A stretch of DNA of 55,893 nt. Origin: Halomonadaceae bacterium T82-2 (GTDB lineage Bacteria > Pseudomonadota > Gammaproteobacteria > Pseudomonadales > Halomonadaceae). The stretch covers positions 1 to 55,893 of the forward strand of contig LSBP01000025.1 in NCBI GenBank assembly GCA_001577635.1. Reading direction: 5' to 3'. Of this stretch, positions 1 through 55,893 are shown piece by piece. Position 1 is the first letter of the stretch; every line of letters starts with the position of its first letter. The translations under genes were made by a program, and so were the position numbers. A model generated the notes under the pieces. It did no database searches and was not told the origin of the DNA. It saw nothing but the letters and a program-made list of their open reading frames with translations.

Positions 1-100
1 CCCGAAAAAAATTTCGGCGCCACGCCCCTCGCCCGAATCCGCCTGTCCACAGCCGCCTTCATGAACCGCCGACAACCGGGTGTGGATAAACTGAATAGAT
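1..100. other. left-edge non-coding stretch
   Basis: No credible coding frame is visible between the window edge and the tyrS terminator. A short inverted repeat (ccgaaa at 2-7, tttcgg at 12-17) is the only structure seen. In Pseudomonas the gene beyond tyrS is often an rRNA operon; whether that holds here lies outside the window. Confidence 0.4.
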
Positions 101-127
101 AAAAACGCCCGCCAAGAAGGCGGGCGT
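101..127 (-). terminator. rho-independent terminator of tyrS
   Basis: A perfect 9-bp stem (105-113 with 119-127) has a 5-nt loop. Read on the minus strand it is followed by a T-run (101-104 and beyond). It lies 30 bases after the tyrS stop, so it terminates tyrS. Confidence 0.85.
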
Positions 128-156
128 CACAGAACAGCGACAAGCGCAGAGTTCGA

Positions 157-1353
157 TCAGGTGAGTGTCACCCGTGCATAGCGCTTCTTGCCGGCCTGAA
201 TCACGTAGCTCTTGCCGATATCCAGCATGTGATCGCGGGCGACCACTTCACCATCGACCCGGACCCGACCGTTGCCGAGCATGTCCTTGGCCTGGGCGCT
301 GTTGTTGGTCAGGTTGGCGCGGTTGAGTACCGCAGCAATCGGTGCCTGCTCGCCCTCGAACTCGACCGTCACCTCGGGCATGTCCTCGGGGAGCTCGCCC
401 TCGGCCAGCTGGTTGCCGGCGCTGCGGTGCGCATTGGCGGCGGCTTCCTCGCCGTGGTAGCGGGCGATCAGTTCGCGCGCCAGCTCCATCTTGATGTCCC
501 GGGGGTTGGCGCCTTCGTCGATGCGCCGGCGCAGGTCCTCGATCGCCTCGTTGGACTTCAGCGACAGCAGCTCGAAGTAGCGCCACATCAGCGAATCGGG
601 CATCGAGACCAGCTTGTTGAACATCGTGCCCGGGGCTTCATCGAGCCCGACATAGTTGCCCAGCGACTTGGACATCTTCTGCACGCCGTCGAGCCCCTCG
701 AGCAGCGGCATGGTGATGACGACCTGCGGCGCCTGACCAAAGTGCTTCTGGATCTCGCGGCCCATCAGCAGGTTGAACTTCTGGTCGGTACCGCCCAGCT
801 CGACGTCGGCCTCCAGCGCCACCGAGTCGTAGCCCTGCACCAGCGGGTAGAGGAACTCGTGGATCGAGATCGACTGATTGGCCTTGTAGCGCTTCTCGAA
901 GTCGTCGCGCTCGAGCATGCGCGCCACCGTGGACTGGGCGGCCAGCTCGATCATGTCGGCGGCGGAGAGCTTGCTCATCCAGTCGGCATTGAAGGCGACG
1001 ATGGTCTTTTCCGGATCGAGCACCTTGAAAACCTGCTCGCGATAGGTCTTGGCGTTGGCCTTGACCTCTTCCTCGGTGAGCGGCTTGCGGGTGACGTTCT
1101 TGCCGGTGGGGTCACCGATACGCCCGGTGAAGTCGCCGATCAGGAAGATGACCTCGTGCCCCAGGTCCTGGAACTGGCGCATCTTGGTCAGCAGCACGCT
1201 GTGCCCGAGGTGCAGGTCCGGGGCGGTGGGGTCGAAACCGGCCTTGATACGCAGCTTGCGCCCGGAAGCGAGCTTCTCCTTCAGCTCGTCCTCGAGCAGG
1301 ATTTCATGAGCACCGCGCTTGAGCAGCGCCAGCGCATCGGCGACATCGGTCAT
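157..1353 (-). CDS. tyrS: tyrosyl-tRNA synthetase (TyrZ type)
   Basis: Cytoplasmic class I aminoacyl-tRNA synthetase that charges tRNA-Tyr with tyrosine. The class I signature HLGH is at about residues 48-51 and the KMSKS loop appears as KMSKSLGNY in the middle of the protein. The C-terminal 60 residues form an S4-like RNA-binding domain ([17 protein letters not shown]). At 398 residues it has the usual length for the family. The start was put at the ATG at 1353 because GGAG at 1363-1366 sits 9 nt upstream; an in-frame GTG at 1368 would overlap that ribosome site. It is transcribed divergently from anmK and ends in a strong terminator. The TyrZ-like assignment rests on overall resemblance to the Pseudomonas enzyme and is less certain than the function. 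Confidence 0.97.
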
Positions 1354-1453
1354 CGTGCCCTTCTCCACAGCAAACGGTTGTCTGGATCAATGGCCGGGGA
1401 TGGTAGCATGTCTGGCACACGCGGTTGAGCGCATCCCACGGAAGGAGACCTCC

Positions 1454-2563
1454 ATGCCCCTGTTCGTCGGCCTGATGTCGGGCACCAGCCTGGACGGCAT
1501 CGATGCCGCCCTGGTCCGCTGCGGCGAGAGCCACCCCGAGCTGCTGGATGCCGTTGGCATGCCCATGCCGGAGACACTGCGCGCCGACCTGCTGGCCCTG
1601 TGCCAGGCCGACTCGGTGCGCTTCGCCGAGCTGGCCCGGGCGGAATCGGCCTTCTGCCGGCTGCAGGCCGAGGCGGTCCAGCAGCTGCTCGCGCGCAACC
1701 ATCTGGACGCCGACGCAATCGCCGCCATCGGCAGCCACGGCCAGACCATCGAGCACGCCCCGGACGGTGAGGCCCCGTATACCTGTCAGCTCGACAACCC
1801 CAGCCTGCTGGCCGAACTGACCGGCTGTGCAGTGGTGGGCGACTTCCGCCGCCGCGACCTGGCCGCCGGCGGTCAGGCCGCACCGCTGGCCCCGGCCTTT
1901 CATGCCGCGCTGTTCTCGGACAGCGACGAATGGCGAGCGGTGCTCAACCTGGGCGGCTTCGCCAACCTGACCCTGCTGCCGCCCGGCTCCCGCGCGATGC
2001 CGGTCACCGGCTTCGATACCGGACCGGCCAACACGCTGCTCGATGCCTGGTACGCCCGCCACCATGCAGACGGCCACCATGACCCCGCCGGTCGCTGGGC
2101 CGCCGGTGGCACGGTCGATGCCGCCCTGCTCGAGCGCTTGCTGGAGGACCCCTTCTTTGCCCGACGCCCGCCCAAGAGCACCGGCCGCGAATACTTCCAC
2201 CTCGCCTGGCTGGAGGCACACCTGAGCGGCCGCGAAGCGGCGCAGGACGTTCAGGCGACGCTCGCCGAACTGACCGCGAGGAGCATCGCGCTGGGCATTG
2301 CCCAGACGCTCGGCCCGGTGCCCGCCACCCTGATCCCCTGTGGCGGCGGCACGCACAATGCCGATCTGCTGCAACGCCTGGGCCGCCACCTGCCGACCCT
2401 GACGCTGGCAAGCTGCGAGATGTTCGGCTGGCATGCCGACTGGCTCGAGGCCGGCGCCTTCGCCTGGCTGGCTTGGCGGCGCCTTGCCGGCCTGCCCGGC
2501 AACCTGCCGGCCGTCACCGGCGCGGCGGGCGAGCGCGTGCTGGGCGGCCTCTACAGCCGCTGA
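1454..2563 (+). CDS. anmK: anhydro-N-acetylmuramic acid kinase
   Basis: Converts 1,6-anhydro-MurNAc from peptidoglycan turnover into MurNAc-6-phosphate, part of cytosolic cell-wall recycling. It begins MPLFVGLMSGTSLDGIDAAL, the N-terminal phosphate-binding motif of the ASKHA-type kinase. GSHGQTI, NLGGFANLT, GFDTGPANTLLDAW and CGGGTHN follow in the family order. At 369 residues it has normal length. The start at 1454 has an AAGGAG ribosome site 6-10 nt upstream; longer frames lack one. It diverges from tyrS with about 100 bases between, and ends 25 bases from the convergent pilU. In Pseudomonas a peptidase gene usually sits between anmK and tyrS; here it is absent. Confidence 0.95.
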   Translation: MPLFVGLMSGTSLDGIDAALVRCGESHPELLDAVGMPMPETLRADLLALCQADSVRFAELARAESAFCRLQAEAVQQLLARNHLDADAIAAIGSHGQTIEHAPDGEAPYTCQLDNPSLLAELTGCAVVGDFRRRDLAAGGQAAPLAPAFHAALFSDSDEWRAVLNLGGFANLTLLPPGSRAMPVTGFDTGPANTLLDAWYARHHADGHHDPAGRWAAGGTVDAALLERLLEDPFFARRPPKSTGREYFHLAWLEAHLSGREAAQDVQATLAELTARSIALGIAQTLGPVPATLIPCGGGTHNADLLQRLGRHLPTLTLASCEMFGWHADWLEAGAFAWLAWRRLAGLPGNLPAVTGAAGERVLGGLYSR

Positions 2564-2588
2564 GACGTCAGCGCCCCGGTGGCGACAC

Positions 2589-3734
2589 TCAGTAGTCGTC
2601 GCTGTCGCGCAGCGACAGCCGATCGGCGGCATCCAGCGCCTGCTCCACACCCTGGTGGGCGCCGTCACCGAACTTGATCATCATGCGCAGGTCGTTGGCC
2701 GACTCGGCATGGACCAGGGCCACATCCTCGCTGATGTCGCCCCGTCGATAGCACTCATAGAGCGCCTGGTCGAAGGTCTGCATGCCCAGCTCCCGCGAAC
2801 GCGCCATCAAGCCCTTGATCTCGCCCACCTCGCCCTTGCGGATCAGGTCGCCGATCAGCGGCGAGCGGCGCAGGATCTCGATCGCCGCCACGCGACCCCG
2901 GCCGTCCTGACGCGGCAGCAGCTGCTGGGCGACGATCGCCTGCAGGTTCAGCGACAGATCCAGCCAGACCTGCTCGTGGCGTTCGGCGGGAAAGAAGTGG
3001 ATGACGCGCTCGAGCGCCTGGTTGGCGTTGTTGGCGTGCAGGGTCGCCAGGCACAGGTGACCGGTCTCGGCGAAGGTCAGCGCCTGCTCCATGGTCTCGC
3101 GGGAGCGGATCTCGCCGATCATGATCACGTCCGGCGCCTGGCGCAGGGCGTTCTTCAGCGCCACCTCGAACGACTCGGTATCGATGCCCACCTCGCGCTG
3201 ATTGATGATCGCGCGGCGATGCGGATGGATGTATTCGATCGGGTCCTCGATGCACAGGATGTGGCCGCCGGCGCTGGCGTTGCGATACTGGATCATCGAC
3301 GCCAGGGTGGTGGACTTGCCGGTGCCGGTGCCGCCCACCACGAACACCAGCCCCCGCTTGAGCAGCGCCAGCTCGCCCAGTGCGTCCGGCAGGCCCAGCG
3401 CCGTCAGCGACGGAATGTCGAAGGCGATGCGGCGGATGACCATGGCCATCTGGCTGCGCTGATAGAAGGCGCTGACCCGAAAGCGCCCCTTGCCCTGCAG
3501 GCTCAGCGCGAAGTTGGCCTCGTGGTCGCGCTCGAAGCGCTCGGTCAGGCCCTGGGGCAGGGCCGCCATCACCAGCTGGCGAACTTGGGCGATCGACAGC
3601 GGCGTCTCGCCCAGCGCCACCAGCTGGCCGTCGATCTTCAGCGAGGCCGGCGCATTGGTGGAAATCAGCATGTCCGAGGCCTGCTTGTCGATCATCAGGT
3701 CCAGCAGCTGCTGCAGCCATTCACCGGGTGTCAT
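2589..3734 (-). CDS. pilU: type IV pilus retraction ATPase PilU
   Basis: Hexameric secretion-superfamily ATPase that assists PilT in pilus retraction at the inner face of the cytoplasmic membrane. The Walker A motif GGTGTGKST lies at residues 134-142. The Asp box and Walker B region reads DVIMIGEIRSRETME, and the His box region HLCLATLHANNANQ follows. Length 381 is typical of PilU. The start has AAGGAG 6 nt upstream. It follows pilT by 38 bases on the same strand, so the two are very probably co-transcribed. The extended N-terminus (GEWLQQLLDLMIDKQASDM) and the lack of an AIRNLIRE-like motif separate it from PilT. Confidence 0.95.
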   Translation of the reverse strand: MTPGEWLQQLLDLMIDKQASDMLISTNAPASLKIDGQLVALGETPLSIAQVRQLVMAALPQGLTERFERDHEANFALSLQGKGRFRVSAFYQRSQMAMVIRRIAFDIPSLTALGLPDALGELALLKRGLVFVVGGTGTGKSTTLASMIQYRNASAGGHILCIEDPIEYIHPHRRAIINQREVGIDTESFEVALKNALRQAPDVIMIGEIRSRETMEQALTFAETGHLCLATLHANNANQALERVIHFFPAERHEQVWLDLSLNLQAIVAQQLLPRQDGRGRVAAIEILRRSPLIGDLIRKGEVGEIKGLMARSRELGMQTFDQALYECYRRGDISEDVALVHAESANDLRMMIKFGDGAHQGVEQALDAADRLSLRDSDDY

Positions 3735-3772
3735 GCCGGTCTCCTTGTCGCGTCACCATGGTATTCATTGTT

Positions 3773-4813
3773 TCAGGAGGCCGCCGGCAGGCGTCCCTTG
3801 GCCTTGGCCTGGGCCTCCTCGCGGGACACCAGGTTCTGGTTGACCAGCCGGCTCAGCGCCATGTCCAGGGTCTGCATGCCCAGGTTGCCCCCGGTCTGGA
3901 TCGCCGAATAGATCTGCGCCACCTTGTCCTCGCGGATCAGGTTGCGCACCGCCGAGGTGGCCACCAGGATCTCGTGGGCGGCGACCCGTCCGCCCCCCTG
4001 GCGCTTGAGCAGGGCCTGTGACACCACCCCCTGCAGCGACTCGGAGAGCATCGAGCGCACCATCGCCTTCTCGTCGCCGGGAAAGACGTCGATGACCCGG
4101 TCGATGGTCTTGGCCGCCGAGGTGGTGTGCAGCGTGCCGAATACCAGATGTCCGGTCTCCGCCGCGGTCAGCGCCAGCCGTATGGTCTCCAGGTCACGCA
4201 GCTCGCCGACCAGGATCACGTCGGGGTCCTCGCGCAGCGCCGAGCGCAGCGCCTGGGAGAATCCCTGGGTGTGACGGTGCACCTCGCGCTGGTTGATCAG
4301 GCTGCGCTTGCTGACATGCACGAACTCGATCGGATCCTCGATCGTCAGGATATGATGGTGGCGTGTCTCGTTGATGTAGTCGACCATCGCCGCCAGCGTC
4401 GTCGACTTGCCCGAGCCGGTGGGCCCGGTCACCAGCACCAGCCCCCGCGGCATCCGCGCGAACTGGCGGAACACCTCGCCCAGCTCCAGGTCCTCGAGCG
4501 TCATCACCTGGCCGGGAATGGTGCGGAACACCGCCCCGGCACCGCGGCCCTGATTGAAGGCATTGACGCGAAAGCGCGCCACCCCGGGCACCTCGAAGGA
4601 GAAGTCGGTCTCAAGGTAGGCCTCGTAGTCGCGGCGCTGGCGATCGCCCATGATGTCGTAGATCATCCGGCGGACTTCGCTGTCCTCCATCGCCGGCACA
4701 TTGAGCCGGCGAATGTCACCGTCGACCCGGATCATCGGCGGCAGCCCGGCGGACAGGTGCAGGTCCGAGGCGTTCTGCTTTGCCGAGAATGCCAGTAGTT
4801 CGGTAATATCCAT
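3773..4813 (-). CDS. pilT: type IV pilus twitching motility ATPase PilT
   Basis: Retraction motor for type IV pili; it depolymerises pilin into the inner membrane and powers twitching, adhesion and DNA uptake. Residues 130-138 are the Walker A GPTGSGKST. The Walker B region reads DPDVILVGELRDLETIR, and the C-terminal AVRNLIRE is the retraction-specific AIRNLIRE motif with one conservative change. Length 346 matches the family. It is divergent from yggS across only 47 bases, an arrangement conserved in Pseudomonas, so the two promoters must overlap. No pilin assembly genes are in this window. Confidence 0.97.
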   Translation of the reverse strand: MDITELLAFSAKQNASDLHLSAGLPPMIRVDGDIRRLNVPAMEDSEVRRMIYDIMGDRQRRDYEAYLETDFSFEVPGVARFRVNAFNQGRGAGAVFRTIPGQVMTLEDLELGEVFRQFARMPRGLVLVTGPTGSGKSTTLAAMVDYINETRHHHILTIEDPIEFVHVSKRSLINQREVHRHTQGFSQALRSALREDPDVILVGELRDLETIRLALTAAETGHLVFGTLHTTSAAKTIDRVIDVFPGDEKAMVRSMLSESLQGVVSQALLKRQGGGRVAAHEILVATSAVRNLIREDKVAQIYSAIQTGGNLGMQTLDMALSRLVNQNLVSREEAQAKAKGRLPAAS

Positions 4814-4860
4814 TCACTTCCCCTGCTCGTGTTGCTGTCGTTATTCGGATAGAGGCCAGT

Positions 4861-5568
4861 ATGCCAGACGCTCAGGTCAGCGAAGCCCTCCTGCGCGCCC
4901 GCCGGCGCCTGGACGCGGCTCTTCGGCAGTCCGGCCGCCGTGCCGACGCCACCCGCCTGCTGGCGGTCAGCAAGACCCAGCCGGCCGAACGCCTCCGCGA
5001 GGCCTACCGGGCCGGGCAGCGCGACTTCGGCGAAAACTACCTGCAGGAAGCCCTCGACAAGCAGGCCGCGCTCGCCGAGCTGGAAGATATCGTCTGGCAT
5101 TTCATCGGCCCGCTGCAATCCAACAAGACCCGCGAGGTGGCCGAGCATTTCCGCTGGGTGCACAGCGTCGACCGGCTCAAGATCGCCCGCCGCCTCTCGG
5201 CCCAGCGCCCCGCCGAACTCGGCCCGCTGGAGATCTGCCTGCAGGTCAATGTCAGCGGCGAGGCCAGCAAGTCGGGCGTGCCGCCCGAGGCGCTCGAGGC
5301 ACTGGCCCTCGAGGTCGCCGGCCTGCCCAATCTGCGCCTGCGCGGGCTGATGGCGATTCCCGCCCCGGCCGAGACCCTGGACGCCCAGCGCCGGCCCTTC
5401 GCCCAGCTGCGCGAGTGCCTGGAACGCCTCAACACGGCGCACCCCGAACTGGCCCTGGACACCCTGTCGATGGGCATGAGCGGCGACCTGGAAGCCGCGG
5501 TGCAGGAAGGCGCCACCTGGGTGCGGCTGGGCACCGCCATCTTCGGGGCCCGGCCTCCGCGCCCCTGA
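4861..5568 (+). CDS. yggS: PLP homeostasis protein, YggS/PROSC family
   Basis: Binds pyridoxal 5'-phosphate and controls its free level; no catalytic reaction is established for the family. The PLP-binding lysine is K38 in LLAVSKTQP. The fold-type III barrel motifs DFGENYLQEA, WHFIGPLQSNK, LQVNVSGEASKSG and LSMGMSGDLEAA are all present. Length 235 is typical. A GAGG sequence at about 4853 is the ribosome site. It is the first gene of a yggS-proC-yggT run (29-nt and 13-nt gaps), which is the usual neighbourhood. Confidence 0.95.
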   Translation: MPDAQVSEALLRARRRLDAALRQSGRRADATRLLAVSKTQPAERLREAYRAGQRDFGENYLQEALDKQAALAELEDIVWHFIGPLQSNKTREVAEHFRWVHSVDRLKIARRLSAQRPAELGPLEICLQVNVSGEASKSGVPPEALEALALEVAGLPNLRLRGLMAIPAPAETLDAQRRPFAQLRECLERLNTAHPELALDTLSMGMSGDLEAAVQEGATWVRLGTAIFGARPPRP

Positions 5569-5596
5569 CCACTCACGCTTCTCAGAGGAGCTTCGC

Positions 5597-6433
5597 ATGG
5601 CAAGCCAAGTCACCTTCATCGGCGCCGGCAACATGGCCAGCGCTATCTTCGGCGGCATGATCGACAACGGCTATCCGGCCGCGGCGATCACCGCCACCAG
5701 TCCCGACCCCGAGCGGCTGGCGGCCCTCGCCGCCGAGCGTGGCATCCACACCACCGATGACAACGCCGCGGCTGTCGCCGAGGCCGACGTGGTGGTACTG
5801 GCGGTCAAGCCCCAGATCATGCGCGAGGTCTGCGAAGGCCTGCGCGACGCCGTGCAGGCGCGTCGTCCGCTGATCGTCTCGGTGGCCGCCGGCCTCACCG
5901 CCGAAACGCTGGACACCTGGCTCGGCGGCGATCTGGCAGTGGTACGCTGCATGCCCAATACGCCGTCGCTGGTGGGTGCCGGCGCCAGCGGGCTCTACGC
6001 CAACGCCCGGGTCAGCGACGAACAGCGCGAGCTCGCCACCACCCTGCTGGAGGCCGTGGGCCTCGTCGAGTGGGTCGATGACGAAGCGCTGCTCGAGGCC
6101 GTCACCGCGGTCTCCGGCAGCGGCCCGGCCTACTTCTTCCTGGTCTTCGAGGCCCTCGAGGAAGCCGGCGTGCGCCTCGGTCTGCCCGCCGCCACGGCGC
6201 GCCGGCTGGCCTTGCAGACCGGCCTGGGGGCGGCGACGATGGCGCAACGCAGCGAGCACGACCCCGCGCAGCTGCGCCGCAACGTGATGTCGCCGGGCGG
6301 CACCACCGAACGCGCCATTCACAGCCTCGAGGAAGGCGGGCTGCGCGCGCTGTTCGCCGAGGCGACCGAAGCCTGCGCCGCCCGCGCCCGCGAGATGGCC
6401 GCCGAACTCGGCGAGTCGACGCCGAACCGATAA
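5597..6433 (+). CDS. proC: pyrroline-5-carboxylate reductase
   Basis: Last step of proline synthesis: reduces 1-pyrroline-5-carboxylate with NAD(P)H. The N-terminal Rossmann motif FIGAGNMASAIFGGM starts at residue 7. The C-terminal dimerisation domain carries VSGSGPAYFF and the ending MSPGGTTERAIHSLEEGGLR. Length 278 is normal. The ribosome site GAGGAG is 6 nt before the ATG. It lies between yggS and yggT, probably in one operon. Proline supply is relevant to osmotic stress in halophiles, but nothing here shows special regulation. Confidence 0.97.
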   Translation: MASQVTFIGAGNMASAIFGGMIDNGYPAAAITATSPDPERLAALAAERGIHTTDDNAAAVAEADVVVLAVKPQIMREVCEGLRDAVQARRPLIVSVAAGLTAETLDTWLGGDLAVVRCMPNTPSLVGAGASGLYANARVSDEQRELATTLLEAVGLVEWVDDEALLEAVTAVSGSGPAYFFLVFEALEEAGVRLGLPAATARRLALQTGLGAATMAQRSEHDPAQLRRNVMSPGGTTERAIHSLEEGGLRALFAEATEACAARAREMAAELGESTPNR

Positions 6434-6445
6434 CGGAGGGAGTCC

Positions 6446-7036
6446 ATGGGAAGTCAACTGGGAAGCGCCGGCCTGATGCTGGTCAACACCCTGATCAACA
6501 TCTACCTGTTCCTGCTGATGCTGCGCTTCCTGCTGCAGGCATCGCGTGCCGACTACTACAACCCGATCAGCCAATCGGTGGTCAAGGTGACCCAACCGGT
6601 GGTCAAGCCGCTGCAGGGTTTCCTGCGGCCCATGGGTCGCGTCGACCTGGCCACCCTGGCGGCCGGCTTCATCATCAAGGCGCTGAGCATCATCCTGATC
6701 ATGCAGGTGGCGATCGGCGGCATCCCCTCCTTCGGCGGCATCGCCATCGCCTCGGTGGCGGCGCTGGCCAGTGCGATCCTCAAGATCTACTTCTTCGCCC
6801 TGATCGGCATGATCATCCTCAGCTGGGTGGCGCCGCATGCCAGTCACCCGGGGGCGATCCTGATCATGCAGCTGGTCGAGCCGATCATGGCCCCGGTGCG
6901 CCGCGTGATACCGCCGCTGGGCATGATCGACCTGTCGCCGATCGTGGTGTTCATCGCCATCAACCTGATCGACAGCGTCCTGGTCGGCTCGCTGACCCGC
7001 GCCGCCGGTATCGCCGGCGCCCTGGTCGGCCTCTGA
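6446..7036 (+). CDS. yggT: YggT family membrane protein
   Basis: Integral inner-membrane protein with two tandem YGGT repeats. Hydrophobic segments are visible near residues 10-30, 65-90, 105-130 and 165-190. Each repeat has the pattern of a leading helix, a polar linker ending in P-hydrophobic-P (TQPVVKPLQGFLRP; VEPIMAPVRRVIPP) and a second helix. Length 196 is usual for the proteobacterial two-repeat form. The molecular role is unclear; links to osmotic tolerance and cell division have been proposed for relatives. A GGAG ribosome site and 13-nt spacing put it in the proC operon. Confidence 0.9.
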   Translation: MGSQLGSAGLMLVNTLINIYLFLLMLRFLLQASRADYYNPISQSVVKVTQPVVKPLQGFLRPMGRVDLATLAAGFIIKALSIILIMQVAIGGIPSFGGIAIASVAALASAILKIYFFALIGMIILSWVAPHASHPGAILIMQLVEPIMAPVRRVIPPLGMIDLSPIVVFIAINLIDSVLVGSLTRAAGIAGALVGL

Positions 7037-7078
7037 GCGGCGGCCCGGCGATCGACAACACCGATAACGAAGCAAGAC

Positions 7079-7100
7079 ACAGGGCCCGACCGGGCCCTGT
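7079..7100 (+). terminator. hairpin between yggT and metX
   Basis: A perfect 9-bp stem (7079-7087 with 7092-7100) closes a GACC loop 42 bases after the yggT stop. There is no T-run on either strand, so this may be a weak terminator, an mRNA-end stabiliser or a regulatory leader for metX. Confidence 0.5.
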
Positions 7101-7123
7101 CACGAACTGGACACGGACCCCTC

Positions 7124-8284
7124 ATGCCCGAAACGCTCCCCGCCGATTCGGTCGGTCTGGTGACGCCGCAGCAGGCCCGCTTCGACGAGCCACTGCCGCT
7201 GGCCTGCGGCAAGACCCTGCCGGCCTATGAGCTGGTCTACGAGACCTACGGCGAGCTCAATGCCGAGCGCAGCAACGCCGTGCTGATCTGCCACGCCCTG
7301 TCGGGCCACCATCACGCCGCCGGCTACCACAGCCCGGACGACCGCAAGCCCGGCTGGTGGGACGCCCACATCGGCCCCGGCAAGGCCATCGACACCAACC
7401 GCTTCTTCGTGGTGTCCCTGAACAACCTGGGGGGCTGCCACGGCAGCACCGGCCCCTGCCACATCAACCCCGAGACCGGTCGTCTGTGGGGGCCGGAGTT
7501 CCCGGTGATGACCGTCGGCGACTGGGTCGACAGCCAGGTCCGGCTCGCCGACCGGCTGGGCATCGAGCGCTTCGCCGCCGTGGTCGGCGGCAGCCTGGGC
7601 GGCATGCAGGTACTGCAGTGGGCGATGCGCTACCCGGAGCGCATCGCCAACGCCGTGGTGATCGCCGCCACGCCGCGGCTGACCGCGCAGAACATCGCCT
7701 TCAACGAGGTCGCCCGCCAGGCGATCCGCTCCGACCCCGACTTCCACGACGGCTGGTACGCGGCGCACGATACCGTGCCCAAGCGCGGCCTCAAGCTGGC
7801 GCGCATGGTCGGCCACATCACCTACCTGTCCGAGCACTCGATGGGCGCCAAGTTCGGCCGCGACCTGCGCAGCGACGAGCTCAACTTCGGCTATGACGTG
7901 GAGTTCCAGGTCGAGTCCTACCTGCGCTATCAGGGCGACGCCTTCTCCACCGCCTTCGACGCCAACACCTACCTGCTGATGACCAAGGCGCTGGACTACT
8001 TCGACCCGGCGGCCGACCATCAGGGCGACCTGGCCGCCGCCCTGGCGCCGGCCTCCTGCCGTTTCCTGGTGGTCAGCTTCTCCACCGACTGGCGCTTCAC
8101 GCCGGAACGCTCGCGGGAGCTGGTCGATGCGCTGATGCGCGCCCGCAAGCCGGTCAGCTACGCGGCCATCGACTCCCCCCACGGCCACGATGCCTTCCTG
8201 CTCCCGGACCCGCGCTATGGCGCCGTGTTCGGCGGCTTCATGAAGCGCGTGGCCCGCGACCTCGGCCTGGAGGAGCGTCACTGA
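7124..8284 (+). CDS. metX: homoserine O-acyltransferase MetX
   Basis: Alpha/beta-hydrolase enzyme that activates homoserine with an acyl-CoA as the first committed step of methionine synthesis. The nucleophile is S157 in [10 protein letters not shown]. The catalytic Asp and His lie near the C-terminus ([12 protein letters not shown] and [13 protein letters not shown]). The oxyanion-region motif [12 protein letters not shown] resembles the succinyl-specific enzymes of Pseudomonas. Acetyl versus succinyl preference cannot be settled from sequence by eye. Length 386 is normal. The ribosome site is weak. The stop overlaps the metW start by one base, so the two are translationally coupled. Confidence 0.93.
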
Positions 8285-8895
8285 TGCGTCCCGACCTGAC
8301 ACTGATCCACCGCTGGGTGCCCGAGGGCGCCCAGGTCCTCGACCTGGCCTGCGGCGACGGCACCCTGCTCGACGCCCTGGCTCGCGACAAGGGCGTCACC
8401 GGCTACGGCCTCGAGATCGACCCCGACGGCATCACCGCCTGCCTGGAACGCGGCGTCAACGTCATCGAGCAGGACCTCGACCAGGGCCTGGCCAACTTCG
8501 ACGACGACGCCTGCGACCTGGTGATCATGACCCAGGCCCTGCAGGCCCTGCGCCGCCCCGACCGGATGCTTGACGAGATGCTGCGGGTGGCCAGCGAGGC
8601 GATCATCACCTTCCCCAACTTCGCCTACTGGCGTCATCGCCTGTACCTGGGCTTCAAGGGCTTCATGCCGGTGTCGCGCTCGCTGCCCTACGCCTGGTAC
8701 GACACGCCCAACATCCACCTGTCCACCTTCAACGACTTCGAGCGCCTGTGCACCGACAAGGGACTGGTGATCACCGACCGCGCGGTGGGCCGGGGCGACC
8801 ATGAAAGCCACTGGTCCAGCCGGCTGTGGCCCAACCTGTTCGGCGAGATCGCCATCTTTCGGGTCGGCCGCGGCGAGGCGCGCCGTCGTGGCTGA
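8284..8895 (+). CDS. metW: methionine biosynthesis protein MetW
   Basis: Class I SAM-fold protein required together with MetX for homoserine acylation in many proteobacteria. It probably acts as a MetX partner rather than as a proven methyltransferase. The SAM-binding glycine motif VLDLACGDGTLLDALA is at residues 19-34. LVIMTQALQALRRPDRMLDEMLRV and ITFPNFAYWRHRL follow, both typical of MetW. Length 203 is normal. The start is fused to the metX stop (TGATG) and the end overlaps the downstream Rieske gene by 8 nt, so three genes appear coupled. Confidence 0.95.
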   Translation: MRPDLTLIHRWVPEGAQVLDLACGDGTLLDALARDKGVTGYGLEIDPDGITACLERGVNVIEQDLDQGLANFDDDACDLVIMTQALQALRRPDRMLDEMLRVASEAIITFPNFAYWRHRLYLGFKGFMPVSRSLPYAWYDTPNIHLSTFNDFERLCTDKGLVITDRAVGRGDHESHWSSRLWPNLFGEIAIFRVGRGEARRRG

Positions 8896-9238
8896 AAGCC
8901 CCGCGCCGGGCAGCGCCCTCCTGGCCCGGCCGGGCGACTTCGCGGCCGACGGCACGGCGAGCGCGGCGCTGCCCGATGGCGGGCGGGTGCTGCTGGTTCA
9001 CGACGGCGATCACGTGCGCGCCTACCGCGACCACTGCCCGCATCGCGCCGGTTCGCTGGGCGACGCCGCCGGTCGCTTCCTCGATGCCGGCAGCGCACTG
9101 CTGCGCTGCGACCGCCACGGCGCGCTGTTCCTGCCCGCCAGCGGCGAGTGCCTGGCCGGCCCCTGCCAGGGCAAGCGCCTGACGCCGGTGCCGGTGTCAG
9201 TCGACGACGCCGGCGTCGTGCACCTGGCGATGCAGTGA
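8888..9238 (+). CDS. small Rieske [2Fe-2S] ferredoxin-like protein
   Basis: A stand-alone Rieske domain of 116 residues. The two cluster-binding motifs are CPH (in DHCPHRAGSL) and CDRH (in RCDRHGALF), spaced as in Rieske ferredoxins. No transmembrane segment or oxygenase domain is present, so it is probably a soluble electron carrier or redox sensor. The start is placed at the GTG at 8888, with GAGG at 8875-8878, giving an 8-nt overlap with metW. Its last 42 bases overlap the end of the opposite-strand sfsA. Partner and pathway are unknown; coupling to metW is the only contextual clue. Confidence 0.85.
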   Translation: MAESPAPGSALLARPGDFAADGTASAALPDGGRVLLVHDGDHVRAYRDHCPHRAGSLGDAAGRFLDAGSALLRCDRHGALFLPASGECLAGPCQGKRLTPVPVSVDDAGVVHLAMQ

Positions 9239-9985
9239 CACCGGCAAGCAGCCGGCCAGGGTGATGCCGGCCGGCCGCCCGTCGCGCCGGCTCACCCGGC
9301 ACCCGTAGGCCAGCACCTCGACGCCCGCGTCCGCGACGCGCCGCAGCGTCTCGGCATAGCGCGGATCGAGATGCGCGGCCGGGGCGACGTCACGGATGCC
9401 GGTATGGGCGACGCAGAACAGCAGCACCGCGCGGTGCCCGTCGGCAGCCAGCCCGGCGAGGGTCTCGAGATGCCGGGTGGCACGCTCGCTCACCGTGTCG
9501 GGAAAGTAGCCGTGACCGTCGGCCTCCTGCAGGGTGACCTGCTTGACCTCGACGAAGGCGGTGCCGTGGCGCGGGTCATCGAGCCGGAAGTCGAGCCGGG
9601 CGTCGCCACGCCGCGCGTCGCTACGCCGGGCGTCGCCGACCCGGACCTCGCGCCGGAGCGTGGCGTAGCCGGCTAGCGGCTCGATGCGCTCGCCTCGCAG
9701 CGCCTCCTCGACGATGGCATTGGTGCGCCCGGTGTGCACGGAGGCCAGAGCCACGCCGCCTTCCGGCCGGGGCAGTTCGATCAGCTCCCAGGTCCAGGCC
9801 AGCTTGCGTGCCGGATTGGTGCTCGGCGACAGCCACACCCGGCAGCCCGGCACGTTGACCGCCCGCATCGAGCCGGTGTTGGGGCAGTGAGCCACCACCA
9901 CGGTACCGTCGGCCAGTTCGACATCGGCAAGAAAGCGCTTGTAGCGCCGACGCAGAATCCCGGAAACAAGCTCGGGATAGTCCAC
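9197..9985 (-). CDS. sfsA: DNA/RNA nuclease-fold protein SfsA
   Basis: SfsA family (named for sugar-fermentation stimulation in E. coli); members have an OB-like N-terminal domain and a nuclease-like core. Seen here: YPELVSGILRRRYKRFLADV at the N-terminus, HCPNTGSM, SVHTGRTNAIVEEAL and FVEVKQVTL, all family hallmarks. The start is GTG at 9985, which gives the expected N-terminus and places it one base after the aminotransferase stop. Two departures are visible. A short repeat (GDARRSDARRGDAR) sits where relatives have only a few residues before the conserved Asp. The C-terminus runs about 12 residues past the usual LPV(S/T)L ending, into the Rieske gene on the other strand. Confidence 0.93.
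   Translation of the reverse strand: MDYPELVSGILRRRYKRFLADVELADGTVVVAHCPNTGSMRAVNVPGCRVWLSPSTNPARKLAWTWELIELPRPEGGVALASVHTGRTNAIVEEALRGERIEPLAGYATLRREVRVGDARRSDARRGDARLDFRLDDPRHGTAFVEVKQVTLQEADGHGYFPDTVSERATRHLETLAGLAADGHRAVLLFCVAHTGIRDVAPAAHLDPRYAETLRRVADAGVEVLAYGCRVSRRDGRPAGITLAGCLPVSLHRQVHDAGVVD
9600..9644. repeat. 15-bp triplet tandem repeat inside sfsA
   Basis: Three consecutive 15-base units (9600-9614, 9615-9629, 9630-9644), the third diverged, encode the GDARR/SDARR/GDARL stretch of SfsA. The repeat is in frame, so it lengthens the protein without breaking it. Confidence 0.75.
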
Positions 9986-9986
9986 G

Positions 9987-11153
9987 TCAGCCCGCCTCTC
10001 GCGCCAGAAAGCGGCCGAGTCGTTCCACCGCCTCCTCGAGCCGGGCGACATCGTTGGTGAAGGCGATGCGCACATGGTGCTCGCCGCCGCGCACGGCGAA
10101 GTCGACGCCCGGCGTGATGGCGACGTTCTCGGTTTCCAGCAGCCGCTGGCAGAAGGCCTGGCTGTCGCGGGTGTAGCGCGACACGTCGAGCCACAGGTAG
10201 AAGGCCCCCTGGGGCGGCATCGCCGGCGCCAGCCCCAGCCGCTCGAGCCCGGCCAGCAGCGCGTCGCGGCGCCGATGCAGCTCGCGCCGGCGACGTTCGA
10301 GTTCGGTGGCGCACTCGGGGGTGAAGGCCGCCAGCGCGGCGTGCTGCGACAGTGTCGGCGCAGCGAGGAAGACGTTCTGGGCCAGCCGGGTCAGGGGTTC
10401 CACGGCCGCCTCCGGGGCGACCAGCCAACCCAGGCGCCAACCGGTCATGCCGAAGTACTTCGAGAAGCTGTTGACCACGAAGGCCTCGGGGGCCACGGCG
10501 GCGGCGCTCACCGGCGCCACGTCGTAGCTCAGCCCCTGATAGATCTCGTCGACCAGCAGCGCGCCGTCGCGGCGGGCGACCTCGCCGGCCACGGCCCGCA
10601 GCCCGCCGGCATCGAGCATGTGCCCGGTGGGATTGGAGGGCGTGGCCAGCATCGCCAGCCGGGTCGCCGGCTGCCAGTGCCGGGCGACGAGCGCGGCGTC
10701 GAGCTGCCAGCCGCTTTCATCGCCCACCGGCACGCAGTCGATCTCGGCATCGGCCAGCCCCATGAAGTGGCGGTTGCAGGGGTAGGTGGGATCGGCCATC
10801 AGCACCCGATCGCCGCGCCCCACCAAAAGCTGGCTGGCCAGCAGCAGCGCCCCCGAGGCCCCCGGGGTGACCAGAATCCGCGCCGGATCGATGTCGGCAC
10901 CGAAATGCGCCGCATAGTGGCCGGCGATCGCCTCGCGCAGCGCCGGAATGCCGCCGGCCGGCGTGTAGCGGGTCCGCCCCTCGGCCAGCGCCTGCCGCCC
11001 GGCCTCCACCACCGGCTCGGGCGTGGCGAAGTCCGGCTCGCCGATTTCCAGGTGAATCACGTCGTGTCCGGCCGCCTCGCGTGCCTGGGCCTGCTCAAGC
11101 AGTCCCATCACGCGAAACGGCTGCACCCGGTCGATACGGGTGTTCCAGTTCAT
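9987..11153 (-). CDS. PLP-dependent class I/II aminotransferase
   Basis: Fold-type I aminotransferase of the aspartate/alanine aminotransferase-like group; the exact substrate is not determined. The PLP lysine is in NSFSKYFGMTGWRLGW. The PLP phosphate and ring contacts are in PSNPTG and VDEIYQGLSYD, and the carboxylate arginine is probably in HHVRIAF. The start is the ATG at 11153 (MNWNTRIDRVQPF), with GGAGGAGGA upstream; two upstream in-frame ATGs lack this support. It forms a two-gene unit with sfsA with a one-base gap. The pair upstream of dksA also occurs in pseudomonads. Confidence 0.9.
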   Translation of the reverse strand: MNWNTRIDRVQPFRVMGLLEQAQAREAAGHDVIHLEIGEPDFATPEPVVEAGRQALAEGRTRYTPAGGIPALREAIAGHYAAHFGADIDPARILVTPGASGALLLASQLLVGRGDRVLMADPTYPCNRHFMGLADAEIDCVPVGDESGWQLDAALVARHWQPATRLAMLATPSNPTGHMLDAGGLRAVAGEVARRDGALLVDEIYQGLSYDVAPVSAAAVAPEAFVVNSFSKYFGMTGWRLGWLVAPEAAVEPLTRLAQNVFLAAPTLSQHAALAAFTPECATELERRRRELHRRRDALLAGLERLGLAPAMPPQGAFYLWLDVSRYTRDSQAFCQRLLETENVAITPGVDFAVRGGEHHVRIAFTNDVARLEEAVERLGRFLAREAG

Positions 11154-11250
11154 GCCGGCGTCCTCCTCCTGCGCCATCCCCAGATTCGCACGCCACGTTG
11201 CCCGGGCATGCGACACGGGTCAATCTTCTCACGACAAGCCGCTTCAGCGG

Positions 11251-11279
11251 TTGCAAACCCACCGCTTTTTCGCTAAATA
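11251..11279 (+). promoter_or_regulatory. candidate sigma-70 promoter of dksA
   Basis: TTGCAA (11251-11256), 17 bases, TAAATA (11274-11279). This predicts a leader of about 105 nt before dksA. The match to consensus is partial and the call is tentative. Confidence 0.35.
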
Positions 11280-11391
11280 AGCAAGGCTTCGGGTGGGCAT
11301 GCCATCCGTGGAGGCGACGGAGACGGACACCCCGACTCGCCTTCGACCGGCCGGGCATCGGCCCAAGTCACTTGAGTAATGAGGCAGCCCC

Positions 11392-11829
11392 ATGCCAGTA
11401 GCGGAACAGAAAACGGAAGCGCCCAAGAAATTCACCCCGTACGAGCCGGCGCCGGGGGAAGAGTACATGAACGAGAAGCAGCTGGAGCACTTCCGCCAGA
11501 TCCTGCTGGGCTGGAAGCAGGATCTCATGGAAGAGGTGGACCGCACCGTGCGCCATCTGCAGGAAGACGCCAACAACTACGCCGACCCGGCCGACCGGGC
11601 GACCCAGGAAGAAGGCTTCAGCCTGGAGCTGCGCACCCGCGATCGTGAGCGCAAGCTGCTCAAGAAGATCAACGAGACCCTCGAGAAGATCGACGAGGAC
11701 GACTACGGCTTCTGCGAGGCCTGCGGCGTCGAGATCGGCATCCGTCGCCTCGAGGCACGCCCGACCGCCACGCTGTGCGTCGACTGCAAGACGCTGGCGG
11801 AACTCAAGGAAAAGCAGCTGGGCGGCTGA
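11392..11829 (+). CDS. dksA: RNA polymerase-binding transcription factor DksA
   Basis: Binds the RNA polymerase secondary channel and, with ppGpp, reprograms rRNA and amino-acid promoters. The coiled-coil tip carries the two acidic residues in YADPADRAT that contact the active site. The zinc finger is C-x2-C (CEAC) and C-x2-C (CVDC) separated by 17 residues, so this is the full zinc-binding DksA, not a DksA2-type protein. Length 145 is normal. A GAGG ribosome site precedes the ATG. It is followed by a terminator and then gluQ, the standard arrangement. Confidence 0.98.
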   Translation: MPVAEQKTEAPKKFTPYEPAPGEEYMNEKQLEHFRQILLGWKQDLMEEVDRTVRHLQEDANNYADPADRATQEEGFSLELRTRDRERKLLKKINETLEKIDEDDYGFCEACGVEIGIRRLEARPTATLCVDCKTLAELKEKQLGG

Positions 11830-11848
11830 GCCCCCCGGCCGACCGGAC

Positions 11849-11874
11849 ACGGGCGCCGCACGGCGCCCGTTTGC
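11849..11874 (+). terminator. terminator between dksA and gluQ
   Basis: A 9-bp GC stem (11849-11857 with 11862-11870), 4-nt loop, then TTGCGTTT. A terminator at this position is conserved in enterobacteria, where it limits read-through from dksA into gluQ. The T-run here is interrupted, so termination may be partial. Confidence 0.75.
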
Positions 11875-11890
11875 GTTTCAGGAGAGCTCG

Positions 11891-12778
11891 ATGCCCGGCT
11901 ATCGCGGCCGTTTCGCCCCCACCCCCTCCGGTCCGCTGCACTTCGGCTCGCTGGTCGCCGCGCTGGGCAGCTTCCTCGATGCCCGCCACGCCGGCGGCAC
12001 CTGGCTGCTGCGCATCGAGGACGTCGACCCGCCGCGCTGTCCGCCGGGCACCGCCGACACCATCCGCCGCCAGCTCGAGGCCTACGGCCTTCACTGGGAC
12101 GGCGAGATCCGCTATCAGCAAACGCGCGATGCCGCCTACCAGGCGGCGCTGGATCGTCTGGTCACCGCCGGGCTGGCCTACCCCTGCAGCTGCTCGCGCA
12201 AGGAATGGCGCGAGTACCCCATCTACCCCGGCTGGTGCCGCGACGGCATCCGCGCCCCCGGGCGCCCGCTGGCCTGGCGGCTGCGCAGCGATCTCGGGGA
12301 GCGCCCGGTCATCTGGCAGGATCGCCTGTTCGGCGAGCAGTGCTTCGACCCCGCCGAGCTGGGTGACGTGGTGCTCAAGCGCAAGGAGGGTCTCTGGGCC
12401 TACCAGCTGGCGGTGGTGGTGGATGACGCCGACCAGGGCATCACCGATGTGGTGCGCGGCGTCGACCTGCTCGACAACACGCCCTGGCAATGGCAGCTGC
12501 AGGCTGCGCTGGGCGCCCCGCATCCACGCTATCTGCACCTGCCGCTGGTGGTGGCCGAGAACGGCCAGAAGCTCTCCAAGCAGAACCTCGCCCCGGCGCT
12601 GCCCGAGGACGACACCAGCGTGCGCCACTGGCTGCACGACGCCCTGGGGCTGCTGGCCCAGGCGCCGCCGGCGGCGCTGCGCACGGCCCCCGTGGCGGAA
12701 CAGCTCGCCCACGCCGTTCGCCACTGGGATCCGAGCCGCCTCGATGCCCACGCGCACCTACCCGCCCCGCACACCTGA
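11891..12778 (+). CDS. gluQ: glutamyl-Q tRNA(Asp) synthetase
   Basis: A truncated GluRS paralogue that attaches glutamate to queuosine-34 of tRNA-Asp. The class I signature appears as HFGS (GPLHFGSLVAALGSF) and the KMSKS counterpart as KLSKQ. Zinc-site residues are CSCS and YPGWC. It lacks the anticodon-binding domain, as expected at 295 residues. The start at 11891 has GGAG 8 nt upstream and gives the family N-terminus PGYRGRFAPTPSG. It lies directly after dksA and depends on read-through or an internal promoter. Confidence 0.95.
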   Translation: MPGYRGRFAPTPSGPLHFGSLVAALGSFLDARHAGGTWLLRIEDVDPPRCPPGTADTIRRQLEAYGLHWDGEIRYQQTRDAAYQAALDRLVTAGLAYPCSCSRKEWREYPIYPGWCRDGIRAPGRPLAWRLRSDLGERPVIWQDRLFGEQCFDPAELGDVVLKRKEGLWAYQLAVVVDDADQGITDVVRGVDLLDNTPWQWQLQAALGAPHPRYLHLPLVVAENGQKLSKQNLAPALPEDDTSVRHWLHDALGLLAQAPPAALRTAPVAEQLAHAVRHWDPSRLDAHAHLPAPHT

Positions 12779-12808
12779 ATGCCCGGCGCGGATGCGACTC
12801 ACGTCGGG

Positions 12809-12838
12809 TTGAGCCGCCGCCCTCGCCTTCCCTACACT
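12809..12838 (+). promoter_or_regulatory. candidate sigma-70 promoter for cbrX-cbrA-cbrB
   Basis: TTGAGC (12809-12814), 18 bases, TACACT (12833-12838), ending 28 bases before the small ORF that opens the operon. Both boxes match 4 of 6 consensus bases. Confidence 0.4.
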
Positions 12839-12866
12839 CGATGGTTTATCCCGCGCGGGCCTGCGA

Positions 12867-13043
12867 ATGTACGTTTACCGCATCATGCTGTTTCTGGTCT
12901 TCGGCGGCTACCTGCTGTCGCCGGCGCTGATGAGCGGCTGGGCGGTTCCCGGCATGGCCTGGTATCGCCCCTTCCTGATCTGGGGCGGGCTGATCGCCCT
13001 GTCGGTGTGGCTGGAACAGAAAAGGAAGCTCGATGAGCATTAG
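12867..13043 (+). CDS. cbrX: small membrane protein upstream of cbrA, CbrX-like
   Basis: A 58-codon ORF starting MYVYRIMLFLVFGGYLLSPA, with two hydrophobic segments (about residues 6-22 and 36-50) and a basic tail (EQKRKLDEH). Its stop overlaps the cbrA start by 11 bases, so translation of cbrA is coupled to it. Pseudomonas putida has a small ORF, cbrX, in exactly this position, which affects cbrA expression. Homology is inferred from position, size and hydrophobicity rather than a recognised motif. The ribosome site is weak. Confidence 0.7.
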   Translation: MYVYRIMLFLVFGGYLLSPALMSGWAVPGMAWYRPFLIWGGLIALSVWLEQKRKLDEH

Positions 13044-15973
13044 CCTGACGGGGCTGCTGGCGCTGACGGCCGGCTATCTGGGGCTGATGCTGCTGGCCGC
13101 GAGTGCCGTGGAACGGGGCTGGCTGTCGACGCGGATCGTGCATCACCCGCTGGTCTACGGCCTGTCGCTGGGCGTCTACGTCAACGCCTGGGGGCTGTTC
13201 GGCAGCATCGCGCTGGCCGCCGAGATCGGCTACGGCTACCTGGCCTACTTCCTGGGCGTGGCCGGCGCCTTCCTGCTGGCACCGGTGCTGCTGGTGCCGA
13301 TCCTGCGCCTGACCCGCACCTATCAACTGGCCTCGCTGGCCGACCTGTTCGCCTTCCGCTTTCGCAGCCGCTGGGTCGGCACGCTGGTGACCGTGATCAC
13401 CCTGCTGGCGGTGCTGCCGCTGCTGGCCCAGCAGGCCCAGGTGGTGGGCGCCATCGCCTATCGCCTCAGCGGACTCGCCGACCCGGCCTGGCTGGCGCTG
13501 GCCTTCTGTGTGCTGGCGGCGGCGCTGGCCCTGCGCCTCGGCGCGCGCCATGCTCACCTCAACGCCGATCACGACAGCCTGACCGCAGCCGTCGCCACCG
13601 GTTCGCTGCTCAAGCTGGGCGCCATGCTCACCCTGGGTGTCATCGCCCTGTACGGCGTCTTCAGCGGCCCGGCCGACCTTCAGCAATGGCTCGAGGGCCC
13701 CGGACAGCCGCTGCAGGCACTGGCCGCCCGTCTGCCACCCGGCCAGTGGCGTACCCTGCTGCTGCTGTTCTTCGCCGCCGCCTTTCTGGCGCCCCACATG
13801 TTTCACATGGTCTTCGCCCAGGGACCGTCACGCCCGGCGCTGTTGCAGGCCGGCTGGCAACTGCCGCTGCTGCTGTTGCTGATCGCCCTGCCGGCGCCGC
13901 TGATTCTCTGGGCTGCGCAGTCGCTGGGAATCGCCTCGCCGGAAACCGGGCTGGCCTATCTGGCCTTCATGCTCAGCGACTCGCCCGGCGTGATCGCGCT
14001 GGTCCTCATCGCCGGACTCGCCGCCGCCGCCGGTACCCTGGTGGTCACTACCCTGTCCCTGGCCGGCATGGCGCTCAATCATCTGGTGCTGGTGGCCCAC
14101 CCGCCGGCGCGCCAGGACAACCTCTATCGCTGGCTGCTCGGCCTGCGCCGCCTGCTGGTCATCGCCGTGATTCTCGGCGGCTGGGTATTCTACCGGCTGG
14201 TGGGCGTGCATCACGACCCCACCACGCTGGGGCTGGTGGCCTTCATCGGCATCGCCCAGTGTCTGCCCGGCATGCTGGCGGTACTCTACTGGCCGGGTGC
14301 CAACCGCAAGGGCATGGTCAGCGGGCTGCTGGTCGGCAGCCTGTTGTGGCTGGGCGGGCTTTGGCTGCCGCTGGTCGTCGACCTTCCGCCGCTGGTGCTC
14401 ATCCCGCCGGGGCTCGAGCTGCTCGAGAACGAGCCGGCCTGGTACGCCGTCACCCTGATCTCGCTGGCCGCCAACGCCCTGACCTTCATCGGGGTCTCGC
14501 TGATGACGCGCACCTCCGACGGGGAACGCGCCGCCGCGGAGGCCTGTTCGATCGACGCCGTCATCCGTCCCAAGCGCCTGCCGCTCAGCGCCCGCACGGC
14601 ACAGGACTTCAAGCGCCACCTGAGCAGCGCCCTGGGGCCCGATGTCGCCGCCCGCGAGGTCGATCACGCCCTGGATGACCTGGGCATGTCGCCGCAGGAA
14701 AGCCGGCCCTACGCCCTGCGGCGGTTGCGGGGGCGGCTGCAGGCCAACCTGTCGGGCCTGATGGGGCCGTCGGTGGCGCGAGACATCGTCGACCGGTTCC
14801 TGCCCTTCCAAACCGGCCCGCAGCCGGCCACCGACGACGTGCATTACGTCGAGAGCCTGCTCGAGGCCTACCGCACACGCCTGACCGGTCTGGCTCGCGA
14901 GCTCGACGGACTGCGCCGCTACCATCGCCGCACCCTGACCCAGCTGCCGATCGGCCTGTGCGCCTTCGGCGACGACGGCGAGCTGCTGATGTGGAACGAC
15001 GCCCTGGCGCGACTGTCCGGCATCGACGGCGCCAGCGTGATCGGTGCCCGCCGCGAGAGCCTGCCGGCGCCCTGGGCGGAATTGCTGGGGCGCACCTTCG
15101 ATCATCACGACCGCTTCCTCTACAAGCAGCCCGTGCCGCTGGCGGCCGGCACCCGCTACCTGACCCTGCACAAGGCCGACCTCGACGTGGCCGACGGCGA
15201 ACGCGGCGGCACCGTGGTGCTGATCGAGGATCACAGCGACATGAAATGGCTCGAGGACGAACTGGTTCATGCCGAACGCCTGGCGTCCATCGGGCGTTTG
15301 GCCGCCGGCGTCGCCCACGAGATCGGCAACCCCATCACCGGCATCTCCTCGCTGGTCCAGAACCTGCGCTACGACACCGACGACCCGGTGGTGCTGGAGT
15401 CCGCCGATCAGATCCAGCAGCTCACCGAGCGTGTCTCGCGGATCGTCGGCTCGCTGGTGAGCTTCGCCCATGGCGGCCGGCACGGCGGGCAGGCCGTCGG
15501 CATGACGTCCTGCGATGTCCGCGAACTGGCCGACGAGGCCCTGCACTTGATACAGCTGGCCCGCTCGGGCGAGGATATCGTCTACCGAAACGACTGCCCC
15601 GCCGGCCTGACGGTGCAGGGAGACACCCAGCGTCTGGTGCAGGTGCTGGTCAATCTGCTCGGCAACGCCCGGGACGCCAGCCCGCCGGGCGCCGCGGTCG
15701 TCGTCGAGGCGGGAGCGCAGGACGGCGGGGTGTGCCTGGCCGTGGTCGACACCGGGTGCGGCATCGATCCCGAGATTCGCGATCACCTGTTCGAACCCTT
15801 CACGACCACCAAGCCTCCGGGGGAAGGCACCGGACTCGGCCTGTCGCTGGTCTACAGCATCATCCGCGACCACGGGGGCCAGGTGCGCATCGAATCGCCC
15901 CTTCCCGACCTCGATCACGGCACCCGCATCGCCCTGTGGCTGCCGGAACCTTCTCAGGATGGCAGAGACCCCG

Positions 15974-15996
<23 letters not shown>
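13033..15996 (+). CDS. cbrA: sensor histidine kinase CbrA with SLC5 transporter domain
   Basis: Inner-membrane sensor of the CbrA-CbrB system, which in pseudomonads balances carbon and nitrogen use and histidine uptake. The N-terminal ~480 residues are a sodium/solute symporter-like domain with about 13 hydrophobic segments. A linker resembling the STAC domain follows, then a PAS-like region ([20 protein letters not shown]). The HisKA H-box ([15 protein letters not shown]) has phospho-acceptor H762. The ATPase domain shows the N-box [11 protein letters not shown]1 DTGCGID and G2 [11 protein letters not shown]. The total of 987 is the usual length. It overlaps cbrX at its start and cbrB at its end. 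The ligand is not visible from sequence. Confidence 0.95.
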
Positions 15997-17368
<1,372 letters not shown>

Positions 17369-17390
17369 CGGCGCCCCTCCCTGGGCATAC

Positions 17391-17436
17391 CCGTTCCCGA
17401 CGCCCCTGGCGAAAGCCGAATGGTCGCCGGGAACGG
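17391..17436 (+). terminator. long stem-loop after cbrB
   Basis: A perfect 9-bp outer stem (17391-17399 with 17428-17436) encloses a smaller GGC-GCC stem, starting 22 bases after the cbrB stop. There is no T-run directly after it. It may terminate cbrB or protect its 3' end. Confidence 0.45.
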
Positions 17437-17530
17437 CTGCGACCCATGTCGCCCAAGACCATGGTCTAACAGGGATTTTTTCGTGAAAAACGACACCTCG
17501 CCTCCGTGCGAGCCGGCGAATCTGCACCAC

Positions 17531-17582
17531 TTGTTACCATCCCACACAGCATTTTCCCCATTACGGGGCGTCAGCGGTAACA
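17531..17582 (+). promoter_or_regulatory. candidate CbrB activator site upstream of the CrcZ-like RNA
   Basis: TTGTTACC at 17531-17538 and GGTAACA at 17576-17582 form a spaced inverted pair, 75-125 bases upstream of the -24 box. That is the normal distance for an enhancer-binding activator. Pseudomonas CbrB sites are recalled as GTTAC/GTAAC-type repeats, but I cannot verify the exact consensus. An AT-rich tract (17624-17650) between the site and the promoter could help looping. The same 17-base left half (17531-17547) recurs upstream of panB. Confidence 0.55.
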
Positions 17583-17656
17583 CCCAGGCCACCCACAACG
17601 AACTCCCGACAGCCATGGATTCTTAATACGCTGTTTTTAAAACAAAAAGCGACACG

Positions 17657-17672
17657 TGGCATGCACGGTGCA
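17657..17672 (+). promoter_or_regulatory. sigma-54 (-24/-12) promoter of the CrcZ-like RNA
   Basis: TGGCATGCACGGTGCA has GG at -24 (17658-17659) and GC at -12 (17670-17671) with exact sigma-54 spacing. It matches the consensus TGGCAC-R-N4-TTGC at all but two positions. Initiation is expected near 17683. It follows cbrB, whose product is a sigma-54 activator. Confidence 0.8.
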
Positions 17673-17682
17673 CTATATCGGG

Positions 17683-18171
17683 CAAGAAGAACAAAACCCG
17701 GATGCCGGCGACGCCAACAACAACAAGAGACGTTCGCGGTAACACACGTTGCAAGAACCCAATAACAAGCCAGGCAACGACATCGATTCCCGAGGGCGAA
17801 CAACAACAAGCACCCAGGCGAGGAATCCACCGGCCACAACAATCACAACAGGGCCGAGACAATCCGGTAATGTATCGGGACGCGGCGCTCCGTGCACAGG
17901 ACGAACAACAACAACGCCTGTCCGAGGAGCACCTCCGGCAACAATAACAAGCCGCCGGAGGGAGGCAGACACCCCTGCCGTCGTGGTTGGATTATTGTTT
18001 TGAATACGAGGCGGTCACCATCAGGAAGACAACCAACAACAACATCCTGCTTGCCTGATAACTCCGAATTGGTGACTGTGGTGCGTATTCAAGGCGATGC
18101 GCCATCACGAAGAAAAATCAACAGCACGGACGCTGTCGGAATGCTTAAGGGGAGGCCACCGGCCTCCCCTT
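17683..18171 (+). ncRNA. crcZ: CrcZ-like small RNA with repeated CA motifs
   Basis: About 490 bases with no supportable protein frame lie between cbrB and pcnB, the exact place of crcZ in Pseudomonas. At least eight A-rich tracts of the AAnAAnAA type occur: near 17684, 17716 (AACAACAACAAG), 17761, 17799, 17838, 17904, 17940 and 18031. Such tracts are the CA motifs bound by Hfq (with Crc) on CrcZ. A sigma-54 promoter precedes it and a strong hairpin terminator ends it. By analogy the RNA sequesters Hfq/Crc when CbrAB is active and relieves catabolite repression. The 5' end is predicted, not measured. The predicted length is somewhat longer than the roughly 370-410 nt of Pseudomonas CrcZ. Confidence 0.8.
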
Positions 18172-18175
18172 TCTC
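18147..18175 (+). terminator. terminator of the CrcZ-like RNA
   Basis: A perfect 11-bp stem (18147-18157 with 18161-18171), ACC loop, ends in CCCCTTTCTC. It separates the RNA from pcnB. Confidence 0.85.
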
Positions 18176-18247
18176 ATGGGCTTTCCTCATGAGCCTTCGA
18201 CACGCCTGTTTCCACCCCGTTTCGGGCCGCGGCGCGACTTCAATGCT

Positions 18248-18275
18248 TTGCAAGGCTCCAGCGCTCCGCTACACT
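18248..18275 (+). promoter_or_regulatory. candidate sigma-70 promoter of pcnB
   Basis: TTGCAA (18248-18253), 16 bases, TACACT (18270-18275). The start would fall near 18282, about 28 bases before the pcnB ATG and just after the crcZ terminator. Confidence 0.5.
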
Positions 18276-18309
18276 GGCTTTTTCGCGAACAGCGAGACAC
18301 TATCGCGGC

Positions 18310-19719
18310 ATGTTCAAAGGATTTACCCGCTTTCTGCAACGCCCCGGTGAACGATTGAAGACACTCTTCGGCAATCAGGACGGCTCCGGCCAGACCCCCG
18401 GGCTTCGCATCATTCCCCGAGAAGATCACCCCGTTTCGCGGCGCCTGTTCAGCGACAACGCGCTCAAGGTGCTCTATCGCCTGCACAATGCCGGCTTCGA
18501 GGCCTATCTGGTCGGCGGTTGCCTGCGCGACGCCCTGCTCGGCAAGACGCCCAAGGATTTCGACGTCGCCACCGATGCCACGCCGGAACAGTTGCGTGAA
18601 CTGTTCCGCAACTCGCGCATCATCGGGCGGCGTTTTCGCATCGTCCACGTACGCTTCGGGCGCGAGATCATCGAGGTCACCACCTTCCGCGGCCGCCCCG
18701 GCGACGAGCACGGCGAGCATCTCGCCCACCAGTCCGAAGACGGGCTGCTGCTGCGCGACAACGTCTGGGGCAGCGTCGAGGAAGACGCCATGCGCCGTGA
18801 CTTCACGGTCAACGCGCTCTACTACAACATCGCCGACTTCTCCCTGCACGATTGGGCCGGCGGCATGGCCGACATCGAAAGCCGCACGCTGCGCCTGATC
18901 GGCGAGCCGGAAGTCCGCTACCGTGAGGATCCGGTGCGCATGCTGCGGGCGATTCGCTTCGCCGCCAAGCTGGACTTCAGCCTGGCCGCGGCGACCGAGG
19001 CGCCGATCCGCGACATGGCGCCGCTGCTGCTGCAGATCCCCCCGGCACGCCTGTTCGAGGAAGTGCTCAAGCTCTTCCTCTCCGGCCACGCAGTAGCAAC
19101 CTATCACCTGCTGCGCGAGTACGGCCTGTTCGCCATGCTCTTCCCCGAGGCGGACGAGTCCATCGCCGAGCTCGATTGGGCCGAGCCCCTGATCCTCCAG
19201 GCACTGGCCAATACCGACGAGCGCATCCGCCAGGAGCGGCCGGTAACACCGGCCTTCCTGTTCGGCGCCCTGCTCTGGCCCGGCGTGCAGTGGCGCACCG
19301 GCCAGCTTCAGGCGGAAGGCATGCCGCCGATTCCCGCCCAGCAGACCGCTGCCCAGCAGGCCGTGTCGCGCCAGATCCAGCACACCTCGATCCCCAAGCG
19401 CTTCAGCCTGCCCATGCGCGACATCTGGGACCTGCAGGAACGTCTGCCCCGGCGCCGCGGCAAGCGCGCCTTCCAGACCCTGGAGCATCCGCGCTTCCGT
19501 GCCGCGTACGACTTCCTGCTGCTGCGCGAGAGCGCCGGCGAGGTTGCCCCCGGCCTGGGGTACTGGTGGACGGCCTTCCAGGAGGGTGACGAACACGAGC
19601 AGCGCCGCCTGCTCGGCAAGGTCGACGCCGACCCGGCCGGCACGCCCGGACCGCGGCGACGCTCGCGCAAGCGCCGCCGTGGGGGGCGCAATCGCCGCTC
19701 GACACCCGATCATGACTGA
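18310..19719 (+). CDS. pcnB: poly(A) polymerase I
   Basis: Class II nucleotidyltransferase that adds 3' poly(A) tails and promotes RNA decay. The active-site motif is LVGGCLRDALLGKTPKDFDV, with the metal-binding DFD. RRFRIVHVRFGREIIEVTTF and RRDFTVNALYYN follow, and RYREDPVRMLRAIRFAAKL is the neck signature. The C-terminus is highly basic (RRRSRKRRRGGRNRRS), typical of PcnB and absent from CCA-adding enzymes. Length 469 is normal. The ribosome site before the ATG at 18310 is weak, in line with the low expression known for pcnB in E. coli. It overlaps folK by 8 nt. Confidence 0.95.
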   Translation: MFKGFTRFLQRPGERLKTLFGNQDGSGQTPGLRIIPREDHPVSRRLFSDNALKVLYRLHNAGFEAYLVGGCLRDALLGKTPKDFDVATDATPEQLRELFRNSRIIGRRFRIVHVRFGREIIEVTTFRGRPGDEHGEHLAHQSEDGLLLRDNVWGSVEEDAMRRDFTVNALYYNIADFSLHDWAGGMADIESRTLRLIGEPEVRYREDPVRMLRAIRFAAKLDFSLAAATEAPIRDMAPLLLQIPPARLFEEVLKLFLSGHAVATYHLLREYGLFAMLFPEADESIAELDWAEPLILQALANTDERIRQERPVTPAFLFGALLWPGVQWRTGQLQAEGMPPIPAQQTAAQQAVSRQIQHTSIPKRFSLPMRDIWDLQERLPRRRGKRAFQTLEHPRFRAAYDFLLLRESAGEVAPGLGYWWTAFQEGDEHEQRRLLGKVDADPAGTPGPRRRSRKRRRGGRNRRSTPDHD

Positions 19720-20209
19720 GCAGCCGCGTCTTGCCTATGTCGGCCTGGGCAGCAACCTTGATGACCCCGAGCATCAGGTGCGCCGCGCCCTGGCCGAACT
19801 GGACGCCCTGCCGTTGACCCGGTGCGAGGCCGGCTCGCCGCTGTATCGCAGCACGCCGATGGGGCCACAGGATCAGCCGCCCTTCATCAATGCCGTGGCC
19901 CGGCTGGCCACCCATCTGTCGCCGCTGGCACTGCTCGACCAACTGCAGGCCCTCGAGCAGCGCCACCGCCGCGTGCGCCGGCGCCACTGGGGACCGCGTA
20001 CCCTGGACCTGGATCTGCTGCTCTACGGGGATTGCCGGGGCCGCTGGCCACGCCTCACGCTGCCCCACCCGGGGATCACCGAGCGCAACTTCGTGCTGGT
20101 CCCGCTGGCCGACATCGCGCCGGATACGTGTATCGGCGACGCCGCGGTGTCACATTTGGCCGACGCCATCGACCGCGACGGGTTGCAGCGCCTGGTGCCA
20201 CAGCAGTAG
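19712..20209 (+). CDS. folK: 6-hydroxymethyl-7,8-dihydropterin pyrophosphokinase
   Basis: Folate synthesis enzyme that transfers pyrophosphate from ATP to hydroxymethyl-dihydropterin; its product is the substrate of FolP (also in this window). It starts MTEQPRLAYVGLGSNLDDP, with the family GxGSN motif. The HPPK signature RRHWGPRTLDLDLLLYG holds the metal-binding DxD. LPHPGITERNFVLVPLADIAP follows. Length 165 is normal. The ATG at 19712 overlaps the pcnB stop by 8 nt, so translation is coupled. Confidence 0.97.
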   Translation: MTEQPRLAYVGLGSNLDDPEHQVRRALAELDALPLTRCEAGSPLYRSTPMGPQDQPPFINAVARLATHLSPLALLDQLQALEQRHRRVRRRHWGPRTLDLDLLLYGDCRGRWPRLTLPHPGITERNFVLVPLADIAPDTCIGDAAVSHLADAIDRDGLQRLVPQQ

Positions 20210-20222
20210 AGTTGCAACACGT

Positions 20223-20272
20223 TTGTTACCATTCCACACTTCAGGCCAGAAGCGGGTAACAGTTACGGTAAC
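20223..20272 (+). promoter_or_regulatory. GTTAC/GTAAC cluster upstream of panB
   Basis: TTGTTACCATTCCACAC (20223-20239) matches 16 of 17 bases of the element upstream of the CrcZ-like RNA (17531-17547). Further half-sites follow: GGTAAC at 20255, GTTAC at 20262 and GGTAAC at 20267. The cluster sits in the folK-panB gap, 60-110 bases before panB. No -24/-12 promoter is visible next to it. It looks like a regulator binding site, possibly for CbrB. Confidence 0.5.
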
Positions 20273-20331
20273 ATCCTGCCCGCCACGCCCTCGAAACGGA
20301 CGTTGTCCGACAAGTCGACGAGAAGCCAGTC

Positions 20332-21123
20332 ATGAAAACCGTCACCGTGAGCACGCTGCAGGCAGCCAAGCGCGCCGGCGAGCCGTTCAGCTGTCTGACC
20401 GCCTATGACGCCTCATTCGCCGAGGCGGCCAGCCGGGCTGGCGTCGAGGTCCTGCTGGTCGGCGACTCCCTGGGAATGGTCCTGCAGGGCCACACCAGCA
20501 CTCTGCCGGTCACCCTCGACGATATCGCCTACCACACGCGCTGTGTGGCCCGTACCAAGGGCGCCAGCCTGCTGATGGCCGACCTGCCGTTCATGAGCAA
20601 CACCTCCACGGAGCGGCTGCTGCAGGACGCCGGTGCCCTGATGCGGGCCGGGGCGGAGATGGTCAAGATCGAGGGCGAAGCGTGGATGGCCGACGGCGTG
20701 CGGGAACTGACCCGGCGCGGCGTCCCGGTCTGTGCCCATCTGGGGCTGACACCACAGATGGTCCACCAGCTCGGCGGCTTCAAGGTGCAGGGCCGCGAGG
20801 CCGGGCGCGCCGAGCAGCTCATCGCCGACGCCCGCACCCTGGTCGAGGCCGGCGCCTCGGTGGTTCTTGTCGAGTGCGTGCCCGCCGACCTGGGCCGGGC
20901 CATGCAGGCCGCCCTCGAGGTGCCGGTGATCGGCATCGGCGCCGGGGCCGGCACCGATGGCCAGATCTTGGTAATGCACGACGTGATCGGCGTGAGCAGC
21001 GGCTACATCCCGCGTTTTTCGAAGAACTTCCTGGCCGAGGCCGGCTCGATCCAGGGCGCCTTCCAAGCCTACCATGACGCCGTCAAGGCGCGTCGCTTTC
21101 CGGCCGAGGAGCACAGTTTCTAA
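20332..21123 (+). CDS. panB: ketopantoate hydroxymethyltransferase
   Basis: First step of pantothenate synthesis: transfers a hydroxymethyl group from methylene-tetrahydrofolate to alpha-ketoisovalerate. The TIM-barrel motifs [23 protein letters not shown] (magnesium and substrate binding), [27 protein letters not shown] and [18 protein letters not shown] are all in place. Length 263 is normal. Its stop overlaps the panC start (TAATG). The gene sits 122 bases after folK, which supplies the folate pathway the reaction depends on. Confidence 0.97.
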
Positions 21124-21974
21124 TGCAGACCATTCACGACATCGCCACGCTGCGCCGCATCCTGGGCGAGGCACGCCGTGACGGCCGCCGCATCGGCCTG
21201 GCGCCGACCATGGGCAACCTTCACCAAGGGCACCTGGCGCTGGTCGCCGAAGCGCGCCGCCGTGCCGATCTGGTCGTCGCCACCATCTTCGTCAACCCGC
21301 TGCAGTTCGGGCCCGGCGAGGACTTCGCCAGCTACCCGCGCACCCTCGATGCGGACCGCGCCGCGCTCGACGGCGCCGGCTGCGACATCCTTTTCGCGCC
21401 GGCCGCCGAGACCATCTACCCGCGCGGCACCGAGGCCTCTGCCACCGTACACGTGCCCGAGGTCAGCGAAGGGCTGTGCGGCGCGCGCCGGCCCGGCCAC
21501 TTCGACGGCGTGTCCACGGTGGTGACCATGCTCTTCAACCTGGTGCAGCCCGACCTGGCCTGCTTCGGCGAGAAGGACTACCAGCAGCTCGCGGTCATCC
21601 GCCGGATGGTCGCCGATCTGCACATGCCCATCGAGATCGTCGGCGTGCCCATCGTGCGTGCCGAGGACGGCCTGGCCCTCTCCTCGCGCAACGGCTATCT
21701 GAGCGATGAGCAGCGTGCCCGCGCCCCGCGCCTGTACGCCGTGCTCACGGCAACCCGCGAGGCACTCGCCCGGGGCGACGAACCCGACGCGGCACTGCGC
21801 GAGGGCCTCGCCCAGCTGACCGAGGCCGGCTTCAAGCCCGACTATCTCGAGCTGCGTCGTGCCGACGACCTGGGGCCGGTGACCGACACCACCCGAGAGG
21901 CGGTACTGCTGGCCGCAGCCCACCTGGGGCCGGCCCGCCTGATCGACAACCTTCCGGTAACGCTGCCGCGCTGA
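21123..21974 (+). CDS. panC: pantothenate synthetase
   Basis: Condenses pantoate and beta-alanine with ATP via a pantoyl-adenylate. It belongs to the HIGH superfamily: [14 protein letters not shown] carries the HxGH motif and [10 protein letters not shown] is the KMSKS counterpart. [19 protein letters not shown] and VFGEKDYQQ-type sequence ([17 protein letters not shown]) are family hallmarks. Length 283 is normal. It is translationally coupled to panB and followed after 23 bases by panD, so all three pantothenate genes are together. Confidence 0.97.
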
Positions 21975-21997
21975 TCGCGGCTCATCGAGGAACGCCC

Positions 21998-22378
21998 ATG
22001 TACACCATCATGCTCAAGGCCAAGCTGCACATGGCCCGGGTCACCCATGCCGTGCTCAACTACGAGGGCTCCTGCGCCATCGATGGCGAGCTGCTCGACA
22101 TGGCCGGCATCCGCGAGAACGAGCAGATCCAGATCTACAACGTCGAGAACGGCCAGCGCTTCACCACCTATGCCATCCGTGGCGAGGAAGGTTCGCGCAT
22201 GATCTCCGTGAACGGCGCCGCCGCACACCTGGCGAACGCCGGCGAGCGGGTCATCATCTGCAGCTACGCGCACTACGAGACCTCGGAGCTGGACGATCAC
22301 AAGCCCTCGATCGTCTACCTGCAGGAAGGCAATGCGATCAGCCACACCAGCAACGCCATTCCCATCCAGTTCGCCTGA
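21998..22378 (+). CDS. panD: aspartate 1-decarboxylase proenzyme
   Basis: Makes beta-alanine for PanC. The proenzyme cleaves itself between G24 and S25 (NYEGSCAID), turning Ser25 into the pyruvoyl cofactor. Lys9 (LKAKLH), Tyr58-region (TTYAIRG) and NGAAAHL match known active-site positions. Length 126 is normal. A GAGG ribosome site is present. No panM-like maturation factor is visible nearby. Confidence 0.97.
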
Positions 22379-22385
22379 TTGCCCC

Positions 22386-22407
22386 GCCCCGCCGCTACCG
22401 GCGGGGC
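22386..22407 (+). terminator. hairpin after panD
   Basis: A 9-bp GC stem (22386-22394 with 22399-22407), CTAC loop, 8 bases after the panD stop, followed by CATTTCCC. The weak T-tract makes it a probable but imperfect terminator. Confidence 0.6.
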
Positions 22408-22456
22408 CATTTCCCCCTCCCGGCCTGTCCAGCGTCAAACTTCGACAGATTGGCAA

Positions 22457-22486
22457 TTGCCGCAGCGCACAAGCTTCTCCTATGCT
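22457..22486 (+). promoter_or_regulatory. candidate promoter of the thiolase gene
   Basis: TTGCCG (22457-22462), 18 bases, TATGCT (22481-22486), 37 bases before the start codon. The -35 box overlaps the palindrome GGCAATTGCC (22452-22461), a possible operator. Confidence 0.35.
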
Positions 22487-22522
22487 GACGGGGCATTTCG
22501 CCCTCGATTCAAGGAGTCTCAC

Positions 22523-23701
22523 ATGCAAGACGTGGTCATCGTCGCGGCGCGCCGCACCGCCATCGGTACCTTCGGCGGGTCGCTCGCCGGGATCCCCGCC
22601 GCCGAACTCGGCGCCAAGGTGATCCAGGACATCCTCGCCACCACCGGCGTCGCCCCCGAGCAGGTCGACGAGGTCCTGCTTGGCCACGTCCTGACCGCCG
22701 CCTGCGGCCAGAACCCGGCGCGTCAGGCCTCCATCCTGGGCGGCCTGCCTGACGGCGTGCCGGCAATGACCATCAACAAGGTCTGCGGCTCCGGTCTCAA
22801 GGCATTGCATCTGGCCACCCAGGCGATTCGCTGCGGCGACGCCGAGCTGATCCTTGCCGGGGGCCAGGAGAACATGTCCCTCGCCCCTCACGCCCTGCCG
22901 CACTCGCGCACCGGCCAGCGCATGGGTGACTGGAAGGCGGTCGACACCATGGTCTACGACGGCCTGTGGGATGCCTTCAACCAGTACCACATGGGCATCA
23001 CCGCCGAGAATCTCGCCGAGAAGTACGGCATTACCCGCGAGCAGATGGACGAATTCGCCGCCGGCTCTCAGCAGAAGGCCAGCGCCGCCATCGAGGCGGG
23101 CCGCTTCGACAGCCAGATCGTTCCCGTCGAGATTCCCCAGCGCAAGGGCGATCCGCTGGTCTTCAAGGCCGACGAAGGCCCGCGCGCGGGGATCACCGCC
23201 GAGAAGCTCGGCGCCATGAAGCCCGCCTTCAAGAAGGACGGCAGCGTCACCGCCGGCAATGCCTCGTCGATCAACGACGGTGCCGCCGTGACCATGCTCT
23301 GCAGCGAGAGCAAGGCCCGCGAGCTGGGCCTCGAGCCGCTGGCCCGCATCAAGGCCTACGCCAACGCCGCCGTCGATCCGGCGATCATGGGCATCGGCCC
23401 GGCCCCGGCGACCCGCCGCTGCCTGGAGAAGGCCGGCTGGACGATCGATGATCTGGACCTGATCGAGGCCAACGAGGCCTTCGCTGCCCAGGCGCTGGCG
23501 GTCAACAAGGAGCTCGGCTGGGATCCGTCCAGGATCAACGTCAACGGCGGCGCGATCGCCCTGGGCCATCCGATCGGTGCCTCCGGCTGCCGGATTCTGG
23601 TCACGTTGGTCCACGAGATGATCGCTCGCGACGCCAGGAAGGGACTGGCCACGCTGTGTATCGGTGGCGGCCAGGGCGTGGCGCTGGCCATCGAACGCTA
23701 A
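22523..23701 (+). CDS. acetyl-CoA acetyltransferase (thiolase)
   Basis: Biosynthetic-type thiolase that condenses two acetyl-CoA to acetoacetyl-CoA, as in PhaA or AtoB. The nucleophile is C88 in [11 protein letters not shown]. The second signature is [20 protein letters not shown], and the second catalytic Cys is in [12 protein letters not shown]. Length 392 is typical. The start at 22523 has AAGGAG 8 nt upstream and gives the standard N-terminus [20 protein letters not shown] role in polyhydroxybutyrate synthesis is plausible for a halophile, but no phaB or phaC is in this window, so a specific symbol is not given. Confidence 0.92.
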
Positions 23702-23838
23702 CCAATCTTTCCTCCGGGCCAGCATTTGTCGGCCCCGCTCGCGGCGATGTCGTCTCCTCGGCGTCGCCGTGCCGCGCTTGCGCCTCCGGCCCCGCCACGT
23801 CACCATGGCGGGATTTACCCCACATCGTGTGAGCCATC

Positions 23839-24897
23839 ATGAGCAAGTTCTGGAGCCCGGACGTTCGCGAGCTGACGCCCTACGTCCCCGGTGAGCAGCC
23901 CCGTGAACGACTGATCAAGCTGAACACCAACGAGAACCCCTACCCGCCGGCGCCGGGCGTCGAGCAGGTACTGCGCGACTACCCGGTCGACCACCTGCGC
24001 CTCTACCCCGATCCCGATGCGCTGGCATTGCGCGAGGCACTGGCCCACGAGCATGGCGTGGCGGTCGAGCAGGTCTTCGTCGGCAACGGCTCCGACGAAG
24101 TGCTGGCCCTGGCCTTCCAGACCTTCTTCCGTCAGCCTCGCCCGCTGCTGATGCCGGGCATCACCTATAGCTTCTACCCGGTCTACTGCCGCCTTTACGA
24201 TATCGCCTACCGGACCGTGGCACTCGATGACCACTGGCAGGTGCCGCTGGACGCCCTGAGCGGCGACAACGGCGGCGTGATCTTCGCCAATCCCAATGCA
24301 CCGACCGGCCACGGCCACGCGAAGGAGGCCATCGCCGGCCTGCTGGAGCGCGTCACCGACAGTGTGGTGCTCATCGACGAGGCCTACGTCGACTTCGGTG
24401 GGGAAAGCAGCGTGCCGCTGGTGGCGGAGTATCCCAACCTGCTGGTGGTGGGCACCTTCTCCAAGTCGCGCAGCCTGGCCGGGCTGCGGATCGGCTACGC
24501 GATCGGCTCGCGGGAGCTGATCGAGGGGCTGGAGCGGGTCAAGAACTCCTTCAACTCCTACCCGCTCGACAGCCTGGCAATCGCCGCCGGTGTCGCCGCG
24601 CTGGCCGACCGCGAGCACTTCGACGCCTGTCGCGATAACGTCATCGCCACCCGCGAGCGCACCCGCCGGCGGCTCGTCGATCTGGGCTTCGAGGCCCTGC
24701 CCTCGCAGACCAACTTCCTGCTCGCCCGCCACGACGGCCACGATGCCGGAGTGCTGTTCACCGGCCTGCGCGAGCGCGGCATCCTGGTGCGTCACTTCAA
24801 CAGCGAGGCGTTGCACGACTTCCTGCGCATCTCGATCGGCACCGACGATGAGATGGACAGCCTGATCGAAGCGCTCGAGGCGCTGTGTCGCGGGTAA
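23839..24897 (+). CDS. hisC: histidinol-phosphate aminotransferase
   Basis: PLP enzyme of histidine synthesis; it may also act on aromatic amino acids. LNTNENPYPPAPGV is the family N-terminal motif. The Asn/Asp/Tyr PLP contacts are in FANPNAPTG and LIDEAYVDF. The PLP lysine is in GTFSKSRSLAGLRIGYAIG. NSFNSYPLDSLA and LRISIGTDDEM complete the fold. Length 352 is normal. It stands alone, not in a his operon. It faces pnp convergently across a shared terminator. Confidence 0.95.
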   Translation: MSKFWSPDVRELTPYVPGEQPRERLIKLNTNENPYPPAPGVEQVLRDYPVDHLRLYPDPDALALREALAHEHGVAVEQVFVGNGSDEVLALAFQTFFRQPRPLLMPGITYSFYPVYCRLYDIAYRTVALDDHWQVPLDALSGDNGGVIFANPNAPTGHGHAKEAIAGLLERVTDSVVLIDEAYVDFGGESSVPLVAEYPNLLVVGTFSKSRSLAGLRIGYAIGSRELIEGLERVKNSFNSYPLDSLAIAAGVAALADREHFDACRDNVIATRERTRRRLVDLGFEALPSQTNFLLARHDGHDAGVLFTGLRERGILVRHFNSEALHDFLRISIGTDDEMDSLIEALEALCRG

Positions 24898-24925
24898 CAT
24901 CGCTCCGCCACCGGCGATAGCCATG

Positions 24926-24962
24926 AAAAACGGCCCACCCGCCAAGCGGGTGGGCCGTTTTC
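24926..24962. terminator. bidirectional terminator between hisC and pnp
   Basis: A 16-bp stem (24927-24942 with 24946-24961), CAA loop, has A-rich 5' and T-rich 3' ends. It can therefore end hisC on the plus strand and pnp on the minus strand. Confidence 0.92.
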
Positions 24963-24986
24963 GTGATACCGGCGATCAGGCGTGGA

Positions 24987-27110
24987 TCACTCGGCGAGGC
25001 TGGCCTCGAAGGCGGCCTTTTCCTCGGCGGTGACTTCCTTGATCGACAGCTTGACGCGGTTGCGGTTGTCGATGTCGAGCACCTTGACCACCACGTCGTC
25101 ACCCTCGTTGAGGTAGTCGCGGACGCTGTTGACGCGCTCCGGCACGATCTGCGAGATGTGCACCAGACCGTCGGTGCCCGGCATGAAGTTGACGAACGCG
25201 CCGAAGTCGGCGATGCGCACCACCTTGCCCTTGTAGAGCTTGCCGATCTCGGCTTCGGCAGTGATGCCCAGCACGGTGTCGATGGCGCGCTTGGCGGCCG
25301 CCTTGTCCTCGGCGTAGATGCGCACGGTGCCATCGTCGTCGATGTCGATCGAGGCGCCGGTGTCGTCGCAGATCTGACGGATGGTCGCACCACCCTTGCC
25401 GATGACGTCGCGGATCTTGTCCGGGTCGATCTTGATGGTGGCCATGGACGGCGCGTTGGCGGAGACTTCCTCGCGGCTCTGGGCGATCACCTGGTTCATC
25501 TCGCCGAGGATGTGCAGCCGCGCCTCATGGGCCTGCTGCAGCGCCTGCTCCATGATCTCCTCGTTGATGCCCTCGATCTTGATGTCCATCTGCAGGGCGG
25601 TGACGCCGGAGGCCGAGCCGGCCACCTTGAAGTCCATGTCGCCGAGGTGGTCCTCATCACCCAGGATGTCGGTGAGCACGGCGAACTTGTCGTCGTCCTT
25701 GACCAGACCCATGGCGATGCCAGCCACCGGTGCCTTGAGCGGCACGCCGGCGTCCATCAGCGCCAGCGAGGAGCCGCACACCGAGGCCATGGAGCTCGAG
25801 CCGTTGGACTCGGTGATCTCGGAGACCACGCGAATGGTGTAGGGGAATTCCTCGTCGCTGGGCAGCATGGCCTGGACACCGCGGCGTGCCAGACGACCAT
25901 GGCCGATCTCGCGACGCTTGGGTCCACCCATGAAGCCGGCTTCGCCCACGCTGTAGGGTGGGAAGTTGTAGTGCAGCAGGAAACGGTCCTTGCGCTCGCC
26001 TTCCAGCGACTCGATCAGCTGGGCATCGCGCAGGGTGCCGAGGGTGGCCACGACCACGGCCTGGGTTTCGCCACGAGTGAAGATCGCCGAGCCGTGGGTC
26101 TTGGGCAGGCTGCCGACCTCGATGTTCAGCGAACGCACGGTCTTGTGATCGCGGCCGTCGATGCGCGGCTCGCCGTTGATTACGCGCTGGCGCACGACAC
26201 GTTTCTCGAGCGCGGCGAAGGCGCCCTTGACCTCGTCGGCGGCAAACTGACCGTCTTCTTCACCGGCCAGCTGCGCCACGGCTTCATCCTTCAGCGCGGA
26301 CAGCGCATCCTGACGGGCCATCTTGTCGGTGATGCGGTAGGCCTCGCCGACCTTGCTCTCGAAGGCACTCGCGAGCGCGTCCTTCAGAGCGGTATTCTCG
26401 GCGGCCGGCTGCCAGTCCCAGCGCGGCTTGCCGGCCTCGGCGGCCAGCTCGTTGATGGCGGAGACGGCGACCTGCATTTCCTGGTGGCCGTAGAGCACGG
26501 CGCCCAGCATCTCGTCCTCGAGCAGCTCGCTGGCCTCGGACTCGACCATCAGCACGGCCTTCTCGGTGCCGGCGACGACCATGTTCAGCTCGGAGGTGGC
26601 GAGCTCCTCGACGCTCGGGTTGAGGAAGTAGCCGCGCTCCTCGGTGAAGCCAACGCGGGCGGCGCCAATCGGGCCGTTGAACGGCACGCCGGAGACGGCC
26701 AGCGCCGCGGAAGTGCCGATCATGGCGGCGATATCCGGGTCCTGGTTACGATCGGCGGAGAGCACCGTGCAGATGACCTGGACTTCGTTCATGAAGCCCT
26801 TGGGGAACAGCGGACGAATCGGCCGATCGATCAGCCGCGAGGTGAGGGTCTCCTTCTCGGTGGGACGCCCCTCACGCTTGAAGAAGCCGCCGGGAATCTT
26901 GCCGACCGAGTAGGTCTTCTCCTGGTAGTGGACGGACAGCGGGAAGAACGGCTGGGCGGGGTTGACGTCCTTCTTCGCCACCACGGTGCACAGCACCACG
27001 GTGTCGTCCATGGTGACCATCACGGCACCGGAGGCCTGGCGGGCGATGCGCCCGGTTTCCAGGGTGACGGTACTGTTACCGTACTGGAATGTCTTTCTGA
27101 CCGGATTCAC
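24987..27110 (-). CDS. pnp: polynucleotide phosphorylase
   Basis: Trimeric 3'-5' exoribonuclease of the degradosome and RNA turnover. Two RNase PH domains ([35 protein letters not shown]) carry the catalytic region in the second copy ([21 protein letters not shown]). A KH domain ([15 protein letters not shown]) and an S1 domain ([18 protein letters not shown]) follow. Length 707 is normal. The start is GTG at 27110 with AGGAAG 4 nt upstream. It is downstream of rpsO, separated by a strong terminator, so it needs read-through or its own promoter; TAAAAT near 27170 on the minus strand could be a -10 box. Confidence 0.97.
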
Positions 27111-27240
27111 AGGGCTTCCTTCAACTTGTCGGTTTCATGTTCGGGCGTTTCTTGACTCGGCGCCCATTTTAGGCGTTCGCGCCGGTGAGGGCTACCGATG
27201 CGACCGCTGCCCGGCGTCTGGCGTGCCCGGCAAGCGCCCA

Positions 27241-27276
27241 AAAAAGAACAAGCAACCCCGGAGGGTTGCTTGTTCC
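27241..27276 (-). terminator. rpsO terminator
   Basis: A perfect 13-bp stem (27247-27259 with 27264-27276), 4-nt loop, is followed on the minus strand by six T. It lies between rpsO and pnp, as in E. coli. Confidence 0.92.
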
Positions 27277-27304
27277 GAAATCATCCGCGGGATGATGGCC
27301 GAAC

Positions 27305-27574
27305 TCAGCGGCGCAGCCCCAGACGCTGGATCAGCGACTGATAACGCTCGAAGTCCTTGCGCTTGAGGTAGTCGAGCAGTTTGCGGCGCTGGTTGACCAT
27401 GCGAATCAGGCCACGACGGGAGTGGTGATCCTGCTTGTTGGTCTTGAAGTGGGACTGAAGGCCGTCGATGTTGGCGGTCAGCAGAGCCACCTGAACTTCG
27501 GGGGAACCGGTGTCGTTGTCACCACGGCCGTATTCCTTGACGATTTCGGCCTTCTTTTCAGCGGTCAATGCCAT
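27305..27574 (-). CDS. rpsO: 30S ribosomal protein S15
   Basis: Primary 16S rRNA-binding protein of the 30S platform. [56 protein letters not shown] and [12 protein letters not shown] are the full set of S15 signatures. Length 89 is exact for the family. The start is the ATG at 27574; in-frame codons upstream would add an unsupported extension. It follows truB after about 108 bases, which may contain an autoregulatory leader. Confidence 0.98.
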
Positions 27575-27616
27575 CTGTGTCTCCAGTAAGCAATATGCCT
27601 GATGGGGATGAATGTC

Positions 27617-27642
27617 GGAGACCACGCATATTTGCAGTCTCC
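27617..27642 (-). promoter_or_regulatory. possible S15 mRNA leader hairpin
   Basis: A 6-bp outer stem (27617-27622 with 27637-27642) and an inner GCA/TGC stem occur 43 bases before the rpsO start. S15 represses its own mRNA by binding leader structures in several bacteria. This is a candidate only; no known S15 motif was matched. Confidence 0.3.
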
Positions 27643-27682
27643 CCGTACGCCGCGTGAGCGGCGACGATAGGCGCCACCGGCT

Positions 27683-28585
27683 TCAGCCGGTGGCCACCAG
27701 CCGGCGCGGGGCGACCTCGCCCGGCGCCGTGACCGTGACCAGCCCCAGGAAGGACTCGTCACGATACAGCCTTGCCAGAGCATCGCCGGCCAGGCCGGCG
27801 GTGTCCGTGGCGGCACGCTGCCCGTTGAGCAGACGCGCGGCCGTGGCCTCCGCAACGTCCAGACGCGGCAGATGCCGCACCAGCACGTCCATCGGCAACA
27901 GGGCCGTGTCGCGGGACTCGAGCGCGTCGAGCGCGACGAAATCCAGCATGTCGTCAGCCGCGAAGGGACCGGATCGCAACCGCCGCAGGGCGGTGATGTG
28001 CGCACCACAGCCCAGGGCCCGGCCGATGTCCTCGGCCAGTGTGCGGATATAGGTGCCCTTGCTGCAGGCGACTTCCAGTTCGAAGGCATCGCCCTCGAAG
28101 GCAAGGAGGCGCGCATCATACACCCTCACACGGCGCGCTGCACGCTCGACCTGCTTGCCCTCGCGGGCCAGTTCGTAGAGCTTGCGCCCCTCGTGCTTGA
28201 GCGCCGAATGCATCGGCGGGATCTGGTCGATCTCGCCGGTGAACTCGGCCAGCACGCGCTGCACGCGCGCCGCATCGATACCCTCGACGGGCCCGCGTTC
28301 GACGACGGTGCCCTCGGCGTCCCCGGTGTCGGTGACCACCCCCAGCTGCACCCGAGTTCGGTATGTCTTGTCCGCCTCGAGCAGGTAGGAGGAAAACTTG
28401 GTCGCCTCGCCGAAGCACACCGGCAACAGCCCGGTGGCCATCGGATCGAGGGTGCCGGTGTGCCCCGCCTTCTGCGCCTGAAACAGGCGTCGCGCCCGTT
28501 GCAGGGCATGATTGCTCGACACGCCACGGGGCTTGTCGAGCAGCAGCACGCCATCGATCGGCAGACCGCGACGCCGACGCGCCAT
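27683..28585 (-). CDS. truB: tRNA pseudouridine-55 synthase
   Basis: Isomerises U55 to pseudouridine in the T-loop of tRNAs. The catalytic residue is D47 in GHTGTLDPMATG. The KTYRTRVQLG stretch and the C-terminal PUA-like half (LPRLDVAEATAARLLNGQ) are present. Length 300 is normal. Its ATG overlaps the rbfA stop by one base, giving strong coupling within the nusA-infB operon. Confidence 0.96.
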   Translation of the reverse strand: MARRRRGLPIDGVLLLDKPRGVSSNHALQRARRLFQAQKAGHTGTLDPMATGLLPVCFGEATKFSSYLLEADKTYRTRVQLGVVTDTGDAEGTVVERGPVEGIDAARVQRVLAEFTGEIDQIPPMHSALKHEGRKLYELAREGKQVERAARRVRVYDARLLAFEGDAFELEVACSKGTYIRTLAEDIGRALGCGAHITALRRLRSGPFAADDMLDFVALDALESRDTALLPMDVLVRHLPRLDVAEATAARLLNGQRAATDTAGLAGDALARLYRDESFLGLVTVTAPGEVAPRRLVATG

Positions 28586-28986
28586 CAGCGGGATTCCTCG
28601 TCGTCGGACGCCTCGTCACCACGCCGGACCCGGTCCGATTCCACGGCTTCGTTGATCAGCGACGACAGCTTGTGGCCCCGAGCCACACTCTCGTCGTAGT
28701 GGAAGCGCAGCTCGGGCACGTGGCGCAGCTTCACGCGACGGGCGATCTGGCTGCGCAGGAAACCGCCGGCACGCTTGAGCACCGCCAGGTTTTCCTTGAT
28801 CCGCGCCGGGTCGTCATCGCCCAGCAGGGTGATGTAGACGTCGGCGTAGCCCAGGTCGCGGCTGACGGTCACGCCGCTGACGGTGACCATGCCCAGGCGC
28901 GGGTCCTTGACCTCACGCTGGATGAGGACCGCCAGCTCCTGCTGGAGCTGATCGGCCACCCGGTCGGTACGCTGGAACTCGCGCAT
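28585..28986 (-). CDS. rbfA: ribosome-binding factor A
   Basis: Cold-shock factor for 30S maturation that binds near helix 1 of 16S rRNA. A KH-like fold is recognised by REFQRTDRVADQLQQELAVL, VKDPRLGMVTVSGVTVSRDL and VPELRFHYDESVARG. The acidic tail (RRGDEASDDEESR) is typical. Length 133 is normal. A GGAG site lies upstream, and it follows infB by 21 bases. Confidence 0.96.
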   Translation of the reverse strand: MREFQRTDRVADQLQQELAVLIQREVKDPRLGMVTVSGVTVSRDLGYADVYITLLGDDDPARIKENLAVLKRAGGFLRSQIARRVKLRHVPELRFHYDESVARGHKLSSLINEAVESDRVRRGDEASDDEESR

Positions 28987-29007
28987 CCGTGACTTCTCCT
29001 CGACGCC

Positions 29008-31512
29008 TTACAGGGTGCGCTCGACCCTGACCTGGTCGAAGACCTCGATCTTGTCGCCCACCTGGACGTCGTTGTAGTTCTTGACGCCGATACCGCACTC
29101 CATACCGTTGCGGACCTCGTTGACGTCATCCTTGTAGCGACGCAGGGATTCCAGATCGCCTTCGTAGATGACCACGTTGTCGCGCAGGACACGGATCTTC
29201 TTGTTGCGGTGCACGGTGCCCTCGACGACCATGCAGCCGGCCACCGCGCCGATCTTGGGCGCCTTGAAGACATCGCGAACCTCGGCGACACCGACGATCT
29301 CTTCCTTCCACTCCGGCGCCAGCATGCCGCTCATCGCCTGCTTGACCTCGTCGATCAGCTGGTAGATGACGCTGTAGTAGCGCAGGTCGAGACCCTCGCG
29401 CTCGATGATCTCGCGCGCGGCGGCGTCGGCACGCACGTTGAAGCCGACCACGATGGCGTCACTGGCCAGCGCCAGGTTGGCATCGGTACCGGTGATGCCG
29501 CCGACCCCGGAGGACACCACGGCGACCTGAACCTCGTCGGTGGACAGTTCCTCCAGCGCGCCCTTGATCGCTTCCAGCGAGCCCTGGACGTCGGCCTTGA
29601 GAACGATGTTGACCTTGGCCACCTCGTCCTGGCCCATCTGGCTGAACATGTTCTCCAGCTTGGCCTTCTGCTGGCGCGCCAGACGCACCTCGCGGTACTT
29701 GCCCTGACGGAAGTTGGCAACCTCGCGGGCCTTCTTCTCGTCGGCCAGGACCATGAAGTCCTCGCCGGCTTCCGGCGTACCGTCCAGGCCCTGGATCTCC
29801 ACCGGCATGGCCGGGCCGACCTGCTCGACCTGCTTGCCGAGCTCGTTGGTCAGCGCCCGCACGCGGCCGTAGTGCAGCCCGGCCAGGACGATATCGCCCC
29901 TTCGCAGGGTGCCGTTCTGGACCAGCACGGTGGCCACCGGACCGCGCCCCTTGTCGAGGCGCGATTCGACCACTACGCCCTTGGCCGGCGCTTCGGGGAC
30001 GGCCTTGAGTTCGAGCACCTCGGAGACCAGCAGCACGGCCTCCAGCAGGGAGTCGATGCCTTCACCGGTCTTCGCCGAGACGTGGACGAACTGGGTGTCG
30101 CCGCCCCACTCCTCGGAGATCACGCCGTGCTGCGACAGCTCGTTCTTGACGCGATCCGGATCGGCGCCCGCCTTGTCGATCTTGTTGACCGCGACCACCA
30201 GCGGTACACCGGCGGCCTTGGCGTGTTCGACCGCCTCGATGGTCTGCGGCATCACGCCGTCATCGGCGGCCACCACCAGGATGACCACGTCGGTGGCCTG
30301 GGCGCCACGGGCACGCATGGCGGTAAACGCCGCGTGACCCGGGGTATCGAGGAAGGTCACGCCGCCGTGATCGTCCTCGACGTGATAGGCACCGATGTGC
30401 TGGGTGATGCCACCGGCCTCGCCGGTCGCCACCTTGGTGCGGCGAATGTAGTCGAGCAGCGAGGTCTTGCCGTGGTCGACGTGACCCATCACCGTGACCA
30501 CCGGCGCGCGGGTAATCTCCTCGCCTTCGTAGGAGATGCCCTCGAGGACTTCGGTCTCCAGCGCATCGTCCTTGACCAGCTTGGGCTTGTGGCCCATCTC
30601 CTCGACGACGATCGCCGCGGTGTCCTGGTCGATGGTCTGGTTGATGGTCACCGCCGCGCCCATGGTGAACATGGCCTTGATGACTTCGTTGGCCTTGATG
30701 GCCATCTTGTCGGCCAGATCGGCGACGCTGATCGACTCGGGGATCGAGACCTCGCGGACGATCGGCTGTGTCGGCTTCTGGAAGCCGTGCTTGCCGCCAC
30801 CGCTGTCGCGACCGCCACGCCGGGTGCCGCGACGTTCGGCACGCTTGACCTTCTTGCCGCCACGCCGGCGCTCGGCACGCTCCTCGCGATCCTCGTCACG
30901 GCTGGTCTCACGCCCCTTCTTGCCGCTGGCCTTCTTCTTCTGGCCACGACGGTTTTCGGTGCGCGGTTCCTTGGGCGGCGCCTCGGCGGCCGGGGGTTCT
31001 TCGGCCGGCAGCTCCAGCTCGGTGGGAATCGTCTCGGCCGGTTTCGCCGCTTCCTGCTTGGCGGCTTCCTCGGCGGCCTTGGCCGCTTCTTCCGCAGCCC
31101 GGGCCTCGGCCTCGCGCTCGGCCTTCTCGCGGGCCTGAGTGGCGTCGGCCATGTCCCCGACCAGCTGACGCGGCCCGTGATCGGCCGGCTCCGGCGCCTG
31201 CTCCGGGGCCTCTTCCTCGCGCTTGACGTAGGTCCGCTTCTTGCGCACCGAGACCTCGATGCTCTTGCCGCGACCGTCGCCGGAGCGGATCCGGCTCTTG
31301 GTCTTGCGCGTCAGGGTGATGCGATTCTTGGGCCCCTGGCCGCTACCGCCATGACTCTTGGTGAGATGGTCGAGCAGGCGCCGCTTGTCCTCCTCGGACA
31401 CCGCATCGCCTTCGGCCTTGTGGGGAAGCCCCGCTTCCTTCATCTGCTCCAGCAGGCGGGACGTATCGCGTCCCACCTTGGCTGCAAAGTCTTTAACCGT
31501 CATTTCTGCCAT
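29008..31512 (-). CDS. infB: translation initiation factor IF-2
   Basis: GTPase that delivers initiator tRNA to the 30S subunit. The N-terminal IF2_N module ([20 protein letters not shown]) is followed by a long charged region rich in Ala, Glu, Lys and Arg (about residues 80-250). The GTPase core has G1 GHVDHGKT, G3 DTPGHAAF and G4 NKID. Domains II-IV end in VRVERTL. Length 834 is within the usual range. The ATG at 31512 has GGAGGG upstream; an internal ATG at 31503 is a possible alternative. It lies 27 bases after nusA in the operon. Confidence 0.97.
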
Positions 31513-31539
31513 TACGACCCTCCTGAGCCCGTGACCTAG

Positions 31540-33033
31540 TTACTCTTCACTCTCGAACCAGGGCGCACGGGCGGTCATGATCAGTGCCGCGGCGCGCTCT
31601 TCGTCCACATCCTCGATGTCCTTGAGGTCATCGATGGACTGTTCGGCAAGGTCCTCCATGGTGACGATGCCACGGCTGGCCAGAATGAAGGCCAGGTGAC
31701 GGTCCATGCCGTCCATTTCAAGGAGGTCCTCGGCGGGCTGAGCACCGTCCAGCTCCTCCTCGGAGGCGATTGCCAGGTTCAACAGCTCGTCTTTGGCGCG
31801 TGCGCGCAACTCTTCCACCAGGTCTTCGTCGAAGTCCTCGATCTCGAGCATTTCCTCGAGCGGCACATAGGCCAGCTCTTCCAGCGACGTGAACCCTTCC
31901 TCGACCAGGGTCCTCGCCAGTTCTTCGTCGACCTCGAGGTGATTGATGAAGTACTCGACCAGGGTGTCAACTTCCTGCTCGCGCTTACCCTCGGCCTCTT
32001 CCTCCGTCATTACATTGAGCGTCCAGCCGGTCAGCTCGCTGGCCAGACGCACGTTCTGCCCGCTGCGGCCGATGGCCTGAGCGAGATTGTCCTCGGCCAC
32101 GGCGACGTCCATGGCATGGGCGTCCTCATCGACCAGGATCGATGCCACGTCCGCCGGTGCCATGGCGTTGATCACCAGCTGGGCGGGGTTGTCATCCCAG
32201 AGGATGATGTCCACCCGCTCGTTGCGCAGCTCGTTGGAGACCGCCTGGACCCGCGAGCCGCGCATGCCGACACAGGCACCGACCGGATCGATGCGCTTGT
32301 CGTTGGTCTTGACCGCGATCTTGGCCCGCGAGCCCGGATCGCGGGCCGCGCCCTTGATCTCGATGAGCTGCTCGGCGATCTCGGGCACCTCGATCTTGAA
32401 CAGCTCGATGATCAGCTCGGGGCGGGTCCGCGACAGGATCAGCTGCGAGCCGCGCGCCTCAGCGTCGACCTTCCACAGCAACGCGCGCACCCGCTCGTTC
32501 ATGCGGTAGCGCTCGCCGGGAATCATCTCGCTGCGTGGCAGGAAACCCTCGGCGTTGTCACCGAGGTCGATGATCAGGCCATCGCGTGTCGTCTTCTTGA
32601 CGATGCCGGCGATCAGCTCGCCCTCGCGCTCGGAATAATGACGCACGATCTCGGCCCGCTCCGCCTCGCGGACCTTCTGCACGATGACCTGCTTGGCGGT
32701 CTGTGCCGCGATGCGACCGAAGGCGGCGTTCTCGATGCGCTCCTCGACCACGTCGCCGAGGCCCAGCGGCGGATCGCGCCGCTCGGCGTAGGACAGCTTG
32801 ATCTCGGCGTCGGGATTCTCGAACTCGTCGTCCTCGACCACCACCCAGCGGCGGAAGGTTTCGTAGTCACCGGTGGCACGATCGATCTGCACCCGTACGT
32901 TGACCTCCTGGCCCTCGAAACGCTTGCGCGATGCACTGGCCAGCGCCGCTTCGACCGCACCGAAGATCACGTCGCGGGACACGCCCTTTTCGTTCGAGAT
33001 CGCGTCAACGACCAGCAGAATCTCTTTGCTCAT
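31540..33033 (-). CDS. nusA: transcription elongation/termination factor NusA
   Basis: Binds RNA polymerase and nascent RNA; acts in pausing, termination and antitermination. The N-terminal polymerase-binding domain begins [18 protein letters not shown]. The S1 domain includes [20 protein letters not shown], and the KH domains include [20 protein letters not shown]. Two acidic C-terminal repeats ([20 protein letters not shown] and [20 protein letters not shown]) match the E. coli type. Length 497 is normal. It is 28 bases after rimP. Confidence 0.97.
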
Positions 33034-33061
33034 GCCTTAAGCCTCGCCAGAAAACCAGTCC

Positions 33062-33523
33062 TCATCCATCGAACTGCGGAACGACCCGCGCCTGCTCGAT
33101 GCCATCGATAGGAAAGCAGTACTCTTCACCGTCGAGCTGCAGCAACACCTCGTCGTTCTCGACGCCCGCCAGCAGCCCCTTGAACTTGCGCCGCCCCTCG
33201 TAGGGCGCACGAAGGCGCAAGGCCACGACATGCCCCCGGTAACGCGTGAACTGGTCCAGCGTGAAAAGGGGACGGTCCATGCCGGGCGAGGACACCTCCA
33301 ACTGGTACTGGCCGGGAATCGGGTCCTCGACATCGAGCACGCCGCTGACCTGACGGCTGACGGCGGCGCAATCGTCGACGTTGATGCCGTCGGGGCCGTC
33401 GATGTAGATGACCAGCCGTGAATGCTTGCCCTGGGAGAGGTATTCGATTCCCCAGAGCTCGAATCCCATGGACGTCACCACCGGCTCGATGAGTGCGTTC
33501 AGCGCAGCGTCCTTGATTGCCAC
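33062..33523 (-). CDS. rimP: ribosome maturation factor RimP
   Basis: Helps assemble the 30S subunit (S12/S19 region). Signatures are VTSMGFELWGIEYLSQGKHS, LVIYIDGPDGINVDDCAAVS and LEVSSPGMDRPLFTLDQF. Length 153 is normal. The start is GTG at 33523 with AGGAG 9 nt upstream. It opens the rimP-nusA-infB-rbfA-truB-rpsO run and follows the tRNA genes. Confidence 0.95.
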   Translation of the reverse strand: MAIKDAALNALIEPVVTSMGFELWGIEYLSQGKHSRLVIYIDGPDGINVDDCAAVSRQVSGVLDVEDPIPGQYQLEVSSPGMDRPLFTLDQFTRYRGHVVALRLRAPYEGRRKFKGLLAGVENDEVLLQLDGEEYCFPIDGIEQARVVPQFDG

Positions 33524-33625
33524 AGATGAAGGCTCCTACAGCAGTTGCATCAGGCACCTGACCGGGAGTTAAGAGGAAAGCTAGGTGGCTGATTGGCGTT
33601 AGTGTCAACAGAGCGAGCTGCTAAC

Positions 33626-33650
33626 AAAAAGCCCCTTCAAAGGAAGGGGC
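33626..33650 (-). terminator. terminator after the initiator tRNA
   Basis: An 8-bp stem (33631-33638 with 33643-33650), 4-nt loop, is followed by five T on the minus strand. It lies 16 bases after the tRNA and about 100 bases before rimP. E. coli has a similar attenuating terminator after metY. Confidence 0.88.
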
Positions 33651-33665
33651 CTTTCACAAGAAACT

Positions 33666-33742
<77 letters not shown>

Positions 33743-33755
33743 TCATAGGTTGGCG

Positions 33756-33784
33756 ATTATAAGAATCCGCTCACCCTTGGTCAA
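33756..33784 (-). promoter_or_regulatory. strong sigma-70 promoter of the initiator tRNA
   Basis: On the minus strand: TTGACC (33779-33784), 17 bases, TATAAT (33756-33761). This is the best consensus promoter in the window. Initiation falls about 7 bases before the mature tRNA 5' end, with a GC-rich discriminator that would suit stringent control. Confidence 0.88.
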
Positions 33785-33850
33785 GGACTCGAGCGCATCG
33801 CCACGTCTTGCCAATCGTGCTTCTGAATGGGCCTGACCAGGCCTGTCAGA

Positions 33851-33937
33851 TGGTGCCGAAGGGGGGACTTGAACCCCCACGACCATAAGGTCACTACCCC
33901 CTCAAGATAGCGTGTCTACCAATTCCACCACTTCGGC
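33851..33937 (-). tRNA. leuU: tRNA-Leu (GAG)
   Basis: 87 nt with encoded CCA and the long variable arm of class II tRNAs. The anticodon stem-loop reads CTATC-TTGAGGG-GGTAG, giving anticodon GAG, which decodes CUC and CUU. It lies between secG and the initiator tRNA, the same order as leuU and metY relative to secG in E. coli. Confidence 0.95.
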
Positions 33938-34061
33938 AACAGAGGGCGAACACAGGCTTTCAAGCTTTTCAAGGCTGCCTGCCTTGTGTTCTTGCTCGGG
34001 CGGTCGACTTGACGATGAACCACCCGATACAGCACTGCTATCAACGTCTAAGGCGTGGAGA

Positions 34062-34424
34062 TCACTCTCCGGAATCCTCTAGCGTTGGCGCAGTATTATC
34101 CTGGCTCTTGCTGCTTTCGTCAAGAGTCGGCGAGGATTTTTGTTGCTCCACGACGGTCGCGTCCGGGATGCCGGCGTCGGGCGCGTTGTCCGCCTGCGAG
34201 GACGCCAGGTAGGCCAGGGCCAGCGAGGTGATGAAGAACGCCCCCGCCAGCACCCCGGTCAGCTTGGCCAGGAAGCTGCCGCTGCCGCGGGAGCCGAAGA
34301 CGGTCTGCGACGCACCGCCGCCGAAGGAGGCGCCGGCCTCGGCACCTTTGCCCTGCTGCAACAGGACGAGGGCGACCAGCGCGATGGCGATCGCCACGTG
34401 AATCATGAGAATGGCAACTTGCAT
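34062..34424 (-). CDS. secG: protein-export membrane protein SecG
   Basis: Small inner-membrane subunit of the SecYEG translocon. Two hydrophobic segments are visible (residues about 3-22 and 55-74), joined by the hallmark [23 protein letters not shown]-type loop. The C-terminal tail is long and acidic (residues 75-120). Length 120 is normal for Pseudomonas-type SecG. The ATG at 34424 lies 2 bases after the tpiA stop, so the two are coupled. Confidence 0.95.
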
Positions 34425-34426
34425 GG

Positions 34427-35176
34427 TTAACCTGCTGACTGACAGATGGCTAGAAAATCGTCGACCTTGAGCGAGGCGCCGCCCACCAGGCCGCCGTCGA
34501 TATCGGGCTGCGCGAGCAGCTCGGCGGCATTGTCGGCTTTCATGCTGCCGCCGTACAGCACGCGCAACGTTTCGGCCAGCTCGGGCGCATAGGCGGCCAG
34601 CCGACGGCGGATGGCGGCATGCACCGCCTGGGCCTGCTCGGGGGTGGCGGTACGCCCGGTACCGATCGCCCACACCGGCTCGTAGGCGATCACCACGCGA
34701 CGGCGCGACTCGGGAGCCAGGGCATCGAGGACGGCCTCGACCTGCCCCAGGACCACCGCCTCGGTGCGCCCCGCCTCGCGCTGCTCGAGGGTCTCGCCGA
34801 CGCACAGCACGGGGGTCAGCCCGCCCTCCAGCGCGGCGCGCGTGCGCGCCAGCACATCGGCATCGCCCTCATGATAGAGCGAGCGCCGCTCGGAGTGGCC
34901 GACCAGCACGTAGCGTACCCCAAACTCGGCCAGCATGGCGGCGCTGACCTCCCCGGTGTGGGCGCCGGAAGGCTCGGGGTTGAGCGTCTGTGCACCAAGT
35001 GCCACCGGCGTTCCCGCCAGCGCCGCCTGAGCCGCGCCGAGGTAGGGAAACGGCGGGATCAGACAGACCTCGACGGACGGCGCGAGAGCCGCTTCGGCAA
35101 ACGCCTGCCCGAACTGCTCGACCAGCGTCAAGGAGCCATTCATCTTCCAGTTGCCGGCGATCAGCGGCATGCGCAT
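34427..35176 (-). CDS. tpiA: triosephosphate isomerase
   Basis: Glycolytic/gluconeogenic enzyme that interconverts DHAP and glyceraldehyde-3-phosphate. AGNWKMNGS holds the catalytic Asn and Lys. VLVGHSERR holds the electrophilic His and [18 protein letters not shown] the base Glu. [11 protein letters not shown] and [10 protein letters not shown] are phosphate-binding loops. Length 249 is normal. A weak promoter (TTGTGT and TATACC at 35234-35239 and 35213-35218, minus strand) may lie in the 76-base gap after glmM. Confidence 0.97.
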
Positions 35177-35252
35177 GAGCTAGCTACCCCCTTTCTCGAA
35201 GTGGTGCAAGATGGTATAGGAGCCTCCCGGGCAACACAACCAGCGCCGCGTC

Positions 35253-36602
35253 TCAGGCGATCAACGCCTCGACATCGGCGGCGATGCGCCGTGCCAGGGC
35301 GTCGACATCGAAGCGCGGGCGACCCTCCACCATGACGCGAATCAGCGGCTCGGTGCCCGAAGGGCGCAGCAGCACGCGGCCCTCGCCGCCCAGCTCGTCT
35401 TCCACAGCCGCCACCGAGTCGGCCAGACGCGGGTGGTCGAGCAGTTCGCGCGCCTCGGCCCCCGGGGTGAGCCGCACGTTGATCAGTGCCTGGGGCGCCT
35501 TCTCGAAGCCGTCGAGCAGTGTCGCCAGCGGCGTATTGCGGGTGACCATGATCGCCAGTACCTGCAGGGCGGACACGATGCCGTCGCCGGTGGTCTGCAC
35601 ATGGCCGCAGACGATGTGTCCCGACGACTCGCCGCCCAACTGCCAGCCGTTGGTGACCAGGCGTTCCATCACATAGCGGTCGCCCACCTTCGCCCGCTCG
35701 AAGGGAATGCCCATGCCCTCGAGCGCCGCCGCCAGGCCGAAGTTGCTCATCAGCGTGCCGACCACGCCGCCGCCCAGCACGCCGCGCTCGTGGCGATCGC
35801 GGGCGATCAGATAGAGGATGTCGTCGCCGTCGATCTCGCGACCGTCGGCGTCGACCAGGATCACCCGGTCGCCGTCGCCGTCGAAGGCGATGCCGAGATC
35901 CGCGCCGCGCTCGATGACCGCGGCGCGCAGCGATGCCGGATGGGTCGAACCGACCCGCTGGTTGATGTTGAGCCCGTCCGGGCTCGCGCCCAGCACGCTG
36001 ACTTCGGCACCCAGCTCGCGGAACACACTGGGCGCGATGTGGTAGGTGGCGCCATGGGCACAGTCGAGCACGATCGATAGACCGTTGAGCGTCAGGCGCT
36101 TGGGCACCGTAGACTTGCAGAACTCGATGTAGCGGCCCGGCGCGTCGGGCACCCTCACCGCCTTGCCCAGCCGGTCGGCGGTGACGGTCTCCAGCGGCTT
36201 GTCGAGCTCGGCCTCGATCGCGGCCTCCACGTCGTCGGGCAGCTTGGTGCCCTCGCCGGAAAAGAACTTGATGCCGTTGTCCTGGAACGGGTTGTGCGAG
36301 GCGGAGATGACGATCCCCGCATCGGCCCGGAAGGTATGGGTCAGATAGGCGATGGCCGGCGTGGGCATCGGCCCGAGCAGCGCGACATCCACGCCGGCGG
36401 CGGAGAGCCCGGCCTCCAGCGCCGACTCGAACATGTAGCCGGAGATCCGGGTATCCTTGCCGATCAGCACCTTGGCCTGTTCGTTCGAGCGGCCCAGCAC
36501 CCGCCCCACGGCCCAGCCCAGCTTGAGCATGAAGTCCGCCGTGATGGGATACTCCCCCACGGTGCCGCGAATCCCGTCGGTCCCGAAATAGCGTCGTGTC
36601 AT
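35253..36602 (-). CDS. glmM: phosphoglucosamine mutase
   Basis: Converts glucosamine-6-P to glucosamine-1-P for UDP-GlcNAc, a peptidoglycan and LPS precursor. The N-terminal motif is [11 protein letters not shown]. The phospho-serine S102 lies in [17 protein letters not shown]. The magnesium loop is [13 protein letters not shown], the sugar loop is GGESSGH, and the phosphate site is [15 protein letters not shown]. Length 449 is normal. It overlaps the folP stop by 4 bases (ATGA), the classic folP-glmM coupling. Confidence 0.97.
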
Positions 36603-37462
36603 GATTCCGCACCTTCCTGTAGCACGGCCCAGGTCATGTTGATCGCATCCACGGTGGGCCCCACGTCGTGGACACGCACGATTTTCGCGCCGCGCTCGAC
36701 GGCCAGCGTCGACAGCGCCAGACCGCCGGGCAGGCGCTCCTCCACCGGCCGGTCGAGTACCTTGCCGATCATGCTCTTGCGCGACATCCCGGCCAGGATC
36801 GGCAGGCCGAAGCGGTCCAGCTCCGCCATCCGGTTGAGCAGCCGCAGGTTGTGCTCGACCGTCTTGGCGAACCCGAAGCCGGGATCGAGAACCAATCGCT
36901 CGCGGCGGATGCCCGCCGCCTCGCAGGCGGCGATACGTGCCTCGAGAAAGCTTGCGACCGCTATCTCTATGGGTTGATCGTAGGCGGCCCGCTGCTGCAT
37001 GTCACCCGGCTCGCCGAGCATGTGCATCAGACAGATCGGCAGGCCGCTGGCGGCGGCCGCTTCCAGCGCCCCGGGACGCTGCAGGGCACGCACGTCATTG
37101 ATCAGCCCCGCCCCCGCGTCGGTGACCGCCCGCACCACGGCCGGCGAACTGGTGTCCACCGAGACCAGCGCATCCAGTTCCCGCACCAGCGCCTCGACGA
37201 TCGGCACCACGCGGTCCAGCTCCTCCTGTTCGCTCACCACGGCGGCACCCGGGCGGGTCGACTCGCCACCGACATCGACGATCGCCGCCCCTTCGGCCAG
37301 CATCGCCTCGGCGTGGAACAGGGCATCATCGCGACGCGAGAAGCGCCCGCCGTCGGAAAAGGAATCCGGCGTCACGTTGAGGATCCCCATGACCCGGGGA
37401 TAGCTGATATCGAGCCGGTGCCGGCCGCACGCCAGCATGGCCGCGGAAGCAGCGTCTTTCAT
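36599..37462 (-). CDS. folP: dihydropteroate synthase
   Basis: Joins p-aminobenzoate to the pterin pyrophosphate made by FolK; it is the sulfonamide target. [16 protein letters not shown] is the first signature, [11 protein letters not shown] the second, and [13 protein letters not shown] and GMSRKSMIG complete the substrate site. Length 287 is normal. The start at 37462 has AAGGA 7 nt upstream; an earlier frame start at 37516 lacks support. It lies between ftsH and glmM as usual. Confidence 0.95.
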
Positions 37463-37512
37463 GGCAAGGTCCTTGGCAAAAGCGGTCACTCTAATGAGCC
37501 GTCCAGAACGGC

Positions 37513-37538
37513 GCAAGGCGCCCCGCGGGGCGCCTTGC
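37513..37538. terminator. 26-bp perfect palindrome between ftsH and folP
   Basis: GCAAGGCGCCCCG and its exact complement are back to back, in the 93-base ftsH-folP gap. RNA from either strand could fold into a strong hairpin. No T-run follows, so it may be a processing or stabilising element rather than a full terminator. Confidence 0.5.
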
Positions 37539-37555
37539 TGTGCGGCAGGTCAGGG

Positions 37556-39520
<1,965 letters not shown>

Positions 39521-39613
39521 GGGAATACCCTCATTGCATCAATCTGTCTGCCAAGCGCGCCCATGCCGTTGACACTACACCAGAGGTGGGGGTGGTCAAC
39601 CACGGTTGCAAGC

Positions 39614-40261
39614 TCAGCCCTTGAATCCGTCCGCCAGCAGGTACACTTCCCGCGAGCGGTTTCGCGAGGCGCCCGGCTTGCGGGTCATCACCCGCGTGAA
39701 GCTGTCGCGCAGCGCCTTCAGATAGTCGTCGAACCCTTCGCCCTGAAACACCTTGGTCAACAGGCGCCCGCCGGGCTTCAGGGTCTGCCGGGCCAGGTCG
39801 AGCGCCAGCTCCACCAGGTACATCGCCTTGGGTTGATCGATGGCGGCCATGCCACTCATGTTGGGCGCCATGTCGGAAATGATCAAATCCACCGGGCGCT
39901 CACCGAGCTGCGCCAAGATCGCCTCGAGCACTTCATCCTCGGTGAAATCACCCTGGATGAACTCGACGCCGGCCAGGGCGTCCATCTCGAGGATGTCGGA
40001 GGCGATCACCAGGCCGTTCGGTTCGACCCGCTCGGCCGCCACCTGGCTCCAGCCGCCCGGGGCCGCACCCAGGTCGATCACCGTCATGCCGGGCTTGAAA
40101 AGCTGGTCCTTCTCGTCGAGCTCGAGCAGCTTGTAGCTGGCCCGCGAGCGATAGCCGTCCTGCCACGAGCGTTTGACGTATGGATCGTCGAAATGTTCTT
40201 TGAGCCAGCCGGCACTGCTCTTGCTGCCGGCGGCGGACTTGCTGGAAGCGTTTCGAGCCAC
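39614..40261 (-). CDS. rlmE: 23S rRNA 2'-O-methyltransferase RlmE
   Basis: Methylates U2552 in the 23S A-loop; a heat-shock protein (FtsJ/RrmJ) in E. coli. The N-terminus [20 protein letters not shown] carries the first catalytic Lys. The SAM motif is [15 protein letters not shown], the catalytic Asp is in [12 protein letters not shown], and the second Lys is in [12 protein letters not shown]. Length 215 is normal. The start is GTG at 40261 with AGGTGA upstream. It precedes ftsH by 93 bases. Confidence 0.95.
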
Positions 40262-40374
40262 GCGATCACCTAACGGGGGTTCGCCCGACGGGCAAAGCCA
40301 TGGGGGTCACAGAAAACGGAAATCTGACGGGTGTCGTGCGGGAATCTGGCGGGAGGCAATCCGGCCCGAGCGCT

Positions 40375-40402
40375 TTGCAACGCTCGGCTTTCGCCGTACC
40401 AT
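40375..40402 (+). promoter_or_regulatory. candidate sigma-70 promoter of yhbY
   Basis: TTGCAA (40375-40380), 16 bases, TACCAT (40397-40402), about 100 bases before the start codon. It lies in the divergent rlmE/yhbY region (40262-40502), which otherwise shows no clear feature. Confidence 0.4.
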
Positions 40403-40502
40403 GGCGCGCTCAGTGGTCGCGACCCGGATCGGAGTCCCTCACGACCGTCGTCGACCGAACTTGCCGCTCCCCACGCACGCCAACCGGAACGATCACCATA
40501 CC

Positions 40503-40829
40503 ATGAGCTTGTCACAGGCACAAAAGAAAGCATTGCGCAGCATTGGCCATCATCTGTCGCCCATCGTGACGGTTTCCGACAACGGTCTCACCGATGGAGT
40601 GCTGGCCGAACTCGAGCGCGCGCTCAGCGACCACGAACTGGTCAAGATCAAGATCGCCGTCGGCGAGCGCGACACCCGCCGGGCCGTCGCCGAACAGCTC
40701 TGCGCCGACAGCCGCGCCGAGCTGGTCCAGACCATCGGCAAGGTCGCCCTGCTCTACCGCAAGAACCCCAGAGCCAACCCCAAATTGTCCAACATCGCCC
40801 GCTTCGAGAATCATCACGGCCGGCACTGA
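40503..40829 (+). CDS. yhbY: CRM-domain ribosome-assembly protein YhbY
   Basis: Small RNA-binding protein that associates with pre-50S subunits. It is a single CRM domain: LSQAQKKALRSIGHHLSPIV at the N-terminus, and the conserved RNA-binding loop reads KVALLYRKNP (GxxG-like, here as TIGKVALLYR). Length 108 is slightly longer than the E. coli protein (about 97), with an extra C-terminal tail PKLSNIARFENHHGRH. The start at 40503 has no strong ribosome site. It is divergent from rlmE and convergent with greA. Confidence 0.93.
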   Translation: MSLSQAQKKALRSIGHHLSPIVTVSDNGLTDGVLAELERALSDHELVKIKIAVGERDTRRAVAEQLCADSRAELVQTIGKVALLYRKNPRANPKLSNIARFENHHGRH

Positions 40830-40866
40830 CGCGCTTCGCGCGAGCCGCAAGCAGCCAGTCAAACCG

Positions 40867-40901
40867 AAACACCCCCGAGGCAGGACCTCGGGGGTGTTTT
40901 T
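40867..40901. terminator. bidirectional terminator between yhbY and greA
   Basis: A 14-bp stem (40867-40880 with 40886-40899), 5-nt loop, with A-run on the left and T-run on the right. It serves yhbY on the plus strand and greA on the minus strand. Confidence 0.92.
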
Positions 40902-40941
40902 CTTACAGCTCAAAGCTTATGGCTTACAGCTGCCCGAAGGG

Positions 40942-41414
40942 CTAGATATGCTCGACGCTCGAGATCTCGTACTCGACGTCGCCACCCGGGGTACGCACTG
41001 CCACCACGTCGCCCTCTTCCTTGCCGATCAGCGCCCGGGCGATCGGCGAGGTCACCGAGATCTTGCCGGCCTTGATGTCGGCCTCGTCCTCGCCGACGAT
41101 CCGGTAGCGCACCTCGTCATCGGTCTCCAGGTTGAGCAGCTCGACGGTCACGCCGAAGATCACCTTGCCGGTCCGGGGCATCTTGGTGACGTCGATCACC
41201 TGTGCCGTGGACAGCTTGGCCTCGATCTCCTGGATGCGCCCCTCGATGAAACCCTGCTGCTCGCGGGCGGCGTGATATTCGGCGTTCTCCTTGAGATCGC
41301 CGTGCTCGCGCGCCTCGGCGATGGCATTGATCACCTTCGGCCGCTCCACGCTCTTGAGCTGATTGAGTTCTTCCCGCAGGCGCGCCTCTCCGGCGACGGT
41401 CATCGGGACCTTGT

Positions 41415-41418
<4 letters not shown>
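40942..41418 (-). CDS. greA: transcription elongation factor GreA
   Basis: Rescues backtracked RNA polymerase by stimulating transcript cleavage through the secondary channel. The coiled-coil tip acidic residues are in [20 protein letters not shown]. The C-terminal FKBP-like domain has [20 protein letters not shown] and [15 protein letters not shown]. Length 158 is exact for the family. Its start overlaps the carB stop by 4 bases (ATGA), so it is translated with carAB. Confidence 0.97.
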
Positions 41419-44645
<3,227 letters not shown>

Positions 44646-44693
44646 GGTGCTTCCCGCAAATAAGGTGACGGACGAGGGGCGACGATCGGACGG

Positions 44694-45839
44694 TTAGCGC
44701 TGGGCCTTCATCATCTCGATAAAGCGGTCGAACAGCGGCGCGACGTCACGCGGCCCCGGGCTCGCCTCCGGATGGCCCTGGAAGCTGAAGGCCGGACGGT
44801 CGGTGCGCTCGATGCCCTGCAGGGTGCCGTCGAACAGCGAACGGTGCGTGGCCCGCAGCGTCGCCGGCAGGCTGGTCTCGTCGACCGCGAAGCCGTGGTT
44901 CTGGCTGGTGATCATCACGTGGCTGGTGTCGAGGTCCTGTACCGGGTGGTTGGCACCGTGGTGGCCGTGATTCATCTTCACGGTCGTAGCTCCGGAAGCC
45001 AGCGCCAGCAGCTGGTGGCCCAGGCAGATGCCGAACAGCGGCACGCCGCTTTCCAGCAGCTCACGGATCGCCGTGATCGCGTAGTCGCAGGGCTCCGGGT
45101 CGCCGGGGCCGTTGGACAGGAAGATGCCGTCCGGATTGAGCGCCATCACCTCGCTGGCCGGCGTCTGGGCGGGCACCACCGTCAGGCGGCAGCCGCGGGA
45201 GGCCAGCATGCGCAGGATATTGCGCTTCACGCCGTAATCGTAGGCGACCACGTGGAAGGGGCGCTCGCCCGCCGCGGCGTCGGCATAGCCGGCACCCAGC
45301 GCCCACTCGCCCTCGCTCCACTCGTAGGGCGACTGGCAGGACACCACCTTGGCCAGGTCCATGCCCTTCAGGCCCGGAAAGTCGCGCGCCACGGCCAGGG
45401 CGCGCTCGGCGGCGTCGTCACCCTCGGCCTCGGCGCCGGCGTGAATCGCCCCGTTCAGCGAGCCCTTGTCGCGCAGGATGCGGGTCAGGCGACGCGTGTC
45501 GATATCGGCGATGCCGAGAATGTTCTGGGAACGCAGGTAGTCGTCGAGCGTCTGCTGATTGCGGAAGCTGCTGGCCAGCAGCGGCAGATCGCGGATCACC
45601 AGGCCCGCCGCGGCGATCCGGCCGGACTCCACGTCTTCCGCGTTGGTGCCGGTATTGCCGATATGGGGGTAGGTGAGCGTGACGATCTGTCGGGTGTAGG
45701 AGGGGTCGGTGAGGATTTCCTGATAGCCGGTCATGGCCGTGTTGAACACCACCTCGCCGCTGGTCTGTCCATCGGCGCCGATGGCGCTACCCTGAAACAC
45801 GCTGCCATCTTCCAAGGCCAGTATCGCGGGTCTGTTCAA
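44694..45839 (-). CDS. carA: carbamoyl-phosphate synthase small subunit
   Basis: Glutamine amidotransferase subunit that feeds ammonia to CarB. The triad Cys lies in [16 protein letters not shown]; His and Glu lie in [10 protein letters not shown]. The N-terminal motif is [20 protein letters not shown]. The start is placed at TTG (45839), because GGAGG lies 8 nt upstream and the resulting N-terminus aligns with the Pseudomonas protein. The ATG at 45854 would put the ribosome site inside the gene. Length is 381. No clear attenuator was seen in the 297-base gap to dapB, apart from the dapB terminator. Confidence 0.93.
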
Positions 45840-45975
45840 CGCAACGTCCTCCATTGCTTGTCGTGGATCGTGGTGCCTGCCCAGCCGTTCCGCCACGCGG
45901 GCTGCCGTTCGAGAGGGTCAATCAGGACGGGGTGGGACAGGGCGCGCAGCCGGCCGATCTCGACACGCAGGTCGT

Positions 45976-46019
45976 AAAAAAGCGGGACGAAACCCGGTAA
46001 AGACGGTTTCATCCCGCTT
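45976..46019 (-). terminator. dapB terminator
   Basis: A long imperfect stem (45980-45994 with 46005-46019, one mismatch) is followed on the minus strand by a T-run at 45976-45980. It lies between dapB and carA, so carAB needs its own promoter in 45840-45975; none was obvious. Confidence 0.8.
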
Positions 46020-46136
46020 GTTGTCATCGATTCGGCATATGTGGCCTTGCTGATCGCCTTCACCCGGCCAAATTGACTGGATTTTACGCGATTTTTGCCG
46101 CCCGGGCTACCCCCGGCGGCGATACGATCCAGCGGG

Positions 46137-47955
<1,819 letters not shown>

Positions 47956-48066
47956 CGGCGCCCTCCTCCACATGAACAACTGACATATAGCTAATATACT
48001 GCCGTGACAGGCTGGGTCGGCGTCATGACGGTCCCAGCGAAACACGGGGACACAAGAGGATGGCAG

Positions 48067-49011
48067 ATGGACTCCAGGCTTGAATGCTTGTCACGGCTGA
48101 AGGTGGACCACAGTACCGGGAGCCCGGCACCGCACCAGCCATGCCTTCTGCTGGCGATCATCTGCGAGATCCAGGCGGGACATATCACCTCGCCGCGAAT
48201 CCCGATCGACACGCGCCTGATCGCTCGCTATCACGATATTTTCGAAACCGTGACTGAAGAGCGCCATCGAGCGCGACCCTGGATGCCGATGTGGGCACTG
48301 AAAAACCGGGAAGGCCCCTCCGGCAAGCTCTGGCACCCCGAGTATGCCCCGTCCATACAAGGGATAGCGGATCAGATGGGGCAGCCCAAGTCGCTGAGCC
48401 AGCTTAACGAGCGATTCACCTCGGCCCGGCTCGACAGCGAGCTATTCAATGCCTTGCAGAACGCCGATCTGGCCGGACAAGCCTGCGCGCTACTGACCCA
48501 CCGTTATCTCGCCACTGACGATCACGCCAGGAAACGCCTCGAGGAATATCTCGAGACGACGCTGGCCAGTGGCGACTATCAGCGACATCCGGAGCGACTC
48601 GCTTCTGACGTCAAGGAGGCTGACTCGCGCTATGCGCGCTCAGCGGCGTTTCGAGATCTGGTACTGGAAGCCTACGACTATCGCTGCGCGGCGAGTCGGT
48701 TGCGCTATATCACACCCGACTATCGCTATCTGGTCGAAGCCGCACATCTGATTCCCTTCTCTGTCAGTCAGGATGATCGCCCGTCCAATGGCATCGCGTT
48801 GACACCCAACCTGCACTGGGCCATGGACAATCATCTCATCGCGCCAGGCCCCGACGGATGCTGGCACGTCAGCCCCACCGTGGACACTCTGGTATCCGAC
48901 AATCAGTGGCTCTGCGACCTGAACGGCAAGCCTCTGGTACTGCCACGGACCTCGCGCTGGCATCCCGATACCGAGGCATTGACCTGGCGGCTGGATCACC
49001 TGCGGCGATGA
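48067..49011 (+). CDS. HNH endonuclease with probable DNA sulfur-binding domain
   Basis: A 314-residue protein. The C-terminal half is an HNH_2-type nuclease with the triad H227 (VEAAHLIPF), N241 (SNGIAL) and H250 (NLHWAMD); it has no zinc Cys pairs. The N-terminal ~140 residues resemble the sulfur-binding domain of ScoMcrA-like enzymes, with PHQPCLLLAIICEIQAG in place of the usual PHKPLLLL and a later W-rich ARPWMPMWALKN segment. Such SBD-HNH enzymes cut phosphorothioate-modified DNA. The start at 48067 has AGAGG 7 nt upstream. It is the only gene on the plus strand between recN and yhbY and looks less GC-rich than its neighbours, suggesting horizontal gain. The domain call for the N-terminus is by eye. 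Confidence 0.75.
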   Translation: MDSRLECLSRLKVDHSTGSPAPHQPCLLLAIICEIQAGHITSPRIPIDTRLIARYHDIFETVTEERHRARPWMPMWALKNREGPSGKLWHPEYAPSIQGIADQMGQPKSLSQLNERFTSARLDSELFNALQNADLAGQACALLTHRYLATDDHARKRLEEYLETTLASGDYQRHPERLASDVKEADSRYARSAAFRDLVLEAYDYRCAASRLRYITPDYRYLVEAAHLIPFSVSQDDRPSNGIALTPNLHWAMDNHLIAPGPDGCWHVSPTVDTLVSDNQWLCDLNGKPLVLPRTSRWHPDTEALTWRLDHLRR

Positions 49012-49020
49012 CGGCATGAC

Positions 49021-49067
49021 AAAACGCACCGGGCCCCGGCATCGCCTGATACCGGGGCCCGGCTTTT
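49021..49067. terminator. bidirectional terminator between the HNH gene and dnaJ
   Basis: An 11-bp GC stem (49029-49039 with 49052-49062) closes a 12-nt loop, with AAAA to the left and TTTT to the right. It ends the HNH gene on the plus strand and dnaJ on the minus strand. Confidence 0.88.
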
Positions 49068-49082
49068 CAACGGGAGACCGCC

Positions 49083-49175
49083 TTACGGCTTCATGTCCTC
49101 GAAGAACTTCTTCACGCCGTCGAAGAAGCTCGACTTCTTCGGCGAGTGGTGGCTCTTGCTGCCGTCGAGGCTCTC
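49083..49175 (-). pseudogene. dnaJ: detached C-terminal coding remnant of dnaJ
   Basis: Immediately after the amber stop of dnaJ, the same frame stays open for 30 codons to a TAA at 49083-49085. It reads ESLDGSKSHHSP then KKSSFFDGVKKFFEDMKP, the conserved DnaJ C-terminal tail. Read through, the total would be 380 codons, the normal DnaJ length. It is untranslated unless the amber codon is suppressed or is a sequencing error. Confidence 0.85.
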
Positions 49176-50225
49176 CTACTGGCGCAGCAGCTCCTTCTGC
49201 TCCTCGCCGAGGTTGACCGGCGTCTCCAGCACGACCTTGCACAGCAGGTCGCCGGCGGGGCCGCCGCGGACCGGCTTGACGCCCTTGCCGCGCAACCGGA
49301 ACAGCTTGCCGGTCTGGGTCTCGGGCGGAATCTTCAGCTTGACCCGGCCGTCGAGGGTCGGCACCTCGAGCTCGCCGCCCAGGGCGGCGTCGACGAAGTT
49401 GATCGGCACCTCGCACTGCAGGTGGCGGCCGTCACGCTCGAAGATCGGGTGCGGCTTGATCGCCACCTGGACGTAGAGGTCGCCTTCCGGGCCGCCGTTG
49501 GCGCCGGCCTCGCCCTCGCTGTTGAGGCGAATGCGATCGCCGGTATCGACGCCGGCGGGAATCTTCACCGACAGCGTACGGGTCTCGCGCACCCGGCCCT
49601 CGCCGTGGCACTCGCGACACGGCACCTTGATGGTCTGGCCGGCGCCGTGACAGGTCGGACAGGTCTGCTGCACGGCGAAGAAGCCCTGCTGCATGCGCAC
49701 CTGGCCCATGCCGTGACAGGTCGGGCAGGTTTCCTTGGTGGAACCCGGCTCGGCACCGGTGGCGTCGCAGTGCCCGCAAGCCACATGCCGCGGCACGCGG
49801 ATGTCGACGGTGGTGCCGGCGACGGCATCCTCGAGATCGAGCTCGAGGTTGTAGCGCAGGTCGGCACCGCGCTGCGGGGCGTTGGGGTTGCGCCGCCCGC
49901 CGCCGCCGAAGATGTCGCCGAACACATCGCCGAAGATGTCGCTGAAGCCGCCGGCACCGGCACCGCCGAAGCCGCCGCCACCGAAGCCGCCCGCCTGGCC
50001 GTCGACACCGGCATGGCCGAACTGATCGTAGGCCGCGCGCTTCTCGTCGTCGGTCAGGACCTCGTAGGCCTCGGAGACCTCGCGGAACTTCTCGGCCGCG
50101 GTATCGTCATCCGGATTGCGGTCCGGATGGTATTTCTGGGCGAGCCGTCGGTAGGCTTTCTTGATCTCTTTCTGATCAGCCCCGCGCTCGACGCCCAGCA
50201 CTTCGTAATAGTCACGCTTGGACAT
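49176..50225 (-). CDS. dnaJ: chaperone DnaJ, truncated by an in-frame amber codon
   Basis: Hsp40 co-chaperone that delivers substrates to DnaK and stimulates its ATPase. The J domain has YHPDRNPDD with the HPD tripeptide. The Gly/Phe region (about residues 75-110) follows, then four zinc motifs [24 protein letters not shown] and CRECHGEG. The C-terminal substrate domains end at ELLRQ followed by TAG (49176-49178). The protein is 349 residues instead of about 376-380 and lacks the last helix and tail of the dimerisation region. The J domain, zinc finger and most substrate-binding surface remain, so partial function is possible. It lies downstream of dnaK with a 90-base structured gap. Confidence 0.92.
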
Positions 50226-50250
50226 GGATCTTGTCCGCCTCCGTGTCGGG

Positions 50251-50303
50251 CCACGGAAACAGCGACGCGGGAGTCATGCCCCCGCGCCGCCGGTTTCCCG
50301 TGG
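50251..50303 (-). promoter_or_regulatory. large stem-loop between dnaK and dnaJ
   Basis: An outer arm (50251-50260 with 50293-50303, one bulge) encloses a GC-rich inner stem (about 50262-50272 with 50280-50290). There is no T-run on the minus strand. It probably damps or uncouples dnaJ expression relative to dnaK, or stabilises the dnaK message. Confidence 0.5.
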
Positions 50304-50315
50304 GATCAGACGTGG

Positions 50316-52250
<1,935 letters not shown>

Positions 52251-52355
52251 ATAAACACCTCGAAGAATCGTTGCTTGCTGTTCGGAGCGGCTGTGCCGCG
52301 TCTTTGTCGTCTATGTGGGGGCTCGGCGGCGCCTTTCAAGGGCCGGCCCGTCGGT

Positions 52356-52976
52356 TCAGCCCGCGGCCTGGCTGACCACCACCATGGCCGGGCGAACCAG
52401 GCGGCCGTTGAGCAGGTAGCCCTTCTGCATGACGTCGATCACGGTATTGGGCTCCACCTCGGCGTTGGGCACCATGGCCATGGCCTCGTGATACTGCGGG
52501 TCGAACGGTTCGCCCTGCGGTTCGACGGCTTCGACGCCGAACTTGGCCAGCACGTCGAGCTGCAGCTTGAGGGTCATCGACACGCCTTCGCGGTGCGCCT
52601 CGCTGGCGTCCTCGCCCATCGACTCCAGCGCCTTTTCCAGGCTGTCGACCACCGGCAGCAGTTCCTTGACGAACTTCTCGAGGGCGAACTTGCGCGCCTT
52701 CTCGACATCCTGCTCGGCACGCCGCCGCACGTTCTGGGCCTCGGCGGCGGCCCGCATCGACTGGTCCTTGGCATCGGCCAGCGCCTGCTCGAGCTCCTCG
52801 ACCTTGGCCGCCAGGATCTCCGCTTCCGGATCGGCCATCGCCTCGGCGTCGGCGGCCGCGTCCTCACCGGCATCGGCCGCGTCGAGCTGGCCCTCGAGCG
52901 GCTCGTCCTGTGGCTCGGCGCCCTGTTCGGCGCGTTGCAGTTCCTCGTCCAGCGGCGTCTGTGGGTCTTTGGCCAT
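52356..52976 (-). CDS. grpE: nucleotide exchange factor GrpE
   Basis: Thermosensing exchange factor that releases ADP from DnaK. The N-terminus is acidic and Ala-rich, followed by a long coiled coil (about residues 50-110, including [20 protein letters not shown]). The C-terminal beta domain has the signature [20 protein letters not shown] and [20 protein letters not shown]. Length 206 is normal. The ribosome site is AGGAGAG. It is first in the grpE-dnaK-dnaJ operon. Confidence 0.97.
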
Positions 52977-53043
52977 GTCGCTCTCCTGAGAAAAGTCGCC
53001 CCGCGACCGCGCCGCGGCCGCCGGGAGTGATCGATTGCCCTCG

Positions 53044-53074
53044 TATATGGGGATGACCGCGACAATCTCAAGGC
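53044..53074 (-). promoter_or_regulatory. sigma-32 heat-shock promoter of grpE-dnaK-dnaJ
   Basis: On the minus strand: GCCTTGAG at 53067-53074, 14 bases, CCCCATATA at 53044-53052. The -10 box is a perfect match to the sigma-32 consensus CCCCATnTA and the -35 core CTTGA is present with correct spacing. Transcription should begin near 53036, about 60 bases before grpE. Confidence 0.88.
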
Positions 53075-53099
53075 GCTCGGCGGGGTTCGTGGCGGTGGA

Positions 53100-53135
53100 T
53101 TGCAGGGCACCCGGTGCTACTGTATAAACACACAG
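53100..53135 (+). promoter_or_regulatory. recN promoter with LexA box
   Basis: TTGCAG (53100-53105), 17 bases, TATAAA (53123-53128). A LexA site CTG-N10-CAG (53120-53135; CTGTATAAACACACAG) covers the -10 box, so LexA would block polymerase. This is the expected SOS control of recN. Confidence 0.9.
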
Positions 53136-53172
53136 ACCCTTGTCGTGCCGATTCCCGTTTCAGGAGGTGGCC

Positions 53173-54846
53173 ATGCTGGTGCAACTCGCCGTTCGCGACT
53201 TTGCCATCGTCGAGCGTCTCGAACTCGACCTCGGCGGTGGCATGACCGCCATCACCGGCGAGACCGGCGCCGGCAAGTCGATCCTGCTCGACGCTCTGGG
53301 CCTGTGCCTGGGCGAGCGGGCCGATGCCGCCAGCGTTCGCCACGGCACCCGGCAGGCCGATCTCAGCGCGCGCTTCGACATCCAGCGCCTGCCGGCCGCC
53401 CGCGCCTGGCTGGACGCTCGCGAACTGCCCGCGGACGACTGCCTGCTGCGCCGGGTTGTCACCAGTGCCGGCCGCTCCAAGGCATGGATCAACGGCCAGC
53501 CCTGCACCATCGCCGATCTCAAGGCCCTCGGCGAGACCCTGATCGAGATCCACGGCCAGCATGCCCATCAGGCGTTGCTGCGCGAGGACACCCATCGCCG
53601 CCTGCTCGACGATTTCGCCGGGCTGGGCGCCGATGTGGCCACCCTCGGCGAGACCTTCCGTCACTGGCAGGCCCTGCGGCGTCGGCTCAAGCAACTGGCC
53701 GATACCAGCGATGAACTGCAGGCTCGCCGCCAGTTGCTGCGCTATCAGGTCGAGGAACTGGATCAACTGGCCCTGGCGGAAGGGGAGCTGGCCGCGCTGG
53801 AACGCGAACAGGCCACGCTGGCCAACGCCGAGCAGATCATCGGCGATACCCAATTCGCCGTCGACTGTTGCGAGCATGACGACGGCGGCGCGCTGAACCT
53901 GCTGCACCAGGCCCTGACACGCCTCGAGGCCCTGCCCGGCAGCGATCAGGGCGCAATGGCCGAGGCGCGCGGCATGCTCGGCGAGGCACGCATCCAGATC
54001 GAGGAGGCCGCGCGCGAGCTGCGCCACGTCGCCGATGCCACCGAACTCGACCCCGAGCGCCTGGCGCATGTCGAGGACCGTCTGGGAGAAGTGCATCGCA
54101 TTGCCCGCAAGCATCATGTCATGCCCGAGGAGCTGACGGCCCTGCATGCGACCCTGCGCGACGAGCTGGAGAGTCTGGAGGGGGGCGATCAGGATCTGGA
54201 GGCCCTGAGTGCCGAGGCGGAAGCCGCACGCGACACCTACCGGCAACAGGCGCGGCGCATCGGCGACGCACGGCGTCAGGCGGCCACGGCCTTCGCCGAG
54301 GAAGTGCAGTCGCAGCTGGGTTTTCTGGCCATGGGCAAGGCGCATTTCGCCGTGGACGTCGAGGAGCGCGACACGCCGCAGCCCGAGGGGCTGGAAACCG
54401 TGCGCTTTTTGATCAGCGCCAACCCCGGCCAGCCGCCCCGGCCACTTGCCCGGGTCGCCTCCGGCGGCGAGCTGTCGCGCATCAGCCTGGCCATTCAGGT
54501 CGTCGCCGCCACGCACAGCACCATCAGCACTCTGGTCTTCGATGAGGTCGACGTGGGGGTCTCCGGCGCCACGGCGGAGATCGTCGGGCAACTGCTGCGC
54601 CGGCTGGGCGGGAACGGCCAGGTCATGACCGTGACCCACCTACCGCAGGTCGCCGCCCAGGCGCATCATCATCTGCATATCGAGAAACAGACCGCCGAGG
54701 ACACCACGCAGACACAGATGGCCCTGCTCGACGGCGCCGGACGTGTCCGCGAGCTGGCACGCATGCTCGGCGGCGTTCACCTCTCGGATCAGACCCTGGC
54801 TCACGCCCGGGAGATGCTCTCTGCCAGTCAGCGGCCGCATCACTGA
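53173..54846 (+). CDS. recN: DNA repair protein RecN
   Basis: SMC-like ATPase for double-strand-break repair. Walker A GETGAGKS is at residues 29-36. The central coiled-coil arms span roughly residues 160-350. The C-terminal half carries the ABC signature VASGGELSRISLA and the Walker B VFDEVDVGVSGATAE, then VTHLPQVAAQAHHH. Length 557 is normal. The start at 53173 has GGAGG 5 nt upstream. It is divergent from grpE and SOS-regulated. Confidence 0.97.
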   Translation: MLVQLAVRDFAIVERLELDLGGGMTAITGETGAGKSILLDALGLCLGERADAASVRHGTRQADLSARFDIQRLPAARAWLDARELPADDCLLRRVVTSAGRSKAWINGQPCTIADLKALGETLIEIHGQHAHQALLREDTHRRLLDDFAGLGADVATLGETFRHWQALRRRLKQLADTSDELQARRQLLRYQVEELDQLALAEGELAALEREQATLANAEQIIGDTQFAVDCCEHDDGGALNLLHQALTRLEALPGSDQGAMAEARGMLGEARIQIEEAARELRHVADATELDPERLAHVEDRLGEVHRIARKHHVMPEELTALHATLRDELESLEGGDQDLEALSAEAEAARDTYRQQARRIGDARRQAATAFAEEVQSQLGFLAMGKAHFAVDVEERDTPQPEGLETVRFLISANPGQPPRPLARVASGGELSRISLAIQVVAATHSTISTLVFDEVDVGVSGATAEIVGQLLRRLGGNGQVMTVTHLPQVAAQAHHHLHIEKQTAEDTTQTQMALLDGAGRVRELARMLGGVHLSDQTLAHAREMLSASQRPHH

Positions 54847-54881
54847 GCGATCGGCCACCCGCTACCCACTTTTTCATCGCG

Positions 54882-54913
54882 AGCCGGCCCGGGCCAACCC
54901 GGTCGGCTTTTTT
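54882..54913 (+). terminator. recN terminator
   Basis: AGCCG...CGGCT and CCGGG...CCCGG arms (54882-54908, with a small bulge) are followed by a run of six or more T at 54908-54913. Confidence 0.85.
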
Positions 54914-54988
54914 GTGGGCATCCGTCAAGCGTCAAGATCACCGTGGGAAGCGATGAGCTTATCCACCATGCGACAATCGCGTATAACC

Positions 54989-55013
54989 GGGTAACGCCCG
55001 GCTGCCCCGTTAC
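54989..55013 (+). promoter_or_regulatory. inverted repeat upstream of the YoaK-family gene
   Basis: GGTAACG (54989-54995) and CGTTACC (55007-55013) are perfect complements with 11 bases between. They lie just after a possible -10 TATAAC (54981-54986, with a weak -35 TTATCC 17 bases upstream) and 36 bases before the start codon. It looks like an operator overlapping the transcription start. Confidence 0.45.
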
Positions 55014-55048
55014 CGCGACACTCTCGTCACCGCGACCAAGGAACGCCC

Positions 55049-55720
55049 GTGATCACGCGACTGCCCCGATGGGTCGAATATGGCGCTTTCGTTCTGGCAT
55101 TCACGGCAGGCTGCATCAATGCAGTGGGCCTGCTGGGCTTTACCCACCAGGCGATCTCCCACCTGTCCGGTACGGCCACGCTGCTCGGCACGGGGCTGAT
55201 GCATGGCACATTCGGCGAGGCATTGCACCTGGCCGGCATCCTGATCAGCTTCCTGCTCGGGGCCGCCCTCTCCGGCGCATTGCTGTGCGGTGAGTCGCTG
55301 AAACTGGGCCGCCATTACGAGACCCTGCTGGCCATCGAAGGCGGACTGCTGCTGGCGGCGGTTCCGATACTCCAGGCCGGCCATCCCGTCGGCCACTACA
55401 TCGCCTCCGCCGCCTGCGGCCTGCAGAACGCCCTGGTGACCACCTACAGCGGGGCGGTGGTGCGCACCACCCACCTTACCGGTATCTTCACCGATCTGGG
55501 GCTCATGCTGGGGGAAGCCTTCCGGGGGCGTGCCTTCGACCGGCGCAAGGCCACGCTCTTTCTGATCATTGTCTCGGGCTTCATTGCCGGTGGCGCTGCG
55601 GGGGCCTGGCTGTTTGCCCGCTTCTCGTTTTCGAGTCTGGGCGTGCCTGCCGTCATCTGTTTTGTCCTGGCCGCAAGCTATCGTCGCTACTATCACGCTA
55701 AGGCAGGACGACAGGAGTAA
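55049..55720 (+). CDS. YoaK/DUF1275 family membrane protein
   Basis: Integral membrane protein of unknown function with about six hydrophobic segments. The N-terminal family motif is AFTAGCINAVGLLGF followed by HLSGTATLLGTGL. The central motif ASAACGLQNALVTTYSG and VRTTHLTGIFTDLGLMLG are characteristic of DUF1275. Length 223 is normal. The start is GTG at 55049 with AAGGA 6 nt upstream. It stands alone after the recN terminator with its own putative promoter and operator-like repeat. No substrate can be assigned. Confidence 0.88.
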   Translation: MITRLPRWVEYGAFVLAFTAGCINAVGLLGFTHQAISHLSGTATLLGTGLMHGTFGEALHLAGILISFLLGAALSGALLCGESLKLGRHYETLLAIEGGLLLAAVPILQAGHPVGHYIASAACGLQNALVTTYSGAVVRTTHLTGIFTDLGLMLGEAFRGRAFDRRKATLFLIIVSGFIAGGAAGAWLFARFSFSSLGVPAVICFVLAASYRRYYHAKAGRQE

Positions 55721-55815
55721 TTCAGGAAAGCCTTGCTGGCTGATGATTATCTGGGTGGGCGGTCTGTCGACGATGGGGGGCGCGTTCCGGCGGCGCGCGG
55801 AGGATGCGGCGCCCG

Positions 55816-55839
55816 CCGGCAGCCCGGCAGGGCTGCCGG
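55816..55839. repeat. hairpin near the right edge
   Basis: A perfect 10-bp stem (55816-55825 with 55830-55839) with a GGCA loop lies about 95 bases after the last gene. No T-run follows. The A-run and CCCCG at 55884-55893 may be the start of a terminator for a convergent gene beyond the window. Nothing else was seen in 55721-55893. Confidence 0.5.
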
Positions 55840-55893
55840 GATCGGCCGAGGGGGAGCCGGCCACATTTCCCGGCCCCAAACGCAAAAACCCCG

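Follow-up and report, generated by a model that had tools for sequence, protein, structure and literature searches.

A predicted CrcZ-type regulatory RNA between cbrB and pcnB in a Halomonadaceae genome

The cbrB-pcnB interval and its features

The window, that is, the whole stretch of DNA analysed (55,893 nucleotides), carries the following features around the interval that separates cbrB from pcnB:

13033 to 15996, + strand: cbrA, sensor histidine kinase (ORF with HisKA and HATPase_c domains)
15959 to 17368, + strand: cbrB, sigma-54-dependent response regulator (Response_reg and Sigma54_activat domains)
17457 to 17466, no strand: palindrome GACCATGGTC, also found in CbrB-less relatives
17523 to 17529, + strand: TGCACCA, like one half of an NtrC box (consensus from PMC8743547)
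17532 to 17537, + strand: TGTTAC, CbrB-type subsite F1 (consensus from PMC8871633)
17577 to 17582, + strand: GTAACA, CbrB-type subsite at the R2 distance, 45 bp after F1, with conserved spacing
17657 to 17671, + strand: sigma-54 -24/-12 element TGGCATGCACGGTGC, by sequence match only
17683 to 18174, + strand: predicted CrcZ-type RNA of 492 nt, its start taken from the -12 element and its end from the terminator
17684, 17716, 17761, 17799, 17904, 17940 and 18035, + strand: exact AAnAAnAA clusters before 18044
17994 to 18098, + strand: 3' hairpin with a 15-bp stem (17994-18008/18084-18098), an inner stem (18011-18018/18072-18079) and one A-tract in the loop
18147 to 18174, + strand: terminator-like hairpin, by sequence and fold prediction
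18310 to 19719, + strand: pcnB, flanking landmark (TIGR01942, 537 bits)

The gap of about 940 bases reported by the initial annotation measures 941 bases, from the end of cbrB at 17368 to the start of pcnB at 18310, and is overlapped by two ORFs from the list of those reaching 100 aa, one of 132 aa on the - strand (17218-17616) and one of 152 aa on the + strand (17892-18350). The predicted RNA lies between cbrB and pcnB, and the order cbrA-cbrB-RNA-pcnB is common to the Halomonadaceae window and to families f2, f20, f21 and f44. The CbrB of the window has the receiver and AAA+ sigma-54 domains, is an ortholog of Pseudomonadaceae CbrB and is 62% identical, across 470 aligned columns, to the CbrB located beside an Rfam-positive CrcZ in f21. 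Across the aligned part, its CbrA is 43-50% identical to the CbrA proteins adjoining CrcZ in other families (49.6% for f21 over residues 409-971, where the f21 locus sequence ended). In the Pfam scan of CbrA, HisKA and HATPase_c alone were above threshold and the SLC5 domain was not called.

Upstream of the predicted RNA, the -24/-12 element is found at 17657 as originally proposed. The consensus of CbrB sites is TGTTAC-N12-14-GTAACA-N15-19-GTAACA (PMC8871633); the window has F1, beginning 125 bp before the -24 element, and the GTAACA at the R2 distance (N39), and the middle subsite R1 is absent. These two half-sites and the long hairpin at 17994-18098 are additions to the initial annotation. 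A full NtrC box was also sought in this promoter, and the best match was no better than those of shuffled sequences (P = 0.61). In another locus, L042, the Rfam family P36 'Pseudomonas sRNA' covers the CbrB-site region upstream of CrcZ (1345-1405).

The RNA itself contains several CA (AAnAAnAA) motifs. At least eight had been announced between 17684 and 18044; seven exact clusters lie in this interval and an eighth is reached there only by counting a degenerate one near 17838. A further exact cluster at 18110 gives eight within the predicted RNA (17684 to 18117, + strand), and with the cluster at 17641, upstream of the promoter, the gap holds nine in total; 100 dinucleotide shuffles average 0.41, with no more than 3 in any of them. 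In the whole 56-kb window, 11 clusters are present on the + strand, eight of these in 17683-18174, and five on the - strand. Folding predicts the eight clusters to be mostly unpaired, with mean unpaired probabilities of 0.73-1.00. The outer stem of the 3' hairpin consists, in the fold prediction, of AUUGUUUUGAAUACG and CGUAUUCAAGGCGAU paired over 15 bp, and the 11-bp terminator described at 18147 is found as a hairpin at 18147-18171, followed by a short T run (TTTCTC, stem bases included).

Conservation of the RNA in Halomonadaceae

A search for CbrB in 121 Halomonadaceae genomes gave a match of at least 62% identity in 89, and a weaker paralogue only in the other 32 (best E 1e-99 to 1e-89). 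The synteny survey suggested by the initial annotation was performed on the 30 best loci, window included: the gap before pcnB carries six to ten tracts and the TGTTAC-GTAACA pair, 44-46 bp apart, in 30/30, and a strict sigma-54 match in 29/30. Forty more divergent loci of the family were added, resulting in 70 CbrB-positive loci, window included. The promoter was found by script in 66 of them and both half-sites were present in 66/66, at a spacing of 44-46 bp in 58 loci, 35 bp in two and 55 bp in six. These spacings differ by steps of about 10 bp, one helical turn, which keep the sites facing the same side of the DNA, in line with binding by a protein. The four loci outside this count (L077, L094, L097 and L100) had no promoter or core by script; three of them, L077, L097 and L100, do carry tracts and half-sites. 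The RNA is present in some form at 69 of the 70 loci, as a 3' core in 68 and as promoter and tracts only at L077; no RNA was seen at L094. At Halomonadaceae loci where pcnB was found, it is located downstream of the RNA.

The 3' segment is almost invariant across the alignment of 30 Halomonadaceae loci. When the hairpin was evaluated in 40 sequences, 98.4% of the cells could pair, compared to 30-44% in slid versions, and changes on both sides of a pair were observed in 13 cells (3.3 expected), a value reached in none of 500 shuffles. All of these double changes fall in the inner stem. Counted by other measures, the four double-change pairs were matched by 28/500 shuffles and the 14 further pair types by 22/500. 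In the outer stem, 12 of the 15 pairs never vary in the 40 sequences, and this stem gives no covariation evidence.

A model built on this hairpin matched once in each of 12 genomes among the 293 of the order, all 12 in Halomonadaceae (f1); among the 32 genomes listed, matches included, those with no match begin outside f1. The window genome holds a single copy, at the crcZ place. Applied to 30 CrcZ loci outside the family, the family model gave one chance-level match (E 2.2). A core stem found by hand in these other families has both arms in 25/30 loci, with 10-11 of 11 pairs formed (an earlier arm pattern had found arms in 8/30); each locus pairs its own arms slightly better (mean 10.2) than arms combined across families (9.1), a weak indication given that the arm patterns were partly picked to pair.

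The invariance of the outer stem (12/15 pairs over the 40 sequences) exceeds what pairing alone needs, and could point to an RNA that binds Hfq and works chiefly by base pairing via the 3' hairpin, the A-tracts serving as Hfq docking sites and not as a sponge. We regard such a mode of action as unlikely: the number of tracts is above what docking needs, and the conserved letters are predicted to be paired in the window RNA.

Known systems, spread across the order and genomes without CbrB

When the Rfam CrcZ covariance model was run, as the initial annotation had advised, it recognised two short stretches of the window with scores of 11.2 and 9 bits, for a cut-off of 95 bits; these scores fit the view of an inter-tract sequence without recognisable likeness to Pseudomonas. 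With Rfam curated cut-offs, no family was matched at the cbrB-pcnB gap, and because the gathering score of RF01675 (CrcZ) is not reached we call the RNA CrcZ-type and do not file it in RF01675. Elsewhere in the window, a ribosomal S15 leader was detected at 27518-27645 (RF00114, 46.3 bits).

The likeness to CrcZ of Pseudomonas and Azotobacter (RF01675) includes the place between cbrB and pcnB, the sigma-54 element with CbrB sites upstream, the terminator, an A-tract at the 5' end plus several more, and a long-range stem of U-rich and A-rich arms, of which Rfam draws 5 bp. However, the window RNA is longer (492 nt predicted compared to a 398-position model), its stem forms a hairpin of 15 bp whose inner stem was found in Halomonadaceae only, subsite R1 is missing, and the inter-tract sequence fails the Rfam model. 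CrcY and CrcX of Pseudomonas likewise share the promoter type and the A-tracts, but the one hairpin-RNA copy of the window genome is at the crcZ place.

Passages of a review (PMC8871633) and of a research paper (PMC6296734) present CbrAB as unique to Pseudomonadaceae, in Pseudomonas and Azotobacter. Open-access titles and abstract openings concerning Halomonas, Marinobacter, Oceanospirillales and Acinetobacter yielded no report of CrcZ outside Pseudomonas and Azotobacter, and cbrAB transcripts have been reported in a marine community (PMC5073097). Across the order, the Rfam CrcZ model gave matches in 50/244 genomes at E <= 0.001, of which 11, from f21 and f2, are above the cut-off. CbrB-like proteins were found in 236/293 genomes and 100/119 genera at E <= 1e-120, a self-chosen threshold; some families score near it, and orthology is not certain there. 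A scan of viral contigs for CbrB gave 14 loci at 35-48% identity, which were left out of the counts.

The stretch following cbrB was compared at 40 loci drawn from 28 other families. A sigma-54 match leading into an A-tract was found at 34/40 loci, in 25/28 families, when shuffles of these stretches give 0.05 loci, and 18/28 families have a locus with over four tracts and a count that none of 60 shuffles reached. This combination is absent in 6/40 loci, among which L360, L372 and L378 have neither the promoter nor an excess of tracts. In a collection of named genomes, the promoter pattern used on its own detected at least 119 loci. Among the 80 listed, from genera that include Halomonas, Vreelandella, Chromohalobacter, Litchfieldella, Onishia, Marinobacter, Motiliproteus, Nitrincola, Marinobacterium and Pseudomonas, four or more tracts occur in the next 450 nt at 75, compared to 0/346 random pieces of the same loci. 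The remaining five have fewer than four tracts; L233 and L288 lack tracts entirely and were probably matched by chance. Of the 78 listed loci with any tract, 74 have the first one starting 11-19 nt after the TGC of the -12 element. Both a CbrB before and a PcnB after were found at 30 of the 80; Pseudomonas loci with neither adjoining are, we infer, CrcY/CrcX. The extension of the system, proposed for Halomonadaceae, would take in a large part of the order beyond this single family. Combined, these sequence comparisons indicate that the CrcZ/CbrAB system is apparently far more widespread in the order than stated in the cited papers.

This material also bears on whether the transcript could belong to pcnB, as a long and regulated 5' leader, or to cbrB, as a 3' region, its A-tracts then tuning the neighbouring gene and not acting in trans. 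The RNA does lie upstream of pcnB at the Halomonadaceae loci where pcnB was found, and in Azotobacter a cbrB-crcZ co-transcript is processed into working CrcZ (PMC6292655). On the other hand, the 11-bp terminator hairpin closes the unit before pcnB, although its T run is short, and eight tracts are hardly needed for the leader of a single gene. In genome G299 (family f8, locus L143), CrcZ adjoins pcnB with CbrB about 187 kb away, showing that CrcZ and CbrB need not be neighbours, and many of the listed Pseudomonas loci carry the promoter-RNA unit with no cbrB before it and no pcnB after it. We therefore hold a role confined to the neighbouring genes to be very improbable, and retain that of a separate CrcZ-type RNA.

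Within Halomonadaceae, 30 of the 32 CbrB-less genomes have kept the hairpin RNA (weakest E 2.3e-7), which was not shown by G017 and G018. At these 30 loci (L121, L154-L187), a strict sigma-54 match is present in 27 and PcnB lies downstream in all 30; the CbrB half-site pair was found in none (0/30), and in 25 a GluQ-like match occupies, upstream, the place held by cbrAB in the window. Promoter scoring covered 27 of the 30; L162, L171 and L180 were out, of which L171 and L180 carry a sigma-54 match and L162 does not. The GACYATNGTC palindrome, about 200 bp before the -24 element, occurs in 28/66 CbrB-positive and 24/27 CbrB-less promoters scored, and GCACCA, placed at -145 to -131 relative to the -24 element, in 46/66 and 24/27, respectively. 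A CbrB-like regulator of 41-43% identity in two g16 genomes (L136, L137) was considered and rejected as CbrB, since the adjoining kinase-domain match to CbrA reaches just 35-36%.

The NtrC box has the consensus TGCACCAnnnTGGTGCA (PMC8743547). It was scored against shuffles in the CbrB-less promoters, L171 and L180 being left out because no core was found. In g16, 7/9 promoters scored reach P <= 0.003, the best being TGCACTAAAATAGTGCA with 14/14 positions, and three have two strict TGCACYAnnnTRGTGCA boxes exactly 32 bp apart. In g4, 4/12 promoters have P < 0.05, as do 2/9 CbrB-positive controls, multiple tests being uncorrected; L178, L185 and L187 showed no NtrC-type box. In this respect the CbrB-less relatives, mainly g16, resemble NtrC-run sigma-54 promoters such as that of glnK, whereas the window promoter has the TGCACCA half-site only. 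NtrC protein is present in the two genomes scanned for it (737 and 743 bits). Among the 21 P-II loci examined, a sigma-54 match is found a short way ahead of the gene in six, and four of these six have a 17-bp TGC-N11-GCA box upstream. As a reading of the sequence, putative NtrC control of the g16 promoters is well supported; in CbrB-less genera beyond g16 it is only suggestive. The g16 boxes suggest a rewiring from carbon to nitrogen control. More tentatively, and at somewhat less than even chances, CrcZ and CbrAB may be the ancestral relay of the whole order, several Halomonadaceae genera without CbrAB having kept the RNA as its sigma-54 promoter passed to NtrC, in which case nitrogen shortage would now trigger the release from catabolite repression.

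Hfq, Crc and the proposed action of the RNA

The window genome encodes one Hfq (136 bits against P. aeruginosa Hfq). The search for crc in the genome, also proposed at the outset, retrieved a Crc-like protein whose top PDB match is P. aeruginosa Crc (264 bits), followed by 2myi, deposited as exodeoxyribonuclease III (261 bits); further exonuclease entries score at most 216 bits. Four proteins of the exonuclease/endonuclease superfamily are present in the genome, of which this one was searched against PDB. Its NCBIfam name is exodeoxyribonuclease III, and no Crc model is among its four matches. GDxN is the catalytic motif of exonuclease III; a separate exodeoxyribonuclease-like protein of the genome (L146) has GDFN, while at the same place the Crc-like protein has GTWH and Crc has GSLY. 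The protein is taken here as Crc, a name that follows its best PDB match. The gene order, the CbrB-type half-sites, the sigma-54 element, the tracts, Hfq and a Crc-like protein are all present, which agrees in substance with the initial annotation in crediting the lineage with the whole CbrA-CbrB-CrcZ relay, except that 32 of 121 Halomonadaceae genomes are without CbrB.

In Pseudomonas, published abstracts describe Crc as a repressor of carbon-source uptake and use. Start regions were examined genome-wide for tracts. AAYAAYAA occurs 3-14 bases before an ATG in 27 matches (25 distinct sites), compared to nine for the reversed pattern. Eleven of these open onto ORFs of 100 aa or more; ten were scanned and T350 (128 aa) was left out. 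The ten comprise two DctP proteins, XdhA (470 bits, cut-off 467), PuuE (531 bits), a xanthine/uracil permease, a family-5 binding protein, an AMP-binding enzyme, an ABC ATPase, one protein with no Pfam family, and a BCCT protein that matches its model from position 220 only and whose tract-led start probably lies inside its gene. Tracts thus precede the start codons of uptake and purine-catabolism genes, which are possible targets in a list drawn up without gene-class control.

An A-rich region of the same genome (G000:C43, about 22.65-22.95 kb, L008), with at least five AAnAAnAA tracts and with neither a sigma-54 match nor a CbrB site pair, was considered as a second decoy RNA and is not put forward as one: apart from one 48-nt element, it has no match in 60 other genomes of the family. 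The 48-nt element (L399-L410; G000:C27:2745-2790 and G000:C43) occurs in 34/61 family genomes, often in two copies, and has no Rfam match. One copy lies some 100 bp away from a gene of P-II (glnK) type and, by eye, directly behind the end of an amtB-like gene. The element ends, by eye, in a terminator of the opposite strand, and it could be an RNA derived from a 3' end.

Given the shuffle comparisons, the conservation and the paired hairpin, we regard a chance A-rich stretch with no function as refuted. We are confident, short of certainty, that the region encodes a CrcZ-type regulatory RNA; its transcription, its dependence on CbrB and RpoN, its binding to Hfq and its physiological role are inferred. 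Judged from its sequence, the RNA is probably a decoy for Hfq/Crc. When the preferred carbon source is exhausted, CbrA would activate CbrB, which would bind TGTTAC/GTAACA and drive transcription, by the sigma-54 polymerase, of an RNA some 490 nt long. A-tracts bind to the distal face of Hfq; the eight mostly single-stranded tracts would bind Hfq, with Crc as its partner, and the sequestration of Hfq would free mRNAs with the same tracts in their start regions.

Such an RNA could let salt-loving bacteria switch to poorer food sources, a switch so far described in Pseudomonas and the closely related Azotobacter. Its wider spread gives an evolutionary series that shows which parts of the RNA stay fixed, and the CbrB-less genomes are natural cases in which the activator was lost and the RNA kept. 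For Halomonas-type bacteria, the finding provides a concrete and testable circuit of carbon control.
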